DNA from: Albidovulum aestuarii
GTDB taxonomy: Bacteria; Pseudomonadota; Alphaproteobacteria; Rhodobacterales; Rhodobacteraceae
Direction of reading: 5' to 3'
DNA: 64,000 nt
Assembly (NCBI RefSeq): GCF_029961185.1
Contig: NZ_JASBQQ010000002.1
Span: 310,001-374,000 of the forward strand
Shown here in pieces: positions 1 to 64,000 of this stretch. Numbering within the stretch: position 1 is the stretch's first letter; the number at the start of each line of letters is the position of its first letter. The notes under the pieces are model-generated. The model saw only the letters and a program-made list of their open reading frames with translations. It made no database searches and was not told where the DNA came from. Made by a program: the position numbers and the translations under genes.

Positions 1-101
1 CCCAGATCGTCAATGAACGAGGCGCTTTCCGTCACCTTGTCCTCTTCGACGCCAAGATGCTCGACGACAATTTTCTTCACGCGATCTGCGATGTCGCTCA
101 T
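1..101 (-). CDS. acpP: Acyl carrier protein, N-terminal part (cut by window edge)
   Basis: The reverse strand encodes the first 33 residues of an acyl carrier protein, beginning [20 protein letters not shown] and running to the IDDLG segment just before the phosphopantetheine serine, which lies outside the window. ACP carries the growing acyl chain in cytosolic type II fatty acid synthesis. The ATG is preceded by AGGA at a good distance. It is the third gene after fabD and fabG on the same strand, the usual alphaproteobacterial fab cluster. The C-terminal half cannot be judged here. Confidence 0.95.
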
Positions 102-227
102 GTCAAATCCTCATTTCCGCGGGTCTTCCCGCCTTCTGGTCTCTTGCTCTTCGCGAGCGGCTCACATGCCCCGCATAAAGCCAAGGCAACCGGAAAAGCC
201 CTTGTCCGTTCCGGAATGTCGACGCCG

Positions 228-255
228 CCTATAGCACAGTCTAATCCCGAGGCAA
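228..255 (-). promoter_or_regulatory. Candidate sigma-70 promoter for acpP
   Basis: On the minus strand TTGCCT (250-255) and TATAGG (228-233) are separated by 16 bases in the 184-base gap between fabG and acpP. This would give acpP its own promoter with a leader of about 120 bases, in line with the high demand for ACP. The call rests on sequence match only. Confidence 0.5.
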
Positions 256-285
256 ACGCTTTCGCAATGTCCCTTTTGCCGGGCG

Positions 286-1023
286 TCAAACCATGTCCAT
301 GCCGCCGTTTACGTGCAACGTGGCCCCGGTGACATAGGCAGCCTCGGCGCTGGCAAGGAAGAGCACCGCCGCCGCGATCTCTTCCGGCGTGCCCATGCGA
401 CCTGCCGGAATACCAGCCGATATGCGGGCTTTCTGCTCGTCGTTCAGCTTGTCGGTCATCGCGGTGGCGATGAAGCCGGGCGCAACGCAATTGACCGTGA
501 TGCCGCGGCTGGCCACTTCCTGCGCCAATGCCTTCGACATGCCGGTCACACCGGCCTTGGCCGCGCAATAGTTGCCCTGACCCGGATTGCCCGCCGTGGC
601 GACAACCGAGGTGATATTCACGATCCGGCCCCAGCGCACCTTCATCATGGGCCGCATGACGCCCCGGCACAGCCGAAAGGTGGAGGTCAGGTTCACATCC
701 AGAACCGATTGCCAGTCTTCATCCGACATCCGCATGAAAAGGTTGTCGCGGGTGATGCCCGCATTGTTGACCAGGATATCGAGCCCCCCCATGGCTTCGA
801 TCGCCTGTTTCGGCAGCGCCTCCACGGCCTCGGCATCGGACAGGTTGCAGGGCAGCACATGCGCCCGGTCGCCCAGTTCCGCCGCCAGTTCCTGCAACGG
901 CGCCTCTCGCGTGCCCGAAAGGCCCACCGTTGCCCCCGCGCCATGCAGCGCCTTGGCAACCGCACCACCGATTCCGCCCGAAGCACCCGTCACCAGCGCC
1001 GTCTTTCCCGTCAGATCAAACAT
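286..1023 (-). CDS. fabG: 3-oxoacyl-ACP reductase FabG
   Basis: This 245-residue short-chain dehydrogenase reduces 3-oxoacyl-ACP with NADPH in fatty acid elongation. It has the N-terminal cofactor motif TGASGGIG (about 12-19), the NNAG motif (about 86), the catalytic Ser of NITS and the Tyr-Lys pair in YCAAK, and ends in the typical GGMDMV-like tail. Length matches the family. A GAGGGG ribosome site lies 7 bases before the ATG. Its position between fabD and acpP makes the FabG assignment firmer than for a generic SDR. Confidence 0.97.
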   Translation of the reverse strand: MFDLTGKTALVTGASGGIGGAVAKALHGAGATVGLSGTREAPLQELAAELGDRAHVLPCNLSDAEAVEALPKQAIEAMGGLDILVNNAGITRDNLFMRMSDEDWQSVLDVNLTSTFRLCRGVMRPMMKVRWGRIVNITSVVATAGNPGQGNYCAAKAGVTGMSKALAQEVASRGITVNCVAPGFIATAMTDKLNDEQKARISAGIPAGRMGTPEEIAAAVLFLASAEAAYVTGATLHVNGGMDMV

Positions 1024-1035
1024 CGATCAGCCCCT

Positions 1036-1096
1036 CACTTTCTGTCCCACAATACTCCGGGTGGGGTCCGGGGAGGGCAGCGCCCTCCCCGGCCGC
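1036..1096. repeat. Intergenic hairpin repeat, copy A
   Basis: The fabD-fabG gap holds a core ACTTTCTGTCCCACAATACTCC-like stretch (1037-1058) followed by a perfect 11-bp GC stem (1068-1078 with 1082-1092, 3-base loop). The same core-plus-hairpin arrangement recurs at 11399 and 24925, and the core alone at 22573. Within an operon it may act as a processing or attenuation hairpin. Confidence 0.7.
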
Positions 1097-1097
1097 C

Positions 1098-2027
1098 TTA
1101 CCCTTTTGCCGCAACCACATCCTCGGGTGTGCCGACCGCGCGCGTCTCCGCCTCCTTGGCGATACGCCGGATCATGCCGGAAAGCGCCTTGCCCGCGCCA
1201 ATCTCCCAGAACTCGGTCACACCTTTTGCCGCCATGAATCCCACACTCTCGCGCCAGCGGACCGAACCCGTGACCTGTTCCACCAGCAGGCTGCGGATCG
1301 TCGCGGGATCGGTCACATCATGGGCGGTGACATTGGCCACCAGCGGCACTTTCGGCTCATCGATATGCACATGGCTCAGCGCCTCAGCCATCGCAGCCGC
1401 AGCGGGACCCATCAATTCACAATGGAAGGGGGCAGAGACCGGCAACAGGATCGCGCGTTTCGCGCCCTTCGCCTTGGCGATCTCCACCGCCCGCTCTACC
1501 GCGTCCTTGTGGCCCGAAACCACGACCTGCGCCGGGTCGTTATCGTTCGCAGCCTGACAGACCTCGCCCATCGCGGCCTCCTCGGCCACTGCCTTAGCGG
1601 TTTCAAAATCAAGCCCCAGCAGGGCCGCCATCGCGCCAACGCCGACCGGTACCGCCTCCTGCATCGCCTTGCCCCGCAGCCGCAGAAGCCGAGCAGTATC
1701 GGACAGGCTGAGCGCGCCTGCCGCACAAAGCGCCGAATACTCACCCAGCGAATGCCCCGCGACGAATGCGGCGCTGTCCACGCCGATCCCCTCGGCCTCC
1801 AGCGCCCGCAGCGCGGCGATCGAGGTCGCCATCAGCGCGGGTTGGGCATTCTGCGTCAGCGTCAACTCTTCCTGACTGCCTTCCCAGATGAGCTTGGAGA
1901 GGGCCTCACCTAGCGCCTCATCGACCTCATCGAAGACCGCTTTCGACGCCGGATAGGCCTCGGCCAGCGCCCGGCCCATGCCGGTTACCTGCGCGCCCTG
2001 CCCCGGAAATACGAATGCCCGTGCCAT
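1098..2027 (-). CDS. fabD: Malonyl-CoA:ACP transacylase FabD
   Basis: FabD moves malonyl from CoA to ACP to supply the extender unit for fatty acid synthesis. The 309-residue protein starts MARAFVFPGQGAQ, has the nucleophile in GHSLGEYSA (Ser93), the conserved catalytic His in the PFHCELM segment, and a C-terminal GAGKALSGM region. The start at 2027 is chosen because it gives the family N-terminus and follows AGGGGGTC; the frame stays open 18 codons further upstream. It is the first gene of the fabD-fabG-acpP run. Confidence 0.96.
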   Translation of the reverse strand: MARAFVFPGQGAQVTGMGRALAEAYPASKAVFDEVDEALGEALSKLIWEGSQEELTLTQNAQPALMATSIAALRALEAEGIGVDSAAFVAGHSLGEYSALCAAGALSLSDTARLLRLRGKAMQEAVPVGVGAMAALLGLDFETAKAVAEEAAMGEVCQAANDNDPAQVVVSGHKDAVERAVEIAKAKGAKRAILLPVSAPFHCELMGPAAAAMAEALSHVHIDEPKVPLVANVTAHDVTDPATIRSLLVEQVTGSVRWRESVGFMAAKGVTEFWEIGAGKALSGMIRRIAKEAETRAVGTPEDVVAAKG

Positions 2028-2160
2028 TATGACCCCCTGTGTTGTTTTGCCCCGAATACCCTGCCGAGTGACGTCGCGCAATGCGCCGGTAACGGCGATT
2101 AGGGTGGCTGACGCCCTCAGGGCGATCGGATATCATGGGTTTACACGTATGAGGACCGTT

Positions 2161-2901
2161 ATGCGCATCCAGCCACGCGCCGAACAGCGTCACGGTTACG
2201 AGTTGCCCGCGCGCCTCCTCCACTGGCTGGCCGCGCTCGCGATCTTCGCCGCACTTGGACTGGGCCTCTGGATGACCCGGCTTCCGGCGGAAACCGAAGC
2301 CGAGGTGACCACCGTCTTCCGCGCCTACTCGGCTCACAAAACTATCGGCATCGCAGCTTTGGCACTCGGCATGGCGCGCATTCTCTGGGCCATCCTCCGC
2401 CCCGGCCCCGGCCCGCTTCACCCCGAACGCGTGGTGGAAACCTTTCTCGCGCGGCTGACCCACCGCCTCCTCTGGATCGGCCTTCTGGCCCTGCCCGCCA
2501 CGGGGCTCCTCTACCATTCCGCCGCGCCGGGTTTCGCCCCGATACTGTGGCCCTTCGGTCAGGCGCTGCCCTTCGTTCCCGCCGACGAGGCACTGGCGCT
2601 CGCCTTCCGAAATCTGCACGAGGCAGCAGGCTGGCTGGTCATGGCCGCCCTTGCCCTTCACATCGCGGGCACAATGAAACACGTTGCGATCGACCAAGAC
2701 GCCACACTTGCGCGCATGACTACCGGCACCGGCCCCTCCGTCCCACCCACCCGCAGGGCAATCCTGACCGCCGTGTTGGCCCTTGCGCTCTGGGCCGCGG
2801 CGCTGACCGCTTCATGGCTCACGGCTCCCCAGCCGGAACCGGACCCGTTCGACGTCCTGGACGGATTGGAAACCTTCGATGACCTCGACAGGCCGGAATA
2901 A
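2161..2901 (+). CDS. Cytochrome b561-type membrane protein
   Basis: The 246-residue protein has four hydrophobic segments and histidines placed as in the cytochrome b561/YodB family: an N-terminal RLLHW helix, a SAHKTIG motif, a third helix with a histidine after it (LTHRLLWIG) and a fourth with LHIAGTMKH. These normally bind two b-hemes and pass electrons across the inner membrane, often from quinol. A fifth segment near the C-terminus precedes a short acidic tail. GAGGA lies 8 bases before the chosen ATG; another ATG at 2149 is not in a better context. The electron partner is unknown. Confidence 0.85.
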   Translation: MRIQPRAEQRHGYELPARLLHWLAALAIFAALGLGLWMTRLPAETEAEVTTVFRAYSAHKTIGIAALALGMARILWAILRPGPGPLHPERVVETFLARLTHRLLWIGLLALPATGLLYHSAAPGFAPILWPFGQALPFVPADEALALAFRNLHEAAGWLVMAALALHIAGTMKHVAIDQDATLARMTTGTGPSVPPTRRAILTAVLALALWAAALTASWLTAPQPEPDPFDVLDGLETFDDLDRPE

Positions 2902-2912
2902 AAGCGGTCGGG

Positions 2913-3512
2913 TCAGGCCTCGAGCTCGGCATCCCAATAGAGGAAATCGACCCAGCTGTCATGCAGGTGGTTTGGCGGAAACCGTCGCCCGGCCCGCTGC
3001 ATATCCTCCACATCCGGCCGGAACGGTGGACGGCGCAGCGACATACCCGAATGCTTCAGAGGTTTGTTGGCTTTCTTCAGGTTGCAGGGCGAACAGGCCG
3101 CGACCACGTTTTCCCAGCTTGTCACGCCGCCCCGCGACCGTGGCAGAACGTGATCGAAGGTCAGATCACCCCTCGACCCGCAATACTGGCAACAGAATTC
3201 GTCCCGCAGAAAAAGATTGAAGCGCGTGAAGGCCACGCGCTTCTGAGGTCTTACGTAATCCTTCAGCACCACGACCGAGGGTATTCGGATCGCCGCACGC
3301 TGCGACCGCACCACTTCATCATATTCGGCCAGTATCATCACCCGGTCGAGAAACACCGCCTTGATCGCATCCTGCCAGGGCCAGAGCGACAGTGGATAAT
3401 AGGACAGCGGCCGGAAATCAGCGTTCAGCACCAGCGCCGGGCAATGTTTCAGCGCCGAGGGTTCGCGGACAAAACCGGTGCGGAATTCGGTGTCAGTCGG
3501 ATGGTCGAGCAT
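2913..3512 (-). CDS. HNH endonuclease family protein
   Basis: This 199-residue protein belongs to the widely conserved HNH family found beside housekeeping genes in alphaproteobacteria. A central CQYCG pair and a second CSPCN pair form the zinc knuckles that frame LTFDHVLPRSRGG (the HNH core) and NVVAAC. The N-terminal half has the family block PLSYYPLSLWPWQDAIKAVF. The start at 3512 follows GAGG about 12 bases upstream; ATGs at 3536 and a longer open frame to 3638 are alternatives. Its cellular role is not known; it is not linked to a mobile element here. Confidence 0.87.
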   Translation of the reverse strand: MLDHPTDTEFRTGFVREPSALKHCPALVLNADFRPLSYYPLSLWPWQDAIKAVFLDRVMILAEYDEVVRSQRAAIRIPSVVVLKDYVRPQKRVAFTRFNLFLRDEFCCQYCGSRGDLTFDHVLPRSRGGVTSWENVVAACSPCNLKKANKPLKHSGMSLRRPPFRPDVEDMQRAGRRFPPNHLHDSWVDFLYWDAELEA

Positions 3513-3667
3513 TCTTACGTCGTCCTCACCTCGCATGCCTCTCAGGCACCGGGGCGGGAGCACCCGCCCCTGCTTATCCACAACTATATCTGGCGTTTCG
3601 CGTCTGACAAGCCCCGCGATATGCCATTGTTGCCACAATCACTTTACTGCGCGAGGATGAAGGGATC

Positions 3668-4093
3668 ATGACAATGCCCAAACCCGACGGAACGCTTGAA
3701 TCGGCTCTCTACGCAACGGATCTTGCGGCGGCCGAAGCCTTTTATGGCGGCATCCTCGGCCTTCCAGTCTTGGGCCGACAAGAGGGACGGCATGTTTTCT
3801 TCGCCGTTGGCCGTTCAGTCCTGCTTATCTTCAATCCAGACGCGACGGACCACCCGACCGACCCCAAGGCCCGGTTTCCCGTCCCCGGCCACGGCGCCCG
3901 CGGCGCAGGGCACTACTGCTTTTCCATCGCGGCTGAGGAGCTTGACGCAACGCGGACGCATGTCGAAGCACATGGCATCGCGATTGAAGCGGATTTTCAA
4001 TGGCCGAATGACACTAGGTCGATCTACGTCCGTGATCCCGCAGGAAACTCAGTCGAATTTGCCGAACCAAAGCTGTGGTTCGACGATCTCTAG
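3668..4093 (+). CDS. VOC (glyoxalase/bleomycin resistance) family protein
   Basis: A 141-residue single VOC module with two beta-alpha-beta-beta-beta repeats. The N-terminal repeat has ATDLAAAEAFYGGILGLPV, and the C-terminal one has YVRDPAGNSVEFAE, where the final Glu is the usual metal ligand. The family includes metal-dependent isomerases, dioxygenases and resistance proteins, so the substrate cannot be named. The ATG follows AGGATGAAGGGATC, a good ribosome site. It is transcribed away from the HNH gene. Confidence 0.88.
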   Translation: MTMPKPDGTLESALYATDLAAAEAFYGGILGLPVLGRQEGRHVFFAVGRSVLLIFNPDATDHPTDPKARFPVPGHGARGAGHYCFSIAAEELDATRTHVEAHGIAIEADFQWPNDTRSIYVRDPAGNSVEFAEPKLWFDDL

Positions 4094-4096
4094 GGA

Positions 4097-4216
4097 TCAA
4101 CGACGGCGATCGTCGCGGTGGATGCGAACAGGCAGCTGCTTCCGCTCCCGTCGGGGAAGAGACATTGCGAAACCAAGGGCAATGAGTGCGAGTGCGGTCA
4201 TTGCGATGATTTCCAT
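4097..4216 (-). CDS. Small single-span membrane peptide, 39 residues
   Basis: A short frame begins MEIIAMTALALIALGFAMSL, a hydrophobic span, and continues with a strongly basic tail rich in Arg and Lys to its TGA stop. The ATG is preceded by AAGGAGAGAACC, one of the best ribosome sites in the region, which is the main reason to believe it. It lies tail to tail with the VOC gene and 54 bases downstream of the esterase stop on the same strand. No family is recognised. Confidence 0.5.
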   Translation of the reverse strand: MEIIAMTALALIALGFAMSLPRRERKQLPVRIHRDDRRR

Positions 4217-4270
4217 GGTTCTCTCCTTGAGGGATTCGCTGGTCACAACCTAATGCCGCCGGTGGCGGTT

Positions 4271-4936
4271 TCAAGCCCCCGGCAGCTTGTCCTTGAGAAA
4301 GGCCAAGGCAACCGACAGACCGTCCGGCGCGATACCGTGGCCAGTTCCCTTCATGACATGGCCATAGGTCTCGAACCCCGCCGCTGTCAGCGCCTCGCCA
4401 GCCAGTCCCATATCCTGAAATGGCACCATCGGGTCCTGATCGCCATGGACCAGCAGAACCGGCGGCTTCGACACCGCCTCGGCAGCGAGTTTCTCCGGCT
4501 GCAAAAGTCGGCCGGAAAAGGCGACGATGGCGGCCACCGGTTCAGCCCGGCGCGGCAGGATATGCAGCGCCATCATCGTGCCTTGCGAAAAGCCGACCAC
4601 CGCCAGCCGGTCGATACTCAGCGCCTCATCCGCCAGCCGCGCGTCGATGAAAGCGTTGATGTCGACGATGGACCGGGCCATCCCCGCTGTCGCCTCCGCC
4701 TCGGACGACCCGTCGAGCCACGGGATCGGGAACCACTGGTAGCCCATCGGGTTGTTGCGGCAGGGCTCGGGCGCGTCGGGTGACAGGAAAACCGTGTCCG
4801 GCAGATGCGGGGCCAGCGGATCGGCAAGACCCAGAAGGTCGGCGCCATCGGCCCCATAGCCGTGCAGGAAGATCACCATAGACTTGGCCCGCCCCGACCG
4901 TGCGGCCCTGCGGCCGAACTTCAACTCACGCGTCAC
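4271..4936 (-). CDS. Alpha/beta-hydrolase, phospholipase/carboxylesterase family
   Basis: A 221-residue YpfH/EstB-type hydrolase expected to cleave short acyl esters. The oxyanion motif HGYGADG, nucleophile elbow GFSQG, acid in HGDQDPMVP and histidine in GTGHGIAPDG appear in the correct order. The GTG start at 4936 is chosen because AGGGGATCAG lies before it and it overlaps the upstream glycosylase stop by GTGA, so the two genes are probably translated together. The natural substrate is unknown. Confidence 0.9.
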   Translation of the reverse strand: MTRELKFGRRAARSGRAKSMVIFLHGYGADGADLLGLADPLAPHLPDTVFLSPDAPEPCRNNPMGYQWFPIPWLDGSSEAEATAGMARSIVDINAFIDARLADEALSIDRLAVVGFSQGTMMALHILPRRAEPVAAIVAFSGRLLQPEKLAAEAVSKPPVLLVHGDQDPMVPFQDMGLAGEALTAAGFETYGHVMKGTGHGIAPDGLSVALAFLKDKLPGA

Positions 4937-5562
4937 CTGATCCCCTCCCGGCTTTTCATCACCCGGTAGTAGGCCCAGAGCGCGCGGGCCGCAATGGCCC
5001 TCCAGGGCGACCATGCCTCAGCCATCCGGCGCAATTCCCGTTCATTCGGACGCTCAGGCAGACCGAACAGCAACCGCGCCGCTTCCTGCAACGCCAGGTC
5101 GCCCGGAGCGAAGACATCTGCCCGGCCAAGCGAGATGATCGCATAGACCTCAGCCGTCCAGCGCCCGATACCGGGCAGAGCTGTCAGCGTCGCGACCAGG
5201 TCTTCATCCGGCAGAGAGCGCAGTGCAACATAATCAAGCCGCGCTTCGGCCAGCGCCTTGCCATAGCGGATCTTCTGGCGACTGAAGCCGCAGGCGCGCA
5301 GATCATCTTCACTGGCGCCCCGCATCGCTGTTTCACTCGCCAGCCCTGCCGCCTCCAGCCTGGACCAGATCGCATCGGCTGATGCGGTGGAAACCTGTTG
5401 ACCGATGATCGCGTCTAGCAGGGCTCCGAACCCGTCAGGGCGGCGGCGCAGCGGCAGGGGGCCGGTTTCGTCCAGAAGTCGCGCGAAATCCGGGTGCCGT
5501 GTGGCCAGCCATGCCGCCCCCTCGGCCACGCAGTCCCCGGTTTCAATGATGCGACCGACCAT
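4933..5562 (-). CDS. DNA-3-methyladenine glycosylase, AlkA-like HhH-GPD protein
   Basis: This 209-residue base-excision repair enzyme removes alkylated purines from DNA. The helix-hairpin-helix LPGIGRWTAEVYA and the downstream catalytic Asp in FAPGDLALQ are present, as is the early IIGQQVS motif of the AlkA group. It lacks the N-terminal Ada-like domain of E. coli AlkA, as is common in short alphaproteobacterial forms. It overlaps the esterase by four bases and abuts the MocR gene, forming a three-gene minus-strand run. Confidence 0.92.
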   Translation of the reverse strand: MVGRIIETGDCVAEGAAWLATRHPDFARLLDETGPLPLRRRPDGFGALLDAIIGQQVSTASADAIWSRLEAAGLASETAMRGASEDDLRACGFSRQKIRYGKALAEARLDYVALRSLPDEDLVATLTALPGIGRWTAEVYAIISLGRADVFAPGDLALQEAARLLFGLPERPNERELRRMAEAWSPWRAIAARALWAYYRVMKSREGIR

Positions 5563-6977
5563 CAGACCGGCAGATCGCCCGGCGGATTGCGCAGAAGCCG
5601 CGCCATCGCGTCCAGCGCCTTAGAGAACTCCGCCTCGGGCAGCGCGCCATTCAACGCGATGCGCACCGCGTTCGGCGTATGGCTCTCGATCAGCGCAAAT
5701 TCATCGGCCGACCGCACAATCACGCCCGCCGCCTCAGCCTCGCGCGCGAAGGTCGAGGCGCGCCAGCCCTGCGGCATCGGCAGCCAGACGAAGGCCAACC
5801 CCTTCTGCCAGCGCAGGTCAAAGGCGCCGAGCACATTCAGCGTCATCTCCAGACGCCGGGCAAAGACCGCCTGCACCCTGTCGCGCAGCCGCGCGCCCTC
5901 GCCCGAGGCAAGAAGGTGGTAGACGATATCGGTCACCGGGCGGGCAAGCCCGAAATAGGAATGCTGCGCGGCAAGCCGCCCGGCCTCGCCCAGACCCGTG
6001 GGGCAGACGATCGCACCAAATCGCAGACCGGCGGCCAGCGACTTCGACACTGAGGTCACATGCCAGGTTCGCTCTGGCGCGAGGGCGCGCAGGGACGGAT
6101 CGGTCGCGACCTGCACCGAGTAACAATCATCCTCCACGATCTGGATGTCGTGCCGCCGCGCGACCTCGGCAATCTCCGTCCGACGCCGGGCAGGCATCTT
6201 CACCGTCGTCGGATTCTGCGCATCCGTCGTGATGCATACGATCCGCGCGTCATGGCGGCGACAAGCGGCATCCAGTGCCTCAGGGATCATGCCGGCCCCG
6301 TCAATGGCGACCGGGACAATCTCTGCACGATTGAGCCGCGCGGCATGGCGGAACCCGGGATAAGAGAGTTCCTCGCAGAAGACCTGCGGACGGGTTCCCT
6401 TCAGGCAGCACTGCAATGCCAGATTGATCCCGTTCTGCCCACCATGTGTCAATACAATGTCATCAGCCGAGATCGGCCCGAGGATGCGGTCGGCGAGCCA
6501 GTTGGCAAGCTCCTCGCGCAACGGCCTGTCACGCCTGAGCCCGGGATAGCCGAGATAATCGACACAACCGCTCTCGCCAAGACCGGCGAAAGCCGCAGCA
6601 ATGGCCTGCCCCTGCCCGACATCGGGAAGCTGCGGCGTCCGCAGATCGACCGGCGCCTTCGCGTCCGGATCACTTCTGTGGATCAGGCGCGGCTCCATCA
6701 TAAGCGGTTGGGAAGCCCCGAATTTCGGGCGGTTAGAGGCGACGAAGGTACCCCGGCCGACGGCGGCTTCCAGCAAACCTTCCTGAGTCGCGATCTGATA
6801 GGCACGCGCCACGGTGCCCGGCGTCATGCCCAGACGCCAGGCCAGATCACGCACCGGCGGCAGCTTAGTACCCTCAGGCAGTTCCCCGTCACGGACCGCC
6901 TCACGAAGCGAACGCGTAAGGGCAAGGTATTTCGGCCCGTCGTAATGTGTCAGGTCGGGCTGCCACATTGTACCCAT
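5562..6977 (-). CDS. MocR-type regulator (GntR HTH fused to PLP aminotransferase-like domain)
   Basis: The 471-residue protein has a GntR winged helix at about 15-75 (KLPPVRDLAWRLGMTPGTVARAY) joined to a fold-type I aminotransferase-like domain. The PLP lysine lies in SVSKSLAAGLRFG. MocR proteins use PLP or an aldimine as effector and usually control a divergent gene. Here the divergent neighbour is a DUF1127 gene 88 bases away, with repeats between them (7009-7055). AGGAAACTTGTC precedes the ATG; a second ATG lies three codons in. The downstream glycosylase start overlaps its stop region. The effector pathway is not evident. Confidence 0.9.
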   Translation of the reverse strand: MGTMWQPDLTHYDGPKYLALTRSLREAVRDGELPEGTKLPPVRDLAWRLGMTPGTVARAYQIATQEGLLEAAVGRGTFVASNRPKFGASQPLMMEPRLIHRSDPDAKAPVDLRTPQLPDVGQGQAIAAAFAGLGESGCVDYLGYPGLRRDRPLREELANWLADRILGPISADDIVLTHGGQNGINLALQCCLKGTRPQVFCEELSYPGFRHAARLNRAEIVPVAIDGAGMIPEALDAACRRHDARIVCITTDAQNPTTVKMPARRRTEIAEVARRHDIQIVEDDCYSVQVATDPSLRALAPERTWHVTSVSKSLAAGLRFGAIVCPTGLGEAGRLAAQHSYFGLARPVTDIVYHLLASGEGARLRDRVQAVFARRLEMTLNVLGAFDLRWQKGLAFVWLPMPQGWRASTFAREAEAAGVIVRSADEFALIESHTPNAVRIALNGALPEAEFSKALDAMARLLRNPPGDLPV

Positions 6978-7008
6978 GACAAGTTTCCTCTGGATGGCCC
7001 GTCGATAC

Positions 7009-7055
7009 TATTGTACGCCTCTATGTACTGAAAGTTGAATATTGTATCAATACAA
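7009..7055. promoter_or_regulatory. Candidate MocR binding region between divergent genes
   Basis: TATTGTA occurs at 7009-7015 and again at 7040-7046, exactly 31 bases apart (three helical turns). The second copy overlaps the inverted repeat TTGTAT-CA-ATACAA (7042-7055), 10 bases upstream of the DUF1127 start. MocR regulators commonly bind direct repeats in divergent promoters, so this is the likely operator. The assignment is inferred from position and symmetry. Confidence 0.6.
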
Positions 7056-7065
7056 AAGGTGCAAC

Positions 7066-7287
7066 ATGACCATGATGACCAAAGCCGCCCCGCGTCCCCT
7101 CGCCGCCCCGATGGGCCGCAAGGTGCTGACCACGCTTCCGGCTGCACTGGTAAAGGTCGTGACGCAATGGCAGACGCGCCGCCGCAGCCGCATCGCGCTG
7201 TCGCACTTGAGCGATTTCCACCTGCGGGACATCGGCCTCGACTCCATGATCCGTGATCAGGAGATCGGCCGCCCGTTCTGGAAATAA
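7066..7287 (+). CDS. DUF1127 small basic protein
   Basis: A 73-residue protein whose C-terminal half, RRRSRIALSHLSDFHLRDIG and the closing RPFWK, is the arginine-rich DUF1127 signature with the LxxLxDxxLxDIG pattern. Some alphaproteobacterial DUF1127 proteins bind RNA and affect RNA maturation or phosphate and stress physiology; which applies here is unknown. The start follows AAAGGTG. A strong terminator follows at 7324-7350, making it a single-gene transcript divergent from the MocR regulator. Confidence 0.88.
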   Translation: MTMMTKAAPRPLAAPMGRKVLTTLPAALVKVVTQWQTRRRSRIALSHLSDFHLRDIGLDSMIRDQEIGRPFWK

Positions 7288-7323
7288 GTCCCGGTTCCGC
7301 TCATCCCCGCGGAACCTCTTCCT

Positions 7324-7350
7324 CGGCCGGGCTCTGCCCGGCCGTTTTTT
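7324..7350 (+). terminator. Rho-independent terminator after the DUF1127 gene
   Basis: CGGCCGGGC and GCCCGGCCG form a perfect 9-bp stem with a TCT loop, followed directly by six T residues. It separates the DUF1127 transcript from phzF. Confidence 0.93.
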
Positions 7351-7368
7351 ATCAACGAGGGCAAGAAG

Positions 7369-8184
7369 ATGCGCGAATTCACGATGTATCAGGTCGATGC
7401 CTTTGCCGCGTCGGTCTTTACCGGTAATCCCGCAGCCGTCCTGATCCTGGACACCTGGTTACCCGAGGCCGAAATGCAGGCCATCGCCGCCGAAAACAAT
7501 CTGGCGGAGACCGCCTTTGTCACCCCGAAAGACGGTGGTTATGCAATCCGGTGGTTCACGCCAACACAAGAGGCTGCCTTCTGCGGCCACGCCACGCTCG
7601 CCTCGGCCCATATCCTCACCCGCGAACTCAAACTCACCGACCCGATCAGGTTTTCAACCCGCGAGGTCGGCGACCTGATGGTGATGCCCTTGGGCAACGA
7701 CACCTACCAGATGGACCTGCCCGCACTGGCGCCCTCCCCGCTTCACCCGATACCTGCGGTATTTGAAACGCTCTTCCCGAAGGGATGGGTTTCTGCCGTA
7801 AGAAACTTCGAGAATATCTTTGTTGAACTCCATTCGCCTGACGAGGTAACGACCTGCACCCCCGACCTCGCGGCCATCGAAACGCTGCGGCCCTTCGGTC
7901 TGTGTATCACCGCACCCGGCGGGCAACGTCACGACGGCACAGAAGTGAATTTCGTTTCCCGTTATTTCGCGCCGGCGGGCGGCATACCCGAAGACCCGGT
8001 CACCGGATCGACACATGCAACGCTCGTCCCCTACTGGGCGGAAAAGCTCCACACCCCGAAACTCAGGGCGTTTCAGGCCTCACCGCGCGGCGGCACACTG
8101 GAATGTAGACTTGTCGGCGACAGGGTGATTCTTACCGGCTGCGCAGCCTTGTTCATGCGCGCAACGATTTACCTGCCCGACTGA
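7369..8184 (+). CDS. PhzF family isomerase
   Basis: This 271-residue protein matches the PhzF/YddE family of diaminopimelate-epimerase-fold isomerases. It starts with the family pattern YQVDAFAASVFTGNPAAV, contains the conserved Glu in NNLAETAFV (about 45), the CGHAT motif in the first half and DPVTGSTHATLVPYW in the second. The physiological substrate of most chromosomal PhzF homologues is unknown, so it need not relate to phenazine synthesis. AGGGCAAGAAG precedes the ATG. It has no obvious partner gene. Confidence 0.92.
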   Translation: MREFTMYQVDAFAASVFTGNPAAVLILDTWLPEAEMQAIAAENNLAETAFVTPKDGGYAIRWFTPTQEAAFCGHATLASAHILTRELKLTDPIRFSTREVGDLMVMPLGNDTYQMDLPALAPSPLHPIPAVFETLFPKGWVSAVRNFENIFVELHSPDEVTTCTPDLAAIETLRPFGLCITAPGGQRHDGTEVNFVSRYFAPAGGIPEDPVTGSTHATLVPYWAEKLHTPKLRAFQASPRGGTLECRLVGDRVILTGCAALFMRATIYLPD

Positions 8185-8193
8185 AACGGCCGC

Positions 8194-8451
8194 TCAGACC
8201 GCGACCGCCTCGATCGCGATCGAACGGCGTTTCAACTCGCTATACATCGCCGACACCACGCGCGGCTGGTTGACCGCACGCCGCAGCGCCTCGTCGATCA
8301 GGCTTTCGCGCACCTTGTTCTGAACGCGCCAGACCAGGCGGCGTTTCACGCCGTCATCGTAGACGATTTCGACCGCGCCGGACGGTGAATGGCGCATGCC
8401 AAGGAAATCAAAGCCCCCGAGGGAGCTGTGGTAAGACATTCGTATGGGCAT
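8194..8451 (-). CDS. Conserved hypothetical protein, 85 residues
   Basis: The protein has an N-terminal beta-rich segment (SSLGGFDFLGMRHSPSGAVE) and a charged helical C-terminal half rich in Arg and Leu. I do not recognise a named family. It lies tail to tail with phzF. The ribosome site is weak (AGCAGAAAA before the ATG), and a second ATG lies four codons in. The regular reading frame and lack of a competing gene support coding, but the function is open. Confidence 0.65.
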   Translation of the reverse strand: MPIRMSYHSSLGGFDFLGMRHSPSGAVEIVYDDGVKRRLVWRVQNKVRESLIDEALRRAVNQPRVVSAMYSELKRRSIAIEAVAV

Positions 8452-8582
8452 TTTTCTGCTCTGTTTTCTGCCTCAATGGCGCGACATTGCGGTCATGCCA
8501 GCCATCGCGTCAATCGGGTTGAACACAAATCCGCGTGATCGAGTCCCTAGCGCAACAGCGTAAAAAACAGCGTGACAGAACG

Positions 8583-8612
8583 AAAAAGGCGCGGACCAAT
8601 GGTCCGCGCCTT
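8583..8612 (-). terminator. Rho-independent terminator of rplM-rpsI
   Basis: On the minus strand GGCGCGGACC and GGTCCGCGCC (8588-8597 and 8601-8610) form a perfect 10-bp stem with a 3-base loop, followed by five T residues. It lies 34 bases after the rpsI stop. Confidence 0.93.
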
Positions 8613-8645
8613 CGAGTTTTCCCTCCGGCGACAGCCGGAAGCAGA

Positions 8646-9149
8646 TCAGCGCTTCGAGAACTGGAAGCTGCGGCGGGCTTTCGCCTTGCCGTATTTCTTC
8701 CGCTCGACCACGCGGCTGTCGCGGGTCAGGAAGCCTGCTGCCTTCAGCGCACCGCGCAAGCTGGGTTCATAAAGCTGAAGCGCCTTCGAGATGCCGTGCT
8801 TGACCGCACCGGCCTGACCCGAAAGACCGCCACCGGCAACCGTGGCCATCACGTCGAACTGTCCTTCGACATTGGCGACCTGGAACGGCTGGCGCAGGAT
8901 CATCTGCAGCACCGGACGGGCGAAGTACTTCGTATAGTCGATGAACTCGCCCTTGTTGTTGCGGATCAGGAACTTGCCGGAACCCGGCTTGATCCAGACG
9001 CGGGCAACCGCGTCCTTCCGCTTGCCCGTCGCATAGGACCGGCCCAGCGCATCGCGCTGCGGTTCACGGGGCGCTTCGATTTCGGCGACAGCCTCGGTGC
9101 CAGAGACGGCCGACTTCAGATCGTCGAGAGATTTGATTTCGTCAGCCAT
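8646..9149 (-). CDS. rpsI: 30S ribosomal protein S9
   Basis: S9 contacts 16S rRNA and, through its C-terminal tail, the P-site tRNA. The 167-residue protein has the family core [17 protein letters not shown], the [16 protein letters not shown] motif and the basic terminal SFQFSKR. The first 35 residues form an acidic N-terminal extension common in alphaproteobacteria. It follows rplM by one base. Confidence 0.98.
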
Positions 9150-9150
9150 C

Positions 9151-9615
9151 TTACGCGCTCCGGGTGTTCTTCGGGTTCATCGACTTGACGTCGAGAACTT
9201 CGGGGGACTGCGCTTCATGCGGATGCTCGGCACCGGCATAGACGCGCAGGTTCGACATCTGCTGCTTGCCCAGCTTGTTGCGGCTGATCATGCGCTCGAC
9301 GGCCTTGATCACGACGCGCTCGGGATGGGCGCCGTCCAGCACCTGCTCGGCGGTGCGGAACTTGATGCCGCCCGGATGGCCGGTATGCCAGTAGTACCGC
9401 TTGTCAGCGCGCTTGTTGCCGGTCATCTGCACCTTGTCGGCGTTGATGACGATGACGTTGTCGCCCATGTCCATATGCGGGGTGAAGGTCGCCTTGTGCT
9501 TGCCGCGCAGGCGCATGGCGACGATCGTGGCGAGGCGGCCCAGAACAACGCCCTCGGCGTCGATCAGGATCCACTTCTTCTCGATCTCCGCCGGAGTTGC
9601 GGTATAGGTCTTCAT
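9151..9615 (-). CDS. rplM: 50S ribosomal protein L13
   Basis: L13 is an early-assembling large subunit protein. The 154-residue sequence has [15 protein letters not shown] near the start, the [13 protein letters not shown] segment and the [12 protein letters not shown]-terminal block. It is first in the conserved rplM-rpsI pair. A candidate promoter lies at 9678-9706. Confidence 0.98.
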
Positions 9616-9677
9616 TGTCAGCCCTTCGAGTTCGGGTTCCTGGGCAGCCCGGAAGCCACCCGAAATTCGGATGCGGG

Positions 9678-9706
9678 CTTGTCTCCGATCCGCACGCGCT
9701 GGTCAA
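9678..9706 (-). promoter_or_regulatory. Candidate promoter for rplM-rpsI
   Basis: On the minus strand TTGACC (9701-9706) and GACAAG (9678-9683) have a 17-base spacer, 62 bases upstream of the rplM start. The -10 is imperfect, but it resembles the GATAAG of the rplU promoter in this window. Confidence 0.4.
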
Positions 9707-9754
9707 GTGGGTGAGATCATAATTATCTGTGTAATTTCAATGTGTTAAAAAATA

Positions 9755-9768
9755 GGTATTCAAATACC
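9755..9768. promoter_or_regulatory. Inverted repeat in the rplM upstream region
   Basis: GGTATT-CA-AATACC is a perfect 6-bp inverted repeat with a 2-base centre, in a locally AT-rich stretch (9720-9780) between divergent rplM and the small zinc-finger gene. It could be an operator for either side. The 9769-9894 remainder shows nothing clear. Confidence 0.35.
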
Positions 9769-9894
9769 CCAAAAATCCGCAACAAAGTCACCCCACAACG
9801 CATCAGACCAAAGGCTGATGACTGACAGGACGGTCCATGATTTGCTAAACTCGTTTGAATTTCAGACCAACCCGGGATTTGTACGGACGATCAT

Positions 9895-10116
9895 ATGGCG
9901 CCGCCAGGCACGAAAAAGGACCAGACCCCTCCGGTAAAACGCCGGTGTCACCGTTGCCACGGCTCAGGCCGCGCACCCTGCCAGATTTGCGGCGGTGCGG
10001 GACAGGTCGTGATGGGAACCACGCCGCTGGGCAAACCGAAATTCGACCGCTGCAGCGGCTGTTTCGGAACCCGGACGACGCGCTGCACCTCGTGCCAGGG
10101 GGACGGGTTCATCTGA
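9895..10116 (+). CDS. Small DnaJ-like zinc-finger protein
   Basis: This 73-residue protein is almost entirely a CxxCxGxG-type zinc-binding module. CHRCHGSG, CQICGGAG, CSGCFG and CTSCQGDG give four CxxC pairs, as in the cysteine-rich domain of DnaJ, but with no J-domain or C-terminal domain. Similar stand-alone modules are thought to bind zinc and may aid folding or assembly of partner proteins; no partner is apparent here. The ribosome site (GGACGATCAT) is weak, and the gene ends two bases before the thioesterase stop on the other strand. Confidence 0.75.
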   Translation: MAPPGTKKDQTPPVKRRCHRCHGSGRAPCQICGGAGQVVMGTTPLGKPKFDRCSGCFGTRTTRCTSCQGDGFI

Positions 10117-10118
10117 CC

Positions 10119-10550
10119 TCATTCAGCGGCGCGTTTCGGCGGGATCGAATAGGTCATGTTCGCCCGCGCCACCGGCGCGTCCATACCCTCGGACCGGATC
10201 AGCACATCACCTACCGCCAGCACGCGCCCCATCTTCAACAGTCGCGCCGTCCCGATCAGGTCGCGCCCGGCCTCTGGCTTGCGCAGGAAATCGACCGCCC
10301 CGTTCGTGGTGACCGCCAATTCTACCGGCCCGATGCGTGCAAGAATGGCCAGATAGACCGCCACGTCGGCCAAGGCGAAGATATTGGGACCCGAGACGGT
10401 GCCGCCGGGCCTCAGATGCCGCTCCCCGACCTTCAGCCGCATGACGATCCCGTCCTCGGTCAGACGCTCGATCGCGAAGTCACCCTTTACCTGCGGAAAC
10501 TCGCGCTCCAGAAACGCCGCCAGATCCGCCTCGTTCATCACCGCTTGCAT
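10119..10550 (-). CDS. PaaI-type hotdog thioesterase
   Basis: A 143-residue hotdog-fold protein likely hydrolysing an acyl-CoA. RPGGTVSGPNIFALADVAVY matches the PaaI/YbgC motif carrying the catalytic Asp, and TTNGAVDFLRKP follows as in the family. GGGAGGGAAG lies directly before the ATG at 10550, which fixes the start although the frame is open further upstream. It is divergent from an enoyl-CoA hydratase 55 bases away, suggesting a shared role in CoA-ester metabolism. Confidence 0.9.
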   Translation of the reverse strand: MQAVMNEADLAAFLEREFPQVKGDFAIERLTEDGIVMRLKVGERHLRPGGTVSGPNIFALADVAVYLAILARIGPVELAVTTNGAVDFLRKPEAGRDLIGTARLLKMGRVLAVGDVLIRSEGMDAPVARANMTYSIPPKRAAE

Positions 10551-10605
10551 CTTCCCTCCCCTGCCGTCGCGGCCTAGAGTTCCCCGAACCGTAAGGAATG
10601 ACAAG

Positions 10606-11394
10606 ATGAGCGACCCGATCCTTTTACGCGACGATGCCGACGGTATCGCCACGCTGACCCTGAACAGCCCCGGTAGCCTGAATGCCTTGTCCGATGCCAT
10701 GCTGGCCGCGCTGAAGGACGCCTTCGCGCGTCTCGCCCAGGATCCGGGCATCCGCGTGGTGGTCCTGAAAGGCGCGGGCAAGGCGTTCTGTGCCGGACAT
10801 GACCTGAAGGAGATGCAGGCGGGCCGCGCCGCCCCCGACAAGGGCCGCGCCTATTTCGCCGATCTCTTCGCCCGCTGCGCCGAGGTCATGCAGATGATCC
10901 CCGCCCTGCCCCAGCCGGTCATCGCCGAAGCCCATGGCATCGCCACCGCCGCCGGATGCCAGCTCGTGGCTTCCTGCGACATGGCCGTCGCCGCCGAGGG
11001 CACGAAATTCGGCGTCAACGGCGTCAATATCGGGCTATTCTGCTCCACTCCCATGGTCGCTCTCTCGCGCAACGTACCTCGCAAGGTCGCGTTCGAGATG
11101 CTGACGACCGGCCAGTTCATCGACGCCGCCCGCGCCGCCGAGGTCGGGCTGGTGAACAAGGTGGTTCCCTCCCAGACACTTGCCGCCGAGACCCGGGCCC
11201 TCGCCGAAACCGTCGTGGCCAAGCTCACCGCCGCCGTCAAGATCGGCAAGCGCGCCTTTTATGATCAGATCGAGATGACGCGGGCCGAGGCCTACGACCA
11301 CGCCGCCGCCGTGATGGTTGAAAACATGCTCTGGCGTGACACCGAGGAAGGTATCTCGGCCTTCATCGAAAAACGAAAACCCGACTGGGCCTGA
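10606..11394 (+). CDS. Enoyl-CoA hydratase/isomerase family protein
   Basis: The 262-residue crotonase-fold protein has the oxyanion segment KAFCAGHDLKEM and the second one HGIATAAGCQLVASCDMAV. In the latter the usual catalytic Glu positions are altered, as in the mammalian ECHDC3-like group, so it may not be a classical hydratase. The C-terminal trimerisation helices are present. AAGGAATGACAAG precedes the ATG. It faces the MFS gene and both end at the GC-hairpin repeat at 11399. Confidence 0.88.
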   Translation: MSDPILLRDDADGIATLTLNSPGSLNALSDAMLAALKDAFARLAQDPGIRVVVLKGAGKAFCAGHDLKEMQAGRAAPDKGRAYFADLFARCAEVMQMIPALPQPVIAEAHGIATAAGCQLVASCDMAVAAEGTKFGVNGVNIGLFCSTPMVALSRNVPRKVAFEMLTTGQFIDAARAAEVGLVNKVVPSQTLAAETRALAETVVAKLTAAVKIGKRAFYDQIEMTRAEAYDHAAAVMVENMLWRDTEEGISAFIEKRKPDWA

Positions 11395-11398
11395 CCCT

Positions 11399-11449
11399 CC
11401 CACTTTCTGTCCGAAAATACTCCGGGGGTCCGGGGGCTGGCCCCCGGTC
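11399..11449. repeat. Intergenic hairpin repeat, copy B (bidirectional terminator candidate)
   Basis: The core ACTTTCTGTCCGAAAATACTCC is nearly identical to copy A, and CCGGGGG (11430-11436) pairs with CCCCCGG (11441-11447). It is the only sequence between two convergent stop codons, so it probably ends both transcripts even though no long T-run is present. Confidence 0.7.
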
Positions 11450-11454
11450 CGAAT

Positions 11455-12633
11455 TCAGATTCCGCGCGTCCTGAGCCAGAACGCGATCCCCAATGCCACC
11501 AGCGCGGCCAGAAGCGTCACCCACAGCAGCAGGGTCACGCCCCCCGCCCCGATCAAGAGCGCACCGAGGAACGGCGCTGCCGCCCCGGCCGTGAGCGGCG
11601 CCATGGCCAGAGACCCGCTCACCGCGCCGAAGTTTTCCTGCCCCAAGGCCTCGGCGGTCAGAAGCGGGCGCAGGATCGACTGGATGCCGATCGACGTGCC
11701 CTGAAGCACGGCATAGATCACCAGAAGCCAGACCTGCCCGGTGCCCGCCAGAAGTGCCACACTGGCAAGGCTCATCCCCAGCGCGATGCCGCGCGCAACC
11801 GGGCCGGATCTGGCGCGAGCGCCCGCCAGCATCACAACGATGCGGCCCGCCACCTGCATCGGCCCCACGGTGGAGGCGATGAGTACGGCAAGCCCGTGTG
11901 GCGCCCCCCGGTCGGTCAGGATCGGCAGCGCGAAGGTAAAAAGCATCGTGTGATTGCCCATCAGAAGTCCGAAGAACGCCGCCAGCGCCCAGAAATCCGG
12001 CCGCTTCAGCACAGCCCGGACCGCGCCGGGCGGTGTCGCCACCATCGGTCCGCCGCGCCGTTCGCCGCGCCTGAGGAAGCGTACACCAAGGATATTCGTG
12101 GGCAGCGTCACCGCAAGCTGAACCGCCGCGAAGACAAGAACCGCCCCGCGCCAGCCCAAAGCCTCACCTGTCAGCGCGCCCAGCGGGAAGGCGACGGTGG
12201 AGGCAAAACCCGCGACCAGCGTCACCCGGATGATGCCCGTCCGCGCCTCGCGCCCCAGCCGACGCGTCAGGAAGGAAAAGCAGGTCTCGTAAAGGCTTGC
12301 GGCCTGCGCGAACCCGATGACGATCCAGAGCGCATACCAGAGCCAGAGCACCTCGACCCGCGACAGGGCCGCCAGACACAGCGCCCCCAAAGCCGCCGCC
12401 CCACCCAGAAGCGCCCCGCCATAGCCCTTGTCCACCAGCCGCCCCGTAAACGGCGCCAGCCCAGCTTGCGTCAGAAGCGCTAGCGTCGGCCCGAGCGCCA
12501 GTTCCGCCCGGCTCCAGCCGGAACCGTCCTCCAGCGACAGGATGATCGCGCCGAAGATATAGACCAGCGACGCGAAGCCCGCCGTCTGACCCACCGCAAG
12601 CAGCCAGACGCCGATGCTGTCATCGCGGCTCAT
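11455..12633 (-). CDS. Major facilitator superfamily transporter
   Basis: A 392-residue protein with about twelve hydrophobic segments in two halves, in the MFS fold. It resembles the monocarboxylate/oxalate-antiporter-like group, but no substrate-specific motif is visible. The start at 12633 is taken over an upstream open frame because it lies five bases after the carboxypeptidase stop and gives a short cytosolic N-terminus. The ribosome site (GAGCGT) is modest, so translation may depend on the upstream gene. Third gene of the ctaA-carboxypeptidase-MFS run. Confidence 0.85.
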   Translation of the reverse strand: MSRDDSIGVWLLAVGQTAGFASLVYIFGAIILSLEDGSGWSRAELALGPTLALLTQAGLAPFTGRLVDKGYGGALLGGAAALGALCLAALSRVEVLWLWYALWIVIGFAQAASLYETCFSFLTRRLGREARTGIIRVTLVAGFASTVAFPLGALTGEALGWRGAVLVFAAVQLAVTLPTNILGVRFLRRGERRGGPMVATPPGAVRAVLKRPDFWALAAFFGLLMGNHTMLFTFALPILTDRGAPHGLAVLIASTVGPMQVAGRIVVMLAGARARSGPVARGIALGMSLASVALLAGTGQVWLLVIYAVLQGTSIGIQSILRPLLTAEALGQENFGAVSGSLAMAPLTAGAAAPFLGALLIGAGGVTLLLWVTLLAALVALGIAFWLRTRGI

Positions 12634-12637
12634 ACGC

Positions 12638-14122
12638 TCAGAGCCCGTAGAGGTCGCCGAACTTGGCGTCGAGATAGTCCAGAAGCGGCCCTTCATTGGG
12701 GACAAACCCACAGGCCCGTTCGATCACCTCGGCCGGGCGGTAAAGCCCGCCGAAGCGCTGCACCTTTGCCGTCAGCCAGTCTGTCGCGGGCTTCGCATCT
12801 CCGCGCGCGAGGTCGGCGTCGACATCCGGCAGGTCGGCCCGCAAGGCCTTCATCAAACACCCGGCATAGACATTGCCGAGCGTGTAGGTCGGGAAATAGC
12901 CAAAGAGCCCGACCGACCAATGCACATCCTGCAAGACACCGTTCGCGGGCCGGTCGACCCGAACCCCGAAATCCTCGGCAAAGCGGGCATTCCACGCCGC
13001 TTCCAGATCGGCGACCTCAAGCGTTCCCGCCATCACCCGCCGCTCCAGATCGAAGCGCATCATGATGTGCAGGTTGTAATGGACCTCGTCCGCCTCGGTC
13101 CGGATATAGCCCGACTGCACGCGGTTCACCGACCGGTAGAACTCCCCGGCGGAACCTACGCCGAAGTCACCGAAGATCTCGCGCATCCGGCCATGGAGCC
13201 AGCCGGTGAAGGCGCGCGAGCGGCCGATCTGGTTTTCATAGATCCGGCTCTGGCTTTCATGCACGCCCATCGACACGCCCGCGCCCAATGGCGTGAAAAG
13301 ATGGGCGGGGTCGATCGCCAGTTCGTAACAGGCATGGCCGACCTCGTGGATCGTCGAATAGAGGCAGTTGAAGGGATCGGCCTCCACCACCCGCGTGGTG
13401 ATCCGGGCATCGTTGCCCGAGCCTGAGGAGAAGGGATGCACCGCCAGATCGAGCCGCCCCCGGGTCCAGTCATAACCGAAAGCCGTCGCAAGCTCACGCG
13501 CCAGCGCCAGTTGCCCTTCCTTTGTGAAATGTCCCGTGACCGGCGCGGGCTGCCCCCCGGCCCCAAGCACCTTTTCGCGAAGCGCCACAAGGCGCGGACG
13601 CATCCGGCCGAACATCGCGCCGATTGTCGCGGCCGTCGCACCGGGTTCGTAATCGTCCAAAAGCGCGTCATAGACATCGCCGCCGCCGAACCCGGCCGCT
13701 GCCAGCGCCTGCCCCTTCTCGCGCATTAGCGCCACGACCTTCTCGAAGATCGGCAGAAAACGCGCGACATCGTCCTTTGCCCGCGCCTCGGCCCAGATGC
13801 CCTGCGCGATGCTCGTCACCCGGGCGATCTCTGCCGCCAGCCTGCCGGGCACGGCGGCATTGCGGTTGTAGGACCGCCCAATCAACTCCAGCGACCGCGC
13901 GCCGGAGGCATCCGGCGCCTCTGCCCCGGCCAGCCAGTCACCCACGCGCGGGTCGGTGCGACGGGCATGCAGGACGCCCTCGATCGCCGCCATCTCCTCG
14001 CCGCGCTGTTCGGCAGCACCCTCGGGCATCATGGTTTCCTGATCCCAGCCCAGACGGCCCGCGATCTGCGCCAGCGCCTCTGTCTCGCGCTGGAAGGCCA
14101 TGAGGTCGGCGAAAGCGGTCAT
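12638..14122 (-). CDS. Carboxypeptidase Taq (M32 metallopeptidase)
   Basis: This 494-residue zinc carboxypeptidase removes C-terminal residues from peptides. The HEVGHACYE motif (HExxH) lies in the middle, followed by GVHESQSRIYENQIGRS with the third ligand Glu, and the C-terminal block HWSVGLFGYFPTYTLGN is typical of M32. No signal peptide, so cytosolic. Its start overlaps the ctaA stop by ATGA, indicating co-translation. Confidence 0.95.
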   Translation of the reverse strand: MTAFADLMAFQRETEALAQIAGRLGWDQETMMPEGAAEQRGEEMAAIEGVLHARRTDPRVGDWLAGAEAPDASGARSLELIGRSYNRNAAVPGRLAAEIARVTSIAQGIWAEARAKDDVARFLPIFEKVVALMREKGQALAAAGFGGGDVYDALLDDYEPGATAATIGAMFGRMRPRLVALREKVLGAGGQPAPVTGHFTKEGQLALARELATAFGYDWTRGRLDLAVHPFSSGSGNDARITTRVVEADPFNCLYSTIHEVGHACYELAIDPAHLFTPLGAGVSMGVHESQSRIYENQIGRSRAFTGWLHGRMREIFGDFGVGSAGEFYRSVNRVQSGYIRTEADEVHYNLHIMMRFDLERRVMAGTLEVADLEAAWNARFAEDFGVRVDRPANGVLQDVHWSVGLFGYFPTYTLGNVYAGCLMKALRADLPDVDADLARGDAKPATDWLTAKVQRFGGLYRPAEVIERACGFVPNEGPLLDYLDAKFGDLYGL

Positions 14123-15273
14123 TGCGCGCCCCGGATCGTCGCGGTGATCGGATATTGCGCCCGGTGCCGCGCCCGGATCACGGCGACCCAGACCGCGACC
14201 GCACCCAACTGGTGGATGAGCCCCAACGACAGGGGGGCGGCATGAACCACGGTGACAATGCCCAGCACGACCTGAGCGGCTAGCGCCACGATAACAAAGG
14301 TGAAGGCCCCGCGCGTCGCGGGCTGGGCGGACTTGCGCCCCCTGAGCCAGACGACGATGCCAAAGGCCAGCAGAAGATAGCCCGCCATCCGGTGGACAAA
14401 CTGCACGAGCCCCGGATTTTCAAAGAAGGCCAGCACCGCAGGCCCACCTTCAGGCAGATAGAAGGCATCAGCCGGGAAGAAGCTTTCGCCCATCAGTGGC
14501 CAGGTCGGAAAGGCGCGGCCCGCGTCGATCCCCGCCACCAAGGCACCGAGCAATATCTGCAGGAAGGCGAAATGCATCAGCCCCGTCGACATCGAGAAAA
14601 GCTTGGCCTCGCGCGACCTGCGGGCCTGCAACAACTCCGTCTCCCGCCGCGAAAGCGAGAGCATGTACCAGGCAATCAGCCCAAGGATCGCAAAGGCCAG
14701 ACCAAGATGGATCGCAAGACGGTAGGATGCCACATCGACCATGCGGCCCGTCAGGCCGGACGACACCATCCACCAGCCGATTGCCCCCTGCAGCCCGCCC
14801 AGAGCACCGAGACCCGCGAGCCGCCCGGTCCAGCCGGCGGGCATCCGCTTGGTCGCCCAGAAGAATACGAATCCCGCGGCCCAGACCAGCCCGACGAACC
14901 GGCCAAGCTGCCTGTGCCCCCATTCCCACCAGAAAATTGTCTTGAACTCCTCAAGCCCCATCTGGTGGTTCTGTAGCTGAAACTCAGGGCTCGCCTGATA
15001 CTTGGCGAATTCCGCCTGCCAGTCAGCCGCGTTCATCGGCGGCAACGCGCCCGTGACGGGTCGCCATTCGGTGATCGACAACCCGCTGTCGGTCAGCCGT
15101 GTCAGACCGCCCACCGCGATCATCGCGACGACCAGCGCGAAGAGAATGGCGAGCCAGATCCGCACCGCACCGCGCGCGCCTCCACGCCCCCGATCGATCA
15201 TGCCGCCTGTTGGCGTCCCAACGGGTTTCTGCCCCTCACCGACCTCTTCAAAAATGCTGCGTTTACCGGCCAT
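14119..15273 (-). CDS. ctaA: Heme A synthase (CtaA/COX15)
   Basis: CtaA oxidises the C8 methyl of heme O to give heme A for aa3-type cytochrome oxidase. The 384-residue protein has eight hydrophobic segments. The heme-binding His residues occur in EWGHRQLGRFVG, RLAIHLGLAF, QFVHRMAGY and IHQLGAVAVW, and GGLTRLTDSGLSITEWRPVT is the family hallmark. It is the type 2 (alphaproteobacterial/mitochondrial) form. Start at 15273 follows GGAGGGCGTC. A -35/-10 pair lies just upstream. Confidence 0.95.
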   Translation of the reverse strand: MAGKRSIFEEVGEGQKPVGTPTGGMIDRGRGGARGAVRIWLAILFALVVAMIAVGGLTRLTDSGLSITEWRPVTGALPPMNAADWQAEFAKYQASPEFQLQNHQMGLEEFKTIFWWEWGHRQLGRFVGLVWAAGFVFFWATKRMPAGWTGRLAGLGALGGLQGAIGWWMVSSGLTGRMVDVASYRLAIHLGLAFAILGLIAWYMLSLSRRETELLQARRSREAKLFSMSTGLMHFAFLQILLGALVAGIDAGRAFPTWPLMGESFFPADAFYLPEGGPAVLAFFENPGLVQFVHRMAGYLLLAFGIVVWLRGRKSAQPATRGAFTFVIVALAAQVVLGIVTVVHAAPLSLGLIHQLGAVAVWVAVIRARHRAQYPITATIRGAQ

Positions 15274-15296
15274 GACGCCCTCCGTTCGACGGGCGG

Positions 15297-15325
15297 ACAC
15301 TATGCAAGGGCAGGGTCGGCTTCAA
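15297..15325 (-). promoter_or_regulatory. Candidate sigma-70 promoter for ctaA operon
   Basis: On the minus strand TTGAAG (15320-15325) and TAGTGT (15297-15302) have a 17-base spacer. Transcription would begin about 15 bases before the ctaA ATG. The rest of the 15326-15466 gap shows no clear feature. Confidence 0.6.
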
Positions 15326-15466
15326 GGCCACATGGCACCGATCTCGCCGATGTCGTTGCGCCTCACGCACCCTGCCGGGACCGCGATTCGACTCAAACCC
15401 GGTTTCATGCCAATCATTGAACAGTCTTTGATTTTATGGAGTTATCCGCAACCAGGGGGACGGAAC

Positions 15467-16012
15467 ATGACGAAACAATTGCGCGCCGCGGCAACGGTAT
15501 CGGCTGTTCTTGCGCTATCCGTCATCGCGACCCCCGTCTTGGTTCAGGAAAATCCCGCCGAGCGCGTGGATATGATCAGGACCCAGAATGCGCTCAGGCT
15601 GGTTCGTGATTTTGGATACGACAGCCGCCATTTCCACTTTCTGATGACGACCGCGATCATATCGTTTGAAGGCGGCTGGATGGCCCGCGACGCGGCGGAG
15701 GGCCTGTCCTACGCTGAAAACCTCAGGGAAGTTGCAAAGAGCCAATACCTTCCGAAATACAATCGGCTGCGGGCGCGACTTGAGACCAACAAGAACCTTG
15801 ATGAAGAGGAAAAGGCAAAGGTCGACGCGGCGGTCGGTCAGATGCTGGACCTTGTCGCGCTGTCGCACTTAGTCGCTGAAGCGTTGGACGCTGGCGACGG
15901 CGAGACAGCTAACAAGCTGTTTCATGAAACAGCCTTCCCCAATTTCAAAGACGTCTGGGCGACGAACTACACCCTGGCAACCAATGCGGAACGGCGGCTT
16001 CCACGTCGCTGA
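15467..16012 (+). CDS. Secreted helical protein of unknown function
   Basis: A 181-residue protein with an N-terminal signal-like segment (MTKQLRAAATVSAVLALSV) that probably directs it to the periplasm. The mature part is rich in charged helices and includes FHFLMTTAIISFEGGWMARD and a Lys/Glu-rich middle. There is no heme motif and no recognised domain. AGGGGGACGGAAC gives a strong ribosome site. It is followed by a double-hairpin repeat (16083-16153). Confidence 0.7.
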   Translation: MTKQLRAAATVSAVLALSVIATPVLVQENPAERVDMIRTQNALRLVRDFGYDSRHFHFLMTTAIISFEGGWMARDAAEGLSYAENLREVAKSQYLPKYNRLRARLETNKNLDEEEKAKVDAAVGQMLDLVALSHLVAEALDAGDGETANKLFHETAFPNFKDVWATNYTLATNAERRLPRR

Positions 16013-16082
16013 AACCGTCCGCAAAACTTGTGGTTTTATAAGGACCAATTCGAAGATAACAGCGGCACGTCCGGTCGAAACC

Positions 16083-16153
16083 GGGATGAAAAGTTTTGTG
16101 CCAAAACTTTTCATCCCGCTACGGAAGGATTTTGTCCCAAAATCCTTCCGTAG
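16083..16153. repeat. Tandem double-hairpin intergenic element, copy 1
   Basis: Two perfect inverted repeats stand side by side. GGGATGAAAAGTTTTG (16083-16098) pairs with 16102-16117 around a 3-base loop, and CTACGGAAGGATTTT (16119-16133) pairs with 16139-16153 around GTCCC. A related pair in the opposite order lies at 46841-46891. It sits between convergent genes and may end both transcripts. Confidence 0.85.
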
Positions 16154-16165
16154 CCGCACCCGACT

Positions 16166-16903
16166 TCATTTTCCGGCTTTGCGCACGATCTGTCGCAGTA
16201 CACCGTGCAGCGTCTGAACATCGGCCCGCGTCAGCGGCATCCGGCTCCAGAGATTGCGAAGGTTCAGCTTCATCCCCTCGGCCTTCGTCGCGGGGAAGAA
16301 GAAACCCGCCTCCTCCAGCCGCTCCTCGTAATGATCGCCAAGTTTCTCGACCTCGATCGCGGGGGCAAGCTCGGTGCCTGCTAGTTCCAGCACCTCGGGC
16401 GGGGTCGCGTCACCCTGCCGCCGCCATTCATAGGCGCAAAGCAGCACTGCCTGACCGAGATTGAGCGAGGCGAAATCAGGGTTCACAGGGATCGAGATGA
16501 TGGCGTTGGCGCGAGATATGTCCTCGTTCTCCAGCCCGGCACGTTCGGGCCCGAAGAGGATGCCGACCTTCTGGCCGGACGCACAAAGCGCGCGGGCATG
16601 TTCCATCGCGCGTTCCGGCGTCATCACCGGCTTGGTCAGGTCGCGCGAGCGCGCGGTCGTCGCGAATACATAGGAACAGTCGTGGATCGCCTCCGGCAGC
16701 GTCTCAAAGACGCCCGCATGATCCAGCACCTTTCCCGCCGCGCCCGAGGCCATTGCGACGGCGCGCGGATTGGGCCAACCGTCGCGCGGGTCGATCAGCC
16801 GCATATGCGTGAGTCCGAAATTCAGCATGGCGCGGGCGGCGGCGCCGATATTCTCGCCCATCTGCGGCCGGACAAGAATGAAGGCGGGCTGAAGGTCGGA
16901 CAT
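16166..16903 (-). CDS. trmJ: tRNA (cytidine/uridine-2'-O-)-methyltransferase TrmJ-like
   Basis: A 245-residue SPOUT RNA methyltransferase, expected to 2'-O-methylate tRNA position 32 using S-adenosylmethionine. FILVRPQMGENIGAAARAM (about 8-26) is the TrmJ N-terminal block. The knot motifs ILFGPERAGLENEDI and IPVNPDFASLNLGQAV follow in order. The frame is open far upstream, but the ATG at 16903 follows AGGAAAACGACC and gives the family N-terminus. It is divergent from the TfoX-like gene. Confidence 0.92.
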   Translation of the reverse strand: MSDLQPAFILVRPQMGENIGAAARAMLNFGLTHMRLIDPRDGWPNPRAVAMASGAAGKVLDHAGVFETLPEAIHDCSYVFATTARSRDLTKPVMTPERAMEHARALCASGQKVGILFGPERAGLENEDISRANAIISIPVNPDFASLNLGQAVLLCAYEWRRQGDATPPEVLELAGTELAPAIEVEKLGDHYEERLEEAGFFFPATKAEGMKLNLRNLWSRMPLTRADVQTLHGVLRQIVRKAGK

Positions 16904-16966
16904 GGTCGTTTTCCTGTTGTTCGCGGCCTGATACGATGACGCGCCCCAACCCGCAAGGAGACGGCC

Positions 16967-17293
16967 ATGCCATGGGATGAAGGACTGGCGCAACTGATGC
17001 GCGACGATCTCGCCGATGAACCGGTCGCCGAGAAGAAGATGTTCGGCGGGCTCGCCTTTCTTCTCAACGGCCATATGGTCTGCGGCATTCACAAGGGCGG
17101 TGCGATGTTCCGGGTGGGTAAGCCGAACGAGGCGGCGGCGCTGGCGATCCCGGGCGCGTCGCCGATGATGTTCACCGGCAAGCCGATGTCGGGCATGATC
17201 GACTTTTCCGATGCGGCGACCGCCGACGATGCGCTGCGGGGAAAGGCCATGGCCCTCGCGCTCGGCTTCGTCAAAAGCCTGCCGCCCAAGTAG
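16967..17293 (+). CDS. TfoX N-terminal domain protein
   Basis: The 108-residue protein consists of a TfoX N-terminal domain alone: KKMFGGLAFLLNGHMVCGI with the conserved glycines, then a Met-rich stretch and a terminal helix. In gammaproteobacteria TfoX controls competence, but single-domain alphaproteobacterial forms have no shown role. AAGGAGACGGCC is an excellent ribosome site. Confidence 0.88.
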   Translation: MPWDEGLAQLMRDDLADEPVAEKKMFGGLAFLLNGHMVCGIHKGGAMFRVGKPNEAAALAIPGASPMMFTGKPMSGMIDFSDAATADDALRGKAMALALGFVKSLPPK

Positions 17294-17357
17294 CCCCGTA
17301 GCCAAGCGGGTAAATCTGCGCTAATCGGCAGCGGAACCGCAAGACCCGGAGCCACCC

Positions 17358-17981
17358 ATGGCCGATAACGACCGCCCGCAGATCTACCTCATCACCCCCC
17401 CGGATTTCGATCCGGACATTTTCCCCGACCGCCTGGCCGCCGTTCTCGATGCCGAGGAGATCGCCTGTATCCGCCTCGCGCTTGCGGGCGGGGACGAGGA
17501 CCGGATCGGCCGGGCGGCGGATGCGGTGCGGATGGTCGCGCATGACCGCGATGTGGCCGTCGTGATCGAGACGCATCTGAAACTCGCCGAACGCCACGGG
17601 CTCGACGGTGTTCACCTGACCGACGGCGCGCGCAATATCCGTGACGCCCGCAAGGCTTTGGGTGCCGACGCCATTGTCGGCACTTTCTGCGGCACTTCGC
17701 GGCATGAGGGGATCAATGCAGGCGAGGCCGGGGCGGACTATGTGGCCTTCGGGCCGGTGGGCGATACCGCGCTCGGCACCGGCGCCCGCGCCGACCGCGA
17801 CCTCTTCGCCTGGTGGTCCGAGATGATCGAGGTCCCGGTCGTGGCCGAGGGCGGGCTTACCGACAAACTGGTGGCTGATCTTGCCCCGGTCACGGACTTC
17901 TTCGGAATTGGCGGAGAAATGTGGTCGGCCGATGACCCCGCAAAGGCCCTGCGGGCACTCTTAGCATCTCTCGGTGTCTGA
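17358..17981 (+). CDS. ThiE-like thiamine phosphate synthase family protein
   Basis: This 207-residue TIM-barrel protein belongs to the ThiE/TenI family. GVHLTDGARNIRDAR, GTFCGTSRHE and AGADYVAFGPV match in order, and GIGGEMW stands where the phosphate-binding loop is expected. The usual QxD motif after GVHL and the lysine in the flexible loop are changed (DTALGTGARADR), so it may not be an active thiamine phosphate synthase. No other thiamine gene is nearby. GGAG precedes the ATG. Confidence 0.82.
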   Translation: MADNDRPQIYLITPPDFDPDIFPDRLAAVLDAEEIACIRLALAGGDEDRIGRAADAVRMVAHDRDVAVVIETHLKLAERHGLDGVHLTDGARNIRDARKALGADAIVGTFCGTSRHEGINAGEAGADYVAFGPVGDTALGTGARADRDLFAWWSEMIEVPVVAEGGLTDKLVADLAPVTDFFGIGGEMWSADDPAKALRALLASLGV

Positions 17982-18165
17982 GATCGATCTCCAGCCAGCG
18001 AGAAAACCCGTTCATGAACAAAAGATTATCCCTCGACCATAAGCCTGACTGATCCTGTACGGCCGATCGTGTCGGCCGAACCAAGCTTAATGATTGGTCA
18101 AGAAATGACGCCCGGATCGGCACGGTCCTGCCCTGACTTCGCCGAAGTTCCGGTCCAGGGTGAGC

Positions 18166-18384
18166 ATGTTAAACGAGTATGAGGTTGTGGCGATGCGACT
18201 TGAACGGCAACACCCCAATTCGATAGTGGATTTCGGTACTTATCTGGGCATATCGGCAGACATTGGCGATATTGACCGGCGTGAGGCTGTCATCAGAGAA
18301 CTCCGTGATCGATACGACAGTCCGGTGGAACTCGCAAAACAGCCGGATCTGCTCTATCGGCTACATGCAATTCTGAACGCCTAA
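18166..18384 (+). CDS. Small hypothetical protein, 72 residues
   Basis: A short acidic-basic mixed protein (EYEVVAMRLERQHPNSIVDF near the start, LLYRLHAILNA at the end) with predicted helices and no signal peptide. No family is recognised. The ATG follows AGGGTGAGC; a GTG two codons earlier is an alternative. Its stop overlaps the olsA stop on the other strand. The 184-base gap before it shows no clear promoter or hairpin. Confidence 0.55.
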   Translation: MLNEYEVVAMRLERQHPNSIVDFGTYLGISADIGDIDRREAVIRELRDRYDSPVELAKQPDLLYRLHAILNA

Positions 18385-19253
18385 GGCGACGGCACTTCGT
18401 CGTGCTGCTGTAGTGTGTCGGCGTAGTCGGTTCCGAGGATCGCGCGCAGTTCATGACGGACGGCTTCCTCGCAATGGCGCGCCAAATCCTTCCGCGTGGC
18501 AAAGCCATCGACGCTGACCGATTCGTGGAACACGACCTCTACAGCGCCCTGCCTTGGTCTGGCCAATACCTTCGCCAAATGCGGCCCGAAGGCCATGTCT
18601 CCCCACCAGCCATAGAAGCGCACACTCGCGCCTGGCGGTGCGCGGTAGATCACGGTCACCGGCTGAATCTCCATCACGTGTTCCAGACCGTGGCTGTAGA
18701 AGGCTGCAAATAGCGTTGGCTTGAACGGCAAAACACGCAGTCCGTCGGTTGACGTCCCCTCGGGGAAGAAAAGCAGCTTGTGGCCTGCCCGTATCCGCTC
18801 CTCGAACAGGGCTTGCTGAACCTTGGCCTGTTTCGGGTCACGGGCGATGAAGGCGGTACCAGTCGCCCGCGCCAGCCATCCGATAAAGGGCCAGCGCGCG
18901 ACCTCGGCCTTGGAGACAAAATAGACCGACTGACAGGCATTCAGCGCGAAGATGTCGAGCCAGGACGAGTGGTTCGCCACCACAGCGCCAACATGATGCA
19001 TCGGTTGCCCCTGCACCGAATACCGCATCCCCATGATCGGGAAGGCAGCCCGGCAGACACCGCGTGTGATCCGGGGGGTAAACGGCCGGTTCAGACCGCA
19101 CAGCGGCCGTTCCACCAGACGGCAGAGCAGCAGCAGTCCCAGACCGCCGAACGTCACCAGCCCCAGAACCCCGCCGCGCAGAAGGATCAGCGCCAGACCC
19201 GCCGGGCCAAGAGGCGGGCGGTCCGACGCGATCTCCGACCGCCATGTCGTCAC
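18381..19253 (-). CDS. olsA: Lyso-ornithine lipid O-acyltransferase (PlsC family)
   Basis: OlsA adds the second, ester-linked acyl chain to lyso-ornithine lipid at the inner membrane. The 290-residue protein has an N-terminal membrane segment, the PlsC motif NHSSWLD (HX4D), the KAEVARWPFIGWLAR segment and FPEGTS. The OlsA call over a general phospholipid acyltransferase rests on the olsB gene directly upstream. Its GTG start overlaps the olsB stop (GTGA), so the two are probably co-translated. Confidence 0.9.
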   Translation of the reverse strand: MTTWRSEIASDRPPLGPAGLALILLRGGVLGLVTFGGLGLLLLCRLVERPLCGLNRPFTPRITRGVCRAAFPIMGMRYSVQGQPMHHVGAVVANHSSWLDIFALNACQSVYFVSKAEVARWPFIGWLARATGTAFIARDPKQAKVQQALFEERIRAGHKLLFFPEGTSTDGLRVLPFKPTLFAAFYSHGLEHVMEIQPVTVIYRAPPGASVRFYGWWGDMAFGPHLAKVLARPRQGAVEVVFHESVSVDGFATRKDLARHCEEAVRHELRAILGTDYADTLQQHDEVPSP

Positions 19254-20035
19254 GTACGGGCCTCATGCTTGCGGGTGTAGAACCCTTTATGCCGCGCGCT
19301 CATCGCAGCGGTGTCCATCAAGAGGCAGACATCGGTCGTGTTGAAGGCCCGATCGACAAATGCGCCGTCACCGACAAAGCCGCCCAGCCGCAGATAGGCC
19401 TTGATCAGGGCAGGCATCGCCAGCATCGCCTGTCGGCGGTCCAGCTGGTCTGCGGGCACCAGATCCATGCGTTGATAATACGCGGGCAGAGCCCGCACCC
19501 GCAGCACTTCCGGGGCCAGATGGTGGTGATGAAGCCACGACAGCGGCATTTTCAGCGTCTCGATATCCGTGCCGTGGAAACTGGCGACGCCAAAAAGCAC
19601 CTCGATCCCGTGTTCCAGCACATAATCGGCCAGTGCGTTCCACAGAAGAAACATCGCCGGACCACCGCGATAGTCGGCATCGACGCAGGACCGTCCCAGT
19701 TCCAGAAGCGCACGACCGGATGCCTTCAACGGACCAAGATCGTATTCGCTGTCGCAGTAAAACCGCCCGAATTCGGCCGCGCGATCGCCGCGCAGCAGCC
19801 GGTAAACGCCAACCACGTGGTCGAGCTCGGCGATATTCCGGCGAGGATCGACGAGGATGAGATGGTCGTTGACCGGGTCGAACTCGTCCCGTTCGAGCCG
19901 GTTGGCGTGATCGACCATCGGTCCGTCGCCGCCCAGTTCCTCGACGAATACGCGGTAACGCAACCGCTGCGCGGAGAGAAAATCGGCTTCGCGCACGGCC
20001 AGCCGGACCTGAAGATGCGTGCTATCTGGGGTCAT
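19250..20035 (-). CDS. olsB: L-ornithine N(alpha)-acyltransferase
   Basis: OlsB transfers a 3-hydroxyacyl group from ACP to ornithine, the first step of phosphate-free ornithine lipid synthesis. The 261-residue GNAT-related protein has LSAQRLRYRVFVEELGG near the start, ELGRSCVDADYRGGPAMFLLW in the middle and a FGVASFHGTD motif, all typical of OlsB. The ATG at 20035 is chosen over a TTG at 20089. Ornithine lipids often replace phospholipids under phosphate limitation; no PHO box is seen here. Confidence 0.92.
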   Translation of the reverse strand: MTPDSTHLQVRLAVREADFLSAQRLRYRVFVEELGGDGPMVDHANRLERDEFDPVNDHLILVDPRRNIAELDHVVGVYRLLRGDRAAEFGRFYCDSEYDLGPLKASGRALLELGRSCVDADYRGGPAMFLLWNALADYVLEHGIEVLFGVASFHGTDIETLKMPLSWLHHHHLAPEVLRVRALPAYYQRMDLVPADQLDRRQAMLAMPALIKAYLRLGGFVGDGAFVDRAFNTTDVCLLMDTAAMSARHKGFYTRKHEART

Positions 20036-20172
20036 CGCCAGCGTTCGAAATCTGCGTTTCCTGCTCTGTCCGGTTTTTAGGATGGGCAATGCCCATTTGC
20101 AACCAAAGGCCCGGTCTGGTGGCGTTGACTAATCTCTTAGGTTGCGTTTAAGTCTTCGAAATCGCCCGAAGG

Positions 20173-20352
20173 TTAAGTGCCGTCATCCATGACCAGAACC
20201 AGTTCGACACGTGTTCCATCGATCACCTTCTTTCCGGCATGTTCGAAATTCACCGTCACTTTCTGGCCGATCCGTGACTGGACCTGGCCCAGCCCCCAGT
20301 CGGCACAGGTCGGATGGCGCACGAACATCCCCGGCTCAAGTATCTCGTTCAA
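20173..20352 (-). CDS. DUF3553 small protein with TTG start
   Basis: A 59-residue protein with EPGMFVRHPTCADWGLGQVQ and VTVNFEHAGKKVIDG, the DUF3553 pattern, which resembles an SH3-like barrel module. The frame has no suitable ATG. The TTG at 20352 follows GAGGAG at nine bases and gives the family N-terminus. Only 32 bases separate it from divergent chpT, so its promoter must lie inside chpT or overlap it. Function unknown. Confidence 0.8.
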   Translation of the reverse strand: MNEILEPGMFVRHPTCADWGLGQVQSRIGQKVTVNFEHAGKKVIDGTRVELVLVMDDGT

Positions 20353-20384
20353 GACCCGTAACTCCTCGTAAAGGACAGTATTCC

Positions 20385-20984
20385 ATGCCGCTTGCACCAC
20401 CCGACGATCTGACGGCGCTTCTCGGATCGCGCATCTGTCATGACCTTATCAGCCCCCTTGGCGCGATCGGCAATGGGGTTGAGTTGCTGATGATGACCGG
20501 CGCGGCGCAGGGACCGGAAATGGCGCTGATCTCGGAAAGCGTCACGAATGCCAGCGCCCGTATCCGGTTTTTCCGGATCGCTTACGGGCTCGCCAGTCCG
20601 GGGCAGCCGGTCGCCCGCAGCGAAATCCGCTCGATTCTCGACGACATGACGCGCGGCGGGCGGCTTTGCATCGACTGGCAGGTTGCAGGCGATGCGCCAC
20701 GTCCAGAGGTCAAGCTGGCATTTCTTGCGTTGCAATGTATTGAGACCGCCCTGCCCCATGGCGGACGCGTCATCGTCACGAATGCGCCTGTGTGGAGGAT
20801 TGAGGCGAAGGCCGAAAAGCTGAAGGTCGACCCGAACCTCTGGGCCCGGCTTGACGGTTCCTCCCCCGGCACGGATATCTCGGCATCTCATGTGCAATTC
20901 GCACTTCTGCCTGATGAGATCCGCCGGTCGGGCCGCAAACTGTCGGTCGAAATCGATAGCGGGCATATCGCGATCAGTTACTGA
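20385..20984 (+). CDS. chpT: Histidine phosphotransferase ChpT-like
   Basis: A 199-residue protein with a DHp-like domain carrying the phospho-His in SRICHDLISPLGAIGNGVEL (about 14-33) and a degenerate kinase-like C-terminal domain without ATP-binding motifs. ChpT relays phosphate from CckA to CtrA and CpdR, which in this lineage control motility, gene transfer agents and cell cycle. AAGGAC precedes the ATG. It overlaps the DksA-like gene tail to tail by seven bases. Confidence 0.88.
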   Translation: MPLAPPDDLTALLGSRICHDLISPLGAIGNGVELLMMTGAAQGPEMALISESVTNASARIRFFRIAYGLASPGQPVARSEIRSILDDMTRGGRLCIDWQVAGDAPRPEVKLAFLALQCIETALPHGGRVIVTNAPVWRIEAKAEKLKVDPNLWARLDGSSPGTDISASHVQFALLPDEIRRSGRKLSVEIDSGHIAISY

Positions 20985-21325
20985 GCGCAGCCGATGCAGG
21001 TCATCACCACCGGATCGACATCCAGCCGACCGGTGCCGATGAAGCTGCCGCAGTTTGCGCACCAGCCGAACTCACCGTCCTCCATCCGCCGGAGCGCCGC
21101 GTTCAGGGCCACCCGGCGCTGGCCCCGCCGGGCCTCGATCGCGGCCGCCATGGCCTGACCCTGCATCGCATCCATGCGGCTGAGCCGGCCAACAGATTGC
21201 TGGTCCAGTTCCACAGGCCTGCGGTCGTCGCTGGTTGCATCCGTCGCGGTGTCGAGTTGCGCAAGCTCGGCCTTGATCATCGGCCGGTAACGTGTGGCAA
21301 GGTCGGCGTCCGTCGGTTCGCTCAC
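20978..21325 (-). CDS. DksA/TraR-type zinc-finger protein
   Basis: The 115-residue protein has an N-terminal helical part and a C-terminal four-cysteine finger, CANCG near 90 and CIGC close to the end, as in the DksA/TraR family. Such proteins bind in the secondary channel of RNA polymerase and act with ppGpp. Here the coiled coil is short, so a DksA role is inferred only. The GTG start overlaps the proA stop by GTGA, making it the last gene of the obgE-proB-proA run. Confidence 0.88.
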
Positions 21326-22575
21326 GCCCGGACCGTTCCGTCGCCGGTCACGAGGTACTTGAAACTCGTCAACTGCTCCGCGCCCACCGGCCCGCGCGCA
21401 TGCATCTTGCCTGTGGCGATGCCGATTTCTGCCCCCATGCCGAACTCGCCGCCATCGGCGAACTGGGTGGAGGCATTGCGCATCAGGATCGCACTGTCGA
21501 GACGCTGGAAGAACCGACCCGCAGTGGCATTGTTCTCAGTCAGGATCGCCTCGGTATGGTTCGAGCCATAGGTCCGAATATGGGCGATGGCGCCATCGAC
21601 ATCCTCCACGACTTTCGCCGCGATGATCATGTCGAGGAATTCGCGCCCGAAATCATCCGCTTGCGCAGGTTTTGAGCCCCGAAGTCCCTCTGCCCTGACC
21701 TCGACCCCCGCCGCGATCAGGTCATCGACAATCTGCTGACCCAGCGTGGCCGCGATGTCCTTGTGGACCAGCAGGCATTCCGCCGCGCCGCAGATGCCGG
21801 TGCGTCGCGTCTTGGCATTCAGGACAACCGCACGGGCCTTTTCGGGGTCCGCATCCTTGTCGACATAGACATGGCAGATGCCTTCGAGATGGGCAAAGAC
21901 CGGCACCCGGGCCTCCTTCTGGACAAGCCCCACGAGCCCCTTGCCGCCCCTCGGCACGATCACGTCGATATGCTCCACCGCCTTCAGCATCTCGGCCACC
22001 GCCGCCCGGTCGCGGGTCGGCACAAGCTGGATCGCCGCTTCCGGCAGCGCCGCCGCCTTGAGCCCCTCAACCAGACATTTATGGATGGCACGCGAGGAAT
22101 GGAAGCTTTCCGAGCCGCCGCGCAGGATCACAGCATTGCCGGATTTGAGGCACAGAGCGCCCGCATCGGCGGTCACGTTGGGACGGCTTTCATAGATCAC
22201 GCCGACCACACCCAAAGGCGTCCGCACTCGCTGGATATGAAGCCCCGTGGGCCGGTCCCATTCGGCGATGACCTCGCCGACCGGGTCCTTCTGCTCGGCG
22301 ACGGAACGCAGACCATCAACGATGCCACGAATGCGGTCTTCGTTGAGCTTCAGCCGGTCCATCATCGCCGGGCTCAGGCCCTTGTCGCGGCCATAGTCGA
22401 GGTCGCGGGCATTCGCTTCGATGATCTCCGACCGCCGCGCCCAGACCGCATCCGCCGCCGCGATCAGCGCGGCATGCTTGCGTTCGGCGGTGGCAAAGGC
22501 CAGCTCTGCCGCAGCAGCCCGCGCATTCCGGCCCATCTCCACCATCAGGGCCGGTATATCGCTGAAATCTTTCAT
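21322..22575 (-). CDS. proA: Gamma-glutamyl phosphate reductase
   Basis: ProA reduces gamma-glutamyl phosphate to glutamate semialdehyde with NADPH, step two of proline synthesis. The 417-residue aldehyde-dehydrogenase-fold protein has [24 protein letters not shown], the cysteine in [14 protein letters not shown] and [13 protein letters not shown]. Start at 22575 follows GAACAGAAGAAG, which is itself part of a recurring intergenic core (copy C). ProB lies directly upstream. Confidence 0.97.
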
Positions 22576-22602
22576 CTTCTTCTGTTCCAAAATACTCGCG
22601 CC
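22573..22602. repeat. Repeat core, copy C (without hairpin)
   Basis: TTCTTCTGTTCCAAAATACTCG matches the AATACT-containing core of copies A and B. Here the GC stem is missing and the core supplies the proA ribosome site on the minus strand. Confidence 0.5.
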
Positions 22603-22629
22603 GCAGGCATGGCCCGTCAGGGCCACCCG

Positions 22630-24767
<2,138 letters not shown>

Positions 24768-24924
24768 TCAGGCTTTCCTTGGGGTCGTGTGGCGATAGCT
24801 TGTGGCGGCGGTTTTCGCAAGGGCGGCGCTGTCGGCAGCGCGTCTGCAAAGCGTCAGCAAAACGTATGGCAGGCGCGCGCGGTGGGGTAAGGGTTCGGCC
24901 TCGGCTGCGCCTCGGCCGATCGAA

Positions 24925-24973
24925 GCGGGGGCCAGCCCCCGCCCCCCCGAAGTATTTTTGCCAAGAAGAAGCT
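24925..24973. repeat. Intergenic hairpin repeat, copy D
   Basis: GCGGGGGC (24925-24932) pairs with GCCCCCGC (24935-24942), followed by GAAGTATTTTTGCCAAGAAG. It is the inverse orientation of copies A-C and shares 14 bases with the element at 39863. It lies between the GNAT stop and obgE. The remaining 24765-24924 gap shows nothing else. Confidence 0.65.
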
Positions 24974-25018
24974 GCAGGGACCAGCCGCCGGGACCGGACA
25001 GGTCCGGCCCAAGGTCAG

Positions 25019-25558
25019 TCACCCCATCTTGCGCAGATAGGTCCAGGTCGGTGCGGTGGCGCCGCGGGCGACCGAGAAGGCCTCGGCATCGCCGAGATAT
25101 TCGAAGCCGCAATTGGTCAGCACCCGGGCCGAACCCGGGTTGTCCTGAAAGACCTCGGCAAAGAGCGTCCGCGCCTGCTGGGGATTGGCTGCAACGATGG
25201 CGGCGACGGCCTCGGACGCGTAGCCGGTGTTCCAGAAGGCGGGGGCGACCCAGTACTTGATTTCGCTCTGCGCGCGCTCCATCCGAGTCAGGCTGACGAG
25301 GCCGAGGACCTCGGCATGGCCGAGCTCTGATCCGTCCAGAACCCAGATATCCTCCCCCCGGCCGTTCGCGAGCACACGGGCGATAAACGCCGCGGTCGCG
25401 CCGGGAGGCAGCGGGTGGGGAATGGTGCGCGTACCTTCGGCGACGCGCCTGTCGGCGGTATACATCTCGATGAGGCCGGCATCCGACATCCGCAAGGGAC
25501 GCAGAACGAAACGCTCGGCCGCCAGCGCAGGCTGGACGACGATCGGTTCCTGCATCAT
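25019..25558 (-). CDS. GNAT N-acetyltransferase, RimJ/RimL type
   Basis: The 179-residue protein has the RimJ/RimL layout: LRPLRMSDAGLIEMY early, LVSLTRMERAQSEIKYWVAPAFWNTGYASEAV (read in two parts) across the acetyl-CoA site, and VFQDNPGSARVLTNCGFEYLG near the end. Its position between rpmA and obgE is conserved in the group and might point to a ribosome-related substrate, but this is inference. GGAGGAAGAGTTC precedes two successive ATG codons. Confidence 0.88.
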   Translation of the reverse strand: MMQEPIVVQPALAAERFVLRPLRMSDAGLIEMYTADRRVAEGTRTIPHPLPPGATAAFIARVLANGRGEDIWVLDGSELGHAEVLGLVSLTRMERAQSEIKYWVAPAFWNTGYASEAVAAIVAANPQQARTLFAEVFQDNPGSARVLTNCGFEYLGDAEAFSVARGATAPTWTYLRKMG

Positions 25559-25793
25559 GAACTCTTCCTCCGCCTCAACGAATGGCGAGGATCACGGCCG
25601 CCCTACCGGCCATGCCCCGTCCGACACTCGCAATGTGACGCGCGACCCTCCCGGCCGCTTTGGGCGCCACGCTGCCCGATACACCCCAAATGGGGCGTGA
25701 GCATGACCGGATCAAGCTTGCGCCGTTCACACGTACCGTGATCATGCTCATCACTGCCTCATTGAAACCGTACACTGGCAAACTCCTGCCTGT

Positions 25794-25826
25794 AAAAGAA
25801 AAGGGACCGGCCTTTCAGCCGGTCCC
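25794..25826 (-). terminator. Rho-independent terminator of rplU-rpmA
   Basis: On the minus strand GGGACCGGC and GCCGGTCCC form a perfect 9-bp stem (25818-25826 with 25803-25811), followed by a T-rich tail (TTTTCTTTT). The 25559-25793 stretch between it and the GNAT gene holds no gene I can support. Confidence 0.88.
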
Positions 25827-25855
25827 CGTCTACAATCCGATTGTAAAGGTTCGGC

Positions 25856-26125
25856 TTACTCGGCTGCCTCCGCCGCCGGGAGGACCGAAATAAAGGTGCG
25901 GCCCTTGAGACCTTTCTTGAAGGTCACGCGGCCTTCGGCGGTTGCAAAGATCGTGTGGTCACGACCCATGCCGACGCCTTCGCCCGGCCACCAGGTGGTG
26001 CCGCGCTGACGCACGATGATGGCGCCCGGCTGAGCCGCCTGACCGCCATAGAGTTTCACGCCGAGACGGCGACCGGCCGAGTCGCGGCCGTTGCGGGAGG
26101 AACCGCCTGCCTTTTTATGTGCCAT
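25856..26125 (-). CDS. rpmA: 50S ribosomal protein L27
   Basis: L27 reaches toward the peptidyl transferase centre. The 89-residue protein begins [20 protein letters not shown] and contains [20 protein letters not shown], both diagnostic. It follows rplU by six bases and ends before a strong terminator. Confidence 0.98.
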
Positions 26126-26131
26126 GGGGTG

Positions 26132-26644
26132 TTACTCCTTCGCTTTGGCCGCGGCCTTTTTGGGCGCAGCTTTTTTTGCCGGGGCGGCCTTGGCTTCGGC
26201 TTTCTTGGCCGGGGCCTTTTTCGCCGGGGCAGCTTTCTTTTCGGCCTTTTCCGCCGGGGCCGCGTTGTTATGCGCGGCAACGCGGGCGGCATGGGTGCCA
26301 ACGGCTTCCTTCACGCCCGACTTGTCCGCGCCCGAGGCGAGGATGTCGGTGACGCGCAGCAGGGTCAGCTTCTGGCGGTGGCCACGGGTGCGCTGCGAGG
26401 AGTGCTTGCGGCGGCGCTTCCAGAAGGTGATGACCTTGTCGGCCTTGATGTCGTCGATGACTTCGGCCTGGACGGCGGCGCCCTTGACGAGCGGCGCACC
26501 CAGAACCGGCTTGTCGCCGCCGATCATGAGAACTTCGTTGAACTGGACTTTGTCACCAGCGGCGGCTGCGATCAGTTCCACGCGGAGCACGTCGCCCGCC
26601 TGAACCTTGTACTGCTTGCCACCGGTCTTGAGGACCGCGAACAT
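26132..26644 (-). CDS. rplU: 50S ribosomal protein L21 with lysine/alanine-rich tail
   Basis: Residues 1-102 are a normal L21 (MFAVLKTGGKQYKVQAGDVL; FWKRRRKHSSQRTRGHRQKL). The protein is 170 residues, well over the usual 103, because of a C-terminal extension. Its last 40 or so residues alternate Ala, Pro and Lys (APAKKAEAKAAPAKKA type), like a histone H1 tail. The ATG at 26644 follows AAGGAAAGACCC. The promoter at 26793-26821 leaves a leader of about 140 bases. Confidence 0.97.
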   Translation of the reverse strand: MFAVLKTGGKQYKVQAGDVLRVELIAAAAGDKVQFNEVLMIGGDKPVLGAPLVKGAAVQAEVIDDIKADKVITFWKRRRKHSSQRTRGHRQKLTLLRVTDILASGADKSGVKEAVGTHAARVAAHNNAAPAEKAEKKAAPAKKAPAKKAEAKAAPAKKAAPKKAAAKAKE

Positions 26645-26792
26645 GGGTCTTTCCTTCATTTCTGCCGCGCCCTGTGGCCCCGGATCATCCGGCGTTTATG
26701 GGTTTCCCCGCCTCGGGCAGCGCGCCCCGTTTCGGGACGACATTACCAAAGATAGAATCCCGGCCGGGCCGAGAGACCCGCCGGGATGCGGG

Positions 26793-26821
26793 CTTATCAG
26801 GCAGGAGGGGGCGAAAGTCAA
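26793..26821 (-). promoter_or_regulatory. Sigma-70 promoter of rplU-rpmA
   Basis: On the minus strand TTGACT (26816-26821) and GATAAG (26793-26798) are 17 bases apart. Transcription would start near 26786 and give a long leader before rplU with several GC-rich hairpins, which could carry autoregulation. Confidence 0.72.
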
Positions 26822-26845
26822 GGGCGGCTGCAGAGGATTTCATCC

Positions 26846-27784
26846 ATGTCGCAAACGGGATTGCGCGTTGTCGCCGCGAGGCGGATGGTACGCCGCATGC
26901 GCGATCACAAGGCCTTTCTGAAGTCCCTTTCCCCCGAACGCAAGACGGCGCTGACCGAAACCAGCGACCGCGCCGGTCTGCTGCATCTGGCGGGCCATGC
27001 CGGGCTGATCCTGATCCTCGCCGCGCTGATCGCGGCGCGGGTGCCGTTCTGGGGGCTTCTGCTGCCGCTTCAGGGCATCGCCCTCATCTTCCTGTTCACG
27101 CTGGAACATGAATGCACCCATCGGACCCCGTTCCGCTCTGCCGCGCTGAACGATTGGGTGGGGCGGGTCTGCGGCTTTCTCATCTTCCTGCCGTTCGAGT
27201 GGTTCCGGGCGTTTCACCTTGCCCATCACCGTTTCACCAACATCCCCGGCGAAGACCCTGAACTGGATGCAAGCAAGCCCGCGACCCTGCGAGACTGGCT
27301 GGTCCATGTGTCGGGCCTGCCCGTCTGGCGGGCGAATATCGCGCTGATCCTGCGGCTGGCGGCGGGGCGAGAGCGGGCGCGGTACCTCTCTGACCGGGCC
27401 CTGCCCCGGATGGAGCGCGAGGCGCGGGTTCTGCTAGTACTCTATGCGCTGGTGGGATTGTCGCTGATCTGGTCGTCCCTGCTGCTTTGGGTCTGGATCG
27501 TCCCGGTCCTTCTGGGTCAGCCCTTTCTGAGGCTCTATCTTCTGGCCGAGCACGGCGACTGTCCCTTTGTCGCGAACATGTTCGAGAATACCCGGACGAC
27601 CTTCACCAACCGGATCGTCCGCTTTCTGGCCTGGAACATGCCCTACCATGTCGAGCATCACGTCTATCCGGCAGTGCCGTTTCACCGCCTGCCAGAGTTG
27701 CACGGGCTGATGCGGGAGAAATTGCAGGTCACGGCAGACGGTTATGCGGTCTTTACCCGCGACTACTTGCGACGCCGGATGTAA
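26846..27784 (+). CDS. Membrane fatty acid desaturase family protein
   Basis: A di-iron membrane desaturase/hydroxylase-like protein of 312 residues. Three His boxes are present in order: HECTHRTPF, HLAHHRFTN and MPYHVEHHVYP, with hydrophobic spans between them. The substrate may be a lipid acyl chain or another hydrophobic compound. The start at 26846 has GAGGAT seven bases upstream; ATGs at 26885 and 26897 would give the shorter N-terminus seen in many homologues. Confidence 0.88.
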   Translation: MSQTGLRVVAARRMVRRMRDHKAFLKSLSPERKTALTETSDRAGLLHLAGHAGLILILAALIAARVPFWGLLLPLQGIALIFLFTLEHECTHRTPFRSAALNDWVGRVCGFLIFLPFEWFRAFHLAHHRFTNIPGEDPELDASKPATLRDWLVHVSGLPVWRANIALILRLAAGRERARYLSDRALPRMEREARVLLVLYALVGLSLIWSSLLLWVWIVPVLLGQPFLRLYLLAEHGDCPFVANMFENTRTTFTNRIVRFLAWNMPYHVEHHVYPAVPFHRLPELHGLMREKLQVTADGYAVFTRDYLRRRM

Positions 27785-27886
27785 ATTGCCCGGACCAATG
27801 TACCCGTCACAATCCCGGCGTGGCCCTTGCCGGAGCGATCAGTTACTGGGTTTCAGGCTTACGCAACATATCAGACCGGACCGGCC

Positions 27887-28795
27887 ATGACCGACCTTGC
27901 GCCATCGAAACCGACGACCGGCGACACCCTGCCGGGGTTCTTCTTCGCGCTCTCGGCCTATCTCCTCTGGGGTTTCCTGCCACTGTACATGAAGGCTCTT
28001 GCCCATATCCCGCCGGTGGAGGTCATCGCCCACCGGGTGCTCTGGTCGGTGCCGGTCGCAGGGATGATCCTGATCGCGACCGGGCGCACGGCCGATCTGG
28101 CACGGGCGCTTCGGACGCCGCGCATGATCGGGATGGCTGTAGTGACCGCGGCGCTCATCTCGATCAACTGGGGCATCTATGTCTGGGCCATCGGCTCGGG
28201 CCACGCGCTGGATGCGGCCCTTGGCTATTACATCAACCCGCTCTTTTCGATCTTCCTCGGCGCGGTTCTCTTGCGCGAACGGCTTGCGCCGACTCAGTGG
28301 GTCGCCATCGGCCTCGCGGCCCTTGCCGTCGCGATCCTGACCTGGGAGGCGGGACGGCTGCCTGTCGTGGCGCTGGCTCTGACCCTGACCTGGGGGTGTT
28401 ATGCGTTTTTCAAGAAGAAGCTGCCGATCGGTCCCAATCAGGGCTTCATGCTGGAAGTGCTGTTGCTGACCCCGCCGGCGCTGGCCTACGCGGTCTGGCT
28501 GGCCCGCGACGGAGCGGGTCATTTCATGGAAGGTGTGGCCTTCGATACCTGGATGCTGGTCGGCTGCGGTCTGGTGACAGCGGTGCCGCTGATCCTCTAT
28601 GCCAACGGGGCGAAGCTGCTGCGGCTCTCGACCATCGCGATCATGCAGTACATCGCGCCGACGATGATCTTCCTGACGGCCGTCTTCGTTTTCGACGAAC
28701 CGTTCGGAACCGCCCGCGCCATCGCCTTTCCTCTGATCTGGACGGCGCTTGTCGTCTATACCGCGTCGATGGTGCGTCAGGCACGGCGGCGCTGA
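27887..28795 (+). CDS. rarD: RarD-type EamA transporter
   Basis: The 302-residue protein has ten hydrophobic segments and the RarD subfamily patterns FALSAYLLWGFLPLYMK and INWGIYVWAI, followed by GYYINPLFSIFLG. RarD was named from chloramphenicol sensitivity; the natural substrate is not settled. The ATG at 27887 gives the family N-terminus, with only a weak ribosome site. Confidence 0.92.
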   Translation: MTDLAPSKPTTGDTLPGFFFALSAYLLWGFLPLYMKALAHIPPVEVIAHRVLWSVPVAGMILIATGRTADLARALRTPRMIGMAVVTAALISINWGIYVWAIGSGHALDAALGYYINPLFSIFLGAVLLRERLAPTQWVAIGLAALAVAILTWEAGRLPVVALALTLTWGCYAFFKKKLPIGPNQGFMLEVLLLTPPALAYAVWLARDGAGHFMEGVAFDTWMLVGCGLVTAVPLILYANGAKLLRLSTIAIMQYIAPTMIFLTAVFVFDEPFGTARAIAFPLIWTALVVYTASMVRQARRR

Positions 28796-28801
28796 GATAG
28801 C

Positions 28802-29146
28802 TCAGCGCAAAGGATACCGGTCGCCCTTCTGGTCGATCAGCAGCACCCTCTGACCATTGCGGACATAAAGATCACAGCGCGAGAATCCGTTGACGAAGTC
28901 GACACAGACCTCGCCATCGGATTCGATCCGATAACGCCCTTCGGCCCGGTCCCCGCCGTCATATATATAGGCATAGGCCCCGTCCGGGCCGTATTCCGAC
29001 TGACCGCCATCATAGAACCGCACTTCATTTTCCATGAGAAACGCGGTGACATCGGTCATGCCGAGCGGTTCATCGCCGTCCCGCATTTCCCACCCGGCGG
29101 CGTGGGCAGGCACGGCGAAAGCGAAAAGCAGGACGAGGGCGCGCAT
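28802..29146 (-). CDS. Exported protein of unknown function
   Basis: A 114-residue protein with a short signal peptide (MRALVLLFAFAVPAHA, cleavage after AHA). The mature part is acidic, rich in Gly, Asp and Tyr (YIYDGGDRAEGRYRIESDGE) and has two cysteines that could pair in the periplasm. AAAGGAGTCCC is a strong ribosome site. No domain is recognised. It lies tail to tail with rarD. Confidence 0.7.
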   Translation of the reverse strand: MRALVLLFAFAVPAHAAGWEMRDGDEPLGMTDVTAFLMENEVRFYDGGQSEYGPDGAYAYIYDGGDRAEGRYRIESDGEVCVDFVNGFSRCDLYVRNGQRVLLIDQKGDRYPLR

Positions 29147-29300
29147 TGGGACTCCTTTCGGCTGGTGTCCAGAAAACAATCCCCTGCGCCAGCGGTCAAC
29201 GCACCATCCGGTGAACGGCCGGAGGACGGTTCGGCGATTCACCCTGAATTAACGGTTTCGTGGCAGGCTCAAACCGTGGGGGCTCCGATTGGGGAGCTGG

Positions 29301-29756
29301 ATGATGACGGACTGGCACGCGGTCATACCGCCGCCCGCTGTCGCGACGGCCATGATGCGAACACCTCAGCAGACCGATGCCAAGCGGGTCACCGCCCCGG
29401 CGGATTCGGGCAATATCGGCAGTGATGCGAATAACCGCCATCCTCGCACCACTGCGCAAATACGCCACCCCGTCGTCGTGCCTCCGCAGCCTGACACCGA
29501 CCGGCCGACCGGCCCGCCACCCGCTTTCGAGGCCAATGTGCTGGAAGCCGAGGCAGAGCGCCGCCGGTCGAAAATTGCCGGGGATGACACGGGGATACCA
29601 AAGGCGCCGACGGATAAAGACAAGCTGGAAACCGGCCGCACAAAGGACGGGTCGTCAGTTTTCCCCGGCAACCGACCGGTGCCGAACAATACCGGCACCG
29701 GACCTTATTCCGATCCGCCCGCTCTCGCGGACCTTCAATTGGACCTGATCCGTTGA
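29301..29756 (+). CDS. Proline-rich low-complexity hypothetical protein
   Basis: The 151-residue product is rich in Pro, Asp, Thr and Asn and looks largely unstructured, with a short helical patch (FEANVLEAEAERRRSK) in the middle. GGGGAG lies before two successive ATG codons. No signal peptide and no recognised domain. It ends four bases before the preA stop on the other strand. Coding is likely but not certain. Confidence 0.5.
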   Translation: MMTDWHAVIPPPAVATAMMRTPQQTDAKRVTAPADSGNIGSDANNRHPRTTAQIRHPVVVPPQPDTDRPTGPPPAFEANVLEAEAERRRSKIAGDDTGIPKAPTDKDKLETGRTKDGSSVFPGNRPVPNNTGTGPYSDPPALADLQLDLIR

Positions 29757-29760
29757 CCTC

Positions 29761-31062
29761 TTATTCGGCCGCCTGCGCCGCCGGGTTGTTCGGATGGGTC
29801 GTCCAGTTGGCATAGTCGCCAACCGTCTTGCCGGTGCGGGCATCGACCTCACCCTTCGCAAGCTCGCGCATGGTGATGCAGTTTTCCACCGGACAGACAT
29901 CGACGCAGAGATTGCAGGCGACGCATTCCTCATCCTTGACGCTGAACACGCGATCCGCACTCATCGCAATTGCCTGATGGCTGGTATCCTCGCAGGCGGC
30001 ATAGCAGCGGCCGCATTTGATGCAGAGATCCTGATCGATCTCGGCCTTGGTGACGTAGTTGAGGTTCAGATACTGCCAGTCGGTGACATTCGGCACCGCG
30101 CGGCCGACCAGATCGGCAGTCGAGGTAAAGCCCTTCTCATCCATGTATTGCGACAGGCCGGAGATCATCTCCTGCACGATCTTGAACCCATATGTCATTG
30201 CCGCCGTGCAGACCTGCACATTGCCGGCACCAAGCGCCATGAACTCGGCAGCATCCCGCCATGTGGTCACGCCACCAATGCCCGAGATGGGCAGACGGGC
30301 GGTTTCGGCGTTGCGGGCAATCTCGGCCACCATATTCAGCGCGATGGGCTTGACCGCCGGGCCGCAATAGCCGCCATGGCTGCCCTTGCCGTCAATGGTC
30401 GGTTCCGGCGCGAAACTGTCGAGATTGACCGAAGTGATGGAGTTGACGGTATTGATCAGCGAAACCGCATCCGCCCCGCCGCGCATCGCCGCCTCGGCGG
30501 GTTTCCGGACATCTGTAATGTTGGGCGTCAGTTTCACGATGCAGGGCATACGGCTGTATTGCTTCACCCAGCGCGTCACCATCTCGATATATTCCGGGAC
30601 CTGCCCGACGGCCGAGCCCATGCCGCGTTCGGCCATGCCATGGGGGCAACCGAAGTTGAGTTCCACCCCGTCCGCACCGGTATCCTCGATCCGGTGCAGG
30701 ATGTCCTTCCAGCTTTCCTCATCGCAGGGCACCATGAGCGAGATGATCAGCGCCCGATCCGGATAGTCGCGCTTGACCGACTTGATCTCGCGCAGGTTCA
30801 CCTCCAGCGGGCGGTCGGTGATCAGTTCGATATTGTTGATGCCCAGAACCCGGCGGTCAGCGCCATAGACGACGCCGTAACGCGGCCCGTTGACGTTGAC
30901 GACCGGCGGGCCTTCGGAACCGAGCGTCTTCCAGACAACGCCGCCCCAGCCCGCCTCAAAGGCGCGGCGAACGTTGTACTCCTTGTCCGTCGGCGGGGCC
31001 GAGGCCAGCCAGAACGGGTTGGGGGATTTGATCCCGATGAAATTCGATGTCAGGTCTGCCAT
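29761..31062 (-). CDS. preA: NAD-dependent dihydropyrimidine dehydrogenase, subunit PreA
   Basis: PreA is the catalytic FMN subunit that reduces uracil and thymine in the reductive pyrimidine pathway. The 433-residue protein has a dihydroorotate-dehydrogenase-like barrel (ASAPPTDKEYNVRRAFEAGW; NFGCPHGMAERGMG) and a C-terminal ferredoxin module with CIKCGRCYAAC and CVACNLCVDVCPVENC for two 4Fe-4S clusters. It works with PreT, encoded upstream on the same strand with a DUF1428 gene between. Confidence 0.95.
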   Translation of the reverse strand: MADLTSNFIGIKSPNPFWLASAPPTDKEYNVRRAFEAGWGGVVWKTLGSEGPPVVNVNGPRYGVVYGADRRVLGINNIELITDRPLEVNLREIKSVKRDYPDRALIISLMVPCDEESWKDILHRIEDTGADGVELNFGCPHGMAERGMGSAVGQVPEYIEMVTRWVKQYSRMPCIVKLTPNITDVRKPAEAAMRGGADAVSLINTVNSITSVNLDSFAPEPTIDGKGSHGGYCGPAVKPIALNMVAEIARNAETARLPISGIGGVTTWRDAAEFMALGAGNVQVCTAAMTYGFKIVQEMISGLSQYMDEKGFTSTADLVGRAVPNVTDWQYLNLNYVTKAEIDQDLCIKCGRCYAACEDTSHQAIAMSADRVFSVKDEECVACNLCVDVCPVENCITMRELAKGEVDARTGKTVGDYANWTTHPNNPAAQAAE

Positions 31063-31065
31063 ATC

Positions 31066-31428
31066 TCAGGGCTCCTTCCTTTCGTGGCGGATCACGTCGA
31101 ATCCGCCGAAAAACATGCGTTTGCCGTCATAGATGCGCGACGGCGGTTGCGGCATCCTTGGATCGGCCAGCGCCTTCTTCCAGCCGCTGTCCCGTGCGCG
31201 TTTCGTGGGCCAGAGCACGAAGCCGACCGCCACGGCCTCCCCTTCGTCTTTCAGAACCGCACGCGGGAAAGACGTCACTTCGCCGTCGCCCAGATCGTCA
31301 GCCCAGCCATCGAGAACCTCGCTCGCGCCACATTCGATGAAGAGCGGCGCAAGCTTCTTCGCCTCGCGCAGATAGGCTTTGCGGTTCTGTCCCGGCACCG
31401 GGATGACTACGACATCGACGATGGCCAT
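31066..31428 (-). CDS. DUF1428 protein
   Basis: A 120-residue alpha-beta barrel-like protein of the DUF1428 family: YLREAKKLAPLFIECGASEV, then VGFVLWPTKRARDSGWKKAL and the closing KRMFFGGFDVI. Families of this fold include small-molecule-binding proteins and monooxygenases, but no function is established. It lies three bases before preA and 12 after preT, so it is almost certainly in their transcript. Confidence 0.9.
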   Translation of the reverse strand: MAIVDVVVIPVPGQNRKAYLREAKKLAPLFIECGASEVLDGWADDLGDGEVTSFPRAVLKDEGEAVAVGFVLWPTKRARDSGWKKALADPRMPQPPSRIYDGKRMFFGGFDVIRHERKEP

Positions 31429-31440
31429 TGGCCCCTCCCG

Positions 31441-32772
31441 TCAGCTCAGGCTTGCGTGGATATCCTCCGCCGCGTCGCGGCCCTCGGCGACGGCGGTGAC
31501 GGTCAGGTCCTCGCCGCCCGACGCGCAGTCGCCTGCCGCCCAGACGCCCGTGACCGAGGTCCGGCCCGTGCCGGTAACAGCGATCTTGCCGCCTTCGATC
31601 TTCAGCCCTTCCGGCGCGCCGGTCAGCGTCTGGCCGATAGCCTTCATGACCTGATCGGCCTTCAGGCGGAAGGTTTCGTCCTTTTGCTTGAGCCCGTCGG
31701 CGCTGTCCTCGGTATAGGCGAATTCGACCTCCTGCGCGGCACCATTGCCGACGACCCGCACCGGCGCGGCGTTATGGATGATCCGCACCCCGACCGAGGC
31801 CGCATGTTCCTGTTCATGGCTGGAGGCGCTCATCCGCTCCTGCCCGCGGCGGTAGACGATGGTGACGTTCTCGGCGCCGAGCAGTTTCGATTGCACGGCG
31901 GCATCGACTGCCGTCATGCCCCCACCGATCACCACCACGTCGCGACCGATGGGCAGCTTCGCCTTGTCCGGCTGCTGACGCAGCTCGGCGATGAAATCGA
32001 CGGCAGAAAGGACGTTTTTCAGGTCCTCGCCCTCGGCACGCAGCGCGTTCACGCCGGCAAGGCCGATGGCCAGCACGACCGCATCGTGATCCGCCTTCAG
32101 CCCTTCCAGCGTCAAACCCGACCCGAGCGCCTTGCCGTTCTGCACGGCAATCCCGCCGATTTTCAAGAGCCAGTCGACCTCGGCCTGAGCGAACCCGCCC
32201 GGCGTCTTGTAGCTGGCGATGCCGTATTCATTCAGGCCCCCCGCCTTGGGACGCGGATCGAAAATGGTGACGTCGTGGCCCTTCATCGCAAGGCGATGCG
32301 CGGCCGAAAGACCTGCCGGTCCGGCACCCACAACTGCGATGCGCTTGCCGGTCGCGCTTGCCCGCGCGAAGGGATGGACGCCCTTTTCCATCAGTGTATC
32401 GGTGGCAAAACGCTGCAGGCGGCCGATCTCCACCGGCTTGCCCTCGGCCACCTCGCGCACGCAGACCTCTTCGCACAGCTGTTCAGTCGGGCAGACCCGC
32501 GCGCACATGCCGCCAAGGATGTTCTGCGAAAAGATCGTCTTCGCCGCCGCTTCGGGTGTGCCGGTGGCGATCTGGCGGATGAACAGGGGAATGTCGATCG
32601 AGGTCGGACAGGCCGTCATGCAGGGTGCGTCATGGCAGAAATAGCAGCGGTCGGCGGCCACCCGTGCCTCATGCCCGTCATAACGCGGCGCGATGTCGTC
32701 GAAGTTTCGGGCATAGTCCTCTGCCCCGAGGCGTCCGGCAGCGATACCGGGTGTGAGCTGGCTGTTCGTCAT
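31441..32772 (-). CDS. preT: NAD(P)-dependent oxidoreductase PreT
   Basis: PreT passes electrons from NAD(P)H through FAD and 4Fe-4S clusters to PreA. The 443-residue protein has the GltD-like cysteine clusters CYFCHDAPCMTACPT and CARVCPTEQLCEEVC, then a Rossmann FAD site (VVGAGPAGLSAAHRL) and an NAD site (VVIGGGMTAVDAA). It is the first gene of the preT-DUF1428-preA run and is preceded by a RutR-like operator. Confidence 0.94.
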   Translation of the reverse strand: MTNSQLTPGIAAGRLGAEDYARNFDDIAPRYDGHEARVAADRCYFCHDAPCMTACPTSIDIPLFIRQIATGTPEAAAKTIFSQNILGGMCARVCPTEQLCEEVCVREVAEGKPVEIGRLQRFATDTLMEKGVHPFARASATGKRIAVVGAGPAGLSAAHRLAMKGHDVTIFDPRPKAGGLNEYGIASYKTPGGFAQAEVDWLLKIGGIAVQNGKALGSGLTLEGLKADHDAVVLAIGLAGVNALRAEGEDLKNVLSAVDFIAELRQQPDKAKLPIGRDVVVIGGGMTAVDAAVQSKLLGAENVTIVYRRGQERMSASSHEQEHAASVGVRIIHNAAPVRVVGNGAAQEVEFAYTEDSADGLKQKDETFRLKADQVMKAIGQTLTGAPEGLKIEGGKIAVTGTGRTSVTGVWAAGDCASGGEDLTVTAVAEGRDAAEDIHASLS

Positions 32773-32824
32773 CGACGGCCTCCCTGATCCGTTCTTGTCA
32801 AAAAGGCTGCCACCGAATCAATTT

Positions 32825-32840
32825 TTTATCAACTGGTAAA
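32825..32840. promoter_or_regulatory. RutR-like operator upstream of preT
   Basis: TTTATCAACTGGTAAA agrees with the known RutR site TTGACCA-N2-TGGTCAA at 11 of its 14 defined positions and is nearly symmetric. It lies in an AT-rich patch about 53 bases before the preT ATG, where a repressor would block initiation. RutR is a pyrimidine-sensing TetR-family regulator; no such gene is in the window. Confidence 0.55.
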
Positions 32841-32937
32841 TTTTTTAGAATGACTTTGCGGTTTTTCCCTTAAGTAAGCTGGGCTTAAACCCCGTTCACG
32901 GGCCAGAAACTCTGTCAACGCAGCGGGAAAGTCGCGC

Positions 32938-32966
32938 TTTCCACCGACTGCCCAACCGCGTATAAC
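32938..32966 (+). promoter_or_regulatory. Candidate promoter for accBC
   Basis: TTTCCA (32938-32943) and TATAAC (32961-32966) have a 17-base spacer, about 64 bases upstream of accB. The 32773-32937 part of this divergent gap otherwise holds the preT operator and a TTAAG/CTTAA-rich patch. Confidence 0.5.
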
Positions 32967-33029
32967 CGCCAGAGAACAAGGCCCGCGATGCAAAGACGGG
33001 CCCCCGGACAGGACCGATCGAGGACATCG

Positions 33030-33530
33030 ATGACAAAACCATCCCATGACAGCGACGTGGCCTTCATCGAGGCGCTTGCGGAACTTCTGAATTCCAAGAA
33101 CCTCGCTGAAATCAGCGTGAAACGTGAATATGGCGACAATGACCGGCTGAATGTGACGGTCTCAAAATATGCGGTTCAGGCTGCGGCACCTGCCGCTCCG
33201 ATGCAGATGGCTGCCCCCGCAGCCGCGCCTGCGGCCCCGGTTGCCGCCCCGGCTGCAGCGCCTGCGGCTTCGGCGTCGGCAGACCCGGCCAGCCACCCGG
33301 GCGCGGTTACCTCGCCCATGGTCGGCACCGCGTACCTGTCCCCCGAACCCGGCGCGGACCCGTTCATCTCGATCGGCGCCGCCGTCAAGGAAGGCCAGAC
33401 CGTGATGATCGTCGAGGCGATGAAGACGATGAACCATATCCCTGCGCCGCGCGCCGGGACCGTCAAGCGCATCCTCGTCGAGGATGGCAGCCCCGTCGAA
33501 TACGGCGCGCCGCTGCTCATCATCGAGTGA
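33030..33530 (+). CDS. accB: Biotin carboxyl carrier protein of acetyl-CoA carboxylase
   Basis: AccB carries the biotin that shuttles carboxyl groups in malonyl-CoA synthesis. The 166-residue protein has an N-terminal helical domain, a flexible Ala-Pro linker (about 50-85) and a biotinyl domain with Lys132 in [13 protein letters not shown]. The Leu of the common MKLM is Thr here, as in many alphaproteobacteria. GAGGACATCG precedes the ATG. accC follows after seven bases. Confidence 0.97.
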
Positions 33531-33537
33531 GGGCGCG

Positions 33538-34884
33538 ATGTTCGAAAAAATCCTGATCGCCAACCGGGGCGAGATCGCGCTGCGCGTCATCCGCGCCTGC
33601 CGCGAGATGGGTATCCGCTCGGTCGCGGTGCACTCCACCGCCGATGCCGATGCGATGCACGTGCGGATGGCGGATGAAAGCGTCTGCATCGGTCCGAACT
33701 CGTCCTCGCAAAGCTACCTGTCGATCCCGGCAATCATCTCGGCCTGTGAAATCACCGGGGCGCAGGCGATCCATCCGGGCTACGGCTTCCTTTCCGAAAA
33801 CGCCAGTTTCGTGCAGGCGCTTGAGGACCACGGCATCACCTTCATCGGCCCAACCGCGGAACATATCCGCATCATGGGCGACAAGATCACCGCGAAAGAG
33901 ACCGCGAAAAACCTCGGAATTCCCGTGGTGCCGGGTTCCGATGGTGGCGTCGCCGATACGGCGGCGGCCAAGAAGATCGCGGCCGAGATCGGCTATCCGG
34001 TCATCATCAAGGCGACCGCCGGCGGCGGCGGGCGCGGTATGAAGGTCGCCAAGGATGAAAGCGAGCTTGAAATCGCCTTCCGCACCGCGCGGTCCGAGGC
34101 CAAAGCCGCCTTCGGCAATGACGAAGTCTATATGGAGAAGTACCTCCAGCGTCCGCGCCATATCGAAATTCAGGTTTTCGGCGATGGCAAGGGTCAGGCT
34201 GTGCATCTGGGCGAACGCGACTGCTCGCTCCAGCGCCGCCACCAGAAGGTGTTCGAAGAGGCTCCGGGCCCCGTAATCACCCCAGAACAGCGCGCCGAGA
34301 TTGGCGCGATCTGCGCCAATGCGGTCGCCAAGATCAACTATATCGGCGCTGGCACGATCGAGTTCCTCTTTGAGGACGGCGAGTTCTATTTCATTGAAAT
34401 GAACACCCGCCTTCAGGTCGAACACCCGGTCACCGAGGCGATCTTTGGCGTCGATCTGGTGCGCGAACAGATCCGCGTCGCCGAAGGTCTGCCGATGTCC
34501 TTCACCCAAGGTGATCTTGTGGTGAACGGCCACGCGATCGAGGTCCGGATCAACGCCGAGAAACTGCCAAATTTCTCACCCTGCCCCGGCAAGATCACCC
34601 AGTATCATGCACCGGGCGGTCTCGGTGTGCGGATGGATTCGGCACTTTACGACGGCTATTCGATCCCGCCCTATTACGACAGCCTGATCGGGAAACTGAT
34701 CGTCCACGGCCGCGACAGGCCGGAGGCGCTTGCCCGCCTGAACCGCGCACTCGGTGAACTGATCGTCGACGGGATCGACACCACGATTCCCCTGTTCCAT
34801 GCGCTTCTGCAAGAGCCGGATATCCAGAGCGGCAACTACTCCATCCACTGGCTGGAAAAGTGGCTGGCGAAGGAATTCGGCTGA
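33538..34884 (+). CDS. accC: Biotin carboxylase subunit of acetyl-CoA carboxylase
   Basis: AccC carboxylates biotin on AccB with ATP and bicarbonate. The 448-residue ATP-grasp enzyme starts [20 protein letters not shown] and has the glycine-rich loop [26 protein letters not shown] and the catalytic [14 protein letters not shown]. Length is standard. The start at 33538 gives the family N-terminus. Confidence 0.98.
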
Positions 34885-34912
34885 TCCGGAGGCATGGCCG
34901 CCCGGGGTGGCC

Positions 34913-35542
34913 ATGCTGACGCCCGAACTGATGCTGTCGGGTTATGCCCAGGGCATATTCCCGATGGCAGAAGGACGCGATTCCGAGGATCTGCACTGGA
35001 TCGACCCACGACTGCGCGGTGTCATTCCACTGGACAAATTCCATATTTCGCGATCGTTACGGCGCGAAATACTGCGGAAAAATTATACAATTCGAATTAA
35101 CTCATCCTTTTCCGCGGTTGTCCGCGCCTGTGGCGACCGCGATGAAACCTGGATCAACAGCGCGCTTTTTACCCTCTATGGCGGGCTCCACGATATGGGC
35201 CATGCCCATTCATTGGAGATCTGGCAAGAGGAGGAACTGACCGGCGGGGTCTTTGGCATCACGCTCGGTGCAGCCTATTTCGGGGAAAGTATGTTTTCGA
35301 CCCGCACCAACGCCTCCAAGATCGCACTTGCCTATTTGGTCGACCGGCTGCGTCAGAGCGGCTTCACGCTCTTTGACACCCAATTCCTGACGCCACATCT
35401 CGCTTCGCTCGGCGGCGTGGAAATCCCCCGCGCTGACTATCGGAGAAGATTGGCCGAGGCCTTGGAACGCGAGGCGGACTATTGTGCCGTCTCTGTACCT
35501 TCGGCCGAGGGGATGTTGCAGCGCATGACCCAGACGTCATAA
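34913..35542 (+). CDS. aat: Leucyl/phenylalanyl-tRNA--protein transferase
   Basis: Aat adds Leu or Phe to N-terminal Arg or Lys of proteins, marking them for ClpAP under the N-end rule. The 209-residue protein has MLSGYAQGIFPMAEG, the GGVFGITLGAAYFGESMFS block and FDTQFLTPHLASLGG. GGGGTGG precedes the ATG. Its 3' end overlaps the convergent DUF2155 gene by 64 bases. Confidence 0.95.
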   Translation: MLTPELMLSGYAQGIFPMAEGRDSEDLHWIDPRLRGVIPLDKFHISRSLRREILRKNYTIRINSSFSAVVRACGDRDETWINSALFTLYGGLHDMGHAHSLEIWQEEELTGGVFGITLGAAYFGESMFSTRTNASKIALAYLVDRLRQSGFTLFDTQFLTPHLASLGGVEIPRADYRRRLAEALEREADYCAVSVPSAEGMLQRMTQTS

Positions 35543-35865
35543 CGCGGATCGTCCATGGCCGACAGCGCCGGGCTGGAGGCGATCATCCAGCCATCGAACG
35601 CCACCGCGCCCGATTTTGCGTCGGCGATGGTCACGAAGGCATAGGCGTTCGAGGATGGGTCGGTCACCGGGTAGCGGCAGTCACCCAGCGTCACCGCCAG
35701 ACGACCGAACTCCTGTGTCTCTCCCACGGCAAGGTCGATATCGGTCGTCGTGCCGGCCACCTTGTCGAGGCCGCGCAACAGCGCGCCCGGAGCGCTTTCG
35801 ACATCCTGCGCAAGCGCCGCGCCGGAAAGGGCAAGCATGGCGGCCACCGCCAAAAGGGATTTCAT
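35479..35865 (-). CDS. DUF2155 periplasmic protein
   Basis: A 128-residue protein with a clear signal peptide ending ALA-QDV. The mature domain has LDKVAGTTTDIDLAVGET, the DCRYP motif and AFDGWMIASSPALSAMDDPRYDVW, the DUF2155 signature. The two cysteines probably pair. It is conserved in Rhodobacterales beside the MCE and NDUFA12 genes, but has no known function. Its start overlaps the mlaD stop by ATGA. Confidence 0.92.
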   Translation of the reverse strand: MKSLLAVAAMLALSGAALAQDVESAPGALLRGLDKVAGTTTDIDLAVGETQEFGRLAVTLGDCRYPVTDPSSNAYAFVTIADAKSGAVAFDGWMIASSPALSAMDDPRYDVWVMRCNIPSAEGTETAQ

Positions 35866-36332
35866 GGCGCGTCGGTCCCTGCGCCTGAATCATCGCCACC
35901 ACCGGCGAATTTCATCATCAGCGCGATGACGCTGACAGCGCCCTGGGTATCTTCGACCTCGGCGCCAGGTTCCAGGTCCAACGGACTGCCACCGGGCAGG
36001 ATTTCGACGAAGGCGCCGCCAAGCAGGCCTTCCGACGCAATGACGGCGGTGCTGTCATCGGGGACGGCGATGCCGTTCTTCACGGTGAATTTCGCATCGG
36101 CGAAGAAGGTCTGCGGGTTGAGCGCCAGTTCTGTAACTGACCCGACCTTGACCCCCGCCATGCGGACATCGGTGCCGACGGTGATGCCTTCGACCGAGCG
36201 GAAACTGGCGGTCAGGTCATAGCTGTCAGTCGCCCGCGAAAGCCCGCCGCCTTCGGATGCGTAGACAAGAAATCCAAGTGCCGCGGCCAGAACGCCCGCG
36301 CCGGTCAGAACCTCTGTGACATTCTCGGCCAC
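35862..36332 (-). CDS. mlaD: MCE-domain protein, MlaD-like
   Basis: The 156-residue protein has one N-terminal membrane span and a single MCE domain (YDLTASFRSVEGITVGTDVRM; LLGGAFVEILPGG). MlaD-type proteins form periplasmic rings that move phospholipids between membranes. The MlaFE ABC partners are not adjacent. The GTG start overlaps the NDUFA12 stop by one base, so the three genes form a tight unit. Confidence 0.9.
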   Translation of the reverse strand: MAENVTEVLTGAGVLAAALGFLVYASEGGGLSRATDSYDLTASFRSVEGITVGTDVRMAGVKVGSVTELALNPQTFFADAKFTVKNGIAVPDDSTAVIASEGLLGGAFVEILPGGSPLDLEPGAEVEDTQGAVSVIALMMKFAGGGDDSGAGTDAP

Positions 36333-36706
36333 TATTCGGGGCTCCAGGCCTCGTAGTCCCGCCGGTCAGCGGGGGCCGCGTGGCGGATCGAGCCTGCGGG
36401 CGCATAGGCCAGCGCGGTGCCGGTCAGGTTGGCCTCATGCGGCTTTTCCCAGGATTTGTGGGCCAGTGCAGCCTTGGTCGGCGGCTCATTCCAGGTGAAA
36501 TGCAGCCAGCCATGCCAGTCGGGGCTGACCCGCGATGCCTCGGATTCACCGTTATAGATCACCCAGCGGCGCTTGCCGTCACGGGTTTCATAAAAGCAGT
36601 TGCCCTCGGCATCCTCACCCACCTTCACCCCCTTGCGGGCGGTGAACAGCTGGGTTCCCAGCGTCTGGCCATTCCACCAGGTCAAAAGGCGCAGCAGGAA
36701 TTTCAT
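36332..36706 (-). CDS. NDUFA12-like complex I accessory subunit
   Basis: A 124-residue protein of the NDUFA12/B17.2 family, an accessory subunit of NADH:ubiquinone oxidoreductase shared by alphaproteobacteria and mitochondria. [35 protein letters not shown] and the [13 protein letters not shown] block are characteristic. GGAGG lies before the ATG at 36706; a TTG two codons earlier is less likely. First gene of the NDUFA12-mlaD-DUF2155 unit. Confidence 0.94.
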
Positions 36707-36799
36707 CGGCAACCTCCGGGCAGTCCTGCCCCCTTATAACCGAGGCGTGGGTGAGGTCTAGGGGCTACGGTCATGATGCCGGGGCGGACCCCGTGCAGA

Positions 36800-37567
36800 T
36801 CACTTGTTTTGGTAGCTGCGGACATGGCCGACCATCTCGCCCACCACGCGTTTCAGCTGAAGGATGTCAAAGCCGCCAACGACGCGATAACCGCGCTCAA
36901 ACAAAGCCTCGATTTCCTCCTTCGTATTCGCCGGTCCTCCGCCAAGAGGGATTCCTGCCGCCATCGCCGCGGCCTCGATCCGCGCGACTGCCGCCCTGAA
37001 ATCGGGGTGGTCGAACTGGCCGTGTATGCCGAGCGAAGTCGAGAGGTCGAAGGGCGCGACGAAAGCCATATCGACGCCCTCCACAGTGAGTATAGCGTCG
37101 ATGTTCTCGACCGCGCTCACCGTCTCGATCAAAAGGCAGCAGACAGTCTTGTCGCCATAGGTCGGAAGGTAGTCGAGCGGTGGAACTGACCAGCGGGAAT
37201 GCGCCACGAAGGCGCCCCAACCCCGGACACCGAGTGGCGGATAGCGCATCGACGCAACACAGGCCGCCGCCTCTTCCGCCGTGTTGACCAGCGGAAACAT
37301 GATCCCTTCCGCGCCCATGTCGAGCGCCAGCTTCACATTGGCCGGGTTGTGATCGATCACGCGGACCATCGCGGCGCAGTCCGTGCCCTGGGTTGCGGTG
37401 ATCATCGCATGCATCGTCTCGTTGTTCGTCGCCGCGTGTTCCCGGTCGATATAGAGGATGTCGAGGCCCGTTACCGCCAGTGCCTGCGCAACCGCAGCCG
37501 AGGGGATCACACAAAGCTCTGACGAAAGGCGACGTCCCGGTTCGCGCAACTTATCCTTCAGACGCAT
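36800..37567 (-). CDS. HpcH/HpaI family class II aldolase
   Basis: The 255-residue TIM-barrel protein has the HpaI patterns LDILYIDREHAATNN, GAEGIMFPLVNTAEEA, LLIETVSAVENIDAI with the metal-binding Glu, and VDMAFVAPFDLSTSLG with the Asp ligand. Such enzymes cleave 2-keto-hydroxy acids to pyruvate and an aldehyde. The native substrate is unknown, and there is no linked catabolic operon. AAGGGGGCTCCGAC precedes the ATG at 37567. Confidence 0.9.
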   Translation of the reverse strand: MRLKDKLREPGRRLSSELCVIPSAAVAQALAVTGLDILYIDREHAATNNETMHAMITATQGTDCAAMVRVIDHNPANVKLALDMGAEGIMFPLVNTAEEAAACVASMRYPPLGVRGWGAFVAHSRWSVPPLDYLPTYGDKTVCCLLIETVSAVENIDAILTVEGVDMAFVAPFDLSTSLGIHGQFDHPDFRAAVARIEAAAMAAGIPLGGGPANTKEEIEALFERGYRVVGGFDILQLKRVVGEMVGHVRSYQNK

Positions 37568-37655
37568 GTCGGAGCCCCCTTGGTTAACCCGTCGCGACGC
37601 GCTCTCGTACGCAGTCAATCAGCCGGTTTCACTTTAGCGAGGGAACCCAAGCACA

Positions 37656-37690
37656 CAAAGAAAAAGGGTGGGTCCATCTGGCCCGCCCTT
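37656..37690 (-). terminator. Imperfect terminator after clpX
   Basis: On the minus strand GGGCGGGCC and GGACCCACCC can pair with two mismatches around a short loop, followed by TTTTTCTTTG. It lies 18 bases after the clpX stop. The mismatches make it a moderate call. Confidence 0.45.
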
Positions 37691-37707
37691 ATTCGATGAC
37701 AATCACA

Positions 37708-38976
37708 TCAGCTGGCGCTCGCAGGCGCTTTCTTTTGCTGTTCGGCATAAATAAGAAGCGGCTTCGCACCCGACTCCACTGCCTCTTCGTTGACCACGAC
37801 TTCTTCGACCGAGGTCATGCCGGGCAATTCGAACATGGTGTCGAGGAGGATATCCTCCATGATCGATCTGAGGCCCCGCGCGCCGGTCTTGCGCTTGATC
37901 GCACGTTTGGCGATGGCCGTCAGAGCGTCGGCGGTAAAGGTCAGCTTCACGCCTTCGATGTCAAAGAGCCGCTGGTATTGCTTGACGAGCGCGTTCTTCG
38001 GCTCGGTCAGGATCGTGACCAATGCGTCCTCGTCCAGATCCTCCAGCGTCGCCAGAACCGGCAGACGACCGACGAATTCCGGGATCAGGCCGAATTTCAG
38101 GAGGTCTTCCGGCTCCAGCTCTTTGAACAATTCGCCGACATTGCGGTCATCGGGGGATTTGACCTCGGCACCGAACCCGATGGCCGACCCCTTGCCGCGC
38201 TGCGCGATGATCCGGTCGAGACCGGCAAATGCGCCGCCGCAGATGAAGAGGATATTGGTCGTGTCGACCTGCAGGAATTCCTGCTGCGGATGCTTGCGCC
38301 CACCCTGCGGCGGGACGGATGCAACCGTGCCTTCCATGATCTTCAGAAGCGCCTGCTGCACGCCCTCGCCCGACACATCGCGGGTGATTGAGGGGTTGTC
38401 GGACTTGCGCGTGATCTTGTCGACCTCGTCGATATAGACGATGCCGCGCTGCGCGCGTTCGACATTGTATTCCGAAGCCTGCAGAAGCTTCAGGATGATG
38501 TTCTCGACATCCTCGCCGACATAGCCGGCCTCGGTCAACGTCGTCGCATCCGCCATGGTGAAGGGCACATCGAGGATACGGGCCAAAGTCTGAGCGAGCA
38601 GCGTCTTGCCGCAGCCAGTCGGGCCAATGAGCAGGATGTTCGACTTTGCCAGTTCGATATCGGCCGATTTCGCCGCGTGGTTCAGGCGCTTGTAGTGGTT
38701 GTGAACGGCGACCGACAGAACACGCTTGGCATGGACCTGCCCGATCACATAGTCGTCCAGCACCTTGCAGATATCGCGCGGCGTCGGCACGCCATCGGAG
38801 GATTTGAGCCCGGTGGACTTCGTCTCCTCGCGGATGATGTCCATGCACAGCTCGACGCATTCGTCGCAGATGAACACGGTCGGGCCCGCAATCAGCTTGC
38901 GCACCTCATGCTGCGACTTTCCGCAGAAAGAGCAGTAGAGCGTGTTCTTGCTGTCGCTGCCTGAATTGTTCGCCAT
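37708..38976 (-). CDS. clpX: ATP-dependent Clp protease ATP-binding subunit ClpX
   Basis: ClpX unfolds tagged substrates and feeds them to ClpP. The 422-residue protein has an N-terminal zinc finger (Cys15, Cys18, Cys37, Cys40), Walker A GPTGCGKT near 118-125, Walker [10 protein letters not shown] and the pore loop in the AGYVGEDVE segment. The ATG at 38976 follows AGAGGGTGACG. clpP is directly upstream on the same strand, the standard pair; CtrA and other cell-cycle proteins are known substrates in this class. Confidence 0.98.
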
Positions 38977-39019
38977 CGTCACCCTCTGCGGCCTGTTAAC
39001 TCGCGTTTGTCGTCTTATT

Positions 39020-39050
39020 GGCTGCCCTTTTGGACAAGATTAGGGCAGCC
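39020..39050. repeat. Inverted repeat between clpP and clpX
   Basis: GGCTGCCCT (39020-39028) and AGGGCAGCC (39042-39050) form a 9-bp stem with a 13-base loop in the 132-base clpP-clpX gap. There is no T-run, so it could be a processing or attenuation hairpin rather than a terminator. Confidence 0.5.
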
Positions 39051-39108
39051 ATGGGGTCATCACAATGCCAAAATACCCGACCCGGATCACGGATTCAGGT
39101 GCCAGGCA

Positions 39109-39738
39109 TCACTTCTTTTCATCTTCCCCCGTCCGCGCCGAGAGAATCTCGTCGATCAGGCCCCAGTCCTTGGCCTCTTCCGGCGACATGAAATTGTCGC
39201 GTTCCAGCGCCGCTTCGACCTTTTTCACCGGCTGACCGGTATGCTTGTGATAGATCTCGTTCAGGCGATCCTTGAGCTTCTGGGTCTCCTGCGCGTGGAT
39301 CATGATGTCCGTCGCCTGGCCCTGATAGCCGCCCGAAGGCTGGTGGACCATGACGCGCGAATTCGGCAGCGAGAACCGCATGCCCTTTTCGCCCGCCGTC
39401 AGCAGAAGCGAACCCATCGACGCGGCCTGCCCGATGACCAGCGTCGAGACTTTCGGCCGGATATACTGCATCGTATCGTAGATCGACAAACCGCTCGTAA
39501 CCACGCCGCCGGGCGAGTTGATATACATCGCGATTTCCTTCGACGGATTTTCCGCCTCAAGGAACAGAAGCTGGGCGCAGATCAGCGTCGACATGCCATC
39601 ATGGACGGGGCCGGAGAGGAAAATGATCCGTTCCTTCAACAGCCGCGAAAAAATGTCATAGGCCCGTTCCCCGCGCGAGGTCTGTTCGACCACCATCGGA
39701 ACGAGGGTGTTCATATAGATGTCCAATGGGTCTTTCAT
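39109..39738 (-). CDS. clpP: ATP-dependent Clp protease proteolytic subunit
   Basis: ClpP is the serine peptidase chamber. The 209-residue protein carries Ser107 in GQAASMGS, His132 in MVHQPSGG and the Asp near 181, with the INSPGG loop. GAGGCGGACGAGC precedes the ATG at 39738. The frame is open 11 codons further, but those residues do not fit the family. Confidence 0.98.
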
Positions 39739-39862
39739 GCTCGTCCGCCTCTCGCTGTTCCCTGATCCCATGCTTACGTATGGAACCTTGACCGAGTCTT
39801 AGTAGCGCGTTCCGGGGGCTGCAAGGGCTGGCGCGCCCGAAGTGCCGCGTTCAGAGGCAGGG

Positions 39863-39910
39863 CCAAGAAAATTCAAATTTTCTTGGCAAAAATCTTTCGA
39901 AGATTTTTGC
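39863..39910. repeat. Tandem double-palindrome intergenic element, AT-rich form
   Basis: CCAAGAAAATT (39863-39873) pairs with 39876-39886, and GCAAAAATCTT (39886-39896) pairs with 39900-39910. The two palindromes abut. TTCTTGGCAAAAAT inside it also occurs, inverted, in repeat copy D at 24954-24967. It lies in the 256-base divergent gap between clpP and the amidase. Confidence 0.8.
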
Positions 39911-39994
39911 GCCGAAGGAAACGCGATGCCGACGCCGCTGGACCGGTCGCCTTGCGCAGGCTAGTCCTGCGTCGGAAAAAGTCGTGAGGTCGAC

Positions 39995-41404
39995 ATGGAC
40001 ATATGCGCTGTTTCCGCAGCGGAGCTTTCGCGCCGGCTGACCTCGGGTACTTTGACTGCACGGGCCGTGATGGAGGCCTATCTCGACCGTATCAGCGCGA
40101 TTAATCCCGACCTGAACGCCATCATTTCGCTCCGCCCCGCCGAGCATCTGCTAGCCGAGGCCGACGCGGCCGACCGGTCACCCCGGCGCGGCTGGCTGCA
40201 CGGAATGCCGCTGGCGGTAAAGGACGTCGTCGCGACGAAGGGGCTTCGGACAACCTATGGCTCCCCCCTTCATGCCGATTTCGTGCCCGAGGCCGACGAC
40301 CTAATCGCTGCACGGATGCGGGCTGCGGGTGCGATCTTCATCGGCAAGACCAACACGCCGGAATGGGGACATGGGTCGCACAGCTACAATCCCGTCCACG
40401 GCGTCACCCGAAATCCCTATGACCCGACACGTACGGCCGGGGGCTCCTCCGGCGGCGCTGCGGCGGCGCTTGCAGCGCGGTTGGTGCCGGTGGCCGATGG
40501 GTCCGATACGATGGGCTCTCTGCGCAATCCGGCCGCCATTTGCAATGTCTACGGCTTTCGCCCGACCTGGGGGCTGGTACCGCAGGACGCCGTCGGCGAC
40601 ACGTTCATCAACACCATCACGACCGACGGCCCGATGGCGCGCAGCCCCGAGGATATCGCGCATTTCCTTGAAATCCTCGCAGGTCCCAACCCCGAAACAC
40701 CGCTCGGGCGCGCGGCAGAAGCCTATTCTTCGCTCCTTGATACCGACATCAAGGGCAAGCGGATCGGTTGGCTTGGCGACTGGGACGGGGCTTATCCGGT
40801 CGAGGATGGCATTCTCGACCTTTGCAGGACTGCGATTTCTGCCTTTGAAGACCTCGGCGCGATTATTGAACCCCTGCCATCGCCGTTTCCTGCCGAGGAG
40901 CTTTGGGACAGCTGGACGGTACTCCGCTCCGCCATCAACGCCCAAGCCAAGCGCGATCTGCTGGAGAACCCGGAAAAACGCGCCCTGACGAAACCCGAAA
41001 CGCTTTGGGAAATCGAAACCGGTCTGACCCGGACGACCGCCGATCTCTTCCGCGCCAGCGAAATCCGCTCGCGCTGGTATGCCGCCGCGGCCCGGCTCTT
41101 CGACCGCTTCGATGCGCTTGCGCTGCCATCCGCTCAGGTCTGGCCCTTCCCAACTGACTGGACCTGGCCGCGCGAGGTGGCCGGACGCCGGATGGACAGC
41201 TATCATCGCTGGATGGAGATCGTCGTTCCCGTGAGCCTGATCGGCCTGCCCTGCCTGTCGCTTCCCGCCGGGTTCGGCGCAAACGGCCTGCCCATGGGGG
41301 TCCAGTTGTTTGGCCCAACCGGCGCGGACGCAAGGATCCTCGCCATGGGCCATGCCTATCACCGCGCGACCGACTGGCCGTCGCAGCGACCACCGGTGCT
41401 GTGA
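39995..41404 (+). CDS. Amidase signature enzyme
   Basis: A 469-residue amidase with the Ser-cisSer-Lys triad: Lys in MPLAVKDVV, cis-Ser in GGSSGGAAAALAARLVPVADG and nucleophile in SDTMGSLRNPA. The family includes GatA and many aryl or aliphatic amidases; without gatB/gatC nearby it is most likely a catabolic amidase of unknown substrate. GTGAGGTCGAC precedes the ATG. Its stop overlaps the modE start (TGATG), an unusual link to molybdate genes. Confidence 0.9.
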   Translation: MDICAVSAAELSRRLTSGTLTARAVMEAYLDRISAINPDLNAIISLRPAEHLLAEADAADRSPRRGWLHGMPLAVKDVVATKGLRTTYGSPLHADFVPEADDLIAARMRAAGAIFIGKTNTPEWGHGSHSYNPVHGVTRNPYDPTRTAGGSSGGAAAALAARLVPVADGSDTMGSLRNPAAICNVYGFRPTWGLVPQDAVGDTFINTITTDGPMARSPEDIAHFLEILAGPNPETPLGRAAEAYSSLLDTDIKGKRIGWLGDWDGAYPVEDGILDLCRTAISAFEDLGAIIEPLPSPFPAEELWDSWTVLRSAINAQAKRDLLENPEKRALTKPETLWEIETGLTRTTADLFRASEIRSRWYAAAARLFDRFDALALPSAQVWPFPTDWTWPREVAGRRMDSYHRWMEIVVPVSLIGLPCLSLPAGFGANGLPMGVQLFGPTGADARILAMGHAYHRATDWPSQRPPVL

Positions 41405-41769
41405 TGGCGGGCAATGATCATCCCGAACTCAAACTGCGCCTTACGCTCAGGGGCGGCGAATGGCTCGGCCCCGGCAAGGCCGACCTCTTGGAGGGGATCG
41501 CGGAAACCGGCTCCATCTCTGCCGCAGGCAAGCGGATGAAGATGAGCTACAAGCGCGCCTGGGGCCTTGTGGAGGTGCTGAATGGCATGTTCCGTGAGCC
41601 GCTTGTCACCTCAAGCCGGGGCGGGGCCGGGCATGGCGGGGCGGAACTGACCGAAACCGGGCACGCCGTTTTGCGGCTTTACCGGCAGATGCAGGCCAAT
41701 GCCGTCAGTGCGACCGAGGCCGAAATCGCAGAACTGATGCAACTGACCGATATTCCCGACCGGAAATAA
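41404..41769 (+). CDS. modE: ModE-type winged-helix regulator lacking the molybdate-binding domain
   Basis: The 121-residue protein is the ModE/LysR-like N-terminal helix-turn-helix domain alone (LLEGIAETGSISAAGKRMKM; SYKRAWGLVEVLNGMF; SSRGGAGHGGAELTETG). Classical ModE carries two Mop domains that bind molybdate, absent here, so sensing must be by another route or partner. It lies just upstream of modABC and is probably the protein that binds the Mo-box at 41793-41818. Confidence 0.88.
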   Translation: MAGNDHPELKLRLTLRGGEWLGPGKADLLEGIAETGSISAAGKRMKMSYKRAWGLVEVLNGMFREPLVTSSRGGAGHGGAELTETGHAVLRLYRQMQANAVSATEAEIAELMQLTDIPDRK

Positions 41770-41772
41770 CGC

Positions 41773-41818
41773 TTGCACGACAGGTGAAAGCGCCGTTATC
41801 TCCGTCAGGACATAACGG
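41773..41818 (+). promoter_or_regulatory. modABC promoter with overlapping Mo-box
   Basis: TTGCAC (41773-41778) and TTATCT (41796-41801) are 17 bases apart. The inverted repeat CCGTTAT-N12-ATAACGG (41793-41818) covers the -10 and the start site. CGTTAT-N12-ATAACG matches the ModE box layout of E. coli modA, so molybdate-dependent repression of modABC is very likely. Confidence 0.75.
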
Positions 41819-41824
41819 AACACC

Positions 41825-42553
41825 ATGCGCCTGATCCTGACCTTCGCCCTTTGCCTTGTCACCGCCGCCGCGCGGGCGGAATCGGCTTTGGTCGCGGTCG
41901 CCACCAATTTCCATCCGGCGGCCGAGGAGCTTGCGGAGGCCTTCACAGCAGAGACGGGCCACGATCTCCGCCTGACCGCCGGGGCAACGGGCAAGCTCGC
42001 CGCCCAGATTGCAAACGGCGCGCCGTTCGACGCGTTTCTCTCCGCCGACACTGAAACGCCTTTACGGCTGGCGGCTGAGGGTCATGCGCTGGCCGACACG
42101 GGCTTCACCTATGCGACCGGCGCGCTCCTGCTCTGGTCCGCCGATCCTGCGCGCGATCTTTCAGACCCTGCCGCCGCAATCGAAGCGGCCCGCCATGTCG
42201 CCATCGCCAACCCAGCCCTAGCACCATATGGCAAGGCTGCGATGCAGGTCATTGAAAAATTGCATATTTCGACCATCTCGGCCGACAAAATCGTGACCGG
42301 AGAAAACATCGGTCAGGCCTATGCCCTGGCCGCCTCTGGCGCGGCGGATATCGGCTTCATCGCGGCCTCCGCGTTGCCCGCAACCGGCACGGCATGGCCG
42401 GTCCCACAAAACCTGCACGACCCGATCCTGCAGGACGCCATCCTTCTTGCCCACGGAGCCGACAATCAAGCCGCCCGCGCCTTCCTCGACTGGCTGCACA
42501 GTGATCCGGCCCGGACCATCATCCGCAGCCACGGCTACGAGGCAGGCGAATGA
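41825..42553 (+). CDS. modA: Molybdate ABC transporter substrate-binding protein
   Basis: ModA binds molybdate or tungstate in the periplasm. The 242-residue protein has a signal peptide (cleavage near ARA-ES), then ALVAVATNFHPAAEEL, GATGKLAAQIANGAPFDAFLSAD and YATGALLLWS, the conserved blocks with the oxyanion-binding Ser and Thr. It overlaps modB by ATGA. Confidence 0.95.
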   Translation: MRLILTFALCLVTAAARAESALVAVATNFHPAAEELAEAFTAETGHDLRLTAGATGKLAAQIANGAPFDAFLSADTETPLRLAAEGHALADTGFTYATGALLLWSADPARDLSDPAAAIEAARHVAIANPALAPYGKAAMQVIEKLHISTISADKIVTGENIGQAYALAASGAADIGFIAASALPATGTAWPVPQNLHDPILQDAILLAHGADNQAARAFLDWLHSDPARTIIRSHGYEAGE

Positions 42554-43212
42554 CCGACCTCGCCCCTCTCTGGCTTACGCTACGGCTTGCGGCCATCGTA
42601 ACCGTGCTGCTCCTGATCCTCGGCACACCATTGGCCTGGTGGCTCGCCCGCACCCGCTCGCGGCTCGCCCACGTGATCGAGGCCATAACCGCCCTGCCGC
42701 TGGTGCTGCCGCCCACTGTGCTCGGCTTCTACCTGCTCATCGCCTTCAACCCCACCGCCCCGCTGGGTCAGTTCTGGCTGAACGTCACCGGAACGACCCT
42801 CACCTTCTCCTTTACAGGCCTCGTCCTCGCCTCGCTCCTCTACTCGCTTCCCTTCACCGTCCAGCCTCTGCAAACCGCCTTTACCCAGCTCGGCCCCGCG
42901 CCCTTGGAGGCGGCGGCGAGCCTTGGCGCACGGCCGCTTGACGCCTTCCTGACGGTCGCGGCCCCCCTGTCGCTCAGGGGCTACCTGACCGCCGCTGTCC
43001 TCACCTTCGCCCATACACTCGGCGAATTTGGCGTCGTCCTGATGGTCGGCGGCAATATCCCCGGCGAAACCCGAGTCATCTCCATCGCGATCTACGAAAA
43101 GGTCGAGACGCTCGACTATGCCACCGCGCATCTTTTGTCGGGCCTTCTGCTCGGCCTCTCCTTCCTTATCCTGCTCGCGCTCTATGCGCTGAACGGAAGG
43201 CGGCGCGCATGA
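42550..43212 (+). CDS. modB: Molybdate ABC transporter permease
   Basis: A 220-residue inner-membrane permease with five or six spans. The EAA loop appears as EAAASLGARPLDAFLTVAAPLS and ends TFAHTLGEFGVVLMVGG, the ModB signature. It overlaps both modA and modC by four bases, giving tightly coupled translation. Confidence 0.96.
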   Translation: MTDLAPLWLTLRLAAIVTVLLLILGTPLAWWLARTRSRLAHVIEAITALPLVLPPTVLGFYLLIAFNPTAPLGQFWLNVTGTTLTFSFTGLVLASLLYSLPFTVQPLQTAFTQLGPAPLEAAASLGARPLDAFLTVAAPLSLRGYLTAAVLTFAHTLGEFGVVLMVGGNIPGETRVISIAIYEKVETLDYATAHLLSGLLLGLSFLILLALYALNGRRRA

Positions 43213-44285
43213 AAGATCTGGCAATCAATGTCGCGCTGCAACGCGATGATTTGACTATTGAAATCAATGAACGCGTGCCTCTGTCCGGCCTCACTGCGAT
43301 CTTCGGGCCAAGCGGCGCAGGCAAGACGACGCTGCTTCGCCTCATCGCAGGATTCGAGCGCGGAGCGGGCGAGATGCGCTTTGGCGACGAGGTCTGGCAG
43401 CAGGGCCGCCACTTCACCCCGCCGCATCACCGCCGCGTGGCGACGGTTTTCCAGCAGCCCCGGCTCTTCGACCATCTCGACGTGGCGGGCAACCTCGCCT
43501 ATGCGGCCCGGCGCGCCGGGCAGATGGACGCGGTAGCGGCAATGGTCGCCCGGTTCGCCCTGGATCCACTTCTCTCCCGGCGCCCGGCGACCCTGTCAGG
43601 CGGAGAGGCGCAGCGCGTGGCGCTGGCGCGCGCGCTTCTGACCGCACCGAGGCTGGTGCTGATGGACGAACCCGTGACGGCACTCGATCAGGCACGCAGA
43701 AACGAGATACTGCCTTTTATCGAAAGCTTGCGCGACGAAGCGAATATCCCGATTCTCTATGTCAGCCATTCGCTGGCCGAGGTCACCCGACTTGCCACCC
43801 AGATACTGACCCTGGCAGATGGTCGCGTCGCTGGACTCGGCCCGGCCGAGGCGATCCTGCCCGGGCTTGCCGCAACCCCGGATCAGCCGGGCGAGGAGCC
43901 GGGCAGCCTGATCACCGCGCGCGTCCGGCGGCTAAGCAGTGACGGGCTTTGCGAATTGCATTTCCCCGGCGGCAGCATCTTGACCCCCGGACGGGTCGGG
44001 CCGGACGGGGCCGAAGTGCGGCTGATCATCCGCGCCCGCGACGTGATGCTGTCGCGCGACCGGCCCGAGGGCCTTTCCGCGCTGAATATCCTGCCTGCCA
44101 CTGTCACCTCGGTCACCCCTGTTGGCGCTGCCTCCGCCCATATCAGCCTTGATTGCGGCGGAACCGCCATTGCGGCGCGGATCACCATGCGATCGGTCGC
44201 GGCGCTCGGACTTTCGCCGGGCGTAAACTGCCACGCTATCCTGAAATCCGTCGCACTGGCGCGGGACGCATTGCCTTCGCCGTGA
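43209..44285 (+). CDS. modC: Molybdate ABC transporter ATP-binding protein
   Basis: The 358-residue ATPase has Walker A GPSGAGKTTLL, the ABC signature LSGGEAQRVALARALL, Walker B LVLMDEPVTAL and a C-terminal TOBE/Mop domain (from about 290) that can bind molybdate. This domain may supply the sensing that the short ModE lacks. It ends the modABC set. Confidence 0.96.
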   Translation: MKDLAINVALQRDDLTIEINERVPLSGLTAIFGPSGAGKTTLLRLIAGFERGAGEMRFGDEVWQQGRHFTPPHHRRVATVFQQPRLFDHLDVAGNLAYAARRAGQMDAVAAMVARFALDPLLSRRPATLSGGEAQRVALARALLTAPRLVLMDEPVTALDQARRNEILPFIESLRDEANIPILYVSHSLAEVTRLATQILTLADGRVAGLGPAEAILPGLAATPDQPGEEPGSLITARVRRLSSDGLCELHFPGGSILTPGRVGPDGAEVRLIIRARDVMLSRDRPEGLSALNILPATVTSVTPVGAASAHISLDCGGTAIAARITMRSVAALGLSPGVNCHAILKSVALARDALPSP

Positions 44286-44304
44286 ACGCCGCTAGGGTTT
44301 GCCC

Positions 44305-45003
44305 ATGACCCGGTCCGCCCTCATCGTTGCCCATGGCCAACCTTCCGATCCTGAACCGGCCGAGGCAGAAATGGCGCAACTGGCGCAATCCGTCGCCTTG
44401 CATCTGCCCGGCTGGCAAGTGCGCGCAGCGACGCTCGCAGCGCCGGGCGCCCTGAAGTCCGCACTGGATGCACTTGATAACCCTGTGGTTTTCCCGTTTT
44501 TCATGGCTGACGGATGGTTCATCCGCACACTCCTGCCAAAACGCCTGTCAGAGTCCGGGCATGAAGGGCTTCCGGTCCTGACACCCTTCGGCCTTCTGAT
44601 CGAAACGCGCTCCCTTGCGATCCGGACCGCCCGCATGGCGGCGGCTGAGCGGAACTGGGGCGAGGCGGACACGACGCTGATCCTCGCTGCCCATGGCTCC
44701 GGTCGCAGCCCCTACCCGGCCGAAGCTGCTCGCACCATTGAAGATGCCTTTACCGCCGGGACGGGTTTCGCCAGTATCCGTACCGGCTTCATCGAGGAAG
44801 AGCCTTCGCTCGCCCACGCGGCAAGGGATGCCGGAGACAAGTCGCTTTGCCTGCCGCTATTCGTTGCCCGTTGGGGCCATGTGATCGGTGATATTCCCGA
44901 AGCCCTTGAAACCGCAGGATTCACCGGCCACCTGCTTGATCCGATTGGCACCCATCCGGAAGTTCCCGCCCTGATCGCAAAAACGATCCTTGACGCGCCA
45001 TAG
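44305..45003 (+). CDS. CbiX/SirB-type chelatase family protein
   Basis: The 232-residue protein has two CbiX-like halves: ALIVAHGQPSDPEPAEAEMA at the start and LILAAHGSGRSPYPAEAAR in the middle, each with the His-Gly motif used for metal insertion into sirohydrochlorin. GFIEEEPSLAHAA also fits. It could make siroheme or a cobalt corrinoid. Its place after modC may reflect shared need for molybdenum cofactor and siroheme in nitrate assimilation, which is inference. A TTG two codons before the ATG is possible. Confidence 0.8.
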   Translation: MTRSALIVAHGQPSDPEPAEAEMAQLAQSVALHLPGWQVRAATLAAPGALKSALDALDNPVVFPFFMADGWFIRTLLPKRLSESGHEGLPVLTPFGLLIETRSLAIRTARMAAAERNWGEADTTLILAAHGSGRSPYPAEAARTIEDAFTAGTGFASIRTGFIEEEPSLAHAARDAGDKSLCLPLFVARWGHVIGDIPEALETAGFTGHLLDPIGTHPEVPALIAKTILDAP

Positions 45004-45099
45004 CGTTTCAACTGCCGCGAACACTCACGGCAAGGCACCATTTTCTTCACCAACAGCACATACCCTGCCAACGGGCATCGACTTGCCCCGCCACCTTAT

Positions 45100-45128
45100 G
45101 TAACAGTTTCATGACAGTTTCGTAAAAT
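45100..45128 (+). promoter_or_regulatory. PHO-box-like repeat and -10 of the phosphate transporter gene
   Basis: GTAACAG-TTTC-ATGACAG-TTTC-GTAAAAT shows 7-base units every 11 bases. The reverse strand reads CTGTCAT-GAAA-CTGTTAC, close to the PhoB box CTGTCAT-N4-CTGTCAY. TAAAAT (45123-45128) could be the -10, with PhoB replacing a -35. Confidence 0.6.
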
Positions 45129-45159
45129 TTGAGACTCGAGCACAGAAAAGGAAAGAATC

Positions 45160-46824
45160 TTGTCAGAAACCTCCCCTCTCCTCTTCCTTCTGCATGTCGC
45201 GGGCGCGGCGGCACTTCTGATCTGGGCCGTGCGGTTGGTGCGGACTGGGGTGGAGCGTGGCTGGTCGGTGCCGCTCAGACGGCTGCTGCGGCAGGGGGCG
45301 GAGCGACGGGCCATCGCGGCTTTGTCGGGAACGGGCGCGGCCATTGTCCTGCAAAGTTCGACGGCCGTTGCGATCCTGACATCGAACTTCGTGGCGGCGG
45401 GCACACTCGCCGCAGCAGCGGGGCTGGCCATTTTGCTTGGCGCCGATCTCGGCTCGGCCATTGTGGCGCAGATCCTTCTCACGCGGGCCGACTGGTTCGT
45501 GCCGGTTCTTCTGGTCGCGGGCGTGGCGATGTTCCTGAAATCGCAAAGCCGGGACTACCGCATGGCAGGCCGGGTGCTCATCGGGCTAGCGCTGGTCTTC
45601 GTCTCGCTCAGCATGATCCGCGATGCGACCGAGCCTCTGCGCGACAGCAAGGGGCTGGTGACCGCGATGACCTATCTTGGCGGCGATCCGGTCACCGCCT
45701 TCGTCATCGGCGCGCTCTTTGCCTGGGCGGTGCATTCCTCGGTCGCTGCCGTCCTCCTCTTCGTCACGCTGGCGGCGCAGGGCGTCCTGCCGGTAACGGC
45801 GGGGATTGCGATGGTGCTCGGTGCCAATCTCGGCGGCGCCATCATCGCCTATGTTCTGACACTCGGGGCCGAGATTGAGGCGCGCCGGGTCATCGTGGCC
45901 AATCTTGCGCTCAGGGGTGGCGGCGCAGCCCTCGCGCTTTTCGCCCTTTCCGCTTTTGCCCTGCCGCTTGACTATCTGGGGGCCACTCCCGCGCGGCAGG
46001 TCATCAACCTGCACCTCGTCTTCAACCTCGCGCTTCTCCTGATCGCCCTGCCGGTCACGCGCCCGGTGCTGGCGCTCGTTTCCCGCTGGATCGCACCACC
46101 TGCGCAATCCTCGAACCTGACCCGCATCAGCGCGCTCGACCCCGCAGCCCTGACGCATCCCGACCGGGCTTTGGCCTGCGCTACGCGCGAGATCCTGCAG
46201 ATGGGTGAAGGGGTTGAGGCAATGCTGCGATCCGTCATCGGGCTCTATGACGAATGGGACGACACGGCCGCCAGTGCGATCCGTGCCAAGGAAACCGAAC
46301 TCGACAAGATGCATATCGCCATTAAGCTCTATCTCGCCAAGCTGCACCGGACCGCGGATGGAGAAGAGGCAACTCAGAAGAGCCTGGAACTCGCCGATAT
46401 GGCCGTGAACCTCGAAAGCGCGGGAAATACGATCGCCGATGTGATGCTGGCGCTGGCCCGCCGCCGCGACCAGAGCGGCAGCGCCTTTTCAGAGACTGGC
46501 TGGAAGGAGATCCGCGATTTCCACGACCGGGTGCTGTCGAACGCGCAATCCGGGCTCAATGTTCTGATGACGATGAACCCCGACGCCGCCCGCGCGCTGG
46601 TGGAAGAAAAAGACCGCGTTCGAGACATGGAGCAAAGACTTCAACGCTCGCATCTCGATCGCCTGAAACAGGGGCTGACGGAAAGCATCGAAACCTCGAA
46701 CATCCATCAGGAAACGCTCAGGGCGCTGAAACAGGTGAACTCGGCCTTCACGATGATCGCCTATCCGATCCTGTCGGAAACCGGCGACCTGCTGTCCAGC
46801 CGTCTGACCCGGCAGCAGGGCTAG
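45160..46824 (+). CDS. Na/Pi cotransporter family protein with PhoU-like C-terminus
   Basis: A 554-residue NptA/YjbB-type transporter. The membrane half has two inverted QSSTA-type repeats, GAAIVLQSSTAVAILTSNFV and AWAVHSSVAAVLLFV, each with a glycine-rich GADLGS/GANLGG partner. The last 200 residues form a helical PhoU-like domain. The start is a TTG with AGGAAAG before it; no ATG fits. Together with the upstream PHO-like site this points to phosphate import or export under PhoB control. Confidence 0.9.
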   Translation: MSETSPLLFLLHVAGAAALLIWAVRLVRTGVERGWSVPLRRLLRQGAERRAIAALSGTGAAIVLQSSTAVAILTSNFVAAGTLAAAAGLAILLGADLGSAIVAQILLTRADWFVPVLLVAGVAMFLKSQSRDYRMAGRVLIGLALVFVSLSMIRDATEPLRDSKGLVTAMTYLGGDPVTAFVIGALFAWAVHSSVAAVLLFVTLAAQGVLPVTAGIAMVLGANLGGAIIAYVLTLGAEIEARRVIVANLALRGGGAALALFALSAFALPLDYLGATPARQVINLHLVFNLALLLIALPVTRPVLALVSRWIAPPAQSSNLTRISALDPAALTHPDRALACATREILQMGEGVEAMLRSVIGLYDEWDDTAASAIRAKETELDKMHIAIKLYLAKLHRTADGEEATQKSLELADMAVNLESAGNTIADVMLALARRRDQSGSAFSETGWKEIRDFHDRVLSNAQSGLNVLMTMNPDAARALVEEKDRVRDMEQRLQRSHLDRLKQGLTESIETSNIHQETLRALKQVNSAFTMIAYPILSETGDLLSSRLTRQQG

Positions 46825-46840
46825 GCCGGAACGCCGGAAG

Positions 46841-46891
46841 GGAAGGATTTTGATCCAGAATCCTTCCCCTTAACAGTTTTGGAACAAAACT
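46841..46891. repeat. Tandem double-hairpin intergenic element, copy 2 (inverted)
   Basis: GGAAGGATT (46841-46849) pairs with 46859-46867, and AGTTTTG (46875-46881) pairs with 46885-46891. It corresponds to the 16083-16153 element read on the other strand, with more divergence. It lies between convergent genes. Confidence 0.75.
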
Positions 46892-46905
46892 TTTCCGACC
46901 GGTCG

Positions 46906-48294
46906 CTACTTGATGATCGTCTCGGGTCCCATGACCTGTGTCGGCAACCAAGTCGAGAGGCCCGGCACATAGGTCACAATGATCAGGAAGACGAAGAGCA
47001 CTGCAAGGAAGGGCAGCGCCGCCTTCACAACCCGCATCATCGACATGCCAGCCACGCCGGAAGTCACGAAGAGGTTGAGGCCAACCGGCGGCGTGATCAT
47101 GCCGATCTCCATGTTCACCACCATGATGATGCCGAGATGGATCGGATCAACACCGAGCGAGATCGCGATGGGGAACACCAGGGGCGCGACGATCAGGATC
47201 AGGCCCGACGGTTCCATGAACTGGCCGCCGATCAAGAGGATCACGTTGACGATGATCAGAAACACGATCTTGCCGAAACCCGCGTCCAGCATGGCCGCCG
47301 CGATCTGCTGCGGGATCTGCTCATCCGTCAGCACATGCTTCAGGATCAGCGCGTTCGCGATGATGAACATCAGCGTGACCGTCAGCTTGCCCGCCTCGAA
47401 AAGCGTCGCCTTGGTGTCGCGGTGGAAGAACCCCGTGACCAGCGCGATGGGCTTCTGGATCAGCGTCAGGTTCCCACCCTCGCGTGAGAGCGGCCCCATG
47501 TCGCGGTAAATGAAGGTCGCGACGATGAAGGCCCAGACAGAGGCGACGGCGGCCGCTTCGGTCGGTGTGAAGATCGCCGCCGTGATGCCCGGGATGCCGT
47601 AAAGACCGACCATGATGATCACGATCAGCATCAGACCCCAGAACGCCTCGCCGAAGCTTTCGAAGACCTCACCCCAGCCGAGCCATTCGCCTTTCGGCAG
47701 GTTCTTCCAGATTGCCCAGATCAGGATGGTCGCCATCAGCATGCCGCCCGCAAGAAGGCCCGGGAAGACACCCGCAAGGAACATCCGGCCGACCGACACG
47801 TCAGTGGCAGAGGCATAGACGACCATGACGATCGAGGGCGGGATAAGGATACCGAGCGTACCGGCATTACAGATCACGCCTGCGGCAAAGTCCTTGGAAT
47901 AGCCGACCTGCCGCATCGCCGCGATGACGATGGAACCGATGGCAACCACGGTCGCGGGGCTCGACCCCGACAGCGCGGCAAAGAGCATACAGGCGAAGAC
48001 ACCGGCGATCGCCAGACCGCCCGGCAGGTGGCCGACGCAGGCAATTGAGAAGCGGATGATCCGTTTCGCCACGCCGCCCGTCGACATGAAGGAAGAGGCG
48101 AGGATGAAGAACGGGATCGCCAGCAGGGTCGAATGCCCCTCCATCGCGTTGTAAAGCGTCTGCGCGATCGAGGCGAGCGATGTGTCCGAGAACCACAAGA
48201 GGAACAGGGTCGATGACAGGCCGAGCGAGATGGCGATCGGAACGCCGATCAGCATGAAGCCGATCACCATGAAAAAGAGAAGGACGACTTCCAT
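46906..48294 (-). CDS. dctM: TRAP transporter large permease DctM
   Basis: The 462-residue DctM protein is the 12-span subunit that couples sodium to substrate import. GVPIAISLGLSSTLFLLWF, the SSFMSTGGVAKRIIRFS loop and ALSGSSPATVVAIGSIV are typical, as is the late MEIGMITPPVGLNLFV. A roughly 60-residue insert near the middle is common to some C4-dicarboxylate-type systems. It follows dctQ by five bases. Confidence 0.94.
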   Translation of the reverse strand: MEVVLLFFMVIGFMLIGVPIAISLGLSSTLFLLWFSDTSLASIAQTLYNAMEGHSTLLAIPFFILASSFMSTGGVAKRIIRFSIACVGHLPGGLAIAGVFACMLFAALSGSSPATVVAIGSIVIAAMRQVGYSKDFAAGVICNAGTLGILIPPSIVMVVYASATDVSVGRMFLAGVFPGLLAGGMLMATILIWAIWKNLPKGEWLGWGEVFESFGEAFWGLMLIVIIMVGLYGIPGITAAIFTPTEAAAVASVWAFIVATFIYRDMGPLSREGGNLTLIQKPIALVTGFFHRDTKATLFEAGKLTVTLMFIIANALILKHVLTDEQIPQQIAAAMLDAGFGKIVFLIIVNVILLIGGQFMEPSGLILIVAPLVFPIAISLGVDPIHLGIIMVVNMEIGMITPPVGLNLFVTSGVAGMSMMRVVKAALPFLAVLFVFLIIVTYVPGLSTWLPTQVMGPETIIK

Positions 48295-48299
48295 TTATC

Positions 48300-48980
48300 T
48301 CACTCCTCGTAATTCATGTGGCGGACGTCTTCCACGGCGTCTTCCGCTTCGTGGCTGACGATGAGGGATTCACGCGTGCCAGTCAGAAGGCCCCAGGTCG
48401 CCTGGATCAGGCGGAAAAGCAGGAGCGCGCAGCCGATCGGCAATATCGCGTAGGGAATGAAGCGCGGCAGCTTTTCATAGGCCTCGCCCTGATTGAAGAT
48501 GGGTTCGATAAACCTGAGCAAGTCGGGCATCGGAATCTGCTCGGTTTCATACCAGGCCTGATCGCGGGTCTTGATGAACCCCTCGGGGAACCAGCGCCCG
48601 CCGGTCTGCTCGAACCCGCCGAACGGCGCCCAGTAATCCCAGGCCCCTTTCATCAGCAGGAAGGCGTAGGCGAGACAGCAGACGGCCGCGGCAAGTGCGA
48701 GGATACGCCGCCCACGATGAGGCAGGACGTTGATTACCGCATCAACACCGAGATGGGCCGTTATCTTCACCGCATAGGACATGCCGAAGAGAACGAGCCA
48801 GGCAAAAAGCGCCGAGGTCAGCTCCAGCCCCCAGATGAGGGAGGAGTTGAAGACATAGCGCAGGATGACGTTGACGAATGTGATAACGGTCATCAGGCCG
48901 AGGAGCACCGCGATCACGGTTTCCTCGAATTCATTCACGACGCGGCCCAGCGGCGTCGCGGGTTCATACTTGCCGCTCAT
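48300..48980 (-). CDS. dctQ: TRAP transporter small permease DctQ
   Basis: A 226-residue four-span protein, partner of DctM. FEETVIAVLLGLMTVITFVN and WGLELTSALFAWLVLFGMSY are the family blocks. The loop between spans three and four is long (about 50 residues). AAGGGGGAGGAAAG is a strong ribosome site at 48980. It is separated from dctP by a perfect GC hairpin. Confidence 0.93.
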   Translation of the reverse strand: MSGKYEPATPLGRVVNEFEETVIAVLLGLMTVITFVNVILRYVFNSSLIWGLELTSALFAWLVLFGMSYAVKITAHLGVDAVINVLPHRGRRILALAAAVCCLAYAFLLMKGAWDYWAPFGGFEQTGGRWFPEGFIKTRDQAWYETEQIPMPDLLRFIEPIFNQGEAYEKLPRFIPYAILPIGCALLLFRLIQATWGLLTGTRESLIVSHEAEDAVEDVRHMNYEE

Positions 48981-49001
48981 CTTTCCTCCCCCTTTTGAAA
49001 T

Positions 49002-49027
49002 GGGCCCGGCCATGTCCGGCCGGGCCC
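49002..49027 (-). promoter_or_regulatory. Intercistronic hairpin between dctP and dctQ
   Basis: GGGCCCGGCC and GGCCGGGCCC form a perfect 10-bp stem with a 6-base loop. No T-run follows on the minus strand, so it is more likely a 3' mRNA stabiliser or partial attenuator that lets dctP exceed dctQM. Confidence 0.75.
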
Positions 49028-49053
49028 TGTCAGCACCGAATGTGCGTCGTGGC

Positions 49054-50061
49054 TCAGCTGCCGGTGTTGAAGGACTGCGCCGCGTCGATGTTGTCCTGAC
49101 CGATGCCGTCCGCGAACTGAGCCCAGACCGGCTTCATTGCGTCGACCCAAGCCTGACGCTGCTCGTCGGTCAGTTCGACGATCACGCCGCCATTGTCGAG
49201 CACAGCCTGACGGGCATCCGCATCAACCTGATTGACGGCGGCGTTCCGTTCAGCGGTCACTTCCGCAAGGATGGTCAGGACCTGATCCTTGACCGCCGGG
49301 TCAAGGCTGTCGAGCCAGTCAACCGAGGCCACGACGAGATAGTCGAGCACGCCGTGGTTGGTTTCGGTCGTACCGTCCTGCACTTCATAGAACTTCTGGC
49401 CATAGATGTTGGACCAGGTGTTCTCCTGCCCGTCGACAACGCCCGTCTGAAGCGCGCCGTACACCTCGGCAAAAGCCATCGGCTGCGGCGAGGCACCGAG
49501 CGCCTCCATCTGCGCGACGATCACGTCCGACGGCTGCACCCGGATCTTCAGACCGGCCATATCGGTCGGCAGCAGCAGCGGCTTCTTGGCCGACATCTGC
49601 TTCAGGCCGTTGTGCCAGAACTCCAGACCCTGAAGACCGCGACGGGTCATCGAGTCTTTCATCGCCTTACCGGCCTCGGATGCCTGGAACGCGTCGACCG
49701 CCTTGATGTCCTTGAACATGAACGGAAGGTCGAAAATCTGGAATTGCTTGGTGAAGGCCTCGAATTTCGACAGCGAAGGTGCTGCGAACTGCACGTCACC
49801 CTGAAGCATGGCTTCGAGAACCTGGTCGTCATCGTAAAGCGTGGAGTTCGGATAAACCTCCATGCAGGCGGTGCCGTCCATCTCGGCGTTCACACGCTCG
49901 GCGAAGAGCGACGCTGCGATACCTTTCGGGTGCTTGTCGGAGTTCGTCACATGGGCGAACTTCATAACGATCTCGCCTTCGTCGCATCCCGCGCTGGCAA
50001 CAGCAGCGCCAGCGGACAGCGCAAGAGCCATCGCGGTCATGGTGGTGGTTAGAGTTTTCAT
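49054..50061 (-). CDS. dctP: TRAP transporter solute-binding protein DctP
   Basis: The 335-residue periplasmic protein has a signal peptide ending near ASA-GC, then MKFAHVTNSDKHPKGIAASL, GLQGLEFWHNGLKQMS, the conserved substrate-binding Arg in GLKIRVQPSDV, and GQENTWSNIY. This is the DctP family of C4-dicarboxylate and related organic acid receptors; the exact ligand is not shown. AGGAT precedes the ATG. A 345-base regulatory region lies upstream. Confidence 0.93.
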   Translation of the reverse strand: MKTLTTTMTAMALALSAGAAVASAGCDEGEIVMKFAHVTNSDKHPKGIAASLFAERVNAEMDGTACMEVYPNSTLYDDDQVLEAMLQGDVQFAAPSLSKFEAFTKQFQIFDLPFMFKDIKAVDAFQASEAGKAMKDSMTRRGLQGLEFWHNGLKQMSAKKPLLLPTDMAGLKIRVQPSDVIVAQMEALGASPQPMAFAEVYGALQTGVVDGQENTWSNIYGQKFYEVQDGTTETNHGVLDYLVVASVDWLDSLDPAVKDQVLTILAEVTAERNAAVNQVDADARQAVLDNGGVIVELTDEQRQAWVDAMKPVWAQFADGIGQDNIDAAQSFNTGS

Positions 50062-50130
50062 AGGTATCCTCCCAAAGACTTACTTCCCCAGCGCCATGCC
50101 ATGATGACGACGCTTCAGGGTAGAAAAGCC

Positions 50131-50145
50131 GCAAGCATTCTACCG
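50131..50145 (-). promoter_or_regulatory. Candidate -24/-12 (sigma-54) element upstream of dctP
   Basis: On the minus strand CGGTAGAATGCTTGC has GG and GC separated by the 10 bases required for a sigma-54 promoter, with TTGC at -12. Agreement at -24 is partial (CGGTAG against TGGCAC). A TTGACG about 70 bases upstream is a rival sigma-70 -35. Confidence 0.4.
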
Positions 50146-50237
50146 ATCAATGGTTCTTTTAGCGGGGGAGGAAATGTCGATTTTTACATTTAATATTAGA
50201 ATGATATCGTCAAATACTCTGATCTTTCGGTCTGCTG

Positions 50238-50288
50238 TGTGCGACTGACCGCACATGCATTGCCAAAGAGTGTGCGGAAATTCGCACA
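50238..50288. promoter_or_regulatory. Two identical palindromic activator sites upstream of dctP
   Basis: TGTGCG-ACTGAC-CGCACA (50238-50255) and TGTGCG-GAAATT-CGCACA (50271-50288) share perfect arms and spacing, with centres 33 bases apart. They lie about 180-225 bases before the dctP ATG, as expected of tandem enhancer sites for a Fis-type activator dimer. The rest of the 50062-50406 gap is an AT-rich segment near 50180-50220. Confidence 0.8.
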
Positions 50289-50406
50289 GTTTTGTGACAC
50301 GGGCAGGATGGGAATCGTGCCGCGCATGGAACACGAGCCTTTGGACACCAAACCAGCCGATGGGGGGTCGGATTTCGGTTGCCCCGAGTATCGCAGCCGT
50401 TGGGAA

Positions 50407-51636
50407 TTATTCCCGGTAGTCTTCGGGTCGTATCCCGTGCCGGGTCAGCTTGTCATAAAAAGTCTTGCGCGGCAGCTTCAGCGCTGCCGCCGCCTCGGTC
50501 GCATTGCCCGTGTGGCGGACCAGCGCCTCGATCAGCAGCGATTTTTCCACCCGCGCCATCTGCCCGGCCAATCCGGGCGCCCCGTCATCCTCATGCGCCT
50601 CGTCCAGCCCCATGGCAAAACGCATCGCGGTATTCATCAGCGCGCGGGCATTGCCGGGCCAGTCCTGCGCCATCAGGTCGGCGATGACCTCGGGGGTGAT
50701 TTCCGGCACCGGCAGGTCGGACTGTTCGCAGGCAATCGCGACGTAGTGACGGAAGAGCACGGGGATATCCTCGGGCCGTTCCTTCAGCGCGGGAATGCGG
50801 ACCCGGATCACGTCGAGCTTGTAGAAAAGGTCAGGATTGAACCGCCCTTCCCCAGCCTCTGACCTCAGGTCGCGATAGGTGCCTGCGATCACCCTGATAC
50901 CGGGATGGCCGTCGATCAGATCGAGCGCCGCGAACTGTGCCGCCGGAGGCAGGGCCGCCACTTCATCCAGAAAGATCGACCCGCCCTCAGCCCGCTCGAA
51001 GGCGGCCGCCAGCGTTTCGGGCGTGGCCGAGGCGGCCGACAGCTTCTGGAAGGGCCGCATCGCGGCGGCGGAAAGAAGATGGATCACCTCAGCCATCTTG
51101 GCGGTCCCGGCGCCCGGCGGGCCCGAGATCAGCACCTCGGCCGAGGTTCGTGCCGCCGCCCGCGCCGCCTCACGCATCTGTTCCGACAGGACCGAGGTCC
51201 CGACAAGCATCCGCGCCGCCGCATCCCCGCGCCGGATTTCGCGCTTCAGGGCGCGGTTTTCCAACACCAGCGCCCGCGTCTTCAGCGCTTTCTGCACGAC
51301 AGAGAGGAAGTCCTGCGGATTGCATGGTTTTTCGAGAAAGTCGAAGGCCCCGCCGGTCATGCCCTTGACCGCCATCGGCACATCGCCCTCTCCGGTCAGG
51401 AGGATCACCGGCAGGTCGGGATCGGTCTTGCGGGCGTGTTCAAGAAGGTGGAAGCCGTCCCGACCCGGCATCCGGATATCCGACACGACAATACCGGCAA
51501 ATTCCTTGGCGATGTGGTCCTTCGCCTCGATGAAGCTCGATGCCAGAACCGGTGCCAGACCTGCCAGTTCCAGCGTCTGTCCCAGCGCCTCACGCACGGC
51601 ACGGTCATCATCGACAAGAAGCACACGTTCGCTCAT
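50407..51636 (-). CDS. dctD: DctD-type response regulator lacking the GAFTGA loop
   Basis: The 409-residue protein has a receiver domain (phosphoryl Asp53 in VVSDIRMPG), an AAA+ domain (about 140-345) and a C-terminal Fis-type helix (ATEAAAALKLPRKTFYDKL). The AAA+ part is degenerate. Walker A reads GPPGAGTAK (172-180) instead of GxxGxGKE, and the region between the first block and Walker B IFLDEV (221-226) is about 20 residues short, with no GAFTGA. It therefore should not remodel sigma-54 RNA polymerase in the usual way. It overlaps the kinase gene by ATGA and lies upstream of dctPQM. Confidence 0.9.
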   Translation of the reverse strand: MSERVLLVDDDRAVREALGQTLELAGLAPVLASSFIEAKDHIAKEFAGIVVSDIRMPGRDGFHLLEHARKTDPDLPVILLTGEGDVPMAVKGMTGGAFDFLEKPCNPQDFLSVVQKALKTRALVLENRALKREIRRGDAAARMLVGTSVLSEQMREAARAAARTSAEVLISGPPGAGTAKMAEVIHLLSAAAMRPFQKLSAASATPETLAAAFERAEGGSIFLDEVAALPPAAQFAALDLIDGHPGIRVIAGTYRDLRSEAGEGRFNPDLFYKLDVIRVRIPALKERPEDIPVLFRHYVAIACEQSDLPVPEITPEVIADLMAQDWPGNARALMNTAMRFAMGLDEAHEDDGAPGLAGQMARVEKSLLIEALVRHTGNATEAAAALKLPRKTFYDKLTRHGIRPEDYRE

Positions 51637-53354
51637 GCTGCCCTCGCCTTGCGCGCGGCATCGAGTTCAAGGATGAACTCCGCGCCCCCTTCTGGCCGGT
51701 TGCGGCCGGAAATCGCGCCGCCAAAGCTTTTCACGATCCCGTACGAAATGGACAGGCCAAGCCCCATGCCCTCGCTCGCGCCGACCTCCTTGGTCGAATA
51801 GAACGGGTCGAAGACCCGGTCGGGCTCGGCGATACCCGGTCCGGTATCGGTCACCGTCAGACGGACGCGGCCCGCAGTCCGGTCGATCCGGATCGTCACC
51901 AGACCGCCCGCCTCCATCGCATCGGCGGCATTGGCGAGAAGGTTCATCAGCACCTGTTGTAAACGCACCTCGCCACCACGCACCCACACCGCACGGGTAG
52001 GCGGCACCCAGTCAACCGTGACTCCGGCGGCCCTGAGCCGCGCCTCGCTCAGTTCCATCGACGCCACGACGACCTGCCCCAGATCGACATCGCTCATTGC
52101 CTCGCTTTCCTGCCGGGCAAAGGCGCGCAGGTTCTTTATGATCCGCCCCATGCGATGGGCAAGGTCGTTGATCCGGCCAAGGTTCTCCACGGCTTTGTCG
52201 GGCTGGCCGCGGTCCAGAAACAGCCCCGCATTCTCGGCATAGGACCGGATCGCGGTCAGCGGTTGATTGAGTTCGTGGCTGATCCCCGCCGACATCTGGC
52301 CAAGCGCCGACAGCTTGCCCGCCCGAACCAGATCCGCCTGCGCCCGCTGAAGCTGATCATTGGCCTCGGAAAGCTCGCGCGTCCGCTCCTCCACCCGGCT
52401 TTCCAGCCGTGCATTCGCCTCGGCCTCGGCGGCAAGCTGTACCGCCAGGGCGCGGCGGCGTTCAAGCAGCGCATAGATCGCCGTACCAATGACGATACAG
52501 GCCGCCGCCGCCAGAAGTGCCTCCAGCAGCGCCTGCCTTTCCGCAGGGGCAATGTCGACCAACGCCTCGCCCGTCATCTCGATCACCGGCAGAGGCCGGG
52601 TCAGGTGCAGGGCGCGGGTCGGCAGATAGGGCCCGCCGTCAAGGTCCCAGATTTCATGCCGGTCGATGCGGCGCACCTCGCGGCGAAGCAGGTCGGCGGG
52701 CACAGTGCCCTCTTCCCCCGGCAGCAAATCAAGCCGCACCAGAACCAGCTCGTCGCGGTTCGACACAAAGGCGATGCCGTCCGTGTCGGTGAAAAAGACA
52801 ATCATCGGCTCGCCGCGCCAGATCACCTCCACCGCCTCTGTCTCGACCCGGGTAATGAGGGCACCCACGACCGGACCCTCGGGAGAAAAAACCGGCGCGG
52901 CATAGACGAAGAGCCGCCGCCCGGAAGCACGCTCGATCTCGTGGTGAAAGCCCAGCGCCCCTTGCATGGCCCGCCTGAAATAGGGCGAGACCGACATGTC
53001 CGCGCCATGGGCAGGTCCGGACGAGGCGATGACCCGCCCGTTCCTGTCCGTCAGCACCAGTTCGTCCGAACGGGTCATGTCGGCGGTACGCCGCAATAGC
53101 CGGTCCGCCTGGCCAGGATTGGCAGCGGAATCAAGCGCAAGGCGCAACACCTCGGGATGATCCGCCATCAGCACGGTCATCTCCCGGTAACGCTGCAACT
53201 GGCCCAGAAGCCTGTCGCCTGCGAGCGCCAGATCGGCACGGCCGCGGTCTTCCAGCCGCGCTAGGGCGTCACTCAGCGACCGCCACCAGACGCCGCCGGT
53301 AACGCTCCCCGCAAGCGCGAGAAAAACCAAAAGCGCCAGCGCGCGTCGGATCAT
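51633..53354 (-). CDS. dctB: DctB-type sensor histidine kinase
   Basis: A 573-residue inner-membrane kinase with a first span near 6-28, a long periplasmic double-PAS-like sensor (about 30-280), a second span, a coiled-coil linker, the H-box SAGISHELNQPLTAIRSYAEN, N-box NLLANAADAM and G-boxes DTGPGIAEP and GMGLGLSIS. This layout is that of DctB, which senses C4-dicarboxylates. The ATG at 53354 follows GAGGGAGGACTGC. It pairs with the adjacent DctD-type regulator. Confidence 0.92.
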   Translation of the reverse strand: MIRRALALLVFLALAGSVTGGVWWRSLSDALARLEDRGRADLALAGDRLLGQLQRYREMTVLMADHPEVLRLALDSAANPGQADRLLRRTADMTRSDELVLTDRNGRVIASSGPAHGADMSVSPYFRRAMQGALGFHHEIERASGRRLFVYAAPVFSPEGPVVGALITRVETEAVEVIWRGEPMIVFFTDTDGIAFVSNRDELVLVRLDLLPGEEGTVPADLLRREVRRIDRHEIWDLDGGPYLPTRALHLTRPLPVIEMTGEALVDIAPAERQALLEALLAAAACIVIGTAIYALLERRRALAVQLAAEAEANARLESRVEERTRELSEANDQLQRAQADLVRAGKLSALGQMSAGISHELNQPLTAIRSYAENAGLFLDRGQPDKAVENLGRINDLAHRMGRIIKNLRAFARQESEAMSDVDLGQVVVASMELSEARLRAAGVTVDWVPPTRAVWVRGGEVRLQQVLMNLLANAADAMEAGGLVTIRIDRTAGRVRLTVTDTGPGIAEPDRVFDPFYSTKEVGASEGMGLGLSISYGIVKSFGGAISGRNRPEGGAEFILELDAARKARAA

Positions 53355-53416
53355 GCAGTCCTCCCTCTTCGGCACAGTCTAGCCAACGCGTCGGTCCGAA
53401 GGCCAGCGGCTTTCGG

Positions 53417-53485
53417 GCGATTGATTGCGACCACCGTGGCAGAAAGCTGCGCGGTTTCTTGCACCGCCTTTATGCAATTGATTGC
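53417..53485. promoter_or_regulatory. Repeated 12-mers between dctB and the TAXI operon
   Basis: GCGATTGATTGC (53417-53428) and GCAATTGATTGC (53474-53485) differ at one base and lie 57 bases apart in the 211-base divergent gap. The second is nearly palindromic (GCAAT-TG-ATTGC). They may bind the regulator of either operon; no clear sigma-54 promoter is present. Confidence 0.4.
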
Positions 53486-53565
53486 CTGCGCAGAACGCAC
53501 CCGTCTAGCATCCGCCATCCCCGCCCGCATGGAGGTGCAGGCGGGTCACTTAACGGGAGGAAAAA

Positions 53566-54516
53566 ATGCTCAATCTGAAAAGCAAGATCGGCGCGCTGAT
53601 CGCGGCGGCCACTCTGGCCGTTCCGGTGGCGGCGCAGTCCGAGGAATTCATCAACATCCTGACCGGCGGCACGTCCGGCGTTTATTATCCGCTCGGCGTC
53701 GGCCTCTCGAAAATCTACGCGGACAATATCGACGGTGCGCGTACGCAGGTGCAGTCGACCAAGGCCTCGGTCGAGAACCTGAACCTGCTTCAGCAGGGCA
53801 AGGGCGAACTGGCGCTGGCGCTTGGCGACTCGGTCAAGCTCGCCTGGGAAGGCAATGCCGATGCAGGTTTCGCCGAACCGCTCGCCAAACTGCGCGGCAT
53901 CGCGGCGGTCTATCCGAACTACATCCAGATCGTCGCGTCTAAGGAAAGCGGCATCACCTCGCTCGACGGGCTGAAGGGCATGAGCCTGTCGGTTGGCGCG
54001 GCGAAGTCGGGCACCGAACTGAACGCGCGGGCGATCTTCGCTGCGGCGGGCATGACCTATGACGACCTCGGCAAGACCGAATACCTGCCCTTCGCGGAAT
54101 CGGTCGAACTGATCAAGAACCGCCAGCTTGACGCGACGCTCCAGTCGGCGGGTCTTGGCGTGGCCTCGATTAAGGACCTCTCGACCTCGGTCGACATCCA
54201 GATGGTCTCGGTCCCCGAAGAGGTTGTGACTGCACTCGGCGCGCCTTACATCGCCGCGACGATCCCGGCGGGCACCTATCAGGGGCAGGATGCGGACGTT
54301 CCGACCGTGGCCGTGGTCAACTTCCTCGTGACGCATGAGGACGTGTCGGAGGAGACCGCCTACCAAATGACCAAGCTTCTCTTTGAAAACCTTGGCGAAC
54401 TGGAAGCCGCCCACAAGGCTGCCGCCCAGATCAAGCTTGAGAATGCCCTGAACGGCATGCCGATCCCGCTGCATCCGGGTGCCGAGCGCTTCTACAAGGA
54501 AGCCGGCCTGATGTAA
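53566..54516 (+). CDS. TAXI-family TRAP solute-binding protein
   Basis: The 316-residue periplasmic receptor has a signal peptide (cleavage near AQS-EE) followed by INILTGGTSGVYYPLGVGLS, STKASVENLNLLQQGKGELA and ATIPAGTYQGQDADVPTVAV, which mark the TAXI family. TAXI receptors are often linked to glutamate, 2-oxoglutarate or related acids; the ligand here is unknown. GGGAGG precedes the ATG. It is followed by a hairpin and a fused permease. Confidence 0.93.
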   Translation: MLNLKSKIGALIAAATLAVPVAAQSEEFINILTGGTSGVYYPLGVGLSKIYADNIDGARTQVQSTKASVENLNLLQQGKGELALALGDSVKLAWEGNADAGFAEPLAKLRGIAAVYPNYIQIVASKESGITSLDGLKGMSLSVGAAKSGTELNARAIFAAAGMTYDDLGKTEYLPFAESVELIKNRQLDATLQSAGLGVASIKDLSTSVDIQMVSVPEEVVTALGAPYIAATIPAGTYQGQDADVPTVAVVNFLVTHEDVSEETAYQMTKLLFENLGELEAAHKAAAQIKLENALNGMPIPLHPGAERFYKEAGLM

Positions 54517-54522
54517 TCTCAA

Positions 54523-54551
54523 AACCCCGGGCGGCCCGTCCGCCCGGGGTT
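54523..54551 (+). promoter_or_regulatory. Intercistronic hairpin after the TAXI receptor gene
   Basis: AACCCCGGGCGG and CCGCCCGGGGTT form a perfect 12-bp stem with a 5-base loop, 30 bases before the permease ATG. There is no T-run. The likely role is differential expression of receptor over permease. Confidence 0.75.
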
Positions 54552-54581
54552 CACGGCTTTCCAGGGGAGGGGAAAACCGCA

Positions 54582-56675
54582 ATGGCTCAGCCATATCACG
54601 ACATGCCAAAGGACGCTCCCGATCTGGGGCTGCACGATCCGCTGGCGGAAAGCTTTCCGGCGACCACGGAGGGCCGCGCGCTTTTCTGGATCGCCGTTCT
54701 TTTCTCGGTCTTCCAGATCGCCACGGCGGCGCATCTTCTGGACTTTTCCAGCCAGATCGTCCGGGCGTTCCATGTCGGATTCCTGACGCTGCTGGGCTTT
54801 CCCCTGCTGGTCGCGCTGAAGCGCAAAGGCGTGCCGTTCAAGGCCGTCGCCTGGGCGCTCGCGCTGTCCGGCGTGATTGTCGCGCTTTATCAGTGGTGGG
54901 AATACACGCCCCTGATCCTGCGCGCGGGCGACCCGCTGCCGCGTGACATATTCCTTGGCATCGTCGCGTTGATCACCGTTTTCGCCGCCGCATGGCTTCT
55001 GATGGGGCCCGCCCTGCCGATCATCGCAGGTTGCTTCCTCGCCTATTGCTTCTGGGGCGAATACCTGCCCTCTCCCTTGAACCACCGGGGCTATGACTTC
55101 AGCCAGGTCATCGACCACATGGCCTATGGGACCGAGGGCATCTACGGCATCCCGACCTATGTGTCGTCGTCCTACATCTTTCTCTTTATCCTCTTCGGCT
55201 CGTTCCTTGAACGCGCGGGGATGATCAAGCTTTTCACCGATGTCTCGCTCGGCCTTGTCGGCCACAAGCAGGGCGGCGCGGCCAAGGTCGCGGTCGTCTC
55301 CTCGGGCCTGATGGGCACGATCTCGGGTTCGGGCGTCGCGAATGTCGTCACCACCGGCCAGTTCACCATCCCGCTGATGAAAAGCTTCGGCTACCGCCCG
55401 GCCTTCGCTGGAGGGGTCGAATCCACCGCCTCGATGGGCGGGCAACTGATGCCACCTGTGATGGGCGCCGTCGCCTTCATCATGGCCGAGACTTTGGGCG
55501 TCGAATATGTCGAGGTGGTCAAGGCTGCCCTCATCCCCGCGATCCTCTACTTCGCCTCAGCCTTCTGGATGGTTCATCTGGAGGCCGGGCGGCACGGTTT
55601 GAAGGGGATGGCGAAGGCCGACCTGCCCTCGCCCATCAAGGCTCTGAAAGAAAATTGGTATCTGATCCTGCCGCTTGGCGTGCTGGTCTACCTCCTTTTC
55701 TCCGGCTTCACGCCCCTCTTCGCCGGGACCATCGGGCTGGCCCTGACGGTGATGCTGATCCTCGGCGGCTCCATCGCGCTAGGTTTGCCGCAGGGCGTCA
55801 TCCGCATCCTTTTCTGGATCGGCCTTGGCGCCATCGCCGCCGCCTTCTTCGAGTTCGGCATCTTGCCGGTGGCCGTCGCGATCGCCGCACTGATCAGCTG
55901 GAACGCGATTTCAAAGGGTGGACGCGAAACATTGGCGCTCTGTCGCGACAGTCTGGCGGAAGGCGCGAAGACCGCGCTCCCGGTCGGCATCGCCTGTGCC
56001 CTTGTGGGCATCATCATCGGCACGATGACCCTGACGGGTGCTGCCAACACCTTCGGGCAATTCATCGTCCATGTCGGTGAAGGCAGCCTGTTCCTGTCGC
56101 TGATCCTGACGATGATTACCTGCATCATTCTCGGCATGGGGATCCCGACGATTCCCAACTACATCATCACCTCGTCGATCGCCGGACCGGCCCTGCTGGA
56201 ACTCGGCGTGCCGCTGATCGTCAGCCATATGTTCGTCTTCTATTTCGGCATCCTCGCCGACCTGACGCCGCCCGTGGCCCTCGCCTGTTTCGCCGCCGCA
56301 CCCATCGCCAAGGAAAACGGGCTGAAGATTTCGATGGAGGCGATCAAGGTCGCGGCCGCCGGTTTCGTCATCCCGTTCATGGCGGTCTACACTCCGACAC
56401 TGATGTTGCAGGACGGCGGCCCGCTGGCCGAGGCGTTCGGGTTCTGGCCCGGTGTCGCCTATATCGTGGCCAAGACGGTCATCGCCATCGGCCTCTGGGG
56501 CGCGGCCGTCATCGGCTGGCTCGGCCATCCCCTCAACTGGCCGCTGCGCATCCTCGCCGCAGCGGCCGCCGTCACGCTCATCGCTGCGCTTCCACTCACG
56601 GACGAAGCGGGTTTTGCCATGGCCGCGATTTTCGCGGGCCTTGTCTGGCGCACCCGTACCGCGAGGCCGGCATGA
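54582..56675 (+). CDS. TRAP transporter fused DctQM permease (TAXI type)
   Basis: A 697-residue protein with about 17 hydrophobic segments. The first four are the DctQ-like part and the rest the DctM-like part (SYIFLFILFGSFLERAGMIK; SGLMGTISGSGVANVVTTG; SMGGQLMPPVMGAVAF). Fusion is normal for TAXI systems. The ATG follows AGGGGAGGGGAAAACCGCA. It overlaps the DUF1850 gene by four bases. Confidence 0.95.
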   Translation: MAQPYHDMPKDAPDLGLHDPLAESFPATTEGRALFWIAVLFSVFQIATAAHLLDFSSQIVRAFHVGFLTLLGFPLLVALKRKGVPFKAVAWALALSGVIVALYQWWEYTPLILRAGDPLPRDIFLGIVALITVFAAAWLLMGPALPIIAGCFLAYCFWGEYLPSPLNHRGYDFSQVIDHMAYGTEGIYGIPTYVSSSYIFLFILFGSFLERAGMIKLFTDVSLGLVGHKQGGAAKVAVVSSGLMGTISGSGVANVVTTGQFTIPLMKSFGYRPAFAGGVESTASMGGQLMPPVMGAVAFIMAETLGVEYVEVVKAALIPAILYFASAFWMVHLEAGRHGLKGMAKADLPSPIKALKENWYLILPLGVLVYLLFSGFTPLFAGTIGLALTVMLILGGSIALGLPQGVIRILFWIGLGAIAAAFFEFGILPVAVAIAALISWNAISKGGRETLALCRDSLAEGAKTALPVGIACALVGIIIGTMTLTGAANTFGQFIVHVGEGSLFLSLILTMITCIILGMGIPTIPNYIITSSIAGPALLELGVPLIVSHMFVFYFGILADLTPPVALACFAAAPIAKENGLKISMEAIKVAAAGFVIPFMAVYTPTLMLQDGGPLAEAFGFWPGVAYIVAKTVIAIGLWGAAVIGWLGHPLNWPLRILAAAAAVTLIAALPLTDEAGFAMAAIFAGLVWRTRTARPA

Positions 56676-57046
56676 GCCTCGCCTGCCTCCTTGTCAGCGC
56701 CAGCGCCACCACCACGCTGACCCTTGCTTCGGCAAGCTTCGACCTGAGCTGGCGCCACTCTGTCGAAAAGACCGAATGGCGAGAGACATGGATCGTCGAA
56801 GGAGGCAGGCTGCATCTTACAGAAGCTGCAGTCAAAGGCTCTGGCGCGGGGATGGATCCCGGCAAGGGCGCTGCGCTTATTGACGGCTGGTGGGTCTGGA
56901 CCCCGGACCTGCCCCCGGTTCCGAACCTCACCCTTGCCGCATCCGGCGCGACAGGGGGTGGCTGGCGGATCTGTGACGGAACCATCTGTCACGAAATCGG
57001 CGCAGAGCCCGGTGAGGCGATCCGGCTATCGCCCTGCAAGGGCTGA
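56672..57046 (+). CDS. DUF1850 protein linked to TAXI TRAP transport
   Basis: A 124-residue protein with an N-terminal hydrophobic segment and FDLSWRHSVEKTEWRETWIV, the DUF1850 hallmark, plus three cysteines near the C-terminus (ICDGTICHE, SPCKG). DUF1850 genes are often found next to TAXI permeases, which suggests an accessory role, but none has been shown. The ATGA overlap implies co-translation. Confidence 0.9.
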   Translation: MSLACLLVSASATTTLTLASASFDLSWRHSVEKTEWRETWIVEGGRLHLTEAAVKGSGAGMDPGKGAALIDGWWVWTPDLPPVPNLTLAASGATGGGWRICDGTICHEIGAEPGEAIRLSPCKG

Positions 57047-57175
57047 GCGCTTGCCTTCCGTTCCGCCGCACGGTGCTGTCACGAAGGATACCAGCGGACC
57101 GCGTGACCTTGGACGGAAGCTCCGATACGCTTCGCCCCGAATCCAGTGCCGGGGGACCGCGCCTTGCCCGAGACA

Positions 57176-58957
57176 ATGCCGGGAAAGCCGAAGCCGATGA
57201 TCGCCAGCCGCCGCATCGTCGCGATCTTCCTTGCCGTGGCCTGCCTGGCGGCAGCGCTTGCCTTCACGCTCACCTACCGCCTTGGCCTGTCTTCCCTCGA
57301 CGCCGATCTAGACCAGTCGCTGATCCTCACCCGCCGCTCCATCGAAAGCGAAATCGAGCGGTTCCGCCATCTGCCCGAAATTGCTGCCGAGGATGCCCGC
57401 ATCCGGGCCGCACTCAACGCGCCCGGCCCATCGGCGATCGATGCCGCGAACCAATACCTTGAGACAGTGACCGGAAAATCAGGGGCGGCTGACCTCTTCC
57501 TTCTCGACGGCGACGGCACCGCCATTGCCGCCTCGAACTGGAATACCGGGCAAAGCTTTGTCGGCAACAACTATGCCTTCCGGCCCTATTTCCGCGACGC
57601 CATCGCCAGCGGGAAGGGCCGGTTCTATGCGATTGGCGTGACCACCGGCAAACCGGGTTATTTCCTGTCCTCGCGGATCGGGACCGGTGAAAGGACTGGC
57701 GTTCTGGCCGTGAAGATCGACCTGAAACCGCTTGAGGAAACATGGAAAAGCGCGCGTTCGGCAACCGCTATCGCCGACCGCGACGGGGTCGTGTTCCTCT
57801 CCGGCATCGACGACTGGCTTTACCGCCCGTTCACGGCGCTGGACGAGGGAACGCTGGTACGGCTGGCCGAGGTTCGGACCTATGACGGCGTCGATCTGGC
57901 CGCCGCTCGCCCCCTTCTCGACAGCCCGGACCGGCTGTCGCTGCCCGGCCCGGACAATTCGGCCCTGCGCGGCCGTATTGCCCGGATCGAGGCCGATGGC
58001 TGGGCCGTGCTCTCAGCCGCGCCGACATCTCCGGTTCTTGCCACCGCAATCCTGTGGGCCACCGGTGCGGCGCTCGTGGCCATGGCGGGCACCGGGTTTG
58101 GCCTCATCGTCTATCAACGCCGCCAGCTTGTTCAGCTTCGCCTCAGGCAAGGCGCGCTGCTGGAGGCGCGGGTCGCCGAACGCACCCGAGAATTGGCCCA
58201 TGAGATCGAGGCGCGGCGCAAGACCGAGGCCGACCTCAGGGCAGCGCAGGAAACGCTGGTCCATACCGAAAAGATGGCAGCACTCGGCCGCATGTCGGCG
58301 GCCATCGTGCATGAGATGAGCCAGCCCTTGGCGGCGATGGAGGCCACGCTTGCCGCTGCTGAACTCTCAACCTCCGAAGACAAGACCACGACCCGCATCG
58401 GCACCGCCCGCAATCTCATCCGGCGCATGCAGCGCACCACGAAACATCTCAAAAGCTTCAGCCGCAAAGAGCCGAACCAGCTGACGCTCACCGACCTCAA
58501 CCGTGTCGTGGAAAGCGCGCTCGACCTCGTCGCGCCCCGCGCGAAGGCAGTGGGCGTCACACCCGCATTCGCCCCTGCCGACCCGGCGCCGATGGTCATG
58601 GCAGGCCCGGTGCGTCTGGAACAGGTCTGCCTCAACCTACTACTGAACGCGCTCGACGCGGTAGAACACAGCGAAGGCGGGACCGTGACGATTACCACGG
58701 ATAACGGGAACGGCGCTGCCCGCGTCACCGTGACCGACACCGGCACCGGGATCGCACCGGACGATCTGGCCCGCGTCACCGAACCCTTCTTTTCCACCAA
58801 GATCAGCGGCGAGGGCCTTGGGCTTGGCCTGTCGATCTCTCAGGCGATCGTGACCGAGTTCGGCGGCCGGATCGACATCCGCTCCGATCCGGGTCGCAGC
58901 ACGACGGTCAGCGTTGTCCTGCCACTCGCGCAAAGCATTGCCGAGGTCGCGGAATGA
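57176..58957 (+). CDS. DctB-type sensor histidine kinase of the TAXI operon
   Basis: The kinase has two spans (about 8-28 and 290-315), a periplasmic sensor between them with SFVGNNYAFRPYFRDAI and GVTTGKPGYFLSSRI (dCache-like), a coiled coil, the H-box SAAIVHEMSQPLAAMEATL, N-box NLLLNALDAV and GLGLGLSIS. The H-box reads HEMSQP rather than HELNQP. The start is uncertain; 57197 is an alternative, and none has a good ribosome site. It overlaps the regulator gene by four bases. The TRAP ligand is the likely signal. Confidence 0.9.
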   Translation: MPGKPKPMIASRRIVAIFLAVACLAAALAFTLTYRLGLSSLDADLDQSLILTRRSIESEIERFRHLPEIAAEDARIRAALNAPGPSAIDAANQYLETVTGKSGAADLFLLDGDGTAIAASNWNTGQSFVGNNYAFRPYFRDAIASGKGRFYAIGVTTGKPGYFLSSRIGTGERTGVLAVKIDLKPLEETWKSARSATAIADRDGVVFLSGIDDWLYRPFTALDEGTLVRLAEVRTYDGVDLAAARPLLDSPDRLSLPGPDNSALRGRIARIEADGWAVLSAAPTSPVLATAILWATGAALVAMAGTGFGLIVYQRRQLVQLRLRQGALLEARVAERTRELAHEIEARRKTEADLRAAQETLVHTEKMAALGRMSAAIVHEMSQPLAAMEATLAAAELSTSEDKTTTRIGTARNLIRRMQRTTKHLKSFSRKEPNQLTLTDLNRVVESALDLVAPRAKAVGVTPAFAPADPAPMVMAGPVRLEQVCLNLLLNALDAVEHSEGGTVTITTDNGNGAARVTVTDTGTGIAPDDLARVTEPFFSTKISGEGLGLGLSISQAIVTEFGGRIDIRSDPGRSTTVSVVLPLAQSIAEVAE

Positions 58958-60255
58958 GCGCGCTTGTCTTCGTGGTGGATGACGACGCCGATCATCTGGC
59001 CGCCGCCAGCGACCTGATCGAGACGGGCGGGCATCGGGTACGGGCCTTTGGCAGCGCCGCTGCCGCCCTCGATGCGCTGGACGAAGACCCCGGTGTGATC
59101 GTCACCGATCTCAGAATGCCCGGGATGGATGGTTTTGGCCTGATCGTGGCGCTGAAGGATCGCGGTGGCGACCATCCGGTGATCGTGATGACCGGGCATG
59201 GCGACATCACACAGGCCGTGCGCGCGATCCGCGACGGTGCCGAAGATTTCCTTGAAAAACCCTATGATGCAGGGCACCTGCTTCTGGTGATCGAGCGCAC
59301 ATTGAAGGCACGCGCCACACGCGACGAACTTCACCGGCTGCGATCCGCGATGGCCCCGCAGGCAATTCTCGGCGACAGTCCGGCGATGACCGACCTCAGG
59401 CAAAGGATCGCGGCCCTCGCGCCCCTCGATGTCGATGTCGTGGTGACCGGCGAAACCGGCACCGGCAAGGAACTCGTCGCCCGCGCCCTGCACGCCCAGA
59501 GCCACCGCGCCGCTGGTGCCTATGTCGCGCTGAACTGCGCGGCCCTGCCCGAAGCCCTCTTTGAGATGGAGATATTCGGCCATGGTTCAGGCGCTTTTCC
59601 CGGTGCTACGGCTGACCGACCGGGCAAGCTTGAACTGGCCAGTGGCGGAACGCTGGTTCTGGACGAGGTTGAGGCGATGCCGCTGCCGGTACAGGCAAAA
59701 CTCTTGCGCGCACTTCAGGAACGCAGCGTCGAACGGCTGGGCGAAAACCGGCTGCGGCCGCTTGATCTGCGGGTTGTCGCAATTTCCAAGGCGGATCTGA
59801 AAGCTCTGAGTTACGAGGGGACGTTCCGCCCCGATCTCTACTATCGGCTTGCAGGCACGGAAATCGCGACGACCCCGTTGTCCGGAATGGCCGGGGATAT
59901 TCCGCTTCTCTTCGCCCATTTCGCGAATTTCGCCGCCGCCCGCACCAGTCGAACTTTACCCGAAATCACCTTCGCCATCCGGCGCGCGCTGGCCCGCCGT
60001 GCCTGGCCCGGAAACGTGCGCGAACTGAAGGCGGCGGCAGAGCGCTTCGCCCTTGGCATTGACACCGAAACCGGCGACAGTCCCCGTGCCGTCACCGGCG
60101 AAACCCTGTCCGACCGGCTTGCTGATTTCGAAGCCCGCGAGATTCAGGCGGCCTTGGACAGTTGCCGCGGCAATACCGAACGCGCCGCGCAACTCCTTGG
60201 ACTTCCACGCAGAACCCTGAACGACAAGATGAAGCGCCTCGGCATCGCCGTATAG
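58954..60255 (+). CDS. DctD/NtrC-type response regulator with GAFPGA motif
   Basis: A 433-residue three-domain regulator: receiver with Asp52 (VTDLRMPG), AAA+ domain with intact Walker A GETGTGKE (166-173) and Walker B LVLDEV, and Fis-type helix (TERAAQLLGLPRRTLNDKM). The sigma-54 contact loop reads GAFPGA (213-218): the Thr of GAFTGA is Pro, codon CCC at 59599-59601. It can probably hydrolyse ATP, while sigma-54 contact may be altered. It likely controls the TAXI operon. Confidence 0.92.
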   Translation: MSALVFVVDDDADHLAAASDLIETGGHRVRAFGSAAAALDALDEDPGVIVTDLRMPGMDGFGLIVALKDRGGDHPVIVMTGHGDITQAVRAIRDGAEDFLEKPYDAGHLLLVIERTLKARATRDELHRLRSAMAPQAILGDSPAMTDLRQRIAALAPLDVDVVVTGETGTGKELVARALHAQSHRAAGAYVALNCAALPEALFEMEIFGHGSGAFPGATADRPGKLELASGGTLVLDEVEAMPLPVQAKLLRALQERSVERLGENRLRPLDLRVVAISKADLKALSYEGTFRPDLYYRLAGTEIATTPLSGMAGDIPLLFAHFANFAAARTSRTLPEITFAIRRALARRAWPGNVRELKAAAERFALGIDTETGDSPRAVTGETLSDRLADFEAREIQAALDSCRGNTERAAQLLGLPRRTLNDKMKRLGIAV

Positions 60256-60293
60256 CGCGCCCCTGCTGACGTCGGGTTAATAATCATTTTAGC

Positions 60294-60321
60294 GTGACAA
60301 AAAAAATTTTTGTCCTAGCAT
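60294..60321 (+). promoter_or_regulatory. Promoter with internal operator for the XRE-cupin gene
   Basis: GTGACA (60294-60299) and TAGCAT (60316-60321) have a 16-base spacer. The spacer is filled by the inverted repeat GACAAAAA-AAA-TTTTTGTC (60296-60314). This suggests autorepression by the encoded XRE protein. Confidence 0.55.
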
Positions 60322-60351
60322 GAGGATCATCACGACTCGGATTGAGAAGAC

Positions 60352-60981
60352 TTGTCACGCCCGCAGCCGCAGACGACGACCAGTATCGGCCCGCTCATTC
60401 GCGGCCGCCGTCGCAAGCTGGCGATCACGTTGCAGGAACTGGGTGAGAAGTCGGGCGTCTCGGTCGGTTATCTCAGCCAGCTGGAACGTGACAACGCGAC
60501 GCCAACCCTTGGTACCCTTGCACAGATCGCCAAGGCGCTTGGCGTCGGGCTGGACTATTTCATCGCCACGCCGCGCCCCGCGGATGCGCTGACCGTCGCC
60601 GCCAACCGGCCACGCTTTTCCGTCGACGGTTCGTCCGTCGTCTATGAACGTATCGGCGCCGAGTTTCCCGGCAGCCATCTGTCCTCTTTCATCCTGCACG
60701 TCCCGCCCGGCTACCGGTCTGAAACGGTCAGCCATGAAGGCGAAGAGATCGTCTTCATCCTAGAAGGCTCGGTCGTGCAGGTACTGGAGGGAGAGGAGTT
60801 TCGCATGCAGGTGGGCGACAGCCTGCATTACAGCGGCAACCGGCCCCATGGCTGGTACAATGACAGCGACGACTGGGCAAAGGTCCTGTGGACCGGTACG
60901 CTGGAGTTGTTCCACGGCCCGACCCGGGCTGCGCCCATCGTTCCCTCGCTTGCCACCGGATTACGGGAGGACGGCCAATGA
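60352..60981 (+). CDS. XRE-family regulator with cupin domain
   Basis: The 209-residue protein has an N-terminal helix-turn-helix (LGEKSGVSVGYLSQLERDNATP) and a C-terminal cupin (about 110-190; EEIVFILEGSVVQVLEGEEF; GDSLHYSGNRPHGW). This type often controls polyamine, amino acid or peptide uptake and catabolism. It precedes a peptide transporter set. No ATG is available; the TTG at 60352 follows GAGAAGAC. Confidence 0.9.
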   Translation: MSRPQPQTTTSIGPLIRGRRRKLAITLQELGEKSGVSVGYLSQLERDNATPTLGTLAQIAKALGVGLDYFIATPRPADALTVAANRPRFSVDGSSVVYERIGAEFPGSHLSSFILHVPPGYRSETVSHEGEEIVFILEGSVVQVLEGEEFRMQVGDSLHYSGNRPHGWYNDSDDWAKVLWTGTLELFHGPTRAAPIVPSLATGLREDGQ

Positions 60982-61079
60982 GACCGCGCTACCGTCACAA
61001 GTTTCCCCGCCCCGCCGAAACACGGCGTGACCGGGAAAAGACCTGCCATTTCATCCCCGAAATGACAGCAACAACCTGA
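60978..61079 (+). CDS. Possible 33-residue basic peptide
   Basis: A short frame (MRPRYRHKFPRPAETRRDRE at its start) overlaps the regulator stop by ATGA and has GGGAGGACGGCCA upstream. It is very basic and unlike known families. It might be a coupled leader before the binding-protein gene or just chance. Confidence 0.25.
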   Translation: MRPRYRHKFPRPAETRRDREKTCHFIPEMTATT

Positions 61080-61114
61080 AGAACAACAATAAACCTCAAC
61101 ACTGGGAGTAAGAT

Positions 61115-62707
61115 ATGAACCTCAGATACCAAATCGCCACCGGCCTCGTGCTGACCGCCCTGATGGGCGGCGCGGCCTCGGCAAAGACGCTGGTCTATTG
61201 CTCGGAAGGCTCCCCTGAGGGCTTCGACCCGGCGCTTTATACGTCCGGCACCACCTTCGATGCTTCCGAGCATACGATTTATGACAAGCTGGTCCTCTTC
61301 GAAACCGGCACGACTAATGTCATCCCGGGCCTTGCCGAAAGCTGGGAATCCTCGGAAGACGGGCTGGAATATACGTTCAACCTTCGCAAGGGCGTGAAGT
61401 TTCATTCGAACGATCAGTTCACGCCGTCGCGCGATTTCAACGCCGATGACGTGATCTTCTCGTTCGAGCGTCAGGGCAAGGCCGACAACCCGTACAACCA
61501 GGTATCGGGCGGCACCTGGGAATACTTCAACGGCATGTCGATGCCGGACCTGATCAAGGAAATCGTCAAGGTTGACGATTACACCGTCAAGTTCGTGCTG
61601 AACCGTCCCGAAGCGCCGATGATCTCGAACCTCGCGATGGGCTTTGCTTCGATCATGTCGAAGGAATATGCCGACGCGATGCTGGCTGCTGGAACGCCCG
61701 AGATGGTGAACCAGGCCCCGATCGGGACCGGTCCGTTCAGCTTCGTCGCCTACCAGAAGGATGCGGTGGTCCGTTACAAGGCCAATGCCGACTACTGGCG
61801 CGGCGCCTCGCCCATTGACGATCTGGTCTTTGCGATCACGCCCGATGCTTCGGTGCGCTACCAGAAGCTGAAGGCAGGCGAATGCCATGTCATGCCCTAT
61901 CCGAACCCGGCCGATATCGAGGCGATGAAGGCCGACCCGGATGTGAACATGCTTGAGCAGGAAGGCCTGAACGTCGGCTACCTCGCCTACAACACCAAGG
62001 TTGCGCCCTTCGACAACACCAATGTCCGCAAGGCGCTGAACATGGCGATCGACAAGCAGGCGATCATCGACGTGGTGTTCCAGGGCTCAGGTCAGGCAGC
62101 GAAGAACCCGATCCCGCCGACCATCTGGTCCTACAACGACGCGATCGAGGACGACAAGTACGATCCCGAAGCCGCCAAGGCCGCGCTTGAGGCCGAAGGC
62201 GTCACCGATCTAAACATGAAGGTCTGGGCAATGCCGGTGCAGCGCCCCTACAACCCGAACGCCCGCCGCATGGCCGAGCTGATCCAGGCCGACATGGCCA
62301 AGGTCGGCGTGAATGTCGAGATCGTTTCCTACGAATGGGGCGAGTATCTTGACCGCTCGAAGGCCGAGGATCGTGACGGTGCCGTGCTTCTGGGCTGGAC
62401 CGGTGACAACGGCGATCCGGACAACTTCCTTGCCGTGCTTCTTGGCTGTGACGGTGTCGGCGGCTCCAACCGCGCCCAGTGGTGCAATGATGAGTTCGAG
62501 GCGCTGATCCAGAAGGCGAAGGTCGTGTCCGATCCGGCAGAGCGCACGCGGCTTTATGAAGAGGCGCAGGTCGTCTTCAAGCGTGAAGCGCCCTGGGCCA
62601 CGATCGCCCACTCGGTCGTCTTCATGCCCGTCAGCCCGAAAGTGACCGGTTACAAGGTCCATCCGCTTGGCGGCCATATCTTCTATGGCGTCGATATCGC
62701 CGAGTAA
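61115..62707 (+). CDS. Peptide ABC transporter substrate-binding protein (DppA-like)
   Basis: The 530-residue periplasmic receptor of SBP family 5 has a signal peptide (cleavage near ASA-KT), TLVYCSEGSPEGFDPALYTS, the PIGTGPFSFV motif and WTGDNGDPDNFLAVLLGCDG, as in dipeptide receptor DppA. A cysteine pair near 435-448 is also typical. It is followed by a GC hairpin, an M24 peptidase and a permease, so it probably imports short peptides. Confidence 0.93.
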   Translation: MNLRYQIATGLVLTALMGGAASAKTLVYCSEGSPEGFDPALYTSGTTFDASEHTIYDKLVLFETGTTNVIPGLAESWESSEDGLEYTFNLRKGVKFHSNDQFTPSRDFNADDVIFSFERQGKADNPYNQVSGGTWEYFNGMSMPDLIKEIVKVDDYTVKFVLNRPEAPMISNLAMGFASIMSKEYADAMLAAGTPEMVNQAPIGTGPFSFVAYQKDAVVRYKANADYWRGASPIDDLVFAITPDASVRYQKLKAGECHVMPYPNPADIEAMKADPDVNMLEQEGLNVGYLAYNTKVAPFDNTNVRKALNMAIDKQAIIDVVFQGSGQAAKNPIPPTIWSYNDAIEDDKYDPEAAKAALEAEGVTDLNMKVWAMPVQRPYNPNARRMAELIQADMAKVGVNVEIVSYEWGEYLDRSKAEDRDGAVLLGWTGDNGDPDNFLAVLLGCDGVGGSNRAQWCNDEFEALIQKAKVVSDPAERTRLYEEAQVVFKREAPWATIAHSVVFMPVSPKVTGYKVHPLGGHIFYGVDIAE

Positions 62708-62719
62708 GATCATTAGAGC

Positions 62720-62744
62720 GGGCGGGGCCAATGCGGCCCCGCCC
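62720..62744 (+). promoter_or_regulatory. Intercistronic hairpin after the peptide receptor gene
   Basis: GGGCGGGGCC and GGCCCCGCCC form a perfect 10-bp stem with an AATGC loop, 23 bases before the peptidase ATG. No T-run follows. It matches the hairpins after the two TRAP receptor genes in design but not sequence. Confidence 0.75.
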
Positions 62745-62767
62745 ATTTCCCGGGGGGGAGCCCTTTC

Positions 62768-63868
62768 ATGACTGACCGCTACGCCGCACATCGCGCGATT
62801 GCGCGCGATTTGGGTGTCGATGCCGTGGCACTGGTGCCGGGGCCGAATTTCGAACGCCTCTATGACGCGTCTTTCGGCACCAACGAGCGGCCGATGGTCA
62901 TCGTCATTCCGGCCGAGGGTGCGCCCACGGCCCTTGTCCCCAATCTTGAATTGACCTCCTTTGCCAAACTCGGCTTTGAAGGAGAGGTTTTCGACTGGCG
63001 CGACCAGACCGGCTACAATGATGCCTTCGCCGCGATGGCGGGGCACCTGCCTCTCGGCTCGGTCGCAGTCGAGGGTCAGGTTATGCGGGTCTTCACTCAT
63101 CACGCCCTGACTGTCGCCAATCCGGGCCTGAATGTCGTTGATGCTGAATACCAGATCGCAGGGTTGCGGCTGAAGAAGACACCCGAAGAAATAGCCGCCC
63201 TGTCCGAAGCGATCCGGATATCAGAGGCTGCGCTTGGCGAAACGCTCGATCAGATCCGGGCCGGCATGACAGAGGCACAAGTCGAACGCATCCTTGTCGC
63301 CGCCCTCTTCGCCCATGGCGCCGACGATCAGGCCTTTGGCGCGCTGGTCGCCGCCTCGGATAATTCCGCCCATTCCCACGCCCATGCCCGCGACGATTAC
63401 CAGATCCAGCCGGGCGACGCGCTGTTGATCGACTTCGGCGCAAAGAAGCACCGTTTCTGCGCTGATATCACCCGCACCGTCTTTGTCGGCCATGCTACGG
63501 ATGAGGCGCAGGCCGTCTATGACACCGTCCTGCGCGCCAATCTCATGGGCCACGCCCGCACCGAGCCCGGCGCAACGGCCCACGACGTCGATGACGCGGT
63601 CATCTCGGTGCTGGAAGCCTCGCCCTTCGCCGACCGCATCCGCACCAAGACCGGCCATGGGTTGGGCCGCGACGTGCATGAGGCGCCGTATATCATGCGC
63701 GGCAATCCTCAGGTGCTGGAACCCGGCATGGTCTTTACCAACGAACCCGGACTTTACCGCACCGGTCCCGGCGGTTTTGGTGTTAGGATCGAAGACGATG
63801 TTCTTGTCACTGAGACCGGGTCCCGCTCGCTTACCACATTTCCCAAAGAACTGAGGATCGTCGGCTGA
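62768..63868 (+). CDS. M24 metallopeptidase, Xaa-Pro aminopeptidase type
   Basis: A 366-residue protein with a creatinase-like N-terminal domain and a pita-bread catalytic domain. The metal ligands appear in LLIDFGAKKHRFCADITRTVF (two Asp), GLGRDVHEAPY (His), TNEPG (Glu) and VRIEDDV (Glu). It probably cleaves proline-containing peptides brought in by the adjacent ABC system. Its stop overlaps the permease start (TGATG). Confidence 0.93.
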   Translation: MTDRYAAHRAIARDLGVDAVALVPGPNFERLYDASFGTNERPMVIVIPAEGAPTALVPNLELTSFAKLGFEGEVFDWRDQTGYNDAFAAMAGHLPLGSVAVEGQVMRVFTHHALTVANPGLNVVDAEYQIAGLRLKKTPEEIAALSEAIRISEAALGETLDQIRAGMTEAQVERILVAALFAHGADDQAFGALVAASDNSAHSHAHARDDYQIQPGDALLIDFGAKKHRFCADITRTVFVGHATDEAQAVYDTVLRANLMGHARTEPGATAHDVDDAVISVLEASPFADRIRTKTGHGLGRDVHEAPYIMRGNPQVLEPGMVFTNEPGLYRTGPGGFGVRIEDDVLVTETGSRSLTTFPKELRIVG

Positions 63869-64000
63869 TGTTCCGCTATCTCCTCTCGCGCCTCCTGACG
63901 TTTCTGCCGACTTTCTTCGGCGTGACGATCATTTCCTTTGCCTTCATCCGCATGCTGCCCGGCGATCCGATCATCGTCATGGCGGGCGAACGCGGGGTAA
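63868..64000 (+). CDS. Peptide ABC transporter permease, N-terminal part (cut by window edge)
   Basis: Only the first 44 residues are inside the window. MFRYLLSRLLTFLPTFFGV is the first membrane span, followed by IRMLPGDPI, the standard N-terminus of DppB/OppB permeases. It follows the M24 peptidase with a one-base stop/start overlap. Confidence 0.92.
   Translation, partial: MFRYLLSRLLTFLPTFFGVTIISFAFIRMLPGDPIIVMAGERGV

Follow-up and report, generated by a model that had tools for sequence, protein, structure and literature searches.

Tandem DctD-type sites upstream of dctPQM in Albidovulum aestuarii: an enhancer-like operator beside a DctD that lacks the GAFTGA loop

What reads the two palindromes that lie between dctD and dctP in this genome, and with which form of RNA polymerase would that reader work? 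We addressed both questions from the window (the whole stretch of 64,000 nucleotides), from the rest of the genome, and from the corresponding loci of relatives.

The dct locus and its twin palindromes

The genes concerned are all on the minus strand. Read along that strand, dctB and dctD come first, then the palindromes, then dctP, dctQ, and dctM, so that the first-pass annotation placed the palindromes correctly, after dctBD and before dctPQM. The features are as follows.

51633..53375, minus strand: dctB, sensor histidine kinase (Pfam HisKA and HATPase_c; dCache_1 weak)
50407..51636, minus strand: dctD, response regulator of 409 aa with receiver, AAA+ domain without GAFTGA, and Fis-type HTH (Pfam, alignments, model)
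50271..50288, no strand assigned: distal DctD site (predicted), TGTGCGGAAATTCGCACA on the plus strand, exact match, centre at about -165 from the inferred dctP start
50238..50255, no strand assigned: proximal DctD site (predicted), TGTGCGACTGACCGCACA on the plus strand, exact match, centre at about -132 from the inferred dctP start
49054..50061, minus strand: dctP, TRAP transporter solute-binding protein (Pfam PF03480, TIGR00787)
48300..49013, minus strand: dctQ, TRAP small permease (weak NCBIfam match, 42 bits against a cut-off of 260, and position between dctP and dctM)
46906..48294, minus strand: dctM, TRAP large permease (TIGR00786)

DctD of the window carries Pfam domains PF00072, PF00158, PF25601, and PF02954; the sigma-54 interaction names that Pfam attaches were not taken as evidence of function. 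Its best NCBIfam match, PgtA, scores 268.6 bits against a cut-off of 650 and was likewise not used. The nearest named DctD, that of Defluviimonas sp. WL0050, is 96% identical. Adjoining the dct operon on the opposite strand is a second transport and two-component set (53566-60255, plus strand), read off the translations as a periplasmic-binding-protein-like gene (53566-54516) and a large TRAP-type membrane gene (54582-56675), followed by a sensor kinase (57146-58957) and a second DctD-like regulator (58954-60255) in which GAFPGA replaces GAFTGA.

Both palindromes read TGTGCG-N6-CGCACA with perfect 6-bp arms, and their centres are 33 bp apart, as originally described. Their supposed identity extends to the arms and stops there: the N6 cores (ACTGAC and GGAAAT) differ at all six positions. 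A search of the window returned just these two exact copies, and the genome-wide search that had been proposed found the exact pattern at two places in 4.24 Mb, both of them here, with none for the reversed-pattern control. From base composition, a genome should contain about 0.48 exact copies by chance, and pairs lying within 100 bp of each other should number about 5.5e-6; a single site may therefore be chance, and the pair is not. With two mismatches allowed, the genome holds 155 matches and the reversed control 154; the weaker matches are therefore noise, and a wider DctD regulon cannot be read from this relaxed search.

Correspondence with the rhizobial DctD operator

The DctD site of R. 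meliloti has been published as 5'-TGTGCGgaaatCCGCACA-3', and rhizobial dctA is reported to be preceded by at least two DctD sites (PMC11077940, accessible portion); a title in the reference list of the same paper speaks of a 50- to 100-fold affinity difference between two rhizobial sites. Set against the operator as that portion gives it, both window sites have the exact arms of the 18-bp palindrome TGTGCGgnnntCCGCACA, with which the consensus of 79 loci (see “Conservation of the sites in relatives”) also agrees, and among the published core bases the distal site fits all but one while the proximal core departs more. At the S. meliloti pSymB DctD locus, we find an exact-arm site and a two-mismatch site, adjoining a perfect sigma-54 promoter, CTGGCACGCATGTTGCT. 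Tandem sites thus precede a dicarboxylate transporter gene in both organisms, dctP in the window and dctA in S. meliloti, with the same spacing of 33 bp. In the last helix of the HTH, positioned from the AlphaFold model, residues P389, R390, K391, T392, and D395 are invariant in 48 aligned DctDs, including those of S. meliloti and Microvirga.

Because the published site, the 33-bp tandem, and the invariant HTH residues agree, motif and layout can be equated with the known DctD operator, and as judged from sequence the twin palindromes are the DctD operator of dctPQM. The earlier description of a design for a Fis-type dimer holds to the extent that the motif is that of a DctD-type Fis-HTH operator and that such a regulator is encoded next door; it fails in the sense of a classic sigma-54 enhancer (see “Sigma-54: factor and promoter”). 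The likeness to S. meliloti covers the palindrome, the tandem, the domain order of DctD, the HTH core residues, the position of dctB beside dctD, and the dicarboxylate transporter as target. The differences lie in the type of transporter (dctA in S. meliloti, a TRAP system in the window), in the stronger site, which is next to the promoter in S. meliloti whereas in most Rhodobacteraceae relatives the distal site is nearer consensus, and above all in the sigma-54 apparatus: GAFTGA in DctD and a perfect -24/-12 at the dctA promoter are both present in S. meliloti, and the window has neither.

Conservation of the sites in relatives

The first-pass annotation had named absence of the sites from relatives with the same gene order as the observation that would speak against it. 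The sites persist. The comparison comprised 79 loci: that of the window and those of 78 named relatives, out of 80, in which dctP lies in the flank (L049 and L126, where it does not, were left out); these loci are related by descent, and the counts are accordingly not independent. A site with at most two mismatches lies 186-263 bp before dctP in 78/79 Rhodobacteraceae loci, the exception (L106) having only three-mismatch sites there. Two sites precede dctP in 46 of the 79, spaced 33 bp in 36 loci, 32 bp in nine, and 34 bp in one; an alternative count, in which the partner was picked among spacings of 31-35 with a slight preference for 33, gives 59/13/6/1 loci. Random 330-bp stretches of the same loci contained one site in 11/390 cases and two sites in 0/390. 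The window, L076, and L123 alone have both sites exact, the usual pattern in relatives being a distal site near consensus and a weaker proximal one.

The sites remain before dctP where dctD is more remote. In 12 of the 78 named loci, dctD lies 0.4-2.2 kb away from the first site, and that site is still in its usual position upstream of dctP. Two genomes have dctP outside the 4-kb flanks of dctD: in Roseovarius autotrophicus two exact sites 32 bp apart precede dctP, and Defluviimonas sp. WL0050 has two sites at the same 32-bp spacing, with two mismatches and one. These two genomes could be taken to mean that another regulator, either a DctD-like paralogue or an unrelated palindrome binder, reads the operator, and that the adjacency of dctD is incidental; the genome indeed encodes further members of the superfamily, among them L008, a DctD-like regulator without GAFTGA. 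We consider this very unlikely, given that the motif equals the rhizobial DctD site, that the core residues of the HTH helix are invariant, and that exact sites cluster around this type of DctD. Across 100 unselected genomes of the family, 51 genomes hold a total of 71 exact sites, and the reversed control pattern occurs 34 times in 31 genomes; 49 of the 71 fall within 6 kb of this dctD type, and the remaining 22 are fewer than the control's 34. Among 47 scanned genomes with a close DctD, an exact site is nearby in 37 and absent in ten. A DctD of this type looks, on these predicted sites, like a regulator with essentially one target.

One further pair of TGTGCG-N6-CGCACA sites, 26 bp apart and with a TTATA-type core (G075:C1:551667-551710), has no close DctD nearby and possibly belongs to another regulator.

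A DctD without the sigma-54 loop

Aligned with S. meliloti DctD, the window protein has a gap that takes in GAFTGA and the entire segment surrounding it. The motif does not occur in any of 82 sequences (80 named loci, L019 as the window copy, and L020 of the same genus, which appears to duplicate L052). Nor does any of 30 loci from the genome search have a GAFxGA-like motif, though 13 of those genomes carry rpoN; loss of the loop is for this reason not a mere by-product of loss of rpoN.

The ATP site is also altered. Walker A reads GPPGAGTAK in the window protein and GETGSGKE in S. meliloti; in the arginine-finger stretch, FNPDLFYK stands in place of FREDLYYR, and the usual arginine-finger residues are gone. 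Walker B (FLDE) is retained. The P-loop variant, G-x-[P/A/T]-G-x-G-[T/I/N]-x-K, is conserved in the 30 loci, which argues that this non-canonical loop is not simply decaying, and its lysine, K180, is invariant in 39 sequences. Receiver residues D10, D53, T81, and K103 do not vary among 48 DctDs, so that the phosphorylation site is kept by sequence. An AlphaFold model of the window DctD preserves the AAA+ core (mean pLDDT 87.8, pTM 0.54), and the structures that it matches best are those of Brucella NtrX and NtrC-type proteins.

Other regulators of the genome follow suit. Nine enhancer-binding-protein-like frames, window DctD included, have no GAFTGA, two of them showing GSFLGA and GAFPGA; these nine (L003-L009, L011, L012) were read from 16 Sigma54_activat matches; among the other seven, L010 and L013 are further fragments of genes that the nine cover, and the weakest five (L014-L018) were left out. 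Absence of GAFTGA in all nine is fitting for a genome with no detectable rpoN.

Order of loss in related DctDs

More distant relatives suggest the order in which these parts went. Twenty divergent DctD regions were fetched, and nine of them (L137, L139-L143, L145-L147), which belong to another branch and have no dctP match in the stretch, were excluded from the site counts. In a tree built from 38 sequences, one group (support 0.84) takes in the main clade together with three sequences of intermediate type (L129-L131) and the eight that are divergently arranged; the intermediates (support 0.71) branch off before the rest. They lack GAFTGA and have a Walker A that is canonical or nearly so (GATGTGKD, GETGVGKE, GETGTGKE); in the group of eight, Walker B is absent as well. 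Since the intermediates keep Walker A without GAFTGA and the divergent group has lost Walker B too, the sequences suggest, with modest tree supports, that loss of the GAFTGA loop would have preceded that of the ATP site.

The operator can be followed through the same series. An exact site follows dctD in two of the three intermediates, L131 having none at up to two mismatches, and in six of the eight divergent loci a site with at most one mismatch lies between dctB and dctP. Three of the latter (L132, L133, L135) have two sites 41 bp apart, about four turns, as against three for 33 bp.

The separate branch of DctD-like proteins made up of the nine excluded sequences shows GAFPGA, GSFPGA, GAYPGA, GAFAGA, or GAFPNA in place of GAFTGA. 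A change from Thr to Pro at that position is described as a common deviation (PMC3162934, accessible portion).

Sigma-54: factor and promoter

In the A. aestuarii genome (99.99% complete), profile searches gave no match to PF04552 or PF04963, that is, no detectable rpoN. The same profiles match E. coli, B. subtilis, Caulobacter, and Bacteroides; four of 14 control genomes have the sigma-54 domains, as expected for rpoN carriers. Downstream of the sites, the -24/-12 consensus occurs at up to three mismatches in 6/79 loci against 6.4 in shuffles, so there is no enrichment, and the best match of the window has five mismatches. One locus (L101 by eye) has a full consensus with one mismatch, where 0.6 of the 79 would be expected at two or fewer. 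As a candidate sigma-54 promoter, TTTGGCAATGCATGTGC keeps GG-N10-GC by eye; it lies between the operators in a genome with no detectable rpoN and was set aside as chance.

The classical scheme implied by the first-pass annotation would have DctD loop to a -24/-12 promoter of dctP and open it by ATP hydrolysis. It draws on the motif and 33-bp tandem shared with S. meliloti dctA, where the -24/-12 is perfect, and on the 28 genomes, out of 127 that have a close DctD, in which rpoN is present. We regard it as extremely improbable: GAFTGA is absent from all 82 of the sequences compared, Walker A is altered, the arginine-finger residues are gone, the genome matches neither sigma-54 profile, and the promoter consensus stays at background, and on these observations classic sigma-54 enhancer design is not supported. 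Taken together, the missing GAFTGA loop, the altered P-loop, and a cell with no detectable RpoN predict that this DctD cannot use sigma-54.

The distribution of rpoN itself was dropped as proof of sigma-54 independence. Among 295 genomes, a close DctD being defined as E below 1e-100, the figure of 28/127 contrasts with 63/168 in the others (Fisher p 0.005), a difference confounded by descent. The 91 rpoN genomes here are a hand list of strong matches; the profile search itself gives 100/295 at E<=0.001, 92 of them above cut-off.

A putative sigma-70-type promoter and its fixed geometry

If sigma-54 is set aside, a promoter of the housekeeping type may be sought between the operator and dctP. 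A two-block motif search of the 79 loci, with CTTG as its seed, found a -35/-10 pair of which the -10 block is weak. The pair scores 12.6 bits per locus, against 8.8-9.8 in ten control sets whose bases were shuffled in blocks of 15. The elements of the window are these.

50178..50205, minus strand: AT-rich stretch at the place of the relatives' IHF-like element, degraded in the window
50145..50150, minus strand: putative -35 element TTGATC (two-block motif search, 79 loci)
50122..50127, minus strand: putative -10 element TTTTCT, 17 bp after the -35, weak motif; inferred start near 50115

The TTG of the -35 lies 127-130 bp from the centre of the distal site in 19 loci and 137-142 bp in 49, two classes about 11 bp (one helical turn) apart; the 11 of 79 loci that fall elsewhere count against reading the promoter as fixed. 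In an alignment anchored on the start of the distal site, a TTG near 149 is conserved, more weakly than the columns described in the next paragraph. The sequence TTGACG at 50213-50208 was rejected as a -35 element: it is unconserved, and the common pair lies further downstream.

Below the pair of sites, at about 93-106 bp from the start of the distal site, conserved columns read YAA-N4-[CT]TGA[AT]A and are followed by an A/T stretch. These resemble the IHF consensus, YAANNNNTTGATW. It occurs at up to one mismatch in 23/79 loci against 6.8 in shuffles; the window copy is degraded: relative to its sibling L166 the core has a 2-nt gap, and there is no good match. With positions assigned by a relaxed consensus (YAANNNNYTGAWW, at most two mismatches, 18-110 bp from the start of the proximal site), the element begins 55-57 bp ahead of the TTG in 52 of the 74 loci where one is present. 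Cross-tabulation of element and promoter gives 11 short-short, 41 long-long, three discordant, and 24 untyped loci, the window among the untyped, and in seven of the eight divergent loci the element lies 47-50 bp from the start of the proximal site. Because the IHF-like element moves with the promoter and keeps its place in those seven, operator, element, and promoter would so form a unit of fixed geometry, the length of which shifts by whole turns.

Binding of IHF to the element is a less secure prediction. The element may instead be a curved A/T tract or an UP element, or it may be bound by a different protein, an alternative that we think has an appreciable chance of being right, if a minority one: the element is degenerate, A/T-rich columns recur at steps of about 11 bp, the window copy is poor, and the consensus on the opposite strand is also somewhat elevated (13/79 at up to one mismatch, 5.6 in shuffles). 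Against this, no prior knowledge went into finding the columns, which match the consensus well above shuffles, the position recurs in the divergent loci, and about 80-90 bp before the inferred start is far for an UP element.

Proposed mechanism and its precedents

The reading that we favour is that the twin sites are probably the DctB-DctD operator of dctPQM, from which a sigma-54-independent DctD would activate a sigma-70-type promoter, with an IHF bend in most relatives. We infer DctD binding, positive action, the use of sigma-70, looping, and IHF. DctB would signal to DctD; dimers of phospho-DctD would bind both sites, lying three turns from each other on the same face of the helix; and bound DctD, acting over a DNA loop, would aid sigma-70 polymerase at the dctP promoter 130-165 bp further on. 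A bend in the DNA, presumably made by IHF in most relatives, would bring bound DctD to RNA polymerase. This mode of action may be likened to those of NtrC and HupR of R. capsulatus. R. capsulatus NtrC has tandem sites more than 100 bp upstream, and at hupSL HupR has a distant site, with IHF between it and a sigma-70 promoter.

The GAFTGA loop is deleted from R. capsulatus NtrC as from the window DctD, and that protein is reported to act via sigma-70 and to need ATP binding but not hydrolysis (PMC10274813, accessible portion). It belongs to another branch of regulators, with another operator and target, and its need for ATP binding contrasts with the non-canonical P-loop of the window DctD. Nucleotide binding by that variant is uncertain, and this counts against the proposal, R. 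capsulatus NtrC needing it (PMC10274813, accessible portion). HupR, which is described as a relative that has lost the interaction with sigma-54 and is grouped with TyrR, DhaR, and VpsR as GAFTGA-defective (PMC3162934, accessible portion), differs from the window DctD in operator and signal. Caulobacter NtrC, VpsR, TyrR, and DhaR similarly have no working GAFTGA and function, or are believed to function, at promoters of the sigma-70 type; as far as the accessible portions of these papers go, none is apparently a DctD with a DctD operator (PMC10274813, PMC3162934).

A GAFTGA-less DctD could also be a repressor or dual regulator at dctP, releasing or rearranging when phosphorylated. The loss of parts that couple the ATPase would suit a passive DNA binder, and Caulobacter NtrC, without GAFTGA, is reported both to activate and to repress (PMC10274813, accessible portion). 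We think this unlikely: the sites lie at least about 100 bp upstream of the inferred -35 rather than over the promoter, and in the accessible portion of one R. pomeroyi fitness study (PMC10041152), dctM (SPO2626), dctQ (SPO2627), and the regulator SPO2630, a putative orthologue, all have negative values in one assay. Those values are a weak hint of positive action.

Activation from a distance, as favoured here, leads to a broader and more tentative reading, in which our confidence is somewhat less than even: the whole layout of a sigma-54 enhancer, meaning tandem DctD sites, a bend element, a promoter more than 100 bp away, and whole-turn spacing, may have outlived sigma-54 across a broad clade of Rhodobacteraceae. 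GAFTGA-less DctD, with its non-canonical P-loop, would then recruit the housekeeping polymerase via a DNA loop without ATP-driven remodelling, the GAFTGA loop having been lost before the ATP site.

Implications for the Rhodobacteraceae

The DctD operator and the existence of GAFTGA-less regulators at sigma-70 promoters were already known. A search of titles and abstracts, with subscription papers mostly outside it, found no description of a GAFTGA-less DctD; as far as such searches show, what is new is a DctD clade that has lost the sigma-54 loop and in which the operator of DctD and an enhancer-like geometry persist. For annotation, the consequence is that the label “sigma-54 dependent regulator” misleads for these DctDs.

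Sigma-54 enhancers are the textbook case of ATP-powered action at a distance. Here, in many genera of the Rhodobacteraceae, one family of regulators seems to retain the enhancer without the sigma factor or, by sequence, a canonical ATPase. The series that runs from S. meliloti DctD, which is intact, through the intermediates with Walker A and no GAFTGA, to the divergent group in which Walker B is also gone, may be read as a stepwise exit from sigma-54.
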